A DNA stretch of 64,000 bases from Artemia franciscana. Its lineage: Eukaryota; Arthropoda; Branchiopoda; Anostraca; Artemiidae. The position numbers and the translations under genes are program-made. Positions 1 through 64,000 of this stretch are shown one piece after another. Location: the NCBI RefSeq assembly GCF_032884065.1, contig NC_088873.1, forward strand, positions 33,863,600 through 33,927,599, in the 5' to 3' direction. A model generated the notes under the pieces. That model made no database searches and was not told where the DNA came from. It worked only from the letters and a program-made list of their open reading frames with translations. Every line of letters begins with the position of its first letter. Position 1 is the stretch's first letter.

Positions 1-4045
<4,045 letters not shown>

Positions 4046-4322
4046 TTCATCTTCAACAAGCAGCTTGGATTTCATCTCATAAAAGGAATTCCAGATTCAA
4101 GGAATTGAACCTATTTTCCTAACCAGTGCTTAGTTCTTACGGCCTTTTGTCCCATCTCGTCTAATATACTTTAGTCCTGAATAGAAGAAGTTTTAGAACT
4201 TGCCAATGAATATGTTTGTAGAATTAGCGTGTTCTTTCTACCCCATCTTGGCTGAAATCTTCTCCTCCCATCTAAAAGTCGTTCTAGAATCTAGGCAATG
4301 TATACGTTTTTCAAATCAACGT

Positions 4323-4553
4323 TCAGTACTTATGGCTTTCTGCGCCACCACGACCAAATCCTCCTGGTCCAAAGAGTGCAGCATAGCATGGAACATGGCA
4401 GTAAGGTTTTCCTTCTCTTTGAGCATGGTTTCCAGGAGTTAGCACTTTATTACATTTCTCACACCTCAAACACTTTCTATGCCAATCTTTATTCAGCGAA
4501 ACTTTCCTTTCAGCAAAATACACTGGTTTATTACAACGCGGACAATTCGGCAT
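4323..4553 (-). CDS. CRIP-type single-LIM-domain protein, complete in one exon
   Basis: This 76-residue ORF is one LIM domain with the zinc-ligand pattern C4-x2-C7-x17-H25-x2-C28-x2-C31-x2-C34-x17-C52-x3-C56. The C-terminal [14 protein letters not shown] tail is typical of cysteine-rich intestinal proteins, which are about 77 residues long, so it appears full length. CRIP proteins are small zinc-binding proteins thought to work as protein-interaction adaptors; no enzymatic role is expected. The start ATG has A at -3 and opens directly on the family's MP(N/K)CPxC start. The stop is TGA at 4323-4325. No intron interrupts the frame. No poly(A) tract follows the stop, so a processed retrocopy is possible but not shown. 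No clear TATA box or AATAAA signal was seen. Confidence 0.85.
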
Positions 4554-5077
4554 CTTTTAATAGTATTTATGTATTGTTCTAAAGTTCATAGCGATGTGCG
4601 TACAAAATGGATTAAACATATCATAAATTATATCAAATGTAGAAAAATTTGTTTCACTTGAAATAATTTTTTTTTCTGTCATTTATATTACGGATAGTTT
4701 CAAAAATATTTATGCAATAAGCAGAGTTATTTCAAACAAAGTAATATGATTCAAAACTTGATTTTTCTTTTACGCGTTCCTTCAGCTGAAAAATTACAAC
4801 ATTATTATTTTCTAGTTCACATAGCCCGTAAAATGTAAATAAAAGACACAATTTTAGTGTCTTCTATTTTGCGAGTGGCGCAATTTTTTAAGCTAAAAAG
4901 CAACTGAAAAAATCACCTGGAAATTTTTACCAGAGGGGCCAAATCTTTTAGAAGGGAGAGATGGTTCATTTTGTGTGTTCCCCCATTTTACTTTGATTAA
5001 TATAAAACAAAATCACTTTCATTTCATAAAAGATATTACACACTGTGAAAAAACTTGGTCTTTTATTTTATTGCCAG
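4554..5077. other. AT-rich spacer upstream of the LIM gene
   Basis: Non-coding, AT-rich sequence between the LIM-protein start codon and the first Helitron remnant. It would hold the LIM gene's promoter, but I see no convincing TATA box or repeat in it. Confidence 0.5.
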
Positions 5078-6498
5078 CTCTTCGCGCCACCCCAACACCT
5101 AGTTGATTGGGGCGCTTCCCCCCCCAAGCCTCCCCCGCGCGCGCAAGTCGTTACGCGCCATATTAGTTACGCGCCATTGTAGTTTTGTCCCTGTTACCTC
5201 ATTATTCTAATGATTGCTCTTGAGCTTTGTTGATGGTGATTGCTAATCGAACTTTCCCTGTGTCCCTGTCGTCATTTATATATCCCCCTGCGCCCCCGGT
5301 GTCGCCGTTGTTGTTGTTTCCCTGTGTCCCGGTCGTCAGTTGTGTCCCGTGTCCCAGTCTGTAATTTCTCTTTGAGTGTCGTGGTCGTCATTTATATTCC
5401 CTGTGTCGCGGTGTCCTGGTCGTCATTTTTGTCCCGGTCGTTATTTGTGTTCCGGTGTCCCGGTCTGTAATTTCTCTTTGAGTGTCCTGTTCGTCATTCT
5501 AATGATTACCCTTGAGCTTTGTTGATGGTGATTGCTAATCGAACATTCCATGTGTCCCTGTCGTCATTTATATATCACCCTTCCCCCCGGCGTCCCCGTT
5601 GTTGTTGTTTCCCTGTGTCTATCACCAACACCTTCCCATTGTTTCACCATTGAATTTCAAGGCTTTGCAATAGGGACAAATTTTAGACATAGTCCCGATT
5701 TGAACACATCTACTCAAGCTATAATGATCGACTGGGCTGTACCTGAATGCCAGGCGATAATTTTCAGGTTGCTCTTGTGATTCCTCGGCACGCTTTCTTT
5801 TCTTACTTTCTCTATCAGCCGCAAGCCTGTTTTCTTGCTGTTCTTGTGACTCCTCGGCACGCTTTCTTTTCTTACTTTCTCTATCAGCCGCAAGCCTGTT
5901 TTCACACTGTTGTTGTGGTTCCTTGGCACGCTTTCTTTTCATACTTTCTCTATCAGCCACAAGCCTGTTTTTATGCTGTTCTTGTGATTCCTCGGCACGC
6001 TTTCTGTTCTTACTTTCTCTATCAGCCACAAGCCTGTTTTCTTGCTGTTCTTGTGATTCCTCGGCACGCTTTCTTTTCTTACTTTCTCTATCAGCCGCAA
6101 GCCTGTTTTCTTGCTGTTCTTGTGATTCCTCGGTACGCTTTCTTCTCTTACTTTCTCTATCAGCCGCAAGCCTGTTTTCTTGCTGTTCTTGTGATTCCTC
6201 GGCACGCTTTCTTTTTTTACTTTCTCTATCAGCCGCAAGTTTTTTGGCATAGACTCTTTGAGCAGCTTCCTCGGCTGTTGCCATTGTAGGTTCTTCAGTT
6301 ATTTTTCAATTAAACATTTTTCCGTCCACGATCTTATTACAATTAAAAAATTGTCTTTGAACGATTTTCTTAAATACTTTTAATGACGTCATCGTCATAA
6401 CAAACATGACAACTAAATTCATGACGACATGATGGCATGACGTCACTCGACAGATAGACAGACAGACATACAGACAGACAACTTATTTTTATATATAT
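5078..6498 (-). mobile_element. Helitron copy A, internally deleted
   Basis: Read on the minus strand, a truncated Helitron start near 6498 (TATATATAAAAATAAGTTGTC) leads through an untranslated stretch with TGACGTCA motifs to the ATG of a Rep-like ORF at 6284. The ORF stops at 5622. The sequence then jumps to a G-rich minisatellite (GGGACAC... units, about 5210-5620) and a short piece of the helicase C-terminus (ATCACCATCAACAAAGC region, about 5185-5245). It ends in the GC-rich 3' region (GCGCGTAACGACTTGCGCGC type) near 5080, where the terminal hairpin and CTAG are lost. Most of Rep and the helicase is missing, so the copy is not autonomous. It lies in direct tandem with copy B. Confidence 0.8.
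5622..6284 (-). pseudogene. Helitron Rep/helicase N-terminal fragment with 7 x 23-aa repeats
   Basis: This 220-residue ORF begins MATAEEAAQ and continues into seven tandem copies of a basic 23-residue unit (RLAADRESKKRKRAEESQ-type, 69 bp each, about 5770-6235). Near the end it shows MSKICPYCKALKFNGETMG, which resembles the cysteine motif at the N-terminus of arthropod Helitron replication initiators. After GETMG the frame leaves the homologous region and stops, so the Rep HUH nuclease and helicase domains are absent. The Lys/Arg/Glu-rich repeats predict a long charged helix. Because 69 is divisible by three, the array is open in several frames on both strands; those other ORFs are shadows. 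Confidence 0.75.
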
Positions 6499-6636
6499 GT
6501 TGGGGTGGCTTCGCACCACCCCAACACCTAGTTGGTGGGGGCGCTTCGCACCCCCCAAGCCCCCCCGTGCTTTAAGTCGTTACGTGCCATACTAGTTACG
6601 CGCCATTGTAGTTGTGTCCCTGTGTCCCACCTGTCA

Positions 6637-6760
<124 letters not shown>

Positions 6761-6761
6761 T

Positions 6762-6960
6762 TTAACTACGTAAAACTTGTGAATATACGACATTCTTCGC
6801 TGTCCCATTGTCTGTGCATATAAGTAGATTGTCAGGTTTACCGACTCTTGAACATGCAACATATAATTGTCCATGGGAAAACAATCCGTATTCAGATCTA
6901 TACTTCATGATTCTAATGATTGCCCTTGAGCTTTGTTGATGGTGATTGCTAATCGAACAT
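6762..6960 (-). pseudogene. Helitron helicase C-terminus remnant (copy B)
   Basis: Translation on the minus strand gives ITINKAQGQSLE, a stop, then after a one-base deletion GQLYVACSRVGKPDNL, ending in VLRS and TAA. This is the Pif1-type helicase motif VI region of Helitron replicases. The TGA after SLES and the missing T in the CFSHG codon run show that it is not translated as a whole. The same two defects occur in copies C and D, so they were probably inherited from a shared non-autonomous ancestor. Confidence 0.7.
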
Positions 6961-7179
6961 TTCCTGTGTCCCCGTCGTCATTTATTTATCCCCCTGTGCC
7001 CCCGGCGTCCCCGTTGTAGTTGTGTCCCTGTCTCCCGGCCGTCATTTATATTCCCTGTGTCCCGGTCGTCATTTGTGTTCCGGTGTCCCAGTCTGTAATT
7101 TCTCTTTGAGTGTCCCGGTCGTCAATTTATATTCCCTGTGTCCCGTTCGTCATTTGTGTCTCGGTGTCCCGATCTGTAC

Positions 7180-7500
7180 ATACATTCGTTTTTGAATTGG
7201 TATATGATGAAATGAATTTTTAGTTTTTTTCTTGTTTTCTTTTTAGTTTTTTTTTTGGTTTTTATCTTTTTAGTTTTTTTGTAGTTTTCACCATTTTTTT
7301 AGTTTTTTTTTTTATTTTTATTTATATTTTTTTAGTTTTCTTTTTCTCCTTTATTTTTCAGTTTTTTTCTTTTTTTTAGTTTTTTTCTTTTTAGTTTTTT
7401 TTAGTTTTTTACCTTTTTTATTTTTTTAGTTTTTTAGCTTTTTTAGTTTTTTTTATTAGTTTTTAGTTTTTTTTTGCTACATCGGCTTGAATACATTCGT
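7180..7500. repeat. T-rich low-complexity stretch (TTTTTAG units)
   Basis: Irregular runs of T interrupted by AG, reading AAAAACT on the minus strand, fill the part of Helitron copy B between the minisatellite and its 5' region. The same type of sequence is greatly expanded in copy C. It has no coding content. Confidence 0.85.
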
Positions 7501-7652
7501 TTTTGAATTGGTATACGATGAAATAATTCAGACGTCATATGCGGACAAACACGAAGTCACTCGACAGACAGACAGACAGACAGACAGACAACTTATTTTT
7601 ATATATATAGATAGATTATGATTCTAGATTATTTTTATATATATAGATATAG

Positions 7653-7851
7653 TAAGCTAGAAATTTGTCAGTTGCTAGCTTCAAATGGTGCAAAAGTAAA
7701 TTGTTTAACATCAAAAAATGACACGCCCTTAATCTTTGCGTACTGTAATGTTAATGACATATATTCATATATTTCTGAATATCTTCTAGCAAACAATGCA
7801 ACATTTTCTGACGAGATGGTGTTTTCCTGGCAGGAACTTCATATTTTGTAG
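7653..7851 (+). pseudogene. Ankyrin-repeat gene fragment, possible terminal exon
   Basis: The frame reads KLEICQLLASNGAKVN, a TPLIFA motif and then EYLLANNA, which fits one full and one partial ankyrin repeat. An AG at 7651-7652 could be a splice acceptor, the TAG at 7849 ends the frame, and AATAAA lies at 7873-7878. A last exon is therefore possible. No upstream exon was found. The fragment lies about 40 bp from the 5' terminus of Helitron copy B, so it may be a captured or broken gene piece. Degenerate ankyrin-like sequence with a stop seems to continue at about 8050-8320. Ankyrin repeats mediate protein binding; the parent gene is unknown. Confidence 0.4.
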
Positions 7852-7878
7852 TTTTTTTTTTGTGTTTAAGTAAATAAA

Positions 7879-8678
7879 TAGAAAATTGTCAAATTGTCAT
7901 GCCAAAAATATTTCGAAGGGGTTTCCGCAGTCATGATTGATACCGATGTGATTTGCTTGGTAGTTAGATTTCGCTCTACAGTCATGAGAAATGCCTTTTT
8001 TCTTTGTGATAATTAACCGGTAGCATCTTGGAACTGCTTTAAGTGAAGGTGATTGTGCTGCAGATATCAAGTGCCACCCACTCTTTATAGCGCGGGAAGC
8101 TATTCAAATAAAAAAAAAATATATGTTTGCTAGTGTTTCAATAAATGGTGATACAGGAAATTGAAATATTGATCCAATTTATAACATTGTTGCGAAAAAT
8201 GAACCAGTTGTTAACGAGGGTATTAAGATCTTACAAAATCCCCTAAAGATGAGATTAAATACAAGACCCAGGAGAGTTACATCGCTGATAGCATACAACA
8301 GGATTATTTCACAATAGAATAATTAACTTAATTTTAATTTAATATAATTTTTATCCAGTTGTTTTGGTGCTTTCATCGAAGCAACTCTTTTAATAATAGC
8401 AACCCAAGTGATCTGTTGCGGCAATTTTAGTTTAATATTGGTCGTGTTTTTTTCTGTGTTTTCAGTTTATTTTAGTTTTTAATCTTTGTTTCTTTTACGC
8501 TGAAGACGCCTACTTTTTATAAAGGTGAAATATCTGCGTCGTCTTAGTTTTTTTCGCTACTGACGAAGTCTCGTTTTGTCTGTTTTCTTCATTGAGTTTT
8601 CTCTCTTTGTTTCATTCCAAGTTTTGCCTTCTCTACTTTTACACCTCTGTTCTCATTTCCTTTTCTTCGTTTTTTCAG
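7879..8678. other. Non-coding stretch before the transporter exon
   Basis: AT-rich sequence with faint ankyrin-like coding remnants around 8050-8320 (CHPLFIAREAIQ and NIDPIYNIVAKNEP readings split by a stop). I found no SLC35C1 exon here. It ends in the pyrimidine tract and CAG acceptor of the exon at 8679. Confidence 0.4.
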
Positions 8679-8817
8679 GTACTGCCCCTGTCATTGGTCT
8701 TCATATCTATGATTACATTCAATAACTTATGTTTGAAGTATGTTGGGGTGTCGTTTTACTATGTTGGAAGATCATTAACAACCGTCTTTAACGTCTTAAT
8801 GACGTATATTATTCTTA
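8679..8817 (+). CDS. GDP-fucose transporter (SLC35C1 family), internal exon
   Basis: This exon encodes 46 residues plus one base, beginning [16 protein letters not shown] and including [14 protein letters not shown] and [13 protein letters not shown]. These are core transmembrane segments of the Golgi GDP-fucose antiporter, which moves GDP-fucose from cytosol to Golgi lumen in exchange for GMP. The acceptor is a pyrimidine-rich tract ending CAG at 8676-8678 and the donor is A|GTAAGT at 8818. The exon ends one base into a codon, and the exon at 15602 supplies the other two, giving Lys. Similarity to vertebrate SLC35C1 is very high, with no disruption. Exons for the N-terminal third were not found. 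Confidence 0.88.
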
Positions 8818-9410
8818 GTAAGTTATTATAGTCAATGTGATAATGTTGGCAGCGAAAAGGGATGTCCCTCCCGTGCAATAAATAGTATCTCTACTCTTAT
8901 CATGCATAACGAACGATTATCATCTGTGATGATTATCTAGTACATTGTAAATGTTATTTCGAAAGTAAATCTCATAGAACTTTGAATTTAATTTTGAAAA
9001 GCTCAGTAATGGCTCATTTGATTTCACTTCATAGCTAAGAAGTGTTGCACTTAAAAGACATTAAAAATCATAATAAACTTTAAAATAGTCTTATTTTACA
9101 TGCACCCAAAACCAAGCAAGGAGGAGGCTGAATACAAGGAAATCTTTGGTACTTCACCATTCGGAGTTTAAATCCACTAACGCGACTCACAGAGGAGCGT
9201 TACTCAACAATACAATAAAAAAAAAAAAAATGCTGAACTTGAATTAAATAGTGACGAAGACTGCTCTGCCTTTCCACATCAAACAAGCTCAACTTAGAAA
9301 CGACCGGAAAATTTTTTCCAAGACAGTGTAATTCAGGACTGAGTTCTGGTTGAACTTCGTTGAAGTGAGGATGCTAGGGCTGTTTTAAAAACATTCTTAT
9401 TTTTATTTTC

Positions 9411-9412
<2 letters not shown>
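8818..9412. other. Intron start, non-repetitive
   Basis: The first 600 bases of the intron after the 8679-8817 exon are AT-rich and show no repeat, coding or RNA signal that I can recognise. At 9413 an (AT)n tract begins. Confidence 0.5.

Positions 9413-9488
<76 letters not shown>
9413..9488. repeat. (AT)n microsatellite
   Basis: Pure AT dinucleotide tract next to the 3' end of Helitron copy C. The element's terminal CTAG on the minus strand is followed by TAGATATAT, so the Helitron probably inserted into or beside this tract. Confidence 0.95.
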
Positions 9489-9490
<2 letters not shown>

Positions 9491-9668
9491 ACTAGCTGTT
9501 GGGGTGGCGCTTCGCGCCACCCCAACACCTAGTTGGTGGGGGCGCTTCGCGCCCCCCCCAAGCCCCCCCGCGCGCGTAAGTCGTTACGCGCCATAATAGT
9601 TACGCGCCATTGTAGTTGTGTCCCTATGTCCCACCTGTGAATATAGATAGATATATATATATATGGTT

Positions 9669-9866
9669 TTAACTACGTAAAACTTGCGAATATACAACAT
9701 TCTTTGCTGTCCCATTGTCTTTGCATATAAATAGATTGTCAGGTTTACCGACTCTTGAACATGCAACATATAATGGTCCATGGGAAAACAATCTGTATTC
9801 AGATCTATACCTCATGATTCTAATGATTGCCCTTGAGCTTTGTTGATGGTGATTGCTAATCGACCA
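9669..9866 (-). pseudogene. Helitron helicase C-terminus remnant (copy C)
   Basis: The minus strand encodes the Pif1 motif VI block (TINKAQGQSLE, then a stop, then GPLYVACSRVG after a one-base deletion) and ends in VLRS and TAA at 9669. The defects match those of copies B and D. Confidence 0.7.
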
Positions 9867-10369
9867 TTCCCTGTCCCGGTGTCCCGGTCGTCATTTACAT
9901 CCCCCTGTTTCCTCCGGTGTCCCCGTTGTAGTTGTGTCCCTGTGTCCCGGTCGTCATTTATATTCCCTGTGTCCCGGTCGTCATTTGTATCCCGGTGTCC
10001 CGGTCTGTATATACATTCGTTTTTTAGTTTTGTTTTTCTCCTTTATTTTTTTCCTTTTTTTTCTTTTTTAGCTTATTTAGATTTTTAGATTTTTTAGTTT
10101 TTTTATTAGTTTTTAGTTTTTTTTTCTTTTTAGTTTTTTTGTCCCGGTCGTCATTTATATCCCCCTGTTTCCCCCGGTGTCCCCGTTGTAGTTGTGTCCC
10201 TGTGTCCCGGTCGTCATTTATATTCCCTGTGTCCCGGTCGTCATTTGTATCCCGGTGTACCGGTCTGTATATACATTCGTTTTTTAGTTTTGTTTTTCTC
10301 CTTTATTTTTTTCCTTTTTTTTCTTTTTTAGTTTATTTAGATTTTTAGATTTTTTAGTTTTTTTATTAG

Positions 10370-11620
10370 TTTTTAGTTTTTTTTTCTTTTTAGTTTTTTT
10401 GTAGTTTTTACCTTCTTTTTAGTTTTGTTAATTTTTTTTTTACTTATGTCCTGGTCGTCATTTATACTCCCTATGTCCCGGTGCTTTGTTGATTGCTAAT
10501 CGAACATTCCTTTTGTCCTGGTCGCTTTCTCTTTGAGTGTCGTCATTTATTTTTTTCTTTTTTAGTTCTTTTAGTTTTTACCTTTTTTTTAGTTTTTTAG
10601 ATGAAAATTTTTTTTAGTTTTTTCCTTTTTTTCTTTTTAGTTTTTATTGGTTTTTACCTTTATGTTAGCTTATTTTTCAGTTTTTTCCTTTTTTTTTAGT
10701 TTTTTTTTATTTTTTATTTTTTTTTTTAGTTTTTTACCTTTTTTTAGTTTTTTTAGTTTTTTTAGTTTTTTAGCTTTTTTACTTTTTTTATTAGTTTTTA
10801 GTTTTTTTGTAGTTTTTGCCTTTTTTTAGTTTTTTCAGTTTTTTTTTTAGTTTTTTATTGGTTTTTACCTTTATTTTAGCTTATTTTTCAGTTTTTTCCT
10901 TTTTTTTAGTTTTTTTTAGTTTTTAGTTTTTTTAGTTTTTTTAGTTTTTTACCTTTTTTTAGTTTTTTTAGTTTTTTAGCTTTTTTATTTTTTTTATTAG
11001 TTTTTAGTTTTTTTTGTAGTTTTTGCCTTTTTTTTAGTTTTTTTAGTTTTTTTAGCTTTTTTATTAGTTTTTAGTTTTTTTTGTAGTTTTTGCCTTTTTT
11101 TAGTTTGACAACTTATTTTTATATATATAGATAGTTTTTTTTTTTACTTATGTCCTGGTCGTCATTTATACTCCCTGTGTCCCGGTGCTTTGTTGATTGC
11201 TAATCGAACATTCCTTTTGTCCTGGTCGCTTTCTCTTTGAGTGTCGTCATTTATTAGTTTTTTCCTTTTTTTCTTTTTAGTTTTTTATTGGTTTTTACCT
11301 TTATTTTAGCTTATTTTTCAGTTTTTTCCTTTTTTTTAGTTTTTTTTTATTTTTTATTTTTTTTAGTTTTTTACCTTTTTTTAGTTTTTTTAGTTTTTTT
11401 AGTTTTTTAGCTTTTTTACTTTTTTTATTAGTTTTTAGTTTTTTTTTGTAGTTTTTGCCTTTTTTAGTTTTTTCAGTTTTTTTTTTAGTTTTTTATTGGT
11501 TTTTACCTTTATAGTTTTTTTAGTTTTTTAGCTTTTTTATTTTTTTTATTAGTTTTTAGTTTTTTTTGTAGTTTTTGCCTTTTTTTAGTTTTTTCAGTTT
11601 TGACGTCACCTGATCCAGTT
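10370..11620. repeat. T-rich low-complexity array in Helitron copy C
   Basis: Long irregular array of TTTTTAG and TTTTTCCTT units. A piece of the G-rich minisatellite (CGGTGCTTTGTTGATTGC region) occurs twice, at about 10440-10560 and 11140-11260, which marks a duplication of about 700 bp. At 11107 a partial Helitron 5' end (AACTTATTTTTATATATATA) is embedded. It is non-coding. Confidence 0.85.
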
Positions 11621-11624
11621 TTTT

Positions 11625-11640
11625 CAGGTGACGTCACCTG
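11625..11640. promoter_or_regulatory. Perfect CRE-centred palindrome in the Helitron 5' region
   Basis: CAGGTGACGTCACCTG is a perfect 16-bp palindrome around TGACGTCA, the consensus site of CREB/ATF bZIP factors. It lies about 55 bp inside the 5' terminus of copy C. TGACGTCA or near matches recur near the 5' ends of the other copies (6385-6445, 7530, 11740-11780, 13325-13365, 42675-42705). A promoter role in the element is an inference from this recurrence. Confidence 0.4.
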
Positions 11641-11659
11641 ACACATCCATCCACACATC

Positions 11660-11725
11660 CACAGACAGACAACTTATTTTTATATATATAGATATATATA
11701 AAAATAAGTTGTCTGTCTGTCTGTC
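11660..11725. repeat. Palindrome formed by head-to-head Helitron 5' ends
   Basis: The 5' ends of copies C (minus) and D (plus) meet at about 11692/11693. ACAGACAGACAACTTATTTTTA on one side mirrors TAAAAATAAGTTGTCTGTCTGT on the other, with only the TATATAGATATATA centre between them. The result is a near-perfect hairpin with arms of about 30 bp. Confidence 0.85.
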
Positions 11726-12816
11726 TGTGGATCAGGTGACGTCATGTTTCTGTGTCGGCTGACGTCATGTTTTCGACTGACGAAATTACAGACCGGGACA
11801 TCGGGGAAAAAAAAGAAAAAAGAAAAAAAACTAAAAAAACTAAAAAAAAGTAAAAACCAAAAAAAAAAAAACTAAAAAGACAAAAAGGGGAAAAATACAA
11901 AAATTTATTTCATCATATACCATTTCAAAAACGAAACGTATATACAGACCGGGACACCGGGATACAAATGACGACCGGAACACAGGGAATATAAATGACG
12001 ACCGGGAAACAACTACAACGGGGACGCCGGGGGGCACAGGGGGATATATGAATGACCACGGGGACACAGGGAATGTTCGATTAGCAATCACCATCAACAA
12101 AGCTCAAGGGCAATCATTAGAATCATAAGGTATAACTAAAAAACCTAAAAAAAGGTAAAAAACTAAAAACTAAAAAAAAAGACCAATTCAAAAACGAATG
12201 TATATACAGACCGGGACACGGGGACACAAATGACGACCGGGACACCGGGACACAAGGAATATAAATGACGCCCGGGACACTCAAAGAGAAATCACAGACT
12301 GGGACACTGGAACACAAATGACGACCGGGACACATGGAATATAAATGACGACCGGGACACAGGGACACAACTACAACGGGGACGCCGGGGGGCACAGGGG
12401 GATATATAAATGACGACGGCGACACAGGGAATCGTCCATTAGCAATCACCATCAACAAAGCTCAAGGGCAATCATTAGAATCATGAGGTATAGATCTGAA
12501 TACGGATTGTTTTCCCATGGACCATTATATGTTGCATGTTCAAGAGTCGGTAAACCTGACAATCTATTTATATGCACAGACAATGGGACAGCAAAGAATG
12601 TTGTATATTCGCAAGTTTTACGTAGTTAAAAACATATATATATATATATATATATATATCTCTCTATTCACAGGTGGGACATAGGGACACAACTACATTG
12701 GTGCGTAACTAATATGGCGCGTAACGACTTACGCGCGCGGGGGGGCTTGGGGGGGGGCGCGAAGTGCCCCACCAACTAGGTGTTGGGGTGGCGCGAAGCG
12801 CCACCCCAACAGCTAG
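11693..12816 (+). mobile_element. Helitron copy D, non-autonomous
   Basis: On the plus strand a 5' end lacking its TC (TATATATAAAAATAAG, 11693) is followed by TGTCTGT repeats, TGACGTCA motifs and an A-rich stretch. Next come a G-rich minisatellite, partly duplicated (about 11940-12120 and 12205-12430), a helicase C-terminal remnant and a short (AT)n tract. The GC-rich hairpin and the terminal CTAG at 12813-12816 follow, with T after them. It shares its start with copy C in inverted orientation. Confidence 0.85.
12433..12629 (+). pseudogene. Helitron helicase C-terminus remnant (copy D)
   Basis: The frame reads LAITINKAQGQSLES and a TGA. After the one-base deletion it continues at 12516 with HGPLYVACSRVG and KPDNLFICTDNG, ending [10 protein letters not shown] with TAA at 12627-12629. 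This is motif VI and the C-terminal tail of a Pif1-type Helitron helicase. The final 37 codons are uninterrupted. The upstream domains are absent. Confidence 0.75.

Positions 12817-12860
<44 letters not shown>
12817..12860. repeat. (AT)n tract between tail-to-tail Helitrons
   Basis: A short AT dinucleotide stretch separates the CTAG 3' ends of copy D (plus) and copy E (minus). It is the apparent shared target of both insertions. Confidence 0.9.
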
Positions 12861-13425
12861 CTAGCTGTTGGGGTGGCGCTTCGCGCCACCCCAGCACCTA
12901 GTTGGTATTATACTTCATTATAGTTAGTACAATTACCACCAACTATAATAGTTGGTACTATACCTCATTGTTCTAATGATTGCCCTTTAGCTTTGTTGAT
13001 GGCGATTGCTCATCAAACATTCCCTGTGTCCCCGTCGTCATTTATATATCCCCCTGTGCTCCCGGCTTCCCCGTTGTAGTTGTGTCCCTGTGTCCCGGTC
13101 GTTATTTATATTCCCTGTGTCCCGGTCGTCATTTGTGTCCCGGTGTCCCAGTTTGTAATTTCCCTTTGAATGTCTCGGTCGTCATTTATATTCCCTGTGT
13201 CCCGGTTGTCATTTGTGTCCCGGTGTCCCGGTCTGTATTTTCTCTTTGAGTGTCGCGGTCGTCATTTATATTCCCTGTACCCCGGTCGTCATTTGTGTCC
13301 CGGTCTGTAGTGTCATCTTATAAAGACGTCATATACAAAGCCATATATACTTATAATGACGTCATATGCAAACCCACAAACAAACAAACATGCATACATA
13401 TAACTTATTTATATATATATAGAGA
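12861..13425 (-). mobile_element. Helitron copy E, short non-autonomous
   Basis: On the minus strand a 5' end TCTCTATATATATATAAATA starts at 13425 with A before it. The 3' hairpin and CTAG lie at 12864-12861, followed by T. The inside has TGACGTCA motifs, a G-rich minisatellite (about 13020-13310) and the start of the helicase remnant (NKAKGQ region near 12985). The rest of the helicase and the GC-rich spacer are deleted and replaced by a short TAGTTGGTA-type repeat at about 12900-12965. Confidence 0.8.
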
Positions 13426-13429
13426 TATA

Positions 13430-13635
13430 GTTTCTTTTTTAGTTTTTCTCTTTTAGTTTTTCTTTTTTTTTAGTTTTGCAGCTCTTTTAGTTTTTTTTAG
13501 CTTTTTTTTTTTAGTTTTTCACCTTTTTTCTTTTTTTCTTTTTTTTAAGTTTTTTCTTTTTAGGTTTTTTCTTTTTTTTCGCTTTTTTCGCGCCATATTA
13601 GTTACGCGCCACTGTAGTTGTGTGCCCGTTGTGGC
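13430..13635 (-). mobile_element. Helitron 3' fragment with T-rich sequence
   Basis: After a T-rich stretch, 13580-13625 reads CGCGCCATATTAGTTACGCG and CCACTGTAGTTGTGTG, the distinctive 3' region of the Helitrons above. The terminal hairpin is missing. It is a small truncated piece. Confidence 0.6.
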
Positions 13636-14539
13636 ATTTCGCTTTGAAGGGTTAACTCCAGGTTTTTTACCGATCCAATAAATAAGTTCCCTTGAAAAGT
13701 CGTGCAAAGTGCTAAGCAATGCAAAATTAAAAAGGAACAAAAATGACTAGATTACCAAAATAATTACGAAATGAATAAAGTAGTTATTCTATATCTCCGC
13801 TTCCTTTCTCTCATATTTCTGAATATTTTGCCCCATAAATTTGTATTTATGTACTTCTTTTTTTTAAAGAGATATTTAAGATTTGTTCGAACATAAAATT
13901 GAAATATGCAGATTGCAAACTATAGAAAAATGTAAAAGGTCGTAGATGTCTCTAAATGGCTAAAATATGTAAGAGTGTGCCTACATTTGACCTTTTTTTT
14001 GTGAAACTGCAGTGGAATTCTCAACCAATCAATAGACGCTTTTTGAGCTCTACAGATTTTCAGTCACGTTTTCTAAAAAGCATCAAATGTAGACGCGCGT
14101 TAAGAAAAAAAAATTATTTTATGCGGAACTGCAAAATTCATAGAAAATCATAACAGTGTTAAAATTTTGTAATAAAAAAAAAACTGGCTAGAAAGAAAAA
14201 TTGAATTAGTCAGAATATGTTTTAATGGGAGTATACTATTGTATCTAGTAACCTATTAAGAGTGCATATTTTAATTAGATTCTTTGAATAATGAAAGCTT
14301 TAAAAAAACAATTTTTCCACTGATAAAAAAAATATTTCAGAATTTGACTTCACTGTATTAGAATATATATTAAGTCAAAAGACAGAAAGAAAGGGACACT
14401 ACGAAAAACTGAATGAAAGATGCCTGAGCAAGAAAAGGAGAGAGAAAAAAATAAATACCATAAAAAGACACGAGAGAATAAAAAGTAACTAAAACGCGCT
14501 ACCATGGACTCATTATACTGATTGACTAGACTTATTATA
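13636..14539. other. Intronic spacer
   Basis: AT-rich sequence in the intron between the transporter exons at 8679 and 15602. I see no coding, RNA or repeat signal that I can name. Confidence 0.45.
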
Positions 14540-15475
14540 CTCATGAACTGAAAACGAGTAGAAATTATTCCGTATATGAGGAGGTTCGCCCCTCGTCAAT
14601 ACCTCGCTCTTTACACTGAAATTCAAATTTTGTTCCAATTATTTAGGAATCTTTAGGAATTTTAAAAATAATGCTGGGAAATCCGGCGCCCTGTTCATGG
14701 AAAATTCTCTTCCCCCATAGAAAACTCTTCCATGGAGATCCTCCCTTGTAACCAACCCCCCCCATACCAGAAAAATACCCCTGTCTGTATACTTCTCAAT
14801 AACCAATACTGCATATGAAAAATGGGTAAATTTCATAAGTTGCAGCCCTTCCCCCAGGGATTGTGGGGGATTAAGTCGTTCTCAAGGACATAGTTATTAT
14901 ATTTTTCGACAATGCTGAACAAAGCGGCTCTCTCAAAATTTTGTTCCAATGACCTTTGGGAAAAAATGAGCGTGGGGGGGAGGCGGGCTATTTGCCCTCC
15001 AATTTTTTGGTCACTTAAAAAAGCCACTAGAACTTTTAATTTCCGTTCGAATGAACCCTCTTTTGACATTCTAGGACCACTGGGTCCATGCGATCATCGT
15101 GGGAAAAAATATAGTAAAAACAACAAATAAACACACAAAAAAAATGGCAAAAAATGCAAAATTCTACATCTTTGCAGATAGAAGCTTGTAATTTCTAAAG
15201 TAGGGTTCTCTGATACGCTTAATCTACTGTTGTTATTTTCATTTTATGACTTTCAGAGCTTGTTTTCCCCTTTTTTTGAAAATAAGGCAAATTTTCTCTG
15301 GTTCTTAACTTTGTTGGGTAAGACTAAACTTGATGAGCCTTATTTATTTGAAATCAGCATAAAAATCTGATTCTTTCGATGAATCCATTGGTATCAAAAT
15401 TCCGTTTTTTAGAGTGTCGGTTACTATTGAGCCGGGTCACTCCTTACTTACAGTTCGTTACCACGAACTGTTGAT
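14540..15475 (-). repeat. Dispersed repeat family A, minus-strand copy
   Basis: On the minus strand this copy runs from the palindrome CAGTTCGTGGTAACGAACTG (15470-15451) through AAGGAGTGACCCGGCTCAAT and a T/A-rich middle to the GTAAAGAGCGAGGTATTGAC and TACGGAATAATTTC end near 14550. The same order occurs in the plus-strand copies at 49560, 57186 and 62930. It is about 0.9-1 kb long with no plausible protein. The short shared ORFs (VTNCSKERPGSIVTK) merely reflect the conserved DNA. The transposon class is unknown. Confidence 0.75.
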
Positions 15476-15601
15476 TGTTTTGTTTATTCCGTAAATTTTT
15501 TTATTCAAAATGTTGGTACTTTAATATTGTTTTATACAACCATATGCACCATTTATTTAGGAACAATGCATGTGTAACTTATTTGGATTTCTATTTTCCA
15601 G

Positions 15602-15688
15602 AAACTAAGACATCTACTGGAGCCTTTATATGTTGTGCTGTCATAGTCTCCGGATTTTGGCTAGGAGTTGACCAGGAAGGATCAACTG
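15602..15688 (+). CDS. GDP-fucose transporter (SLC35C1 family), internal exon
   Basis: This 87-bp exon completes the Lys codon and then reads TKTSTGAFICCAVIVSGFWL and GVDQEGST, matching the segment around GGFWLGVDQEG that is conserved in SLC35C1. The acceptor is TTTCCAG ending at 15601 and the donor is G|GTTAGT at 15689. The exon ends one base into a Gly codon, which the exon at 30222 completes. The upstream intron is 6,784 bp and holds three Helitrons; the downstream intron is 14,533 bp. The phase match at both ends argues for a functional, spliced gene. Confidence 0.88.
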
Positions 15689-16539
15689 GTTAGTCTTTTC
15701 ACTTTGTGAAATTAAAAAAGGTGTATATGTAAAAATAATGAGGCTCCTTCTCTATGATTGAAAGATATATGCACATAGTAGGGCTAATCTGGTATGAGAT
15801 TCTAAATTTTATGCATAGCCTAGGTTAATACAGGTTGCCTGTCTTTCAATTTATAAATGAAACTTTTTTTTGTACTATTTTCATTGATCTTTTTTATGGT
15901 CTATTCTAGTTTTGACTTTTTTCAATTTATAGGCTAAGTGTTTTTGGATTTTAAGCCAAAATATTTGGGCTTTAATGTCATTCACTGCTTTAATTAAAGT
16001 TTTAAAACAAAACAAATTAAATTAAAAATAAATCAAATTAAAATAATTAAAATTAAAGTTGTAAAATAAATTAAAAATAAATAAATTGAAAATATATGTG
16101 AAAATAATAAGCCTGCGCTGAGCACTCTACATGGTTGAAAGATCTATCCGCATGGTAGAGGTTTTTCCGATGTGAGATTCTAAGAAAAGGGAGTAATCTT
16201 TTTTTTTAACAATCTTATGCATAATACTACTGCTTGTCAGGTTAATACTATTTGTCATTCTTTCTATTTATATTAGTAGAGAAAATATTATTAGTAGAGA
16301 TCGGTATTTTATCGGTATGATTATATTAGTAGAGATCGGTATATTTAAAAACTCGTAGCATAGCTAAATTCAGTTTTTTTGTACAAAATCATACATTTCA
16401 ACAAAAATCACACACTCTAACTCAGCATTGAAAATTGGCGCAATGAGTTGGCATAACGATTAGTTCTAACTTTTGGGGGTTGAAGATGTTTTGTAACTAA
16501 GTTCGACTATTGGGAGGGGCTGGTTTGGTTAGTAGTGAT
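15689..16539. other. Intronic spacer with a partial duplication
   Basis: AT-rich sequence. The motif AAGCCAAAATATTTGGGCTT with GCTGCTTTAATTAAAG-like flanks at about 15950-16000 recurs at about 18015-18065, near the start of the LINE relic. Nothing else was recognised. Confidence 0.45.
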
Positions 16540-18020
16540 TGGTGGCTCTTATTGGCTAGGGTGGATTTTCCAAATTGCTGAATAAGGTGTTCAAGCCGGA
16601 CTTTAAGTGGAGATAAATTTAATTTAGTGAGCGCTTGATCATAGGGTATGTCGCGGTTTCTGAGTATAATCCTTGTTATTCTTTTCTGGACGGACTCTAT
16701 GTCGCGTAATAGGTACGCTGTGCGGATAGCAGATGGACCTCACACCGGGCACGCGTACTCGAGCAACGGGCGAACACAATACATGTAGGCATGGAGAAGA
16801 CTTTCAGTATCACACCCAAAACGCCTCATTTTGGTAAGTGTCTGAAGGCTTGCATTAGTGGACGGTTAAATTAATATGGGCACTGAAACTACAGTCACTA
16901 GTGAAAGTTACTCTTAATATTTTCATTTCGTTCACAATCGGGAAAGGGATTAGAGGCATATCTATATTCCGCTTCAGAGGGTTGAAACAAATTATCTTCG
17001 ACTTGGCTACGTTGATGGTAAGATCATGACTAGAGCATTTGGTCTTTAGCTGATCAAATAACTGGTCTGAAAACTGCTTTGTTATAATCGTGTTTTCGAC
17101 CAGGTAAGCGAGCTCTATGGACAGATCATCTACAAACTTGTAACGGTCGTCGTGATAACTAAGCAGGGAATTAATTACAGCCAGGAAAATTATTCCAGCT
17201 AATTCCGTGCCTTGTGGGGCCCCGCAAGAAGTATCTGACCATGATGAATCCGAATCATTTTCGTGGAGTGCAGAGACTTTGTTTTCGACCAGTTAAGAAG
17301 TCAAGTACAAGGCCAAGGGTGTGTTGTTTGGCATACATTTCCTGGAGATTCATGCCTGCAGTCAGGTGGTAGATTGGGTCAAAGGCCTTTCTGAAATCCA
17401 CTGCGCAAATGTCGACGAAACAGCTACATTTTTCGAGCCATTGGAGGACACAGTCAAACATTCATACTAGGTAGATTGTAGTACTACACTCGGGGAGCCC
17501 ACCATACCGGAATTTATCAATACGCCCATGAATTTGTTTCAGAAGAAACATGAATATGAAGGCCTCAGTTACTTTCACCAAATAAGGTGTAAGTGAGATC
17601 GGGCGGAGATCGTCGCATGCACTAGGGGGGGGCTTTTTAGGGTTAACTAATATAGGTCCGTTTTCACTATGAGAAATAGCCGGAAGTAAAACACTCGTTT
17701 ATGTTGATTAACAGTGGTAATGCTATGAAAGCTGCATATTCACGTAGCAATTTGGCAGGTAATTCACAAGGGTATGAAGATGTATTCGGTTTGATCATCC
17801 GTAATTCAGTGTTAACGTCGAACTCACTAACTATTATGTTGCTCTCAGGCTCACATTTTTCAAGTATGGTGGACTTTTCATTAGCCGTAATAGGTGGATA
17901 GGTAGTGCAGACCTTGGTGAAGAATACGCTCACTAGCTTTTCATTTTTTTTTATATTATTTTCATCAGTCTTTTTACGGTCTTTTCCATTTTTTTTATAC
18001 GTGCCTGGATGTGAAGCCAA
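16540..18020 (-). pseudogene. CR1/L2-like LINE reverse transcriptase, decayed
   Basis: Minus-strand readings in order: ELRMIKPNTSSYPCELPAKL (17667-18020), DLRPISLTPYLVKVTEAF, FVDICAVDFRKAFDPIYHL (near 17400), APQGTELAGIIFL (near 17200), YKFVDDLS (near 17130) and the C-terminal RPLLEYACPV block (near 16750). These are the fingers, palm and thumb of a non-LTR reverse transcriptase, with FVDD at the catalytic position. Frameshifts separate the pieces and a TGA replaces the Trp after CPV. The clade is judged from motif style only. It is intronic to the transporter gene and in antisense. Confidence 0.75.
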
Positions 18021-18089
18021 AATATTCGGGCTTTAATAGTTTATTTATTCGCTGCTTTAATTAAAGCTTCACTTGTTCGTATTATCATT

Positions 18090-19334
18090 TTATTAAAAAA
18101 AAAAAGTTTTTTTTTAAGCAACATTAAAACTTAAAGCGAACAGAAATTATTCCGTATATGAAAGAGGATGTCCCATCCTCAACGCCGTGCTCTTTACACT
18201 AAATTTTTAAAACAATAAAAAGCTTTAGCGTAAAGAGCGGGGCGTTGAGGAGGGGACAGCCCCTTTCATATGCGGAATAATTTCTGTTCATTTTAAGTTT
18301 TAATGTTGCTCCTTAATTTCAGTTAAAAAAAATTGTTTTATTTATTGATTTTCTAAACGTTTTGAGTTAATACATTTCGGCTCACCGTACACGAGTAATA
18401 AAAAAAAATGCATATTAATTTTACTTTTTTCGGCTAAATGTCTTTTTCAAAGTTTTGATCGGACCATTTTGAGAGAAAGGGGCGGGGGAGGGGGCCTAGT
18501 TACCCTCAAAATTTTTGGATTACTTAAAAAATGCCACTAAAACTTTTAATTTTATTTACGAACTTTTTTATTCTTAACAAATATACGCAACTTACAAATT
18601 AACTTTTTTAACGAACTTCTATATTCTTATTTGTTTATTACGTATGTGAGGGGGCTCACCCCCTCGTCGACACTAAAGTTCGAATTTTGTTCCAATTCTT
18701 TAAGAGCGACCCTTGAATCACGAAGGCCGTTTAATAAGGATAATAGCTCTTAGCAAATACTAAAAATACTTTAGCGTAAAGAGCTAGGTATTGAGGAGGG
18801 GACGAACCCCTCATATACGGAATAATTTTTGTTCAATCTAAGTTTCAATGTTGTTCCGTACTTTCAGTTAAAAAAAACTTGTTTTTTATTACTTAATTTC
18901 TGAACGTTTATGAATTGATGACCCCTGAATCACAAAGACCATATAATTAGAATAAATAGCTCTTTCGAAATTACTAAAAATACTTTAGCGTAAAGAGCTA
19001 GGTACTGAGGAGGGGACGAAACCTCTCATATACGTAATAATTTCTGTTCACTTAAAGTTTTAATGTTGCTCCATACTTTCAATTAAAAAAACTTGTTTTT
19101 TTTTTATTTAATTTCTGAATGTTTTTGAATTAATGATCCCTGAATCACAAAGGCTATTTAATTAGAATAAATAGCTCTTTTGAAATTACTAAAAATACTT
19201 TAGCGTAAAGAGCGAGGTATTAAGGAGGGGATTAACCCCTCATATATGTAATAATTTCTGTTCGCTTTAAGTTTTAATGTTGCTCCTTACTTTCAGTTGA
19301 AAAAACTTGCTTTTTTATTTAATTTCTCATTGCT
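18090..19334. repeat. Family A terminal pieces, several copies
   Basis: Four partial copies of the family A end follow one another. Each has CGTAAAGAGC, a GAGGAGGGG box and CATATACGTAATAATTTCTGTTC, starting at about 18117, 18780, 18990 and 19200. The first pair (18117-18197 and 18227-18311) is inverted and forms a hairpin. The others are direct and spaced about 205-215 bp apart. The final copy is interrupted at 19346 by the LINE insertion and resumes at 21330. Confidence 0.7.
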
Positions 19335-19528
19335 TCTTTTTAAATAGATAGATAGATAGATAGATAAGTGTATTTCAAAAAACCCATGGGCCATATATAC
19401 AAAAATATAAATAAATAACAAACAAGCAAGGAAATTAACAACAGTACGAACACGCACAAAAAACAGAATTCAACGCAAAAAATACCTAATCTAACTACAA
19501 AAGAAATTAGTCATATAAAACTTTTTCT

Positions 19529-20566
19529 TCATATTGAAGATTTATCTATATATACTCCCACTCGAAATATTGTGGTTGGGTTACTATTTTGTAGAATACC
19601 CGGAAGCATCAAATTAACCCCATGCAAATAAATTTCCCGTAAATCCAAGAGCACCGGGCATTTCCGGAGAAAATGATCCAAGTCTTTATCATCATCTTTA
19701 CAAAGGGGACAAACATACCGCCTATCGGGACCAACTATCATTTTATTTTTGTCGAACGTTTTTTGCCTGTTCTGGATTGGAAGACAATTTGCCCTAAGCT
19801 GAATCCAACGACGTAGAATCATAGCCGTTAAGTTAAATTTAAAATAAACTTCCTCTTCAAAACTAGGTTTTGCCTGATTATAATGTTGCAGGGTTGTAGA
19901 ATCAAAAACCAGCCCTTGCCAATACTGAATTTCCTGACACTCTAATATAAATCGTACCTGGCTTTCCAAATTTGTTGATACATCACGAGAGCAAAGACCA
20001 TTATTCCATAAATAAGGCATTCCTACTTTTTCTAGTAATGATTTAATTTGGGATGGCCACGAGGTTTTTAAACCACATTTCAACATCTCTTCATATGCCG
20101 CTCTTACTAGTCTATCTTCATTACTCTTAGTTAACTTCAGCCAGAATCTAAGCATTAAAATATACCTACGTAGCTTTAAAGAAAACAGGTCAATTTCACC
20201 TTTCAGAATCTGTGAATGAGTTGTCTGATGTAGACCAAACACTCTTTTATAATACTGGAGCTGAAGGGACTCCAGTTGCTGCACTGTTTCTCCACCCCAT
20301 ATCTCTGCTCCATATTCTATCACGGGTAAAATTTTTGTGTTAAATATTCTTTTATGCATTTTTAGGTTTTTGATCCCCATTATTGTCGGGTTTCTAAATA
20401 TAGCTGACATGGCCACCCTACCTCTCTTAATTATTTCATCAACATGACTCCTTAGGCTTCCATTTTCCGATAAGATAAAGACTAAATATTTTATTCTTTT
20501 ACTTATAAATAGTTCCTTATTATTAAAATTAAATGTATATTTTTCATCGTCCCCAACCTTCCTTTT
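19529..20566 (-). pseudogene. LINE reverse-transcriptase thumb and C-terminal zinc finger
   Basis: This block continues the reverse transcriptase in a different frame after the homopolymer at 20565-20572 (KVGDDEKYTFN onwards). It contains the thumb-like segment KILPVIEYGAEIWGG and, near the C-terminus, CPLCKDDDKDLDHFLRKC, a C-x2-C-x8-H-x4-C finger common at LINE C-termini. It is uninterrupted for about 345 codons and stops at 19529. The frame break could be a real mutation or a homopolymer error in the assembly. Confidence 0.8.
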
Positions 20567-20569
20567 TTT

Positions 20570-21169
20570 TTAAATAACAACTTCGCTCTTTTCAGTATTC
20601 AGCCTTAACTTTTTTATATGCAAATATTCTTCTATGAGATTCAAAAGAGTCTGTAGATCTTGCGGTTTATTAGCCACCAAAGCAATATCATCTGCAAATA
20701 ATAAGAGAGATAGTTTTTGAGTCCCTAGGCTAACTTTCGGAGCCCATCTATTCTCTAGAAAATTAACAACATCATTAATAAAAATATGAAACAACTTAGG
20801 TGAAAGGGTGCTGCCCTGTTTTACTCCCCACTTAATATCAAAATGCTTCGAAAACCTATTACCAACTTGAATGATTCCACTCACACAAGTATACATGCTC
20901 ACTATCAATCTAACAAATGAATGGGGAAGGCCAATATTTAGCATGGCATCCTTCAATGACTCTCTGTCGATACTATCAAAAGCCTTATGGAGATCCAGAA
21001 ATCCCACATAAAGACAAGTTTTACCCTTTCCATATTTATCTATTAATGCCTTTAAAATAAACACACTATCTGTTGTCCCATACCCTGTCCTGAAACCTCC
21101 TTGTTCCTCATGTATTAAATTATTTTTATTTAACCAATTGGAATGCCTGGTATCTAATATTTTCTCCAA
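20570..21169 (-). pseudogene. LINE reverse transcriptase, catalytic part
   Basis: This 199-residue block has the non-LTR reverse-transcriptase motifs in order: EEQGGFRTGYGTTDS, FLDLHKAFDSID, VKQGSTLSPKLFHIFINDV and LLLFADDIALVA with the catalytic FADD. In-frame coding continues upstream (YRLVALVPALSKV) to a frameshift near 21215, beyond which GQWPSAWKTSLLIPLF reads in another frame to 21317. The downstream end is broken at the A-rich run at 20565-20572. It probably needed only these two corrections to be open, so it is young, but 5' truncation makes it non-functional. Confidence 0.85.
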
Positions 21170-21317
21170 AACCTTACTTAAAGCAGGGACAAGTGCTACT
21201 AAACGATAATTTTATGAGCCTTCGGGTTTCCTCTCTTAAAAAGTGGTATAAGCAATGATGTCTTCCAAGCGCTTGGCCATTGCCCTGGCCTTAACACCTT
21301 ATTACAAAGAAGAACAA

Positions 21318-22140
21318 TCTTTTTAAATAATGCTGGAAAATCCAGCGCCCCCTTCATGAAAATTCTTTTTCCCCAAGATAAATTCCTCTACGGAAAGATC
21401 TTGTCACGTAACTCCCTCTCCAAAACCCCCCACCACCAGATAAAATCCCCCCTGAAAACGTCAGGATACCTCCCAATAACCAATAATGTAAACATTAGGA
21501 AAAATCCATAACTTGCAGCCCTTTCCGTGGGGACTGTGGGGGATTATATTTACCAGATTTTCGACTATGCTGAACAAAATGGCTATCTCAAATTTTGATC
21601 CGGTGACTTTGGGAAAAACGAGCGTGGGAGGGGGCCTAGCTGCCCTCCAATATTTTTGGTTACTTAAAAACCGCTCTAGAACTCTTAATCTTTGTTAAAA
21701 TAGCCCTCTTGCGACATTCTAGAACCACTAGATCGTTACGATTACCGCTGAAAAAAAAAAAAAAAACAACAACAAAAAAACAAATAAACACGCATCCGTG
21801 ATCTTTCTTCTGGAAAAAAAAATCCACATTTTTTCAGAAAGGAGCTTGAAACCTCCACAGTAGGGTTCTCTGATACGCTGAATCTGATGGTGTAATTTTC
21901 ATTAAGATTCTGTGACTTGTAGAATTTTTTCCCCTTTTTTCGAAAATAAGGCAAATTTTCTAAGGCTCCTAACTTTTGATGGATCAGACTAAACTTGATG
22001 CAACTTATATATTTAAAATCAGCATAAAAATTCCATTCTTTCGATGTATATATTGGTGTCAGAATCCCGTTTTTTAGAGTTTTAGTTACTATTGAGCCGG
22101 GTCGCTCCTTACTACAGTTCGTTACCACCAACTGTTTGAC
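21318..22140 (-). repeat. Family A, minus-strand copy (5' part beyond the LINE)
   Basis: On the minus strand it runs from CAGTTGGTGGTAACGAACTG (22134-22115, one mismatch in the palindrome) through GAGCGACCCGGCTCAATAGT to the GGATTTTCCAGCATTATT region at 21335. There the LINE splits it from its remaining 3' part before 19346. It is non-coding. Confidence 0.75.
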
Positions 22141-22189
22141 TTATATAGCTCACTGCTAGGTAAAGCAGAAATCTTAAAGCTTAAATTGC

Positions 22190-22870
22190 TGGAAAACTAC
22201 AGGTTCTATGACTGTCTTAGCTCTATGACTATCTACCTTAGTTCTTCTACCCTAGGAATGACGCATGGACGGATAATAAATAGATATATCTGTTAACAAA
22301 TGAACTAACCTCCTTTTTATCCAATCCTAATAAGGTTGGGTTAATGCCTGATTTGCCTCTCACTCAATTGGACTCTTTGTCTTGGCTTTTTCTACAATTA
22401 AACATGGTTTGATGCCAAAAACTATTCAATACTAATTCAAACTTTTAACTCGACCGAGTCCGTTGATTTTTTAATTAAAATTGAATATTCGTCGGCATCA
22501 AGCCATGACTAATTGTAGAAAAAGCCGAGACAGATAGTCCAATTGAGTGAGAAGCAAATCTGGCATTAATCCCCTTATTAGGATTAGTTCATTTGTTAAT
22601 ATATATTTCTATCCCGAATCAAGGAATTTATCTTTGACTCATATTCTATTCCGAATATTACCCGAATCAAGACAGATTGTCCTATGGAGTGAGAGGCAAA
22701 TCTGTCATTAACCACCCCCTCCCCTTATTAGGATTGTATAAGAATTGTGCTAGTTCATTTGTTAATAGATATGTCTATCTATTATCCATCCATGCGTCAT
22801 TCCTAGGACAGAAGAGCTAAGGAAGATAGGCATAGAGCTAAGATAGTCATAGAACCTATGTTTTTCCAAG
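22190..22870. mobile_element. Foldback / MITE-like element
   Basis: The left arm (about 22191-22400: GGAAAACTACAGGTTCTATG ... TTGGACTCTTTGTC ... TTTTTCTACAATTA) is repeated in reverse complement twice on the right. An inner partial arm runs from about 22500 to 22605, and a full outer arm from about 22660 to 22870 ends ATAGAACCTATGTTTTTCC. Arms are about 200 bp with scattered mismatches and there is no ORF. The inner partial arm suggests a duplicated or nested arm. Target-site duplications were not identified. Confidence 0.75.
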
Positions 22871-24639
22871 TGTTTGGTTAAATGGCACGGGTAAACGGTG
22901 GGAGTAAGTATGAGTCTCTAATTGGACCATTACTTGTTTGTTATCTTTTAGTAAGTCACGCCCACCTAGAGTCTAAGGTAGGTTGACCAATGATTTCAAA
23001 TTGACATAGGACCATTAGATAGCCTGGAATGAGAGGGAAACAAGGCACGCCTACCTATGCAGTATTATACCAAGAATTTAGAATTGACAAAGGACCGTTA
23101 ATTTGCGTGGAATTTCTCTACTTTTTGATTGATTTTTTTTTCATTTATTATATTTTTTCTTCTTTGTTTAATATGTTATTAAGTTTACCTGATTCCTAAA
23201 TGTGTGTGCCTAACATTATCCTCTCACCTCCCCTCCTCGAATTGTACATCCCTCCTCTTTATATTGTACAGTTTCCTTGATAATCACGTACCTTTCCTGT
23301 TTTAATGGCTCTCTCCCTTCTATTCCCCGGACCTATGTTCGCTTATACGTGTTGGTCTACCTTACTGTACTCAATCAACATTTAGAAGTGACTCCTATGT
23401 GAATCTGTTGGCCGGTGACTTAAAATTCAGTTTTTTTTTTTTTTTTTTTTATCTGAAAATAGTTACCTGATCCAAGCATTTTTTATTCCCCCCTGGATTT
23501 AAAAAAAAAACCTTTTTGGGGATGTTTTCATTAAAAAAACCTTTACTTTGATATTTAAATTGGCAAAAATTAAAAGACCACATATCTGCCCCCCCCCCTA
23601 GATTGCTGTTTTACAGCTTTGCAGCTAGATTACAGCTCTACATTTTCATAAATTTGCTGAATATCAGTTGAAAATTGAAGCTTAAAAAATAAGCTATTCC
23701 ATAAAATTATCCTATAGATCAAATACCAACGTATTTTCGTATAAGATAGTATGTGAGTTACCAGCAACTATAGACATGAATTTGACTTTGAAATAAGATA
23801 GTTTAATTTGCATTAAACTAAAATTTAGGAAAATATACCAGTGTAAACTGCACACACACTTTGTGAATAGTATTGCCATCTATTTTTGTATCAAACTAGA
23901 TTCCCTCAGAGAATCACCCACTGGCACTCCAAAAATTGCTGAAAAACTGACGATTTCGTAAAATATATTGCATCTTGATAATAAATAGTATGGTGACAAT
24001 GAAACACAAAACGAACAGAAATTAAAATGAATAACCGAGTCAAACTCCAAACGAGCAGAAATTAACATGAATAGGGCTGACAACCCCTATGCCGTCTCAA
24101 GACCAGAACATAATTGTCAAAACTCGTTCTGAATAGAGCAAATCTTTTGCGACCAATTCGCAAATTACAACTTTTTAGGACTAATTTAAGTGGGGTAGAG
24201 CTCAACAGAAACGCTTGAAATGGAGTTGTTTACCTGACGATCGGAATTTCATCCTATTAGAGATCCTGGAAAATCTGTCTCTCGAGTCGGTTAAGAGAAG
24301 ATATAACAAATATTTTTAAACAAGAAGCGGGGCAATTACCAGGACCAGTGTCATATCGTCACTTGTGATGGAGCCTTGAAGCCTGTAGTGAAAAGAAGCA
24401 AAAAAAAAAAAACAAAAAAAACACTAGCTTAAATAAAATAATTTCATTGCCGCTAATAAAATTAATAATGCATAATTCTTATCAACTATCTTACTAAATG
24501 TTAATAAAAGGAAATTTATTCTTCTTACAGTCTGACCGCAAAGCAAGGCAATGTAGAAACAAGAAAAAAGAACCTTAAAAAAAAAGAGAAAAAAAAATCC
24601 AAAATAAGGTTGACTAAAATCGTATTATGGAGCAGATTT
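22871..24639. other. Intronic spacer
   Basis: AT-rich sequence with a T20 run near 23440. A weakly duplicated stretch around 22920-23100 contains two copies of an AGTCACGCC/AGGCACGCCTACCTA-type sequence followed by GGACCATTA/GGACCGTTA. No coding signal was recognised. Confidence 0.45.
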
Positions 24640-24720
24640 TAGCTGTTAGGCCGCATAATATAATCCGCTGCACAGTATGTGGCCACGGGCCGTAGTTTGT
24701 CCATTCCTAGTCTAGAGTAT
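24640..24720. mobile_element. Possible hAT-like terminal remnant
   Basis: GCCGCATAATATAATCCGC and GGCCACGGGCCGTAGTTTGT resemble the GC-rich ends of many hAT-family MITEs, in which a CAAACT..GGCCC..GGCC block lies near the terminus. Only one end is visible and no target-site duplication was found. Confidence 0.2.
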
Positions 24721-24975
24721 TCTTTTTTTTCTATCCACTTGTTTTATTGCGAAACATTTTTCATTAAAATAATCTTATCATAAATTTATGGATTCTATAG
24801 CTAACATGAACTGGATCATTCAACGGTACCCTTTGATTTTTTCACCTTTTTCCCAATAGAAAAAAACTATTTTGAAAAACTTCATAAGCAGTATCTTAGC
24901 CGTTCTGGAAAATTAAGAGAGTATCAGAAATACTCATTTTCTTTTTGTGACAATAATATCTTATCTCTGGATCAT

Positions 24976-25149
24976 TAAGTCTGGAAGACATGTTACTTGT
25001 ACTTGGATCTCAGCAAATATTGTGGAAATTCACATGCAATCTTTTTGCTCTATATATTGTTTTAAGTCTGGAACACACGTTACTTGTGCTTGAATCTCAG
25101 CAAATATGGTGGAAATTCACATTCAACTATTTTGCTCCATGTATTGGTT
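24976..25149. repeat. Two-copy tandem duplication, 87 bp
   Basis: TTAAGTCTGGAAGACATGTT at 24976 and TTAAGTCTGGAACACACGTT at about 25062 begin two diverged copies of the same unit (ACTTG..CTTG/GATCTCAGCAAATAT..GGAAATTCACA). It is non-coding. Confidence 0.7.
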
Positions 25150-25799
25150 TAAATGGTAGGCTTTTTCCAACACAAGAATTTCTTATTTTTCTAGCCGACT
25201 GCAATGAAGTTTGTATGAGTTTAATTTTAGTCGCAAGCGAAAACTTGATGCACCTGTGATAAGACTTGATAAGACTCTTAACATGTTTGTTAATTATATT
25301 ATTTATATTATATTATTTAATTATATTATTTAATTATATTATTTAACAGATTGTGCATTCTAATTGGACATGATTTATCGGATTGCTCATTCCGTTTGCA
25401 TTGAAATTGTATTGAAAAGAAATTTTAGTTTTTGGTGGAGTCAGAATTCTCTTCCTAGAACCGTCGATTAAAGTTGTATTTTAATTTGGTGTTTCACAGA
25501 AAAGCACCAGGTGAGTCAGTCAATTGGAAATCTGGTGTTTTAGATCCCCTCATTCACTAAAATTTAAAGGGGTGAATATATAATTCGAAACATCTAGGGG
25601 GAGGGAGGGATAATTAGTGATTTATTATTTTGAACTGAAATTAACAACGAATGTGTTTTTAATAAAAATAATCCCCTGAGAGGTATTGTTCAAAATTTAA
25701 GGGGATGGGAATTTAGTTTTGACTTACTCTGAGAATTTCTTATAACAACTAGTGAAAGGAGACTTATTTAGTAAGAAGGAGTTCAAGAAGGTATTAAAG

Positions 25800-26395
25800 G
25801 TGTGTGTGTAACTGAAGCTTCGTTCAACTCACCCTCCCTCTCTGCATTTCAACCCTCATTTAACTCAGTCTCCATTCAAATCAACCCAGTGCAACTCAAA
25901 ACCCATAGAATTCAACCCCCATGCAACTAAATTCTCATTCGATTCTGCAACAGGCAATCTAACACTCATTAAACTCAGCCCCATGCAACTCAACACCCGT
26001 TTAACTCAACCCACTTTAACTTAACGCTTGTTTGGGTAACTCAACCTAACTTAACCTAAGGGTTGAGTTCAATGGAGTGTGAGTTAAATTGGGGTTGCGC
26101 TTAAAGGGAGTGTAGTTATATTAGAGTTGATTTAAATGGTATTGCATTAAATGAGGGTTGAATTACACGGGACTTGAGTTGATTCAGCGTTGAGTTGTAC
26201 GGGGATGATCTGACCGAGCTTCGAATCGCCGGTGAGTTAAGTTAAACGGGTTTTGAGTTAAACAGGGCTTGAGTTGCAAGAGGGTTGAGTTAAACAGAAG
26301 CCCTGTTAAACGGCGGCTGATTTGCACGGGGGCTCAGTTAAATGGGTTGAGTTGCAAGAGGTTCGGTTAAACGAGGGCTCAGCTGCCCGGAGACC
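25800..26395. repeat. Degenerate AACTCAACCC minisatellite with strand switch
   Basis: Left of about 26050 the units read AACTCAACCCC, CATGCAACTCAA and similar. To the right the reverse complement appears (GGGTTGAGTT, TTGCACGGGG). Units are about 18-24 bp and very divergent. The same repeat occurs in one orientation at 33110-33360 and 33560-33610. Confidence 0.7.
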
Positions 26396-27250
26396 AGTGT
26401 TAAAGGATTAAAAACATTAAGGAAGCAGGCACTTGCTGTATTGTAAACGAGTTTTTGAAATATGGTAGTTACGACGTTAGAGATGAGATACCGAAAACTA
26501 TAAACATGCTATCTGCTGGAAGTACGATGTACCTAGTCACTTTAAGTCGAACTTTGATTGAACCTCTTTATTAAACTAATGAAAAGAGTGAATGTAGTAA
26601 TTATAGAGGTATTATTCTGATTTCGGTTGGCGGTAAATTGCTTAGTATGAGGGTGTTTATGGAATCTAGAGATGCAGCAGGTAAAATTTAAAGAGAAGAA
26701 CATTGTGGTCTTGTGGAAGGGAGAGATGCATTGACCCAAGTTTCACAGTGATTATTCAAACCCCTTTAGTCATCATTCTATCGAATATGAACGGCTGAGA
26801 GGAAAGCTTCCGTTTTTGTATATATACCAATTAATAACGTTAAAGTGTGTGCGAGAATGCAGTTATTGTGGTAGGAAATGTGGTTTGTTGGATGTTTAGT
26901 GCAGAATTGGGGGTTAAATGGGGTTAGTACCCCCCCCCCCCTGTTTGTATGGATTTAGTCCCCCCCCCCTGTTTGTGTGGATTTTATTGTGGGTTTAGTT
27001 CGGATGAGGACACGAGAGGTTTTGGAAAACTAATTAAATAAGAAAGTGAAACGGTTCTAAACCTCGCTGATGGGGATAAAGGGGTATCCATGGTTAGGTT
27101 ACTACTTATTGGGAGTTTTGAGGGTACAGGGTGTTAACTCTTGTTGCATTAATGAAAATGAAGAAGTGATGCCTGATGAAGATGTAAAAAGTGGAACATC
27201 CAATACCTGAGGAGTTTATAATGTTGAAAAAAGGTTTAGAAGAATAAATA
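26396..27250 (+). pseudogene. Ancient RTE-like LINE fragment
   Basis: Heavily decayed plus-strand readings include IVNEFLKYGSYDV, KSECSNYRGIILISVGGKLL, EEHCGLVEGRDALTQ and SAELGVKWG. They align block by block with the better-preserved RTE-like copies at 32102 and 43075. Stops and frameshifts are frequent and two C-runs near 26930-26970 interrupt it. This is the most decayed copy of the family in the window. Confidence 0.6.
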
Positions 27251-28202
27251 AGCGTTGTGTCGTGAAGCTGTGAGATTCTAACCAGTTTTTCTTAATGAAT
27301 ATTTCCAATTTGATTTAGTCTAGTTCTCGTGTCACGTGTTTTATTTAAGACTTTAGTCTTCACTTTTCACCTTGTGGTGAAATTGTGAACTGATGGCCTG
27401 CTTGGCAATACAAGACTCAAAGTTTGATTCAAGATGCCCTAAGGTTGGGACGACAGGCTTGCTAATAGGCCCTGTGACTGAAATTTTGATTCTGAGATCA
27501 AAATTTGAATGGCTGAGAACCATTAAATCACTGGGCCATCAAATGTCCTTTTATCTTTACTTTCATAGTCGAAATCTTTTTAGAAAAAAAGACATCTTTT
27601 AGAAAAACTCCCTACTGGAGCTAGCTTCCCTTTTGTTGACTTTATTCGTCAAGACAGAAATAGATAATCAGGAATATAAGAAATGAGTTGTTATAATGTG
27701 TTAGTGATAAAAACATGCCCTATGGTAGTGAAAGCCACAGTAATGACATTTTTTGAATAAAAATGTGTTAAATGTTTTCAAGAAGAGTTGGTTGGCAAGA
27801 ATTTTTGGCACTGATCCAAACGATTGCTTATGAGAAAAGAAGTATAAAAAAAATAAATCTTGTCCTACACCACGTTCTAGGGCTATAATGAAAGTTGAAT
27901 ATTACGTAAAGTCGCATGGTTAAGTTGCATTTTACTTGTAAAAGATGTTTTTTACTTACTGAAATTTTGTTACTGGGGGTCTAGATGGGCCAAAAAAAGA
28001 TAAAAAAAAAAAAAAAAATCCTTGAACAGGATAAAAAGAGGTCAAAAGAAGAAATTTAAAGGAAATAAGAATATCTTGGGAGGAAGGGAATAGTGTAACG
28101 ATAAATAATAGTTCGAATAGGGATAAACCCTTTTATTAGGCAGTAGTGAATATTCCGATCACATTTACAGTGATCGTCATCAGCAGAAATGTTTTTCACT
28201 CA
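27251..28202. other. Intronic spacer up to the gap
   Basis: AT-rich sequence with no recognised feature. It ends at the 100-N gap. Confidence 0.4.
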
Positions 28203-28302
28203 NNNNNNNNNNNNNNNNNNNNNNNNNNNNNNNNNNNNNNNNNNNNNNNNNNNNNNNNNNNNNNNNNNNNNNNNNNNNNNNNNNNNNNNNNNNNNNNNNN
28301 NN
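28203..28302. other. Assembly gap (100 N)
   Basis: Exactly 100 N, a conventional placeholder for a gap of unknown size. The right side starts inside the 56-bp satellite, so the true array is probably longer. Confidence 0.99.
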
Positions 28303-30149
28303 GCAAAGAGTTGTTATTAGGTGGAGCAATAACGAAAGCAAAAATGTTAGTTGCTGCTGCAAAGAGTTGTTAGTAGGTGGAGCAATAATGAAAGCTAAAA
28401 TGTTAGTTGCTGCTGCAGAGAGTTGTTATTAGGTGGAGCAATAACGAAAGCAAAAATGTTAGTTGCTGCTGCAAAGAGTTGTTCTTAGGTGGAGCAATAA
28501 CGAAAGCAAAAATGTTAGTTGCTGCTGCAGAGAGTTGTTATTAGGTGGAGCAATAACGAAAGCAAAAATGTTAGTTGCTGCTGCAAAGAGTTGCTATTAG
28601 GTGGAGCAATAACGAAAGAAAAAATGTTAGTTGCTGCTGCAAAGATTTGTTATTAGGTTGAGCAATAACGAAAGCAAAAATGTTAGTTGCTGCTGCAAAG
28701 AGTTGTTATTAGGTGGAGCAATAACGAAAGCAAAAATGTTAGTTGCTGCTGCAAAAAGTTGTTAGTAGGTGGAGCAATAACGAAAGCAAAAATGTTAGTT
28801 GCTGCTACAAAGAGTTGTTATTAGGTGGAGCAATAACGAAAGCGAAAATGTTAGTTGCTGCTGCAAAGAGTTGTTATTAGGTGGAGCAATAACGAAAGCA
28901 AACATGTTTGTTGCTGCCGCAAAGAGTTGTTATTAGGTGGAGCAATAACGAAAGCAAAAATGTTAGTTGCTGCTGCAGAGAGTTGTTATTAGGTGGAGCA
29001 ATAACGAAAGCAAAAATGTTAGTTGCTGCTGCAGAGAGTTGTTATTAGGTGGAGCACTAACGAAAGCAAAAATTTTAGTTGCTGCTGCAGAGAGTTGTTA
29101 TTAGGTGGAGCAATAACGAAAGCAAAAATGTTAGTTGCTGCTGCAAAGAGTTGTTATTAGGTGGAGCAATAAAGAAAGCGAAAATGTTAGTTGCTGCTGC
29201 AAAGAGTTGTTATTAGGTGGAGCAATAACGAAAGCAAAAATGTTAGTTGCTGCTGCAGAGAGTTGTTATTAGGTGGAGCAATAACGAAAGCAAAAATGTT
29301 AGTTGCTGCTGCAAAGAGTTGTTATTAGGTGGAGCAATAACGAAAGCAAAAATATTAGTTGCTACTGCAAAGAGCTGTTATTAGGTGGAGCAATAACGAA
29401 AGCAAAAATGTTAGTTGCTGCTGCAGAGAGTTGTTATTAGGTGTAGCAATAACGAAAGCAAAAATGTTAGTTGCTGCTGCAAAGAGTTGTTATTAGGTGG
29501 AGCAATAACGAAAGCAAAAATGTTAGTTGCTGCTGTAAAGAGTTGTTATTAGGTGGAGCAATAACGAAAGCAAAAGTGTTAGTTGCTGCTGTAGAGAGTT
29601 GTTATTAGGTGGAGCAATAACGAAAGCAAAAATGTTAGTTGCTGCTGCAGGGAGTTGTTATTAGGTCGAGCAACAACGAAAGCAAAAATGTTAGTTGCTG
29701 CTGCAGAGAGTTGTTACGAGGTGGAGCAATAGCGAAAGCAAAAATGTTAGTTGCTGCTGTAAAGAGTTGTTATTAGGTGGAGCAATAACGAAAGCAAAAA
29801 TGTTAGTTGCTGCTGCAGAGAGTTGTTATTAGGTGGAGCAACAACGAAAGCAAAAATGTTAGTTGCTGCTGCAGAGAGTTGTTATGAGGTGGAGCAATAA
29901 CGAAAGCAAAAATGTTAGTTGCTGCTGCAGAGAGTTGTTATTAGGTGGAGCGATAACGAAAGCAAAAAATATCAGTTGCTGCTGCAAAGAGTTGTTATTA
30001 GGTGGAGCAATAGCGAAAGCAAAAATGTTAGTTGCTGCTGCAGAGAGTTGTTATTAGGTGGAGCAATAACGAAAGCAAAAATGTTAGTTGCTGCTGCAGA
30101 GAGTTGTTATTAGGTGGAGCAATAACGAAAGCAAAAATGTTAGTTGCTC
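28303..30149. repeat. 56-bp satellite array, about 33 copies
   Basis: Head-to-tail copies of a 56-bp unit beginning GCAAAGAGTTGTTATTAGGT and ending TTAGTTGCTGCT, about 95% alike. Recurrent variants include GCAGAG for GCAAAG. The array starts at or inside the gap. It ends in TTAGTTGCT at about 30149, roughly 70 bp before the transporter exon. The unit is not a multiple of three, and the ORFs within are accidental. Confidence 0.95.
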
Positions 30150-30221
30150 TGAAACAGCTTTTTTTTTATAAGCCCTTTGTGTTCTGGGCCTTAGATTTTT
30201 TATATCGATTTTTTTTTTCAG

Positions 30222-30514
30222 GCTCCCTTTCGGTGTTTGGTACATTTTTTGGAGTGATGGCATCTCTTTTTGTCTCCCTCAATGCCATTTATACTAAAAA
30301 GGTCATGCCACATGTAAATGATAACATATGGCTTTTAACATTTTACAATAATGTAAACGCTTCCCTCTTATTTCTTCCTTTAATGGCCATTGCTGGTGAA
30401 ATTGGAGCTATTAGAGGTTTTGACGGCTTTTCTGATGGTGTTTATTGGACAAAAATGATTTTAGGAGGTGTCTTTGGCTTTGCGATTGGATACGTGACTG
30501 GTTTGCAGATCAAG
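30222..30514 (+). CDS. GDP-fucose transporter (SLC35C1 family), internal exon
   Basis: After the two bases that complete Gly, 97 codons run from [20 protein letters not shown] through [16 protein letters not shown] and [14 protein letters not shown] to [13 protein letters not shown]. These are the signature parts of the C-terminal half of SLC35C1, including the [10 protein letters not shown] and YVTGLQIK blocks. The acceptor is T8CAG ending at 30221 and the donor AAG|GTAGGC at 30515, leaving phase 0. The last exon, expected to begin with the FTSPLTHN block, was not found downstream. It may lie in or beyond the gap at 31431, or outside the window. The 56-bp satellite ends only about 70 bp upstream. 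Confidence 0.9.
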
Positions 30515-31430
30515 GTAGGCTTTTTCTTCGTTAAAAAGAGAAGTTCTTGGATCGAACTTTAAGAGCAAGATATAAATTATAAAAAGATAGCTAGTAAGCG
30601 ATCTCTGCTTATTTTCTAATTTTTATTCTTCTTCTTCTTTTTTGGCCCTTAAGGATAAATCAATGCTCAAAGGTTTCCCTAGCTAGCCTGTCAAATAATT
30701 AATACGGCCCTTGCGTTTCATATCCTAGGTTTCTTTTAATGTGTATTTTAAGCATGAAAGAGATAAAAAAATTTCATTTTGTGCTAGCATTGCTACTGAC
30801 CTAGAATTTCAACCGTTATTTAGGTCAAGCTTCACAACCTAAGGGGATTGTTGTTCTTGAATTGAACCATCTTTTTCTTCTTTAAGAAGTTCTTAAATTG
30901 AACTTTAAGAGTAAGGTATAAATTAGAAAAAAAAGAAATTCTGGTCATTAAGGTGATATGAACTAAGGAAAATGATAATATGTAGATTAACAGAGTACCT
31001 CTAGATTAGCGTCAGTAAACTGAAACAATAAAAAGCTTATAATTGGGAATCTACAACTTAGCACATGACATCTTCCATCGTATTCCTGCTACTTAGAAAC
31101 ATGTACTTACGTGGGAATATATTTAGGTGTAGATGGGGGGTGGAGGATGAAATTTGAAGAAAATGAAAACCTATTGACTTACGTGAAATTATAGTGGATT
31201 TTTAGATAAATAATAAAATATTCAGGTTTTGAAGAAGAGCTGGGTACAAAAGACACTTTCTCCATTCTGTAAACGTGTCTAACGTTTAGACGAGGTATGG
31301 TAAATAAAATGTTGCTATGTATTGTTTTTATATTTATGGTCTTTAGTGGGGTTAAAGTGATCTTGAGAAGGAGTAAATGTTGTTTATGAAAAAATTGTGC
31401 TTCAAATTGGAGTCAAGGGGAGGTAAATGA
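30515..31430. other. Intron after the third transporter exon
   Basis: AT-rich sequence. A segment of about 55 bp at the start of the intron (CTTTTTCTTCGTTAAAAAG ... CTTTAAGAGCAAGATATAAA, 30519-30580) recurs at about 30870-30925, a spaced duplication. The expected last exon (FTSPLTHN block) was not found here. Confidence 0.5.
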
Positions 31431-31530
31431 NNNNNNNNNNNNNNNNNNNNNNNNNNNNNNNNNNNNNNNNNNNNNNNNNNNNNNNNNNNNNNNNNNNNNN
31501 NNNNNNNNNNNNNNNNNNNNNNNNNNNNNN
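31431..31530. other. Assembly gap (100 N)
   Basis: Exactly 100 N, presumably of unknown true length. It lies in the intron after the third transporter exon, so coding sequence could be hidden. Confidence 0.99.
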
Positions 31531-32007
31531 TGTTTTATGCCCTCCGAGGGAACAATAGCTATTCTACAACTGATCGAACTAATTTTTATTAATGATTTTA
31601 GCAATCCAGATATTTTTCTGATTTAATCCGGAATAAAATGAAAATAGATTTCTTGCTTAAATATCCTAGGACAGTTTGTACTCCAAAATACTTATCTTAG
31701 ATTCACTAATTGCCGTACCTACCCATTACCGTGCATAACTAATGCATCTACTAGCCTTCTAATTATGATAGTATTTGTGCCGACTCTAGTGGTGTTTAAT
31801 TTTGGCAGAAGATCAAAAGATATCGTTTTATTCCCGGATAGCTTTTGTTTTGTAGTGATTCTTGATTAGATTCGAGTGGTAACGTTCAGCTATTGTGATT
31901 GAGCACGTTCTATATCCTGTGGTTTCTTGTGATTTGAAACTGTCAACACTTTTTCTCAAGTAGTTATTGGCTTCGTAAATTATATTATACATACAGCTTT
32001 ATATGTA
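31531..32007. other. Spacer after the gap
   Basis: AT-rich sequence with no recognised gene or repeat. Confidence 0.4.
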
Positions 32008-32009
32008 AA

Positions 32010-32101
<92 letters not shown>
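32008..32101. repeat. (AT)n microsatellite
   Basis: Pure AT dinucleotide tract that cuts off the 3' end of the adjacent LINE relic at its KDGGS codons. Confidence 0.95.
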
Positions 32102-32103
<2 letters not shown>

Positions 32104-32945
32104 TCCCACCGTCTTTACTAATAAGATCAAAAGATGTTAAGTGAATGCTGTCCAAGTTAAAGTACAAACCAAGTTAAGTGAAGCTACCTACCTGGTCAAT
32201 CTTTTCGTTACCCTGCGTCACCTTTCCATCTTCACTCATTCCTAGCCATAGTGATTTAGTCTTCTTAACATTAATTTTTGAACTTATTCTAGTACCCTGA
32301 ACTCGCAAAACCTCTAAAATTTCATTCATTTTGCTAACACTTTCATTTAGGATGCTTAAATCATCAATATAACCTAAGTCCATGAGAGTTTTTCCTCCCC
32401 ATTTGGTTCCATGGTATCCCATTGCCTTTCCTGAGTTCCTTAAGACAATGTCCATCAAACTGATCCATTTCAAGGGACATAGAGCACAATCCTGCTTAAC
32501 TCCTGATTTAATACAAAACCAGCTGCTAACCTCATTTCCTACCTTAACCGCAGCAGCGTTATTCTCATACATAGCACCAATCACTTTAATGTATTTGTCT
32601 GGCATACAATACAAGGATAAGACCTTTGCTAAAACTCTTAAATCAACAGGATTGAAGGCTTGCTCATAATCTATAAAACTGAGGACTAAAGGTGTTTGAC
32701 AGCTAAGGCACATTTCAGTTATTAACGTAAGAGTGAAAATTTGGTCGACACATCCTCTACTTTTTCTAAGACCACACTGTTCTTCTCTTAAAACTTTGTC
32801 TACAGCATTCCTCAGTCTAGAAAGTATCATATTACTCAGTAATTTGCTACCTACAGAGACCAGACTAATGCCTCGATAATTATGACACTCACTCTTATCA
32901 CCTTTTTTATATAGTGGTTTAATTAGAGTTTTCCTAAAATTGCTA
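32102..32945 (-). pseudogene. RTE-like LINE reverse-transcriptase fragment
   Basis: The 218-residue ORF at 32174-32830 and its upstream continuation read KKGDKSEC, REEQCGLRKSRGCVDQIF, LSFIDYEQAFNPVD, IKSGVKQDCALCP and GYIDDLSIL. This is the palm of an APE-type non-LTR reverse transcriptase in RTE style. The catalytic motif is YIDD rather than YADD and the usual GC after KQ is DC, so activity is unlikely. A 45-bp insertion near 32130-32174 splits the 3' part before it ends in the (AT)n tract. The ORF is unusually long for a relic, so its decay is moderate. Confidence 0.75.
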
Positions 32946-33369
32946 CCGCTAAAACCTTAAAAAGCTTAATTACAGTTAAAGCTTAAACCCTGTAAAATTC
33001 TTAAGACATCAGATCTTACCTTGGAGCTAGAAGGTCTTACCTTCGAAACTTTGAGTGAAATGAGGAGTAAATTTTGAGCTTCTAGTGAGCACTAGTTTCA
33101 GCTTTCATAGGCCAATTTGAATGGGTGTTGAGTCAAAAAGGAGTTGAATAGAACACATTTTTAGTTAAATGGGGATTGAGTTGCATGGGCGTTGAGTTAA
33201 ATAGGGTTGAGTACAATGAGCGCTGAGTTGCATGGGGGTAGAAGAATTCGGTTGGGATTGAGTTAACGGGATTGAATTATATGTGGCTTTAGTTTAACGT
33301 GGGTTAAGTTGAACGAGGGTTGAATAAAATACATTAAGCTGTACAGGTTGAGTTACACAGGGGTTGATT
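32946..33369. repeat. GTTGAGTT-type minisatellite
   Basis: After a short spacer, units such as TTGAGTTGCATGGG and TTGAGTTAAATAGGG recur irregularly from about 33115 to 33369. They are the same as the right half of the array at 25800-26395. Confidence 0.65.
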
Positions 33370-33555
33370 CAGATTCAGATTCAGATGCAGATTCATTTAT
33401 TCAAAAATTCATATTCATCAAAATCTTCAACTTGCCCAAATGGAGAGACAAGCTCGACTACTGGGCAAGACATATAAACAAAATTTAACAATCCTCATTG
33501 ATACAGAACAAACAAAAAATGAACCACTATTTCATCAATAAATAAAAAAAAGAGT
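33370..33555 (-). mobile_element. LINE 3'-end fragment with (TGAATC)n tail
   Basis: On the minus strand this insert ends in GAATAAATGAATCTGC and several TGAATC units, a short tandem-repeat tail typical of L2/CR1-type LINEs. It splits the GTTGAGTT minisatellite, which resumes at about 33560. No ORF was recognised. Confidence 0.45.
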
Positions 33556-33611
33556 ATCTTTAATGGGAGTTGAGTTACAATCGTATGGGGCTGAGTTACA
33601 ATCGTGCCAAC

Positions 33612-34059
33612 AAAATCGATTTTTGTGGATAAATAAACATTTTATCAGAAAAACAAAACTTAACGTTTTTATTGGAACAAACCTCCTACCATTTTGTACT
33701 CTGTGAAAACTATACATAAAGTTGATATCTATGAGTAAAACGAATAATCGAATTTTTTCTTATTACGTGATAAATTTTTGTAGTCTATTTTAGTAGTTGT
33801 TTTATCTCACTTCTTACTAAAATCCTGTTGGACAGTTAAGGTCTTTTCGGTAGCAAATACATGAGTGCCTCGCAAACTTCTTTGTTCGCCAAACGTATGC
33901 TACCTAAATCGAAATAAGGAAGTGCCTTCTCGTGTCACTTATCAAAAAATAGTAAAATTTTTCGAGTATTGTACGTTATCCTAAAGTCCATTAAATACTA
34001 TTCTCCCTAGTAGCATAATATTTATAGATGCGAATATATAACTAGATCTACGTCGCATG
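33612..34059. other. Spacer
   Basis: AT-rich sequence with no recognised gene or repeat. Confidence 0.4.
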
Positions 34060-35680
34060 GGCGAAGTGAAGTGTTGCGGCAACCTTTGTTCGCCTTCGCC
34101 GAGTAAAGTGTTGTGAGAGCAAAATTTTGGTTTTGTTTCCTTGCTTCGATTAAACGCTGAAGCTGTTAATCTGTAAGGATCTTAAATAAACACTAGATAC
34201 ACCAACTCGCAAAAGTTGCAAACCCTCATTGCAAATAGCAAAAGTTGCAAACCCCTCATTTCTGAATATGATTGTAGCCTAATAGCCGATTATTACTTAC
34301 AAGTCCCCTATATGTCTTACCACTGGAACCAAATTGGTCTTACCATCAAATGCATCGTAAACAAATAATAGGCACACCAACTAGCAAAAGTTGCGAACTT
34401 TTTCTCTCATTGCCGAAGATGATTATGAGCTAACGTTTGACTGTTGCTTAAAACTCCCCTATATGTATCATAATTCGTATCGGCCGTGTGTACCTTACTA
34501 CTCAAGGTGTCAACCCCTTTCAACTTCCAAACTTGTATATCTCATGAAGGAATTTTTGTACCAAAAAATGGATGGCATATACTTTGATCAGCTCATCTAG
34601 AGCTATTGACTGCCGTCGAAAAAATCTATCTGTTTTAATTCAAAAGTTGACTTTTTTTGCCGTAGGCCAAGTTTCTAACGTCATCACTTAGAAAGGATCA
34701 AAGGATAAACTCTAGTTTCTTTAGTAATGAAAGAAAATTTAAAGTTTAAGAGGCATATCTGATACCATTTCTGTATCGGCCTATTTTTGGCTTCAGTGTG
34801 AACCTTCTCTACTGAAGTTGTCAACCCCTTTCAACTTTCAAACTGATATAGCTCACGAAGGAATTTTTCTCCCAAAAAATAGATGATATATACTTCGATC
34901 AGCTCATCAAGAGCTGTCGACTGCCGTCGAAAAAAAATCTATCTGTCTTAGTTCAAAAGTTGACTTTTTTCCATAGGCCAAGTTTCTAACGTCATCCCTT
35001 AGAAAGGAGCAAAGGATAAACTGTAGTTTGTTTAGCAATGACAGAACTTTTGAAGTTTAAGAGGCACATCTGATACCATTTCTGCATTGGCTTATTTTTG
35101 GTTTCAGCGTGTACCTTACTACTGAAGTTGTCAACCCCTTTAAAGTTTCAAACTGATATGTCCCATGAAGGAATTTTTCTGCCAAAAAATGGATGATATA
35201 TACTTTGATCAGCTCATCAAGAGCTATCGACTGCCGCCAAAAAATCTATCTGTCTTAGTTCAAAAGTTGACTTTTTTGCCGTAGGCCAAGTTTCTAACTT
35301 CATCACTTAGAAAGGAGCAAAGAACAAACTCTAATTTCTCTAGCAATGGCAGGACTTTTAAAGTTTAAGGGGCACATCTGATGCCATTTCTCTACCGCAA
35401 TCCCAAGTGTGAGAAACCGAATGATAAACTCACCTGAAATCACGAACAGAAATGGGCGGAAACAATAGATTTTCGGCCCTAGGCAAGAATTCTACAAAAG
35501 CTTTCCAAAATGCAATGTCCTATTCATCAATCCGGCCTAAGGTCCACACTTTCCGTAAAAACCGCAGAGGTTAGACCCTTACCACTCTCTAGGAATAAGC
35601 TGAAATCGGGGTGCTAGAAAAAAAAACACGACAAAACCAAAGTGTTGCTCTCGCAACACAATGAGTCGGAGGTAATAGGC
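34060..35680. mobile_element. Tandem-repeat block between imperfect inverted flanks
   Basis: The left flank at about 34110-34140 (TTGTGAGAGCAAAATTTTGG) corresponds to the reverse complement of the right flank at 35620-35665 (CCAAAGTGTTGCTCTCGCAA). Between them lie two copies of a 180-bp unit (ACCAACTNGCAAAAGTTG, from about 34188 and 34369). Three copies of a 308-313-bp unit follow (TGTCAACCCCTTTCAACTT ... GATCAGCTCATC..GAGCTATCGACTGCCG), starting near 34488, 34796 and 35109. It has no ORF. It could be a non-autonomous transposon with internal satellites, but termini and target duplications were not resolved. Confidence 0.5.
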
Positions 35681-35939
35681 TTGAGATTGTCTGTGCACAA
35701 CTTCGATTATTGTTGATAGAAGAGCATCGCCAAGTGCTGAAAATCATGTTGTGACCAAGATGGTCCCAGGATTGCACAAAGTCTCCATCTAACTGGAGGT
35801 CCCAGGGACTTCTTGCTGTCTGGTTCTAAGCTGGCTTAAGCGTTTGGGTGTAGACTTGAGAAAATATGTTGGTCCCCGTCCTTCACTGGTAGCTGGGAAC
35901 ATTGTTTTTTCCAAAGGCCAAAACAATTTCAATGATTTC
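35681..35939. other. Spacer
   Basis: No recognised feature between the tandem-repeat block and the endonuclease relic. Confidence 0.4.
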
Positions 35940-36725
35940 AAGAATATGCAAATTGGAACTTAGAATGTTACGACGTTAAACAGTAACTTATTGTATCGAC
36001 ATTTTGACTGAGGAATTCAGACGATTCGAATTGGACTTATTAGGAGTTTCAGAAACTCATATCCCAGGGGTAGGAAGCATGAAATTAGGTGATATAGAAT
36101 TTATTTACTCAGACAGGAAGGATGGGGTACATAGACAGGGGGTAGGGCTTATGATGAATAAGGAAGCTGTTAACTCTTGATTAGGCGGGGAAGGCATTAA
36201 CAGATGGGGTAGGGCTTAAGATGAATAAGGAAGCTGTTAACTCTTGATTAGGCGGGGAAGGCATTAATAATAGTGTACTAATCTCTCATTTTATGACTAA
36301 AAAGTTCAGGGTATCAGTTATAATAGTATATGCCCATGTAGAACAGAGTGATGCAGATACTAGTGACTCAGATCAATGTTACTTACAGTTACAGGAGCAA
36401 ATAGACGGGGGTCCCAGGTAGAAATATGGTGTTTTTATTTGGAGATTTTAACGCCCATGTCGGTAGAAATAGGGATATATGGTATCCTAGTCTAGGTAAA
36501 TTTGGTGTAGGAAAGGAAAACAGTAATTGCTACGGAATGCTGCTATTTTGTAGGTATAACAATCTAGTTATAGCCAAAACAGTTTTGGTCATAAAATGGC
36601 CCATGGATTAATATGGTATTCACGTGATGGTAAGACAGCAAACTTTATTGATTATATTATTGTAAACCGAAGACTGACAGGATCAATACAAGATACTAGG
36701 GTGTATAAGAGTGGTGTTATTCTTC
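35940..36725 (+). pseudogene. RTE-like LINE endonuclease fragment
   Basis: The plus strand reads MQIGT-stop-NVTTLN, then LGVSETHIPGVGSMKLGD, VGLMMNKEAVNS, VFLFGDFNAHVGRNRD, GKFGVGKENSN and WYSRDGKTANFIDYI. The SETH and GDFN motifs belong to the APE-type endonuclease that LINEs use to nick target DNA. Frameshifts and stops break it. A segment of about 68 bp (GTAGGGCTTATGATGAATAA ... GGAAGGCATTAA) is duplicated in tandem at 36132-36265. It probably belongs to the same family as the fragments at 32102 and 43075. Confidence 0.7.
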
Positions 36726-37160
36726 ATAGGCAGTGCAATAGTGCGGCTGAAGTAAAGAGCGATATGGGCACAATTTTTAGACCAGGGTACTTCGTATCGA
36801 ATGAGTTGTCGTACAAACTTCGAAAAGGGCTCATTCGATTGTAAATTGAAAGGGATAGTGCCCTTTTTAATAGTCAAGACTTATTGGAGGGCAAGTAGCA
36901 CCCCTCTAACGCCCATCATTTCTCCACATACATCCAATCAAAATTTTGAGATAGCCATTTTGTTCAATGTTGTGGAAAGGTTCAGAAATTGTGTCTTTGA
37001 GCTTGACAACCCCCCAGCCCTCAGGACAAGGGCTGTACGTTATGCCCTGGGGGCACATAAGGCTTATATAGAAAGGCGTCTTTGTATTGGTAATCAGAAG
37101 TTCTAGTACCTTTTTTAAGATTCAGTGATCGGAGGGTGGATATCCCCCTCACACCTCTTA
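36726..37160 (+). repeat. Repeat B copy, left of the nested LINE
   Basis: The sequence from AAAAGGGCTCATTCGATTG (36822) through AATTTTGAGATAGCCATTTT to GATCGGAGGGTGGATA and CACCTCTTA matches the repeat B units at 39786-42120. It breaks off at 37160 and resumes at 39786, so the LINE between them is a later insertion. It is related in wording to the middle of family A. Confidence 0.65.
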
Positions 37161-37299
37161 TTGAATGAATGATCTTTATTACCCATCTATGAACAAAAAA
37201 GGAAAACGATGGAGCACAATAGAAAGGAAAACAAAACAAACATTTCATAAAGATATACACAAATTACTAATAATACCAAATCTAAAATAGTGCGCCCCT

Positions 37300-37695
37300 T
37301 CACGGGTGAGAAGAGGACTGGTTACTCAGTTTCTGAAACTGTTCATCCCCGGCCTGAACCAGTTCCACCATACAAAAACGGTTAACAAAATAGCACTTTC
37401 GCAGCACTCGCTTATCAGATTCAGTAAAAATGTCCCAAAATGGGGTCAAATATAGTATATACGGGAAAGCCACAATGTTATATATTCGAGAAAGGGCTTT
37501 CCGTTCCTGATTAAGCTGCGATGTAACCACACTATCATAAGCAATTCTAAGTTTGTGTTCAGCATTTCGAAGCAAAAGCCTTCGTGCCTTCTTAATCGAA
37601 GACCCAATAGGAAGACCTAAATATGTTAGTAGAGTGGTGGGTGCCACCTTACTATCACTTAGACAGACGCTATTGGGCGCATAACTACCGTGCAA
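37300..37695 (-). pseudogene. LINE reverse-transcriptase C-terminal part
   Basis: This 131-residue ORF contains TTLLTYLGLPIGSSIKKARR and ALSRIYNIVAFPYILYL, a pattern seen after the palm in non-LTR reverse transcriptases (a YLG motif followed by the thumb). Upstream on the same strand a disrupted VLCYADNLLN replaces the expected YADD, and the rest of the palm is deleted. Confidence 0.65.
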
Positions 37696-38269
37696 ATTAC
37701 CGTGCGTTCATACTTAGTTTTATTTGTATCAGTAGTTATTATCTATCAGAGAGGTTATCAAAACTTCGTTGAAGACTAGCTATTGACTGGCACGGATTTA
37801 ACAGATTATCTGCATAACAAAGCACTGATGTTATTAAAGACGGGGTTATCACACTAGCATTTGGTTTTTCACTAGAATCAAGCAACGGAGCCACCTCACT
37901 ATCGAAAGAAATTTCTACCCTACTGTTGGGTTTGTTCTGCTTTTCAGAAAGAGAACGAGGCTTCGAAAGGTAATTGGATCATTTATAATTTTCTCGGCAG
38001 TAATCGAATTGCTCGCCGCTATACGCTCCTGCAGAGCATTCCTAAATATTCTCTTAGAATAAATCCGGACAGCATTTACAACCACCGTCCTTGGCCTCTC
38101 GCACTCGTCCCAGAGCCGCAACTACCACTTTGCCGTAGCACAGGCCGACACTAGAACTGGGTTACTAGACCACCTGTATTTCTCACTCTTGCAACGTATC
38201 CGCCTAAATGGAATCGCTGTCCAGTGCATATAGTATTTGCTCACAGTACAGGTCTAGTTGTAACCCTAA

Positions 38270-38809
38270 CTAATTTTCACTTAGGTTGATACTTGGCTTT
38301 AACGAATGGCATGGAACCTTCAGTTTCACCAGGATACGGTCGCAAGAATCACGAAATTCTGGTATGCATAAGTTACTCAACTTCTTCTTCAAGAACGACT
38401 TGGGTTGAGAGTCATCAGCTTTGGTCCCCACGATGGGTATCAAGACACATATAGGGAGATGGTTGCTGGTGACATTACCATCCATTACTGTCACACATTG
38501 GACTGGGATGCCCGAATGCAGTAAATGGTTCAGATTTGACGTAGTGCTAGCCTGTGATATGTACGAAAAGTTCTTGTTCTTTCTAGGTAATGAGAATGAG
38601 GGAGGCAGCATGCTTACAATAGTTTCAAAACGCAGGCATTCAGGACGGGTTAGATCACAATTAAAATCACCTGTGATAACAAATCTAAGTAAAGAATGGA
38701 GGGTTTTGTTAGCAAAATTCGCTAGCTTACGACAGGCGGATGCAAAACGGGCTTCCGTTGGGGTGACCTTGGTTCTGCCGGCAAAATGCTGTTGAAGACA
38801 CTGTGACAA
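38270..38809 (-). pseudogene. LINE APE-type endonuclease fragment
   Basis: This 179-residue ORF has FVITGDFNCDLTRP (GDFN motif) and TSNHLPICVLIP (S-N/D-H motif near the end), the metal- and phosphate-binding parts of exonuclease-endonuclease-phosphatase domains in LINEs. Upstream motifs continue in other frames, so the domain is broken. The linker ORF at 37915-38121 follows it. Confidence 0.75.
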
Positions 38810-38964
38810 GAGCGTTAGGTAGGTCTATAAGAGGCAACCGGTCACAGGAAAGAAAATGTTCTTGAAGGCATACGATACCGAATTGCTCTACCAGCGATTC
38901 TAGAATAGGAAGCTTCTCACAATCCCCGCCGTTTATATCCGAGTATGCAATTAAAATGCTCCCA

Positions 38965-39705
38965 TTACTGTCTATTTCTCGCAGAGTCAGCTACACTGTT
39001 ATGGGTTTTGTTGGACAACAATTTTTTATTTTCTGGGCACTGAACTGAGTAGCAGTTGTGCCTATTCGACTTGCATGAGACACAGCTCAGGTCGCTTATG
39101 CACGGAGAATAGCGTGAGTTCATATGCCCCGGGTCGGCACAGTGAGAACAAGTCATTGCGTTCTCACAGTCTTTGCCCAGGTGGTTATCAGTTTTGTGAC
39201 ACCTGTAACATTTCCTGGGAAGTAACAGAAAAGACTCAACTCTTTGCTCTTCGTATCCTATTTTTGACGAGTTTGCGATTGCATAATATAAGTCCGCTTG
39301 ATAATGAAAGAATACCTTGAAAGTCCCTGAGTCGCCAAATTTTTTGGCCTTGCTACACTTATGAATGACAGAATACAGATCATTCTGAAATTGAGGTGGG
39401 ATGTGCTTTATAATTCCAATATATTGTTTTTACTTAATACTCAAAGCTGCCTCTTGATCGGATGCCTTGAATGATCTTGCTATACTTTCTGCAAAGGGCT
39501 TGGTGTTTACGAGTGCCTTTAAATCAGATCTATTTTGTCTGTCCTCGATTGTATTCTCATCCTGAGTTGCACCACATACAGAGTCAATTATGTTTTTTCT
39601 TGCTTTTGCCGTTGATAATGACTTAGTCGAATTTGTTACCATTACAGAGTAAAGAAAAGAAGACGTGCCTCCACGGTTCTCTGCTAGACCCCTCATGACT
39701 GCCAT
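38965..39705 (-). pseudogene. LINE gag-like ORF1 with zinc knuckles
   Basis: The N-terminal piece (39430-39705) is a Ser/Lys-rich segment. After a stop, an open stretch reads FQNDLYSVIHK, FHYQADLYYAIANSSKIGYE and then CYRCHKTDNHLGKDC followed by CSHCADPGHMNSRYSPC and further Cys pairs. These are CCHC-type knuckles of retrotransposon gag proteins that bind RNA; the first has x5 rather than x4 spacing. At least two frame breaks are present. Confidence 0.7.
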
Positions 39706-39785
39706 CTACAGGCACTTGGTTCAACTTATCCAGGGTCTTATCAACTTTCTTGCACATTTCTTGAATTTGCACATTTCTTGAATTT

Positions 39786-42143
39786 TCCTGAAATGCAACT
39801 TATAGAAATTTTGAGATCGCCATTTGTTGTCTTTTCGAAAAGAGCTTATTTGATTGGAAATTGAAAGGGCTAGTGCCCTTTTTAATAGTCGAAAGTGATT
39901 GGAAGGCAACTAACCCCTCTCCTACGCCCACTATTTTCCCAAACACATTTAATCAAAATTTTGAGATAGCCGTTTTGGTCAACGAAATCGAAAGGTCCGG
40001 AAATTATGTCTTTGAGGATTATAACCCCCACAGCCCTCAGGGCAAAGGTGTAAAGTATGTCCTGGGGGCATGTAAAGTATATATAGAAGGGGTGATCGTA
40101 TAAACCTTGGAGGGGGCTCATTCGATTATTAATCAGAAGATCGAGTGCCTTTTTTAAGATTCAGAGTGATCGGAAGGTGGAAGCCCCCCCCCCTCACGCC
40201 TCGTATTTTCCTGAAATGCATCTAATAGAAGTTTTGAGATGACCGTTTGCTATCGTAGAAACTTTGGAAAGGGCTCACTAGATTGGAAATTGAAAGGGCT
40301 AGTGCCCTATCTATTAGTCAAATATGATTGGAACTTTGAAAAAGGTTTATTCAGTTAGAAATTGAAGGGGCTTGGAACCCTTCTGGAAATTGAAGGGGCT
40401 AGGACCACTTTTGGAAATTGAAGAGTCGGAAATGATTGAGGGCAACTATCCCCCTACCATGCCCCGCCATTTCTGGAAACACATCCAATCACAAATGGTG
40501 AGATAGCCATTTTGTTCAGCGTAGTTGAAAGGTCTGGAAACTATGAATTTAAGGATGACAACCCCTCCCCCACAGCCTTCATGGCAAGGGTTGTAAGTTA
40601 TGCCTTGGGGGCATATAAAGTTTTTATAGAAAGGGTGGTCGTATAAACTTCGAAGGGGGCTCATTGGTCTGGGAATCAGAAATTATATTTCCTTTTATAA
40701 GGTTCAGAGCGATCGGAGTGTGGATACTCCCTCCCCCACACCTCATATTTTCCCGAAATACATCTGATAGAAATTTCCATATTTTGTCGTAGAAACTTCG
40801 AAGAAGGCTCATTCGATTGGAAATTGAAGGAGCTAATGCCTCTTTTAATTATCAGAAACTATTGAAAGGCAACTAACCCCCCTCCCAAGCCCACTGTTTT
40901 CCCAAACACGTCTAATCAATTTTTTTTTAGATAGCCATGTTGTTCAGCTTAGCTAATAGTTTTGGTAATTATGTCTTTAAGGATGACATCCCCCCTCCAC
41001 GTCCCTTAGGACAAGGGTTGTAAGTTATGCCTTGTGGGCATATAAGGATTTTATAGAAAGGATGGTCATAAGAACTTCGGAGGGGGCTCATTGGATTGGT
41101 AATCTGAAGTTCTAGTACCTTCTATAATGTTCATTCTTAGTTATGCCCTGGTTATTGTAAGTTTTGCCCATGGGGTGTATTATGTTAATACAGAAAGTGT
41201 GGTTGTATAAACTTCTGAAGGCGCTCATTGGATTGGTAATTCTTCAGTTATAGCACCCTTTTTAATATTCAAAGTGATCGGAAGGCGGATACCCCCCCCC
41301 CCACCTTGCATTTTCTAGAAATGCATACGATAGAATTTTAAGATAGTCCTTTTTTAATAGTCAAAAGTGATTGAAGGACAACAAGCCCCTCCCCACATCC
41401 ATCAGTTCCCAAAATACATCTGATAAAAGTTTGGAGAGAGCCATTTTGTTCAGCGTAGTCGAAAGATCTGCAACTTATGTTTTTAGGATGACCACACCCC
41501 ACAGCCCTCAGTGCAAAGGTTGCAAGTTATGCCCCAGGGGCATATAAGGTTCTTATGGAGATGGNNNNNNNNNNNNNNNNNNNNNNNNNNNNNNNNNNNN
41601 NNNNNNNNNNNNNNNNNNNNNNNNNNNNNNNNNNNNNNNNNNNNNNNNNNNNNNNNNNNNNNNNTGTTTTATAAAATCGAGACAGGCTAATTGGATTCGA
41701 AATCAAATCTTCTAATTTTCTTTTTAAGAGTCGAAGTGATTGGGGACAGCACCTACCTCTACGTCGTGTTTTCAACAAATGCATCCGAACAAAATTTTTA
41801 GATAGCCATTTGTTCAGAAAGAGTCCAAAGATCATATAATAAGGCCTTTCGGATGGACAGAATCCCCCAGAATCTGAGGGTAAGGGTTGTAAGTTATGCC
41901 CCAGGGGCAGAGGTTGTAGACTATCCCTCAGGGGAATTTGAGGTTTTTGATAGGAGGGGTGGTCGTCTGAACTTTAGAAGAGCCTCATTTGATTTGAGAT
42001 GTAAAGTTCTTGTTCCCTGATAAGAGTCAAACGTAATAGAGAGCAACTAGGTCCCCTCTCTGACATCCTCTTTTCCCAAAACAAGTTCAGTTGAAATTGT
42101 GAGATAGCCATTTTGTTACCAATAGTCTAAAAATCATATAAAT
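39786..42143 (+). repeat. Repeat B array, degenerate, 5-6 units
   Basis: Units of roughly 420-550 bp recur with the markers GGGCTCATTCGATTGGAAAT, TTTTGAGATAGCCATTTTG and GCCCTCAGGGCAAAGG-type boxes. The TTTTGAGATAGCC marker or its variants occur at about 39810, 39955, 40229, 40496, 40920, 41431, 41790 and 42098. Each unit therefore seems to hold two related halves. A short C-rich box (CCCCCCCCTCACGCC) lies in most units. It is non-coding and interrupted by the gap at 41565. Confidence 0.7.
41565..41664. other. Assembly gap (100 N)
   Basis: Exactly 100 N inside the repeat B array, probably where similar units collapsed or could not be bridged. Confidence 0.99.
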
Positions 42144-42293
42144 CTAGCTGTTGGGGTAGCACTTCGCGCGACCCCACCACCTAGTTGTTAGGAGCGCTCC
42201 ACGCCCCCCAAGCCCCCCCCCCCTCACGCGCGTAAGTCATTACGCGCCATATTAGTTACGCGCCATTGTAGTTGTGTCCCTGAGTCCCACCTG

Positions 42294-42383
<90 letters not shown>

Positions 42384-42739
42384 AACTACGTAAAACTTGC
42401 GAATATACAACATTCTTCGCTGTCGCATTGTCTGTGCATATAAATAGCTTGTCAAGTTTACCGACTCTTGAACATGCAACATATAATTGTCCATGGGAAA
42501 AACAATCCGTATTCAGATCTATACCTCATTATTCTAATGATTACCCTTGAGGTTTGTTGATGGTGATTGCTAATCGAACATTCCCTGTGTCCCCATCGTC
42601 ATATATCCCCTCTGTGCCCCCCAGCGTCCCTGTTGTAGTTGTTTCCCTGTGTCCCGGTGTCCCGGTCTGTAATTACGTCAGTCGACAAACATGACGTCAG
42701 TCAACAGAAAGACAAACAACTTATTTTTATATGTATAGA
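42144..42739 (-). mobile_element. Helitron copy F, short with intact helicase tail frame
   Basis: On the minus strand the 5' end TTCTATACATATAAAAATAA starts near 42739. TGACGTCA motifs, a short G-rich stretch and the helicase remnant follow, then (AT)n (42298-42380), the GC-rich 3' region, a mutated hairpin and CTAG at 42147-42144. The base after CTAG is A rather than T and the base before TC is T, so both ends deviate slightly. It sits inside the repeat B region. Confidence 0.8.
42382..42525 (-). pseudogene. Helitron helicase C-terminus, unbroken 47 codons (copy F)
   Basis: The frame reads GIDLNTDCFSHGQLYVACSR, then VGKLDKLFICTDNATAKN and VVYSQVLRS with TAA at 42384-42382. The CFSHG codons carry the T that is missing in copies B, C and D, so this copy keeps the ancestral frame over motif VI. 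Upstream, TAA TGA still separates it from NKPQG. It is a remnant, not a gene. Confidence 0.7.
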
Positions 42740-43074
42740 AGATAGATATAGATGTCTTTAGGGTGGATACAATCCCCCAGAGCTATGGGCAAGGGTTGTA
42801 AGCTATGCCCGGGGACTGTAAGGTTTTTATGGAACGGGTAGTCATGTCAGCTTTGGATTGGATGGGGCTCATTTGATTAAAATTCCGAAGTTTTAGTGCC
42901 GTTTTTAAGAGTAAAAAGTGAATGGAGGGCAATCCTAGGGCAGCTGAAGAAAAATAGTAAAAATGACTGTGGATACTGATATTTGTGCCTTAATGCTTTG
43001 ATAATTTTTTATGTATGAAACTAAGGAAAGTGGAAACATTTAAAATGTATTTTGTTTTCAGTAATGCGCAAATT
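42740..43074. repeat. Repeat B remnant and spacer
   Basis: A decayed repeat B half (GGGGCTCATTTGATTAAAAT, TAGTGCCGTTTTTAAGAGT) occupies about 42757-42925. AT-rich spacer follows up to the RTE-like copy. Confidence 0.5.
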
Positions 43075-45050
43075 ATGTTCTCAGCTAGGAACTAAAACTT
43101 TGGTTAAAAACTTTATGTGTAATAGAGTGGAAACGGGGCTTGTAAGAGAATTATCTGAGTGATAGATCAAATGAAAACAAGTGGAATGTAAAGAAATTGG
43201 AAAAATCATTAAAATATAAACTAAAAAGGTGTGAAGTGGAGAACATGGATGAAATTGCCGAGGATCCGGAAGATGCAGCTAGACGGCATAATAGCAAAAT
43301 ATTGTACAGATATGTCCCTCTCATAAATTGAGAGGGAGTAGTCAATCCGGACTTGTCCCAGTTAAATATAGGAACAGGGCCACAATTATTGATAAGGAAA
43401 GAGGTAAAGAGAGATAAATAGAACATTTTGAGAATACATCAAACCTAGATAGAGTTGAAGGAAAATATATAGAGGAAAATAAAAGAGTATGTGATACCTT
43501 GGATGTGAAGGAAGATTTACTTTGTGAGGAACAATTAGGGACAGTTCTAAAAGGACTAAAAAATAATAAAGCCCCAGGTACTGATATTGTGGTAAATGAT
43601 TTTCTTAAATAAGGTGGCTCTTGAGGCTAGAAATAAGCTATTGAAGATTATGAATATGATTTTTGAAAAAATACCTACCAATTTTAGGAAGACTCTAATT
43701 AAACCACTGTATAAGAAAGGTGACAAGAGTGAGTGTCGTAATTATCGAACCATTAGCCTGGTCTCTGTAGGTAGCAAATTGCTTAGTAATACAATACTTT
43801 TTAGATTGAAAGATGCTGTAGGCAAAGTGATAAGAGAAGAACAGTGCGGTTTTAGAAAGGGTAGAGGATGTGTCGACTAAATTTCCATTCTTAGGCCTAA
43901 TAATTGAGAAGTTCCTGATTTATCAAACACCTTTGATCTATAGTCTTATAGAATATGAGCAAGCGTTCAATTTCGTTCGTAGAAGTGCTTTAGCGAAAAT
44001 CTTATCCTTGTGTGGTATACCAGATAAATACACTAAAGTGATCAGTGCTATTTACGGGAATAACGCTGCGATGGTTAAGGTAGGAAATGAGATTAGTATC
44101 TGGTTTCCTATTAAATCAAGAGTTAAGCAGAGCTGTGTTCTATCCCCCTTTATATTGATCATTTTGAGGTACTTTGTCTTAAGGAGTGCAGGATAGGCAA
44201 TGGGAGAATACGGAATCAAATGGGGAGAAAACTTTTCTGGACTTAGATTATGCTGATGATTTAAGCATACTAGATGAAAGTGTGAGCAAAATAAATGAGC
44301 TTTTATAGGTTTTGCGAGTTCAGGGTGCTAGAATAGGTTTGAAAATTAATAATAACAAGACCAAGTCAGTAAAGCTATGAATAGGTAAAGATGGAAAAGG
44401 TGACGGTGGGAAACAAAAAGATTGATCAGGGGACAGCTTCACTTACCTTGGTAGTATTATTAGTAAAGACGGTGGGAGCAGTGAATATGTTAAAAGTAGA
44501 ATAGCCAAGGTTCAGGGTGTTTTTCTTTCACAGTTGAAAAAAGTTAGGAAGAATATGAAGATAAGTCTAAAAGCTAGGATTAGAATATTGGAAGCTACAA
44601 TGTTGACAGTGGGCAAATATGTTTCTGAAGCATGGGCGCTCCGAAAAGTGGCTAAGATTTTCTAGATGTTTTCCTGTGAAATTGCCTACGGATTGTTCTG
44701 GTTACCTGGCTGACTGACCGTATTTTAAATATTAGACTGTAGGAAACATTTTGCTCTATCCCACTTTTTAGGACTATAACCAGAGAAAGGTTGAGATGGT
44801 TTGGGCACGTTCTGCGAATGAAGGATGACAGATTACCGAAGATTGTCCTTTTTGGCTAACCGTCAAAGACTAAATGGAAAGCAGTTCGTCTGCGGTTGGG
44901 GTGGGAGGATGTCATAAAGAAAGTTTTAAGGGAAATGGGAACTTCTTGGGAGGGTCTAAAAAGGGAGGCTTTGAACAGATTGAGATGGAAGAAGAGCGTG
45001 CGTAGTTGTGTTTGTCTCAGGCGGCTTGGTGCTGCGGTGAGTGGTTAGTG
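43075..45050 (+). pseudogene. RTE-like LINE, reverse-transcriptase region to 3' end
   Basis: The plus-strand readings follow the family from the linker (ENYLSDRSNENK, MDEIAEDPEDAARRHNSKI) through LKNNKAPGTD, KKGDKSECRNYRTISLVSVG, EEQCGFRKGRGCVD, YEQAFNFV and SRVKQSCVLSPF. They continue with LDYADDLSIL (44245, intact YADD), GSIISKDGGSS, RLRWFGHVLRMKDDRLPK and LGWEDVIKKVLREMGTSWEG. Many stops and frameshifts make it a dead copy, but it is the most complete of the four RTE-like relics here and overlaps the fragments at 26396 and 32102. Confidence 0.8.
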
Positions 45051-45260
45051 GTAGTATAGTTAGCCTTAGCTAAGTTCAAATCAGGAGAACCTCGGTTTTA
45101 GCTGAATTCGATTCTGTATGCAAGCTAAAAATTGCCTCTGATTGGGTTTGGACTCTATTCCAAAAATCAACGTCACCTGAATCACGGCGTTTGCAGAATA
45201 TCAGTGTCGATGGGCCTTAAAGGTCACTTTTGGAAGAGCTTATTTGTCTACCCTGGCCAT
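45020..45260 (+). mobile_element. Possible tRNA-derived SINE or LINE 3' untranslated region
   Basis: Right after the last reverse-transcriptase codons, GTGAGTGGTTAGTGGTAG resembles a box A and AGTTCAAATCAGG a box B of RNA polymerase III promoters, about 35 bp apart. No second copy is visible in the window. It may simply be the LINE's own 3' region. Confidence 0.25.
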
Positions 45261-45269
45261 CTCGTATAA

Positions 45270-45990
45270 TTCTTCATAGTCCCAATGTAAATTACCCAAA
45301 TTGAAGTAAGAAAGTGTCGCTTATCAGCGATGCTTTCTTGTATAAGCTCTTTCTTATTTCTTTTATATAAGCTATTTTTTAAATAAGCTCTTGTCGCTTA
45401 TCAGCGATGTAAAAAATTTCAGTGAAATAAATGACTCTTCGTTCAGTCTTTCCCTTGCAATATCGGCAATGTTATTACAAAGAAGACAATTCAAAGAAAC
45501 GTTTTAGTTCTTATGAGAATTCTCAGAAGACAATAAAAGCGAAATGTCGCTCCAGAAATGAATCCCATTCTAAATGATGAGATACTAAATATTTTAAGCT
45601 CTTATGCATGGGCTACACAGGGATGCCCAGTCAGTATTACAAGTCAACGTATTACAGGAGCTGGGGGGCAAATTTGAAACTTATAATTGTAATCCTTTTA
45701 TGTTTGAATTGATTAGCATTAGAATAGATTTTGTCACATTCTAATCTTTGAATAGATTAGCATGGCAGCTCAACAAGATAAGCACCAGGAGCTAATTAAA
45801 CCTCAAAATTGTTTGCGAGAAAGCTTTACTTGCTCAAAACTCTTTCGGGAGCACTTTTAGTAACTTTCAGATTTCCAATGGCACTTTCTATATAATTTTA
45901 GATTTTCGAAATCTACATAGAAACGAAGTACATTTAGCTTGACATATTGAAATTTTTATTTGCAGTTAATGTTTAAAATGAAAGCATAAT
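45270..45990. other. Spacer
   Basis: AT-rich sequence with a small duplication of TAAGCTCTT/GTCGCTTATCAGCGATG around 45310-45410. No coding signal. Confidence 0.4.
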
Positions 45991-46335
45991 GTATGTATGT
46001 ATGTATGTATTTATTTATAACCCATCATACAAAATAATGAAGTGATGAAGTACATTGAAGAAAAAAGGAAAAAAAAAGATGAAAGAAACAACTTATCGTA
46101 ATCAAATTCTAAAATACAAACAAAAATAATTCCACGTCAAAAAACAACATTTTGCCATTCATGACCGGTTTGCTTATTGCACATATGTACATTCAGCTTA
46201 GCTAACTTAGCACAAGGGTCAGACAAGCTATATTTTTTATCAAATAGGAGTTGCGGGTCCACGGAGGAACTCGCAATAGAAACTTAGCAAATTTGAAGAA
46301 AACGCGTTTCATCTTAAGATGGTCAGATTCACTAA
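45991..46335 (-). mobile_element. Possible LINE 3'-end fragment with (CATA)n tail
   Basis: On the minus strand the sequence KFLLRVPPWTRNSYL (about 46280-46235) is followed by non-coding sequence. It ends in AATACATACATACATACATA near 45991, a tandem tail of the type seen in other LINEs here. Only the very C-terminus would be present. Confidence 0.35.
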
Positions 46336-48600
46336 ATAGATATTAATAATAGATTTCTTGAGACTTTTCTTGAAAAACTCTTTTTTTTTCCCGAAGGTTC
46401 TAAACTTGTAATATTTTATAGGGAGCCATTTTGAGTTATGAAGATACCCCGTGACGCCCCATGAAGGCTTCTGTTTTGGCTGCCTACTAAAAATCTCGGG
46501 TTTTTCTTACTCCCTTGAAGCATATTAATTAAAACTGTTCTAGGAACCAAGGCACACAGTTTAACCTGTGAGGTCGTTCTCCTGTTAGGAAGTGATACCA
46601 GGAATTTTCCTGGAGCCTCGGCAAAAGTCTTTGAGCCCACAATTCTCCTGATTTCCTGCCTGTGATATGTTTTTGGATGAAGTTAATTGTTAGACATAAT
46701 CTTTGCATTTCCAAGCATTTATTTCCAACCCCTCTCCATTCTGCATGCAGGTATGTGTAGAGAAACGGTGTTTTGCATTATGGGGATATGTCCCAGCCAC
46801 TGAAATCGCTCTTTCAGGAAAGATACGGTGTTAGCTTGCACCGTTTTGTTCGTAGAGGTACCTCCTCATTGCGCTCCTCAATGGTGCTGATCAATATTGA
46901 TATGCCTAAAAATGCTTAGTGAGGAGGCCGCTGTTTTGCTCCTTTGTCACTGTTGACAACAAATATTTTTCGGGTTTTTCCTAGAACAAATTTTTCCTCG
47001 GGTTTTCCTAGAACAAATATGTTCTAGATTTAAGATTTTCTCTTTAATTTGACGCTTCATATTAATACAATTTTTTAGATAGATTAACCTCTCCATCAAT
47101 ATCCAGGGTTGCCGACTTTGTGGTAATCCTCTGAGCATCCAACAGTGTGTGATTTTTTAGCTAAAATGTGTTCATTTTGAAATCTCAAACACTAGAGGTT
47201 ATTTTTGTTGATCAGAAGACGCTTTGTAAACCTCTTTTAAAGCGGCCAGTTAATAACAAAAATCATGGATACGAAAAAAATTGATATAAAATATTCATAC
47301 TAAATGACTACGGGCGAAAGCACTAAACTCATATAAACTTGTAAATCCCTTACATACAACATCTCTAGCGAGACTGGATGCTAAAAAAGGCCGAGAAAAA
47401 CTACCACATTGGTAGAAATTGTTATTTTTTTTCCAAAATATGTATCCAGTTGGGATATGTTTCGTTTTGTCATAAATATACAAAATTGTCTCTTTTTGCC
47501 CTTTTCTGTCATTGTGTACCGGCACATGGAAATGTGCCCTTTTGACATAAAAGGTGTCCAGTTAGCAGCCCAGTTAATGTCAGGTGAAATGAGAGGTCGA
47601 ACGGCAGCTTTAAAATAGTGAGATATTCGTCAAAATCCTCCGACAACTGGTGAATTGTACATAAAACGCATAAAAATGTAGTAAAATTCAGGAAAACACG
47701 GCTATTTTTTTCTTGGGGGGAGGGGTAAGTGCAGCAGCCCACTTTTATGCTAACTAAAACTTAGAATAGTTTATTTCTTGTTTCTCTCTTTTGATTTCTG
47801 TGCTTATACATGATTTTGGTCATAAAATAGAGTTTACACTGATTTTTTCCATTGTCTATTTCCACAGAAGATTCGAGAAAAACTGACCATCATTTGGGGA
47901 CTGAAATTGAAAATAATTTTTTTGTTTACTCAATGTCTTATTGCTGAAAGTTCTCTTTCATACTTTCCCTCTTTTGAACTTTGTATTTTCCCTTGTCTAA
48001 AAAAAATATATATATATAAAACTGTTCCTTGAAAAAGATTTATTGAATTTCGTTTTCCGTTGATTGTCTTTTGTTTCTGGTCGGCTTGGGAATTGCATTT
48101 ACTTTTTCTTTTAATATACAGAATGTTTTCTGGAACGAGTTTCTTTTTTTTTTCCCTTAGAAGTCAGCTTGATCTATGGAGCCGTAATGACACCTTGAAC
48201 TTTGGGTGTGTTCAAAAGAGTAAATGATGTTTTTTTTTAAATAGGGACGCCATCTGGGAAGACAAGGGGCATTGTCCTCCATAAAATAAAAAATAAAAGA
48301 ATACCCTTGTTCGGCATAATGTTGTTTCAATAAAAAATAGACTAATCTTCTAGTAATGATGTACACGGATAGACTAATATTCAATAGAATGTTATGCGAT
48401 GATATGAAAAATTCTAAGTATGAATGCATTAACCACTAATCGAAAAAAATAAATCTTCACTTTTCGTTGAAAGACTATCTTCTTTTAAACCTAACATTTG
48501 TTAGTTTTTAACTGGAATAGTATTGGTATATTTTAATAAAAGCAACCTTCGCTAATAAGTGCTATTAAGAATTGCAGTTAATGATGATTAACATGCGTCA
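46336..48600. other. Spacer, no gene recognised
   Basis: About 2.2 kb of AT-rich sequence. It includes a small duplication TTCCTAGAACAAATTTTTCC / TTCCTAGAACAAATATGTTC near 46975-47030. No exon, RNA or transposon signal that I can support. Confidence 0.4.
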
Positions 48601-48639
48601 TGATAGGAGTAGGTTTGGTAAAAGCGGTAGTAGGAGTAA

Positions 48640-49270
48640 CCGTGGTAAGAGTACTCATGATAAAAGCAGTCTTGTTGCGAGTCTGCGATAGAGTAGCAGT
48701 GGCAACAACAGTCATGGTATGAGTAGTAATATTAGTTGAGGATACTTTTGTCATTTGGGTTACTGTAGGTATTTTGGCATGAGTCAGTCCAGGGTGGTAA
48801 ATGTAGGGGCATTTATGGCAGGAAGAGTAGCCCAGGTCAGAAAATTTGTGGTAAAAGCAGCAGTCTAGTCTGTTTTAGGGTTGTTGTGCTAGGAATCGCT
48901 GTTGTAGAAATTGCCATAGTTGTAGTTGTAATAGAGTACTTTACCACAGCAGTACTCATCATGAGTACTCAGAGTACTCATGATAAAAGCAGTCTTGTTG
49001 CGAGTCGGGAATAGAGTAGCAGTGGCAACAACAGTCATGGTATGAGTAGTAATAATAGTTGAGGATACTTTTGTCATTTAGGTTACTGTAGGTATTTTGG
49101 TGTGAGTCAGTCCAGGGTGATAAATGTAGGGGCATTTATATCAGGAAGAGTAGCCCAGGTCAGAAAATTCGTTGTAATAGCAGTAGTCTAGTCGGTTTTA
49201 GGGTTGTTGTGCTAGGAATCCTCGTTGCAGAAATTGCCATATTTGTAGTTGTGGTATGAGCCTTTGTAGC
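48640..49270. repeat. Two-copy tandem duplication, 323 bp
   Basis: GTACTCATGATAAAAGCAGT begins copies at 48651 and 48974 that match closely over about 300 bp (through GTGGCAACAACAGTCATGGT and CAGTCCAGGGTG). Short GTAG/GTGG-rich subrepeats fill the unit. It is non-coding. Confidence 0.85.
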
Positions 49271-49559
49271 TGTAGAGCTGGCCACTTTCTGCAAGGCCAA
49301 AATTTTATATTCATAGGCAGGACGCTTGTTAAGGATCAGGACGCTTCCAGCGACTAAAATGTATCTGTGAATCCTTTGTTTACTTAACAGCCTTGTTTTT
49401 TAGACTGTGCGTATCTTGTCACCTATTCCACGTGATTCCACGTGGATTCATAAGGGTAGCTGGGAAGCAAAGTATGCGAACGAGGCTGTCTTATGACTTT
49501 TGATCCATTTTGTCACTGATAAACGGCTCAAAACTTTCAAGTTTGCCATTAAATTAAGT

Positions 49560-50873
49560 TTGACTTTCTCTCAACTCTACTTTTTGAACAATAAAAAGCT
49601 CTAGTGTAAAGAGTGATGTATTGACGTGGGGGTAAACCCCCTCATATACGTAATAAAAACATACGAATACAGAAGTTCGTTGCGTAAGCTAATTTGTAAG
49701 TTATTTATATCTTTTACTAATAAAAACGTTCGTAAAAAATTAAAAGTTCTAGTTGCCTTTTAAGTAATAAAAAAATTGAGGGGGCAACTAGGCCTCCTCC
49801 CCCTTCTTTTTCTCAAAATCATTCGATCAAAACTATGAGAAAGCCATTTAGCCAAAAAATAAATATGTAAATTTCGTTTTAATTATTCATCTGCGGAGAG
49901 CCAAAATCAAAACATGCATTAATTCTAAAACGTTCAGAAATCAAATAAAAAAAAAACAACAAGTTTTTTTTAACTGAAAGTAAGGAATGACATTAAAACT
50001 TAAAACGAAAAGAAATTACTTCGTATATGAAAGGGGCTGCTCCCTCCTCAGTGCCCCGCTCTTTACGCTAAAGTTTTTTACCGTTTTAAAAAGTAGAGTT
50101 GAGAAAGTGTCAAACTTTCAAACAGTTCGTGGTAACGAACTGTAGTAAGGAGCGACCCGGCTCAATAGTAACCAAAATTCTAAAAAATGGAATTTTGGTA
50201 CCAATAGCTACATCAAAAGAAGATGTTTATTTGTTTGTTTGATTTTTTGTTTTTTGTTGTTTTTTTTCCCAGGTGTGATCGTATCGACCCAGGTGTCCTA
50301 GAATGTTGCGAGAGGGCTCATTCTAACGGAAATGAAAAGTTCTAGTGCCCTTTTTAAGTGACCGAAAAATTGGAGGGCACCTAGGCCCCCTCCCACGCTA
50401 ATTATTTTCCCAAAGTTAACGGATCAAAATTCTGAGATAGCCATTTTATTCAGCGTAGTCGAAAAACCTTATAACTATGTCTTTGGGGACGACTTACTCC
50501 CCCACAGTCCCCGTGGGAGGGGTTACAAGTTCAAAACTTTGACCAGTGCTTACATATAGTAATGGTTATTCGGAAGTGTACATGCGTTTTCAGGCGGATT
50601 TTTTGGTTGGAGGCAGGGGTTGATTGAGAAGAGGGGGATATGCTGGGGGACCTTGTTCATCGAGGAATTTGTCATGGGGGTAAAAATTTCCATGAAAGGA
50701 GCGCAGGATTTACTAGCATTACTTAAAAAAAAACAATGAAAAAATAAATATGAAAAAGTTTTTTTCAGCTGGAAGTAAGTAGCAGCATTAAAACTTAAAA
50801 CGAACAGAAATTATTACCCATATAAGGGGCTCACCTCCTCCTAATACCTCGCTCTTTACGCTAAAGTATTTTT
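49560..50873 (+). repeat. Dispersed repeat family A, plus-strand copies
   Basis: A partial copy (49570-50110, with the GTAAAGAG and CATATACGTAATAAAAAC boxes) runs into a longer one. The longer copy starts with the palindrome CAGTTCGTGGTAACGAACTG at 50123-50142 and ends TCGCTCTTTACGCTAAAGTA at about 50870. The middle of the long copy (AATCGCATTTTAATG to CAAATCACGG) is deleted compared with the copy at 62930. It borders the large DNA transposon region on the left. Confidence 0.75.
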
Positions 50874-51004
50874 AGTCCAGGACTTTTAGCTCAAAAAAGG
50901 GTCGAACCTGGACAAAATTGCAATATAAACGAAAATGGTACCAAAATGATCAGAAAAAATTCTGTACAACATACTAAAAGTCCCCATAATTCCGAGTGGG
51001 GTGA
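50874..51004. other. Short unique segment left of the transposon
   Basis: 131 bp between family A and the left inverted repeat. GTCCAGG at 50875 and CCTGGAC further right form a 7-bp hairpin. No counterpart lies outside the right inverted repeat. Either it belongs to the element and the right end is truncated, or it is host sequence. Confidence 0.4.
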
Positions 51005-51430
51005 GTACCTGAAAAACAGGGGAAAAGGGGGAAATGTGGGGGAAAATGGGAAAAATGCCGAACATGCCCAGAAAATAGTTTAAAGTGAGTTTTCTGGGGT
51101 TTTCACATACGCTGATTACGAAATTGACATCTAAAATTCAGTATAGAAAAAGAGTACTACGGAAAACGGGGGAACAGGGGAAAGATGGGAGAAAAGAGAA
51201 GAATACAGGGTAGGGGTAGAAAGCGGTTTGGAAGATATTTTCTGGGGTATTCCTATCTGGTGATTATGAAATTGAGATATAAAATGATATACAAAAATCG
51301 ATTAACATAAAACGGGGAAATGGGGGGGAGGGAGGGGAAAAAGGAAAACATACAGGGTAGGGGTAGAAAGCATGTGGAAATGTGTTTTCTAGGGTTTTTC
51401 TATCTGCTGATTATAAAATTGACATCTAAA
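51005..51430. repeat. Left terminal inverted repeat with three internal modules
   Basis: This arm is G-rich on the plus strand and consists of three tandem modules spaced about 147 bp. Each contains TTTCTGGGG (or TTTCTAGGG), TATCTGCTGATTA-type, and ATTGACATCTAAAA-type boxes (starting near 51091, 51238 and 51386), separated by GGGGAAAAGGGGGAAA-like runs. The reverse complement is present at 56762-57185. Confidence 0.85.
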
Positions 51431-52149
51431 ACAAATTTCGAGAACAAATACAGGAGATCTATAGAGGTTCGGCTACCCCATAGGTTCGGAAAAGGCAAAA
51501 AAAAAATTCGAGAAAGAAATACGGAAAAATACTGAAATTACATTATTCCGTATTCCTCGCCGTTATCGACAAGCGCGTGGGTTCGTCAACATAATCCTGT
51601 TCTAATTCGACATTCAGTAAGAGAAGCAAGGTAGACTAGTCACCGCGGAGTTCCAGTGCCGACGACAAAACCTATCCTGACGGAATGACATCTAGCGGAT
51701 CCAATAGTCCCCAGTCTGCGTGGATGTTTACACATGTGACATGGTAGCAGGATAAATCAAGGTACGACGAGATTTTTTTTTAAGTCAAGCATAATTTTGC
51801 GTATCGACAACTCTTCTTTTAGTACTAAGCCAAGTTTAATTCATTATTTTCCCTGGGGGCCCGAATTAATGGTTATTAGTTGCGTTTTGTCAAGATTAAG
51901 CAAGAGCGACATCTAGTTTTTCAGCTTGTTTTCAGAGACGGTCTTTCGAGATGGCGCGCCATTTGGAAGGTTCAGAATTCATTTAGAGAGTTACGTTCGC
52001 CGTGCGAATGGTGCTGATGAAAGATAAAGCTCTTTGGAAACCCTGCTGCTGTATCAGAAGTGGAAAATTTTCATGTCATGGAGAGGTGAGATTCAAGGTA
52101 TCTGTCCTATTTTTACCGAAACTAAGCTGCTCTTCTCTTCCAGTGCAAG
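51431..52149 (+). other. Transposon 5' leader
   Basis: Between the left inverted repeat and the first ORF. Only the putative short intron was recognised. It presumably holds the promoter, but no TATA box was convincing. Confidence 0.4.
52086..52143 (+). other. Putative 58-bp intron in the transposon leader
   Basis: GAGAG|GTGAGATTC at 52086 is a good donor. CTGCTCTTCTCTTCCAG at 52127-52143 is a strong pyrimidine tract and acceptor, seven bases before the ORF's ATG. Removing the 58 bp would leave the ATG at 52150 as the start of the first ORF, with the intron in the 5' untranslated region. Confidence 0.45.
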
Positions 52150-52632
52150 ATGAGTGGCTCCAACAGACTCTGCATTCTTTGTCAGCAGGACATATCAAGC
52201 GATGATGACACATCCGTTGTTCTGACTGCGAAAGGAGCACTATCGGTGAGCACAGCAAGCAAAGACAGAGGCGACCAGATTGCTGCAGAACCAGGTCAGA
52301 TTGTTCATAAAGCATGCCGAAAAGATTATTGCCGCCAAAGTACCATTTATTCCTTGAAACGGACAAGTGAAGAACCTATCCCTAACGAGACTCCGAGAAA
52401 ACTGAGATCTCAAGATTTCTTTAACGTGCAGGTCTGTTGCATTTTTTGCAACTATGAAGTGGGGTTCGAGAAGTCGATAAGAAAGGGGGCCAACGGCGAG
52501 TGCGTGAAAGCAGCCACGACAGAACTTAGACACTCAGTGTTGCGGGCATGCGAAAGTAGAGGCAAAGACAATTGGGCGACGACTGTTCTCGGAAGGATGA
52601 ATTGCATTCTTTCTGACCTCCATGCTATGTGA
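52150..52632 (+). CDS. Academ-like transposase, N-terminal zinc-finger part
   Basis: This 160-residue ORF starts at an ATG with A at -3, just after a likely splice acceptor. It contains two Cys/His clusters. The first has C8-x2-C11 with HKACRKDYC about 40 residues later; the second begins CCIFC. The closing ligands of the second finger would lie at the ORF end, after DLHA, where homologous proteins (from memory) have a YHxxC segment. Here DLHAM runs into TGA, while CYVSFKTNK continues in the next frame from 52617. The break is therefore within 52617-52632 and some codons are missing. The fingers probably bind the terminal repeats. Alone this ORF is unlikely to be functional. Confidence 0.65.
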   Translation: MSGSNRLCILCQQDISSDDDTSVVLTAKGALSVSTASKDRGDQIAAEPGQIVHKACRKDYCRQSTIYSLKRTSEEPIPNETPRKLRSQDFFNVQVCCIFCNYEVGFEKSIRKGANGECVKAATTELRHSVLRACESRGKDNWATTVLGRMNCILSDLHAM

Positions 52633-55600
52633 GCTTTAAGACAAACAAAAGTATGCCAAAACGGTACAAAGAGGAGAAAGAAAACGATTCTGCCAAGGCG
52701 GGAAGACCAGCCGAAACAAAGAAGCGAGAAGCTTTTGAAAAGTCTCTAGAGCACTTTAAAAGTATAGAAGACCAACACTTTACTCTTAGTGATGTCGCAG
52801 AAAAGATGAATTCTTTCCTTGGAGTCGGTGAAGCTTACAGTGTGAAGCACATCCAACGTCTTTTGCTTGAAAGCTACGGGGTTCGTGTGCTTATCACGGA
52901 TTTGCCTGGGAAAGCTAGCATTGTGACATTCAGAGAGACGGCTCATTTCATTCTGAACGAGCATCGCACGCTTCCTAAGGACCAATCTGAGGACGTAGAG
53001 ATCATGAACATGATAAAAACGGTCGCTAGAATAATCAAAAATGAAGCTAACAGCCTACCTCCTTTATCAGAAGAGTATCCAAGTTTCAAGTCTCTTGACA
53101 ATGTCGAAACGTGCTTAAGCTACCTTCCCAAGTCCTTGCGTCTTCTTCTTTGCGAATTAATACCAGGGGTAAACGAGAATATTGCAGTGGCAGCTCTTGG
53201 TCAAGCAATAGTACAAACCTGTTTACCTCGAACAGTCCTCGCACCTCTTCAGGTGTTTGTAGCAGTTCAGCTCCACCACCACTTCGGATCACGGTTTCTA
53301 ATAGACAACGTCCATAAGCTGGGCTTCTGTTCATCCTATAAAGAAGTACTCAGATTTGAACGAAACGCAGCTGCAAGTCACGGGACTGGTCTTTTCACGC
53401 TTAGCGCTGGCAGTTTCTTGCAGTTTGCAGCAGATAACGTAGACCATGATGTCTGCACGATTGACGGTAAAGGCACATTTCACGGAATGGGGATTATTGC
53501 AATAGTGAGTCCCAAAACGAAAACGACAATGCCCAGTATTCCTCGAATGGAAATTAATGCAGAAACCCTAAAAGACATCGCAGGCATGACCTTCCACTTC
53601 TACAATCGAAGGAACAAAGAGGGCGCTGGCATGGTGTATAAAACCCTCCAGAGCTATACAACCTCTGAAAGTAACTTGGACCTCCTTTGGCACAGCAGCT
53701 GGCTTTTTAGAAGCCAAAGACCTGGTTGGAGTGGCCTTATGCAGGCAGTGCACGTCGGAGAACATGACGGACGATCCTCAGTTCTGTTTTTACCTATGAT
53801 AGACTACAAACCTACTGATCCGTCGTGTATTTACTCCACACTCATATTCATCAGTGACCAAGCGCGAAGACTCGGTGTAACTCCCGTTGTCACGTTTGAC
53901 CAGCCCCTCTTCTGGAAAGCGACAAAGATTGTTCATGACGAGCCTCCAGCAAGTCCCCTGAAGAAAATTGTAACAATGCTTGGAGGGTTCCATACACGAA
54001 TGAGCTTCTTAGGGGCCATAGGCTATATAATGGAAGGGTCGGGCCTGAAAGAGATGTTAGAACTTGTGTACGGGGAGAATACAGTGAAACACATTTTCAG
54101 CGGCAAAGCGGTTGCAAGAGCAGTAAGAGCTCACGAGCTAGTCGACGCATCACTGAATATTTCACTTTTGTGCCTGGCATATTCGATTCCGTATGGCGAG
54201 AGACCTTCCGACCACGAAGATCTTGTACGAGTCTCCAGCGTGTATGACGATTTGGTGGATGGAAAGATTTCTGTGGAAGAAGCGGCTAACCACGAAGCCC
54301 TTCAGGCGATTTTGCTACGCCTCGAAGCCTTAAAATCGTCTCTGAAATCCAGCAGAACTGCGAAACTATTCATGCAGTATTCCGAGATGGTTTCGATCTT
54401 TCGGAAGTTTCTGAAAGCAGAAAGGACTGGAGACTGGGATCTCTACTTATCCTCTCTTTCTGATATGCTCCCATACCTCGCAGCTGCGGGGCATAATCTT
54501 TATGCCAAGTCAGTTCGTCTTTTTCTTCAGATGATGCAGGAACTTGAAGCATCGAATCCACAGCTCTTCGAACAGTTTGCAAGCGGCAAGTTTATTGCCC
54601 GACGAAGTGATCGTTTTTGGGCTGGATTGGCTCCAGACCTCGTCATCGAGACAGTCCTGATGAGGAGCTTAAAAACAGATGGAGGGCTGACAAGAGGAAA
54701 AGGGATGACTGAGCTTCAGAGAAACATATGGACAATGTCTATGCCAGTACTCGCTTCAGTGAATGATCTAATGCAGAAACTGACGGGTCTAGAGTACAGT
54801 TCTAGTGAACAGCACGTTACTGCAACCGCAGCACGAATACAGAGAGATACTAAGGATCTACTGACGTTTCTTGAATTCCTTCTAGAGAACTCTCCTTTCA
54901 CTAGTTCCACAGAGCTTAGAAGTATAGGTTCCGGGCTGATTGCCCATAAAGGCGTCAATGCAGAGGATGCTAAAGCTGTAGGTGAGCTGATCCTCCAGCG
55001 CATGGATGGCCAATCCGTCGAAAGTTTTTCATTCAGGAAGAAAGACAAAGTCGTTACACTGGCATCCGATGGGAACATTAGGATAGATGGCGAGATTTCG
55101 CATATCGATCCTGCACTGCTTTTTCAACGTCTTTCGACTGCTGCCCATACATCTGAAAATGACATGGCAGAAACTCTGCGTTACGAACTGTGCAGTTATC
55201 CGCCCGCTTTGTTTGAGAATCCTGGCATAATGCGTCAGCCAGACAAACCTGCACTAGCGAAAGCAATATGGAAAGAAGCGAACACGGACTCGATTCACCA
55301 CCTGCCAGTGTCAGATCGTGTCACTGTAGTTGACGGAGGTTGGCTGCTTCAGCAAGTACCTTGGAAGATTGGTGATACTTATGATTCAATCTGTGACAGC
55401 TATGTTAGTTTCGTTACTCGACGCTGTACCTCCCCTACTGTTGTCTTCGATGGATACAGCGCTGGTCCAACCACGAAAGATGCTACGCACAACCGACGGT
55501 GTAAGGGAAGCCAGCATCAAGTGATCGATTTCAGTTTAGGGATGAAGCTCCAGAAAAAGAAGGAAGAGTTTTTGAGCAACTCTCAGAACAAACAGCGAAT

Positions 55601-56267
55601 TATAAGCTACATCGGGGAAAAACTCAGAGCCAAAGGATTTGAAGTCGTCCATGCGAAGGACGATGCTGACTATCTAATCGTGAAGACTGCCGTAACGAAA
55701 GCAGAAAACTCTGAAACAATAGTTCTTGGCAACGACACTGACCTTCTGATTCTACTCTTGTATCACCTCCCGCCTAATGCAAAAACACTTTACTTCGAAT
55801 CGTCAACGAACGCAAAAGAAGCGATAACACGGTTCTGGTGCCTCAACGAAGTGCAAAAAAAAATGGGAGAAGTATCCAGGCTGCTTCTGGTAGGGCACGC
55901 ACTCTTGGGATTTGACACGACCTCACGAGTTTTCGGACTTGGAAAGCAAGCTGTGCTACCTCTTTTGAAGAAGAGCGAAGTGTTCAGAAAAAAATGCAAA
56001 GTGTTTCTGGATGAATCATCGTCCAAAGATGAAATTGTGAAAGCGGGTGAATATCTTCTCCTCAGCTTGTATAAAGCACGACCAAACGAAGATCTCACTA
56101 AGCTACGGCGTTTGTTAAGCCTGAAAGGCTTCCGCCAACCGAAGCTGCAGCTTCATTCCACTCCCAGCGAGTGCGCCTCCAGGTATCCCGTTGGAAAGGG
56201 GAACCAGCTGACCTCGACCCGGCTGACTGGGGTTGGGTCCTCAGAGACCATAAATACTCACCTGTGA
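52629..56267 (+). CDS. Academ-like transposase core: DDE and XPG-like nuclease
   Basis: This ORF has about 1,212 codons; 52629 is a GTG, and the true N-terminus is the preceding ORF in another frame, so this start is only nominal. A basic linker (residues 10-40) is followed by an N-terminal helical region. The DDE-like core has D279 in TIDGKGTFHGMG, D424 in VVTFDQPLFWKA and a candidate third acid E503 in RAVRAHELVDASL. A helical insertion covers about residues 510-880. A PIN/XPG-like nuclease domain lies at about 895-1045, with D902 (VVDGGWLL), D941 (VVFDGYS), D1011/D1012/D1014 (AKDDADYLIVKTA) and D1036/D1038 (LGNDTDLLILLL). DDE cores cut and join transposon ends; the role of the XPG-like domain is unknown. 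There are no internal stops. The last 50 or so residues are out of frame with the family. Confidence 0.8.
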   Translation: MSFKTNKSMPKRYKEEKENDSAKAGRPAETKKREAFEKSLEHFKSIEDQHFTLSDVAEKMNSFLGVGEAYSVKHIQRLLLESYGVRVLITDLPGKASIVTFRETAHFILNEHRTLPKDQSEDVEIMNMIKTVARIIKNEANSLPPLSEEYPSFKSLDNVETCLSYLPKSLRLLLCELIPGVNENIAVAALGQAIVQTCLPRTVLAPLQVFVAVQLHHHFGSRFLIDNVHKLGFCSSYKEVLRFERNAAASHGTGLFTLSAGSFLQFAADNVDHDVCTIDGKGTFHGMGIIAIVSPKTKTTMPSIPRMEINAETLKDIAGMTFHFYNRRNKEGAGMVYKTLQSYTTSESNLDLLWHSSWLFRSQRPGWSGLMQAVHVGEHDGRSSVLFLPMIDYKPTDPSCIYSTLIFISDQARRLGVTPVVTFDQPLFWKATKIVHDEPPASPLKKIVTMLGGFHTRMSFLGAIGYIMEGSGLKEMLELVYGENTVKHIFSGKAVARAVRAHELVDASLNISLLCLAYSIPYGERPSDHEDLVRVSSVYDDLVDGKISVEEAANHEALQAILLRLEALKSSLKSSRTAKLFMQYSEMVSIFRKFLKAERTGDWDLYLSSLSDMLPYLAAAGHNLYAKSVRLFLQMMQELEASNPQLFEQFASGKFIARRSDRFWAGLAPDLVIETVLMRSLKTDGGLTRGKGMTELQRNIWTMSMPVLASVNDLMQKLTGLEYSSSEQHVTATAARIQRDTKDLLTFLEFLLENSPFTSSTELRSIGSGLIAHKGVNAEDAKAVGELILQRMDGQSVESFSFRKKDKVVTLASDGNIRIDGEISHIDPALLFQRLSTAAHTSENDMAETLRYELCSYPPALFENPGIMRQPDKPALAKAIWKEANTDSIHHLPVSDRVTVVDGGWLLQQVPWKIGDTYDSICDSYVSFVTRRCTSPTVVFDGYSAGPTTKDATHNRRCKGSQHQVIDFSLGMKLQKKKEEFLSNSQNKQRIISYIGEKLRAKGFEVVHAKDDADYLIVKTAVTKAENSETIVLGNDTDLLILLLYHLPPNAKTLYFESSTNAKEAITRFWCLNEVQKKMGEVSRLLLVGHALLGFDTTSRVFGLGKQAVLPLLKKSEVFRKKCKVFLDESSSKDEIVKAGEYLLLSLYKARPNEDLTKLRRLLSLKGFRQPKLQLHSTPSECASRYPVGKGNQLTSTRLTGVGSSETINTHL

Positions 56268-56458
56268 TGACCCATTTGTTGCCCGCACCTCAGACTCTTT
56301 TGAGTGTCGTGAGATGCAACTGTAAGACAGGCTGCGAGAACTCGCGATGCAGCTGCAAGAAAAATGGATTAGCGTGTACGTTCGCGTGCGGAGAATGTCA
56401 GGGTATCAACTGTTTGAACAGGGACAACGAGATTGTCGAAGACGAGGAGCTCGACTAG
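56102..56458 (+). CDS. Academ-like transposase, C-terminal Cys-rich finger
   Basis: In this frame, open from 56102, the sequence reads ATAFVKPERLPPTEAAASFH, RVRLQVSRWKG, then DPADWGWVLRDHKYSPVMT and a finger with nine cysteines. The finger runs CNCKTGCENSRCSCKKNG and then ACTFACGECQGINC, and the frame ends in an acidic tail with TAG at 56456. The LPPT..A..FHS..V.LQV..WKG block and a Cys8-type finger are found at the C-terminus of the Academ proteins I remember. It continues the preceding ORF by a frame change near 56100-56110 that also seems to delete some residues. It is not a separate gene. Confidence 0.75.
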   Translation, partial: ATAFVKPERLPPTEAAASFHSQRVRLQVSRWKGEPADLDPADWGWVLRDHKYSPVMTHLLPAPQTLLSVVRCNCKTGCENSRCSCKKNGLACTFACGECQGINCLNRDNEIVEDEELD

Positions 56459-56761
56459 TGATATCAATGCTGTGTTTTTCAAGTCAACTATACTGCCTTC
56501 GAAAGTGCAAATTTTACATATAATAGCCATTTTATATATAACTGCCAAGCGGTTGTTTTCTTTATGTTTAGTAATTCAAATGGTTGTAAGAAATGTCTGT
56601 GATTCAAGAAAGTACAAGTTTGATACTTAAGCGAGTTATTTTGTCCATAGGCCTACTTATTAGCCATTAGCAGCTGGCTCAGGAGTCAGGCCTCCCTTCC
56701 CCTTTTCCGTTGTTTCCTCCAGTTTTGTTCGGTTTTCATGGTTCTCGTTTTCTTTCCTTCA

Positions 56762-57185
56762 TTTTAGGGGTCAGTTTCGTGATCAGCAGATAGAAAAACC
56801 CCAGAAAACACATTTCCACATGCTTTCTACCCCTACCCTGTATATTTCCCTTTTCCCATCCCCCCCTTATTTCCCCGTTATATGTTAATCGATTTTTTTA
56901 TATCATTTTATTTCTCAATTTCGTAATCACCAGATAGGAATACCCCAGAAAATATCTTTCAAACCGCTTTCTACCCCTACCCTGTATTCTTCTCTTTTCT
57001 CCCCTCTTTCCCCTGTTCCCCCGTTTTCCGTAGTACTCTTTTTCTATACTGAATTTTAGATGTCAATTTCGTAATCAGCGTATGTGAAAACCCCAGAAAA
57101 CTCACTTTAAACTATTTTCTGGGCATGTTCGGCATTTTTCCCATTTTCCCCCGCATTTCCCCCTTTTCTCCTGTTTTTCGGGTAC
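56762..57185. repeat. Right terminal inverted repeat
   Basis: It mirrors the left arm module by module: CCCCAGAAAA boxes recur near 56800, 56950 and 57095, each preceded by a TCAGCAGATAG-, TCACCAGATAGG- or TCAGCGTATG-type box. The outer end is CGGGTAC at 57179-57185. C-rich runs (CCCCCCTTATTTCCCC) correspond to the G-rich runs on the left. Confidence 0.85.
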
Positions 57186-58230
57186 ACTAATATATGTAAT
57201 AAAAACATGAGAATACAAAAGTTCTTTACGTAAGGTAATTTATAAGTTACGTATATCTTTTACTTATAAAAAGATTCGTAAAAAATTAAAAGTTCTAGTT
57301 GCCTTTTTAATTAACCGAAAATCGGAGGGCAACTAGGCTTCCTCCCCCGCTCTTTTTTTCTCAAAATCATTCGATCAAAATTATGAGAAAGTCATTTAGC
57401 CAAAAAAAATAAATATACAAATTTCGTTTTAATTATTCCTCTGCGGAGAGCCAAAATCAAAACATGCATTGATTCAAAAACGTTCAGAAATTAAATTTAA
57501 AAAAATAGGTTTTTTTAAATGAAAGTAAGGAGCGACATTAAAACTTTAAACGAACAGACATTACTCCGTATATGAAAGGGGCTTTTCCTTCTCAACGCCC
57601 CGCTCTTTACGCTAAAGTTTTTTACTGTTTTAAAATGTAGAGTTAAGAGAAAGAGTCAAACTTTAGCGTAAAGAGCGGGGCGTTGAGAAGGAAAAGCCCC
57701 TTTCGTATACGGAGTAATTTCTGTTCGATTTAAGTTTTAATGTCGCTCCTTACTTTCATTTAAAAAAACTTGTTTTTTTATTTAATAGCGTAAAGAGCGG
57801 AATGTTCAGGAGGGAGCAGCCCCTTTCATATACGAGTAATTTCTGTTCGTTTTAAGGTTTAATGTCGCTCCTTACTGTCAGTTAAAAATCTAGTTTTATT
57901 TTATTTAATCAAACAGTTCGTGGTAACGAACTGTAGTAAGGAGCGACCCGGCTCAATAGTAACCAAAACTCTAAAAAACGGAATTTTGATACAAATAGTT
58001 ACTTCAAAAGAATCGCATTTTAATGCTGATTGCCCTGCTCTTTACGCTGAAGTTTTTACTGTTTTAAAAAGTAGAATTGAGAGAAAGAGTCAAACTTTAG
58101 CGTAAAGAGTGGGGTGTGGAAGAGGGAACAGCCCCTTTCATATGCGGGGTAATTTCTGTTCGTTTTAAGTTTTAATGTCGCTCCTTACTTTCAGTTTAAA
58201 AAAAACGTTTTTTTTTTTTTATTTAATAGC
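57186..58230 (+). repeat. Family A copies including a large perfect hairpin
   Basis: A copy missing its start (57186-57500) is followed by an inverted pair at about 57507-57772. A CAGTTCGTGGTAACGAACTG start follows at 57914-57933, truncated soon after TCGCATTTTAATGCTGAT. Last come two GTAAAGAGNGG ends at about 57785 and 58095. All parts belong to the same family as the copy at 62930. Confidence 0.75.
57507..57772. repeat. Palindrome of family A ends, arms about 105 bp
   Basis: The left arm from GGTTTTTTTAAATGAAAGTA to CCGCTCTTTACGCTAAAGTT mirrors AACTTTAGCGTAAAGAGCGG to TACTTTCATTTAAAAAAACT, with only a few mismatches and a loop of about 50 bp (57614-57664). Transcribed, it would form a long hairpin RNA. 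Confidence 0.85.
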
Positions 58231-58857
58231 AAAAGGTATTGAACAGTGTCAACAAGCTCCTCAAGTTCAGTGCTAAAACATGCAGAAAGCATGGGAATTG
58301 TCCCATCAATAATCAAACTGAAAGAAAAAGTAGCTGTATTTGTGATATTATCTATTTGTTGCATTTTGTAGATTAGATAGTGAAATACTCTGTACGGGTT
58401 TAGTCACTAAATAAAATCATTTATTCATTCATAACACGGCTTTTATAGTTCTTACGTATAATTTGGGGAATACTAAAGACTTTTTGGACTCCCTTTTTCA
58501 TTGATTGCCTTTTGGTTTCTCTTTGGCAAGGGAATTGTGTTTCTTTTTTCTGCTAATCCATCGAATGTTTTCCTGAATGAGTGTCTTTTTCCCTGCTTAA
58601 AAATAAGCTCTTGATCAATGGTGATTCTAATTAAACCTTAATATAGCTTAGCTATGTAACGCCTTCATCAGCTGTGGTGGGAATTTTATCTGCTTCTATG
58701 GTAACTTTTTCGTTATTATAAACCAAAAGAAATCAATTACAATTCTATTTTGTAAGCGTCGAGCCCTATTTTTTTTACTGATTTCTTCCTAATGCCAATT
58801 GCGTGTTAAAGTAGAAAGAAAATCTGACTGTATGAATTGGTTAAGTGAAACTTACAC
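58231..58857. other. Spacer
   Basis: AT-rich sequence with no recognised gene or repeat between family A and the 101-bp satellite. Confidence 0.4.
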
Positions 58858-60080
58858 AACCATATATATTTTTATATCCTGCAAAATTGAGAATTCAGTT
58901 TGTAATGAGAGAGGCCTGCATATCCAGTTGCACATAACCATATATATCCACTGCATATAACCATATATGTCTTTAGATCTGTCAAAATTGGGAATTCAGT
59001 TTTTAATGAGAAAAGCTTGTATATCCAGTTGCGAATAACCATATGCATCCACTGCATGTAACCATATATGTCTTTAGATCTGTCAAAATTGGGAATTCAG
59101 TTTTTGAGGAGAGAGGCCTGCATATCCAGTTGCACATAATCATATATATCCACTGCATATAACCATATATATCTTTATATCTGGCAAAATTGGGAATGCA
59201 GTTTTTAATGAGAAAGGCCTGTGTATCCAGTTGCATCTGCTTATAACCATATATATCTTTAGATATGTGAAAATTTGGAATTCAGTTTTCAATGAGAAAG
59301 GCCTGCATATCCAGTTTCACATAACCATATATGTCCACTGCATATAACCATATATATCTTTATATCCGGCAGAATTGGGAATTCAGTTTTAAATGAGAAA
59401 GGCCTGCATATCCAGTTGCACATAACCATATGCATCCACTGCATATAACCATATATATCTTTAGAACTGTCAAAATTGAGAATTCAGTTTTTAATGAGAT
59501 AGGCCTGCATATCCAGTTGCTCATAACCATATATATCGACTGCATATAACAATATATATCTTTAGATCTGACAAAATTGGGAAATCAGTTTTTGATGAGA
59601 GAGGCCTGCATATCCAGTTTCACATAACCATATATGTCCACTGCATATAACCATATATATCTTTATATCTGGCAGAATATGGAATTCAGTTTTAAATGAG
59701 AAAGGCCTGCATATCCAGTTGCACATAACCATATATATCCACTGCATATAACCATATATATCTTTAGATCTGTGAAAATTTGGAATTCAGTTTTCAATCA
59801 GAAAGGCCTGCATATCCAGTTTCACATAACCATATATGTCCACTGCATATAACCATATATATCTTCATATCCGGCAGAATTGGGAATTCAGTTTTAAATA
59901 AGAAAGGCCTTCATATCCAGCTGCACATAACCATATGCATCCACTGCATATAACCATATATATCTTTATCTGGCAAAATTGGGAATTCAGTTTTTAATGA
60001 GATAGGCCTGCATATCCAGTTGCACATAACCATATATATCCACTGCATATAACCATATATATCTTTATATCCGGCTGTAC
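58858..60080. repeat. 101-bp satellite array, about 12 copies
   Basis: Units contain CATATCCAGTTGCACATAAC, CATATATATC and GGGAATTCAGTTTTTAATGA. The GAATTCAGTTTT marker recurs about every 100 bp, for example at 59379, 59480, 59581 and 59682. One unit near 59200-59280 is about 15 bp short. Copies differ by a few percent. The ORFs in it on the minus strand are repeats of one another, not genes. Confidence 0.9.
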
Positions 60081-61399
60081 GCTGGCAATTCGTTCACTGT
60101 TTACGTATAGTATATGTTATTAAGAAGGGTATGCATGTTTGACCTTTACTTTCCAAAAAGACAATAAGCATTCAGGTGAGTCTTTGAGGAGAGTGTTGAA
60201 CTAAATTAAAACATATTTTGTGTATACAGGCTTTCAAAAAGTCTTTACTCAGGAATGACTGAGAATAATAATTTAAAACTTTCAGGAAACGATAAGAGAG
60301 ATAGTTAACCAAAGTTAACCAAGACCTAGCCAAAAAGGTAATATTTGTACGCTACTACTACTACTACTACAGCTACCACCACTACTACTACTTTCGCTAC
60401 TATTTTTACAACAACACTACTACATTTAAAATATTGAGGGAAAATTTGAACTAAATCATAAGACACTATGTGAATGTACATTGTCAAGAGAGCTTATCTC
60501 AAGAATAAATTTGAGTATAAAGTTGGAACATTCACTAAATGCTTAAAGGGAAAGATCAATTGACCAAAAGGCATTATGTGCATGCTGCCACTAATATTAC
60601 TACCGCTGCTGCATTTACTACTGCTACTGCTGCTGCTACTTCAACTACTACCTCTATTGCAACTACTAGTAAGGCAAAGAGTACAGCTCTTAGCCTTAAG
60701 GCTAACTACACAGCTCTTAACCTTAATGCTAAGAACACTATTTCCGCTTTACTGAAAAAGGACTTTGGATCGTCGGTATATCTTTTCAGTTTTCTTCTAT
60801 AAGAATTCATAGTATGGGTTGCTATTTGTATATCTGAGATACTTTTTCCACAATTTTTTATCCTGACACAAACAGTATTTTTTTATTTAATTTTGTAGCT
60901 TCTGAAGTTGACCTGAAAAATAAAACTTATCACTCCGAAAATATTCTATCTATGCTCTTTGACAACCTGGATATACTTACACTCTTTTTATTTATTTAAA
61001 TTATAAGAACAGAAGTAGTAATAATAATATCCCAAAAAGTTTCAACTGAACACCCTCAATCGTTTTTGATATGTTGCTGAGGTGTCTTATTGGCAACCGT
61101 TTAACACAATACCTTTTGATTTGTTTTTAGAGCCACATTTAGTTTTAAACTATAATGAGCCAATTGCATAATTGTGGGGGTTGACATGCCTAATATACCT
61201 AAAAACATAGTTGTTGGACCGTCCTACTATGCTGAACAAAATGGCTGTCTCAAAATTTTGACTGGATGCGATTGGAAAATGAACGGGATTGTGAGAAGGG
61301 CTATTTGCCTCCAAACTGTTGTTACTCTTAACAAGAGATAAGAGCCCATATGGCACTTGTGACGAGGCGAGAAGAGCTAAGAGCCAAGAGATCATATGG
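60081..61399. other. Spacer with (CTA)/(CTG)-type trinucleotide runs
   Basis: Triplet-rich stretches lie at 60348-60425 (ACTACTACTACTACTACAGC) and 60580-60660. They create an 87-residue Thr/Ala-rich ORF that I do not consider a gene. A decayed family A piece (ATGCTGAACAAAATGGCTGT) on the minus strand lies at about 61180-61330. Confidence 0.5.
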
Positions 61400-62929
61400 T
61401 ATGAGCTCTAACAAAATTCTATGAATCAATAGATTGATCTAAAAAGGAAAATAAGAGGCTTAATGCCGGTCAGGATTTAAAATAAGAGCTCTGAGTCACG
61501 ATGTCCTTCTAAATATCAAAATTCATTAAGATCCGATCACCCGCTCGTAAGTTATAGATACCTAATTTTTTCTAATTTTTCCTCTCCCTTTAGCCCCCCA
61601 GATGGTCAAATCTGGGAAAACGACTTTATCAAGTCAAATTGTGCAGCTCCATGGAACGCCTACCAATTTTCATCGTCCTAGCACGTCCAGAAGCACCAAA
61701 CTCGCCAAATCACCGAACCCCTCCCCCAACTCCCCCAAAGAGAGCGAATCCAGTACGATTCTTTCAAACGCGTATCAAGGACATTTGTTTATTCTATCCA
61801 CCAAGCTTCATCCCAATTCCTCCACTCCAAGTGTTTTTCCAAGATTTCCCCCTCCAACTCCCCCCAATGTCAAAAGATCTTGTCGGTATTTGAAATAAGA
61901 GCTCTTAGACATGAATTCCTTCTAAAAATCAAATTTCACTAAGATCCTATCATCTATTCATAAGATAAAAATACCCCAATTTTCACATTTTCTATGAATT
62001 CCAGTTTCCCCCTCCAACTCCCCCCAATGTCACAGGATCTGGTCAGAATTTACAATTAGAACTTTAAAGCACAAGATCCTTCTAAATATCAGATTTCATT
62101 AAGATCTGGTCACCCTTTCGTAAGTTACAAATACCTCAATTTTCAAAATTACCCCCCCCCCCCCCAATTCCACCAAAGAGAGCAGATCCGGTTCGGTTAT
62201 GTTAGTCACGTATCTTAGACAGGTTTCTATTTTTCCCATCCACTTTCATCCTGATCTCACTGCTTTAAGTATTTTCTAAGGTTTCCGGTCCCCCCAACTG
62301 CCCCCTCCAATTACGCTTGATCCGGTTGAGATTTAAAATAAGAGATCTGAGTTACGAGGTCCTTCTAAATATGATGTTTCATGAAGATCCGATCATTCCT
62401 TCGTAAGTTAAAAATATGTAATTTTTTCTTATTTTTCAGAATTAACCCCCCCCCCCAATAGAGCGGATCCGTTCCAATTATGTAAATCACGTATGTAAGA
62501 CTTTTGCTTATTTTTACCACCAAGTTTCATCCCGATCCCTCCAATCTAAGCGTTTTCCATGATTTTAGGTTCCCCACCCCAAACTTCCCCCAATGACACC
62601 AGATCCGGTCAGGATTTAAATTAAGAGCTTTGAGACACGATATTCTTCTAAATACCAAATTTCATAAAAAAATACCTCATTTTATCTAATTTTTCAGAAT
62701 TAACCCCTCCCCCAACTACCCCAAAGAGAGCAGATCCGTTACGGTTATGTCAATCATGTATCTAGGACTCGTGAATATTTTTCCCACCAAGTTTCATCCC
62801 GATCCCTCCACTCTAAGTGTTTTCCAAGTTTTAGGTTTCCCCCTACCAACTCCCCCCAATGTCACCAGATCCGGTCGGGTTTTAAATAAGAGCTCTGAGC
62901 CACGATATACTTCTAAATATCAAATCAAA
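61400..62929 (+). repeat. 285-bp tandem repeat array, diverged, 5-6 units
   Basis: Recurring boxes are GAGCTCTGAG..CACGAT, TCCTTCTAAATATCAAATTT, AAAGAGAGC(G/A)GATCCG, TTTCATCCCGATCCCTCCA and CCAGATCCGGTC. The CTTCTAAATATC box lies near 61505, 61915, 62075, 62355, 62645 and 62905. Most spacings are therefore 270-290 bp, with one longer and one shorter interval. It is non-coding. Confidence 0.85.
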
Positions 62930-63990
62930 CAGTTCGTGGTAACGAACTGTAGTAAGGAGCGATCCGGCTCAATAGTAACCAAAACTCTAAAAAATTGAAT
63001 TTTGATATAAATAGCTACATCAAAAGAATCGCATTTTAATGCTGATTTTAAATATATAAGTTTCATCAAGTTTAGTCTTAGCCATCAAAAGTTAAGAGCC
63101 TGAGAAAATTTGCCTTATTTAGGAAAATAGGGGGAAACACCCCCTAAAAGTCGTAGGATCTTAACGAAAATGACACCATCAGATTCAGCGTATCAGAGAA
63201 CCCTACTGTAGAAGTTTCAAGCTCCTATCTACAAAAATGTGGAATTTTGCATTTTTTGCCAGAAGACAAATCACGGGTGCGTGTTTATTTGTTTGTTTTT
63301 TTGTTTTTTTGTTTTTTTTTTTTTTTTCCCAGGGGTCATCGTATCGACCAAGTGGTCCCAGAATGTCGCAAGAGGGCTCATTCTAACGGAAATGAAAAGT
63401 TCTAGTGCCCTTTTTAAGTGACCAAAAAAATTGGAGGGCATCTAGGCCCCCTCCCACGCTCATTTTTTTCCCAAAGTCAACGGATCAAAATTTTGAGATA
63501 GCCATTTTGTTTGGCATAGTCGAAAATCTTAATAACTATGTTTTTGGGGATGACTTACTCCCCCACAGTCCCTGGGGGAGGGGTTGCAAGTTACAAACTT
63601 CAACCAGTGTTTACATATAATAATGGTTATTGGGAAGTGTACAGACGTTTTCAGGGGGATTTTTTTGGTTTTGGGGGTAGGGTTGAGGGAGGGGGCTATG
63701 TGGGAGGATCTTTCCTTGGAGAAATATACCATGGGGGAAAAAAATTCAATGAAAAGGGCGCAGGATTTTCTAGCATTACTATAAAAAAAAACAATGAAAA
63801 AATAAACATGAAAACGTTTTTTCAAATGAAAGTAAGGAATAGCATTGAAATTTAAAACAAACAGAGATTATTACGCATATGAAGGGCTCTAAAAATACTT
63901 TTGCATAAAGAGCGAGGTATTTAGGAGGAGATAAATACCTCGCTCTTTATGCTAAAATATTTTTAGTGATTTCAACTATTTATTCAACGG
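62930..63990 (+). repeat. Dispersed repeat family A, most complete copy
   Basis: It starts with the 20-bp palindrome CAGTTCGTGGTAACGAACTG (62930-62949). It runs through AAGGAGCGATCCGGCTCAAT, ATCAGATTCAGCGTATCAGA, a T-run near 63300, GATCGTATCGACC-like, GAGGGCATCTAGGCCCCCTC and a TTTTGAGATAGCCATTTTGT box to the end hairpin at 63888-63967. It is about 1.06 kb and has no credible ORF. It follows the 285-bp array without a spacer. Confidence 0.8.
63888..63967. repeat. Hairpin at the end of family A
   Basis: CTAAAAATACTTTTGCATAA...GAGCGAGGTATTTA is mirrored by TAAATACCTCGCTC...TTATGCTAAAATATTTTTAG with a loop of about 8 bp. Arms are about 36 bp with two mismatches. Confidence 0.85.
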
Positions 63991-64000
63991 CCTATTTGAT

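Follow-up and report, generated by a model that had tools for sequence, protein, structure and literature searches.

Structure of the transposon copy

The window, a 64,000-bp stretch of Artemia franciscana DNA (contig C11, 33863600–33927599), carries a transposon copy on its plus strand at 50873..57185. The left end is intact, as seen from a left terminus common to 20/20 copies, and comparison with the full-length copy L012 (98.95% identity over 6313 aligned bases) showed that the last 124 bp on the right are missing. The left arm (50873..51431, plus strand, ∼559 bp) starts with the terminus TAGTCCAGGACTTTTAG and continues into three tandem units of ∼147 bp. The right arm (56762..57185, minus strand), which lacks the outer 124 bp, also has three tandem units, of ∼144–148 bp. 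The window's arm units, three of ∼147 bp per arm, were mutually 64–73% alike. A search of both strands of the window for the right-terminal motif gave no match at up to four substitutions.

The coding block between the arms lies on the plus strand in three frames. The first is an open reading frame at 52126–52632, whose first ATG (52150) begins the Cys/His-rich N-terminal part of the protein (52150..52632). The main open frame (52617..56267) runs for 1216 codons without a stop and encodes a transposase core and an XPG-like nuclease. Modelling, fold comparison and conservation placed the core, predicted to be RNase H-like with a helical insertion, at 53196..55058, and the nuclease domain, of FEN1/EXO1/XPG type, at 55200..56102. 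The C-terminal part follows in the third frame (56102..56458) and includes a CXC-like Cys-rich segment at 56315–56413. Two frame breaks had been noticed when this DNA was read from its sequence only, and both were borne out: comparison with L012 traces them to the deletion of 28 bp near 52620 and of 43 bp near 56102. Because of these deletions the window copy cannot encode the whole protein, and because one end is missing it is probably immobile.

The abundant repeat family found at 57187–58227 also adjoins the window copy on its left, and adjoins L012 as well; the repeat starting at 57187 is 86% like 49641–50118. A perfect palindrome with 43-bp arms occupies 57578–57700. Elsewhere the window contains an unusually long run of the dinucleotide AC (1–4044, ∼2023 copies, 99%) that extends up to the window edge, a 56-bp tandem array (28303–30148, ∼33 copies, 94%) directly past a 100-N gap at 28203–28302, and a 101-bp tandem array at 58858–60075. 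In the genome, 75 COX1 matches were spread over many contigs; 13 covered at least 435/436 profile positions, including one on C6468, a contig of 15.8 kb. Such numbers would point to many nuclear insertions of mitochondrial DNA, or to pieces of the mitochondrial genome that were misassembled.

Ends and target duplications of the family

The genome searched comprised 1.27 Gb in 6468 contigs, from which 20 copies picked by their arms (L009–L028) and three long copies picked by protein (L029–L031) were compared. On the left, homology reached 132 bp beyond the arm border at 51005 in 20/20 of the arm-picked copies; on the right it likewise extended outward, to a common terminus. The family terminus TAGTCCAGGACTTTTAG and its complement were common to all 20, the ends reading TAGTCC.... 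In L012 the terminal inverted repeats were 96% alike over 549 columns.

The sequence-only reading had taken 51005–57185 to be an element bounded by inverted arms around a coding block. The arms and the block stand: 51005–51431 and 56762–57185 in inverted orientation were 94.4% identical over 427 columns, and enclose the three frames. Since homology among copies extends further out on both sides, these arms are not the ends of the element and 51005–57185 is ruled out as the whole of it; the 20 arm-picked copies from the same genome have common termini that lie outside. The arms within these borders are equal in length because the right end of the window copy has been lost. The tetranucleotide GTAC, present at both the 51005 and 57185 borders, was considered as a 4-bp duplication, a reading ruled out by the 17 copies in which both borders are visible, since their GTAC is internal to the arms.

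An exact 3-bp target duplication was found in 22/22 two-ended copies, a count that leaves out the window copy, whose right end is missing, and L030, in which the stretch compared stops just short of the left end (that end is among those found in the genome-wide count below). As a control, flanks paired across different copies agreed in 16/462 pairings. The duplicated target bases were A or T in 53/66 cases. Allowing three or fewer mismatches, the true left end occurred 169 times in the genome (94 + 75), and its reversed control 0 times. The left arm was present at 98–100% identity at 40/40 places scored, the window's own included, out of 350 candidates, and a genome search with the window protein gave at least 45 matches (38 of 2815 candidates scored).

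Deletion derivatives, divergence and coding capacity

L012 is full length at 6512 bp, and internal deletions relative to it were present in all 19 other arm-picked copies. These derivatives keep parts of the element, and arms occurring independently of the open reading frames were not seen among the 20. One deletion was common to 5/19 (L009, L015, L016, L023 and L025) and another to L019 and L028, yet each of these copies had its own duplicated target. Copies that share a deletion and differ in their duplicated targets moved after the deletion arose, and such movement needs transposase supplied from elsewhere. Internal-deletion derivatives of these two kinds were re-mobilised. L011 and L018 carry inserts of 5.3–5.4 kb inside the transposon copy.

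The left arms of 23 copies, including the window copy, differed by 1.15% on average; each was 0–1.25% from the majority, the window copy and L031 being the most diverged. The right arms of 23 copies had a mean difference of 4.57% and a median of 1.98%, and the mean was 1.89% when L018, in which the right arm is interrupted, was left out. Divergence of ∼1–2% suggests that the family was recently active, as the sequence-only reading had proposed, and is no proof of present activity. Among the 169 left ends, five long copies were read (the window copy, L012, L029, L030 and L031), and all five had broken frames. Since the right end of the window copy is missing and the ends lie elsewhere than supposed, the label ‘almost intact’ was too generous. 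Synonymous/nonsynonymous ratios among the five copies were 0.53–1.59, with 5–15 synonymous changes per pair and no clear signal.

A long frame with conserved active-site residues might also be expected of a transposase-derived host gene retained for a cellular function. The 169 left ends, the insertion-site duplications in 22/22 two-ended copies and the broken frames in 5/5 long copies make that explanation extremely improbable.

Domains of the encoded protein

The model of the transposase core had a pLDDT of 85.6. The solved folds closest to it, with Z values in the middle range, were Transib, Hermes and RAG1, which fits the Academ-like core suggested earlier; Foldseek with the core gave no match at E ≤ 0.001. 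Candidate catalytic acids are D 53442–53444 (or 53433–53435), D 53898–53900 and E 54648–54650. The model of the XPG-like domain had a pLDDT of 85.4 and a fold of FEN1/EXO1/XPG type, with FEN1 and GEN1 among the nearest folds. The seven acidic positions of the FEN1/EXO1/XPG fold are all conserved, as D residues whose codons start at 55332, 55449, 55662, 55668, 55734, 55740 and 55914. This fold and the 3-bp duplications agree with the original placement in the XPG-nuclease branch of Academ, and the host is indeed an arthropod. The COI on contig C6468 matched COX1_ARTSF, the A. franciscana entry, at 100% identity over 510 aa, against 98% for A. persimilis and A. parthenogenetica.

Profile searches gave weaker matches. 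Pfam DUF6589 was matched at E 0.015 in the window protein and at E ≤ 0.01 in 6/20 relatives, best 1.3e-6, and helicase was absent from the Pfam matches of the window proteins (E ≤ 1) and of the 20 relatives (E ≤ 0.01). The Cys-rich segment at 56315–56413, a candidate for the Cys8 finger of Academ, matched Pfam TCR only at E 0.95. The N-terminal part had no Pfam match above the cut-off; its Cys/His pattern suggests that it may bind zinc. An NCBIfam search gave no match. Against solved structures, phmmer found no match for the 1216-aa frame, and a 301-aa piece gave a single chance match (E 1.8). With a 20-row profile the matches were EXO1 (E 0.016) and a TetR regulator (E 0.44), the latter unrelated.

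Related proteins and a second family in Artemia franciscana

Among 7994 proteins scored, 194 were related at E ≤ 0.001. Of the 120 matches listed, P0001 (753 aa) aligned with 52% of the query at 97% identity, and the others were 37–47% identical, many across at least 95% of the query. Hosts named among these matches were Mytilus, Porites, Patella, Littorina, Mercenaria, Argopecten, Lytechinus and the sea spider Nymphon. With its nearest listed relatives beyond P0001 at such identities, this is, as judged by sequence, a new family of an already known kind.

A genome search with the Mytilus relative P0006 uncovered a second set, with at least 38 matches (33 of 3222 candidates scored). In one of these, L036 (contig C126), a frame of 1463 codons at 1919–6307 is unbroken, and over 1192 columns its protein shared 40.6% identity with that of the window copy; no DNA match between L036 and L012 was found at E ≤ 1e-5. 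In the other three second-family copies fetched (L037–L039) the frames were broken. The ends read TAGTAGG... and were readable on both sides in 2/4 copies, with 3-bp duplications in 2/2, L036 among them. In a 41-row tree the window protein, on a branch of 1.34, joined P0094 and P0102 with a support of 80 and lay outside every starred set. The second Artemia family stood apart from it, on a branch of 1.4, the two families being ungrouped.

Mode of transposition

Best supported is a cut-and-paste mode in which, given the observed end structure and duplications, the D-D-E core would cut the ends and insert them into target DNA cut with a stagger of 3 bp. The Cys-rich segments of the protein may bind the repeated ∼147-bp arm units. 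To judge by its fold, the XPG-like domain probably trims 5′ strands or flaps, either at the ends or in the gapped junctions, and the gaps would be filled by host repair. Deletion derivatives would likewise be moved by the transposase, in trans.

The flap- and junction-cutting structure-specific nucleases FEN1 and GEN1 are among the nearest folds of the XPG-like domain, which could therefore be the main cutter in a replicative or junction-resolving route. We regard this as unlikely. The predicted core resembles a DDE enzyme, and the family has two-ended internal-deletion derivatives with target duplications, as is usual in cut-and-paste families.

To our knowledge, in no characterised transposase does strand processing involve an XPG-type flap nuclease joined to a DDE core of the hAT/Transib/RAG kind. 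It is a tentative and rather doubtful proposition that A. franciscana harbours two Academ-X families side by side, both still mobile and the second having an unbroken transposase, in which the fused XPG-type nuclease takes part in strand processing. Since the true ends, the target duplication and the structure of the copies are now known for an Academ-X-like family of a laboratory animal, whose genome also holds another family with its frame unbroken, it becomes possible to test what the XPG-like domain does in this kind of transposition. As a genomic observation alone the finding is ordinary: PMC6327564 lists Academ with the superfamilies that every arthropod investigated possesses, and in Daphnia magna lines a single gain of Academ-1 was counted (PMC8594854). 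The word ‘Academ’ is absent from the main text of PMC11492255, on the A. franciscana female assembly, and occurs in that of PMC10827361 solely as a publisher's name.

Comparison with known systems

We conclude, with a probability of roughly 0.88, that the transposon in the window is a copy, truncated on the right, from a family of cut-and-paste DNA transposons that belongs to Academ and, within it, to the XPG branch (AcademX). Membership of Academ is supported by architecture and duplication length. Academ transposases combine a DDE core and a Cys8 finger with, in one branch, an XPG nuclease, which is the nuclease of AcademX; Kojima 2020 is said to be the defining paper for that group. In PMC10045372, AcademX has 3–4 bp and AcademH 9–10 bp duplications, a difference tied to nuclease versus helicase.

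A separate superfamily with an XPG-like nuclease and 3-bp duplications, CACTA/EnSpm-like or of an unnamed lineage, is a very unlikely alternative. Pfam gives DUF6589 alone, and weakly, and CACTA/EnSpm elements also make 3-bp duplications; their termini are of the CACTA type, however, whereas those of the window family read TAGTCC.... Moreover, a nuclease with 3–4 bp duplications is the published AcademX combination (PMC10045372, the available text of which does not spell out the nuclease as XPG), and bivalves, whose proteins are among the relatives found here, have abundant long Academ elements with a mean of 5565 bp (PMC10294476).

The AcademX assignment agrees with 3-bp duplications here against 3–4 bp in AcademX, with a nuclease in the transposase protein, with the length of that protein and with the inverted ends; the three ∼147-bp units per side of the arms have no published counterpart known to us. 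AcademH falls within the same superfamily to which the window family would belong. It has a helicase and 9–10 bp duplications (PMC10045372), whereas the window family showed 3 bp in 22/22 copies and no helicase profile match. In the phmmer search of solved structures the window protein had no sequence match with Transib, RAG1 or hAT (Hermes), and the 3-bp duplications also set it apart. Transib and RAG duplicate 5 bp and hAT 8 bp, and these transposases are not known to have an XPG domain. Identity to the EXO1, FEN1 and XPG nucleases was 14–18%, and in the window family the nuclease is fused behind a transposase core.
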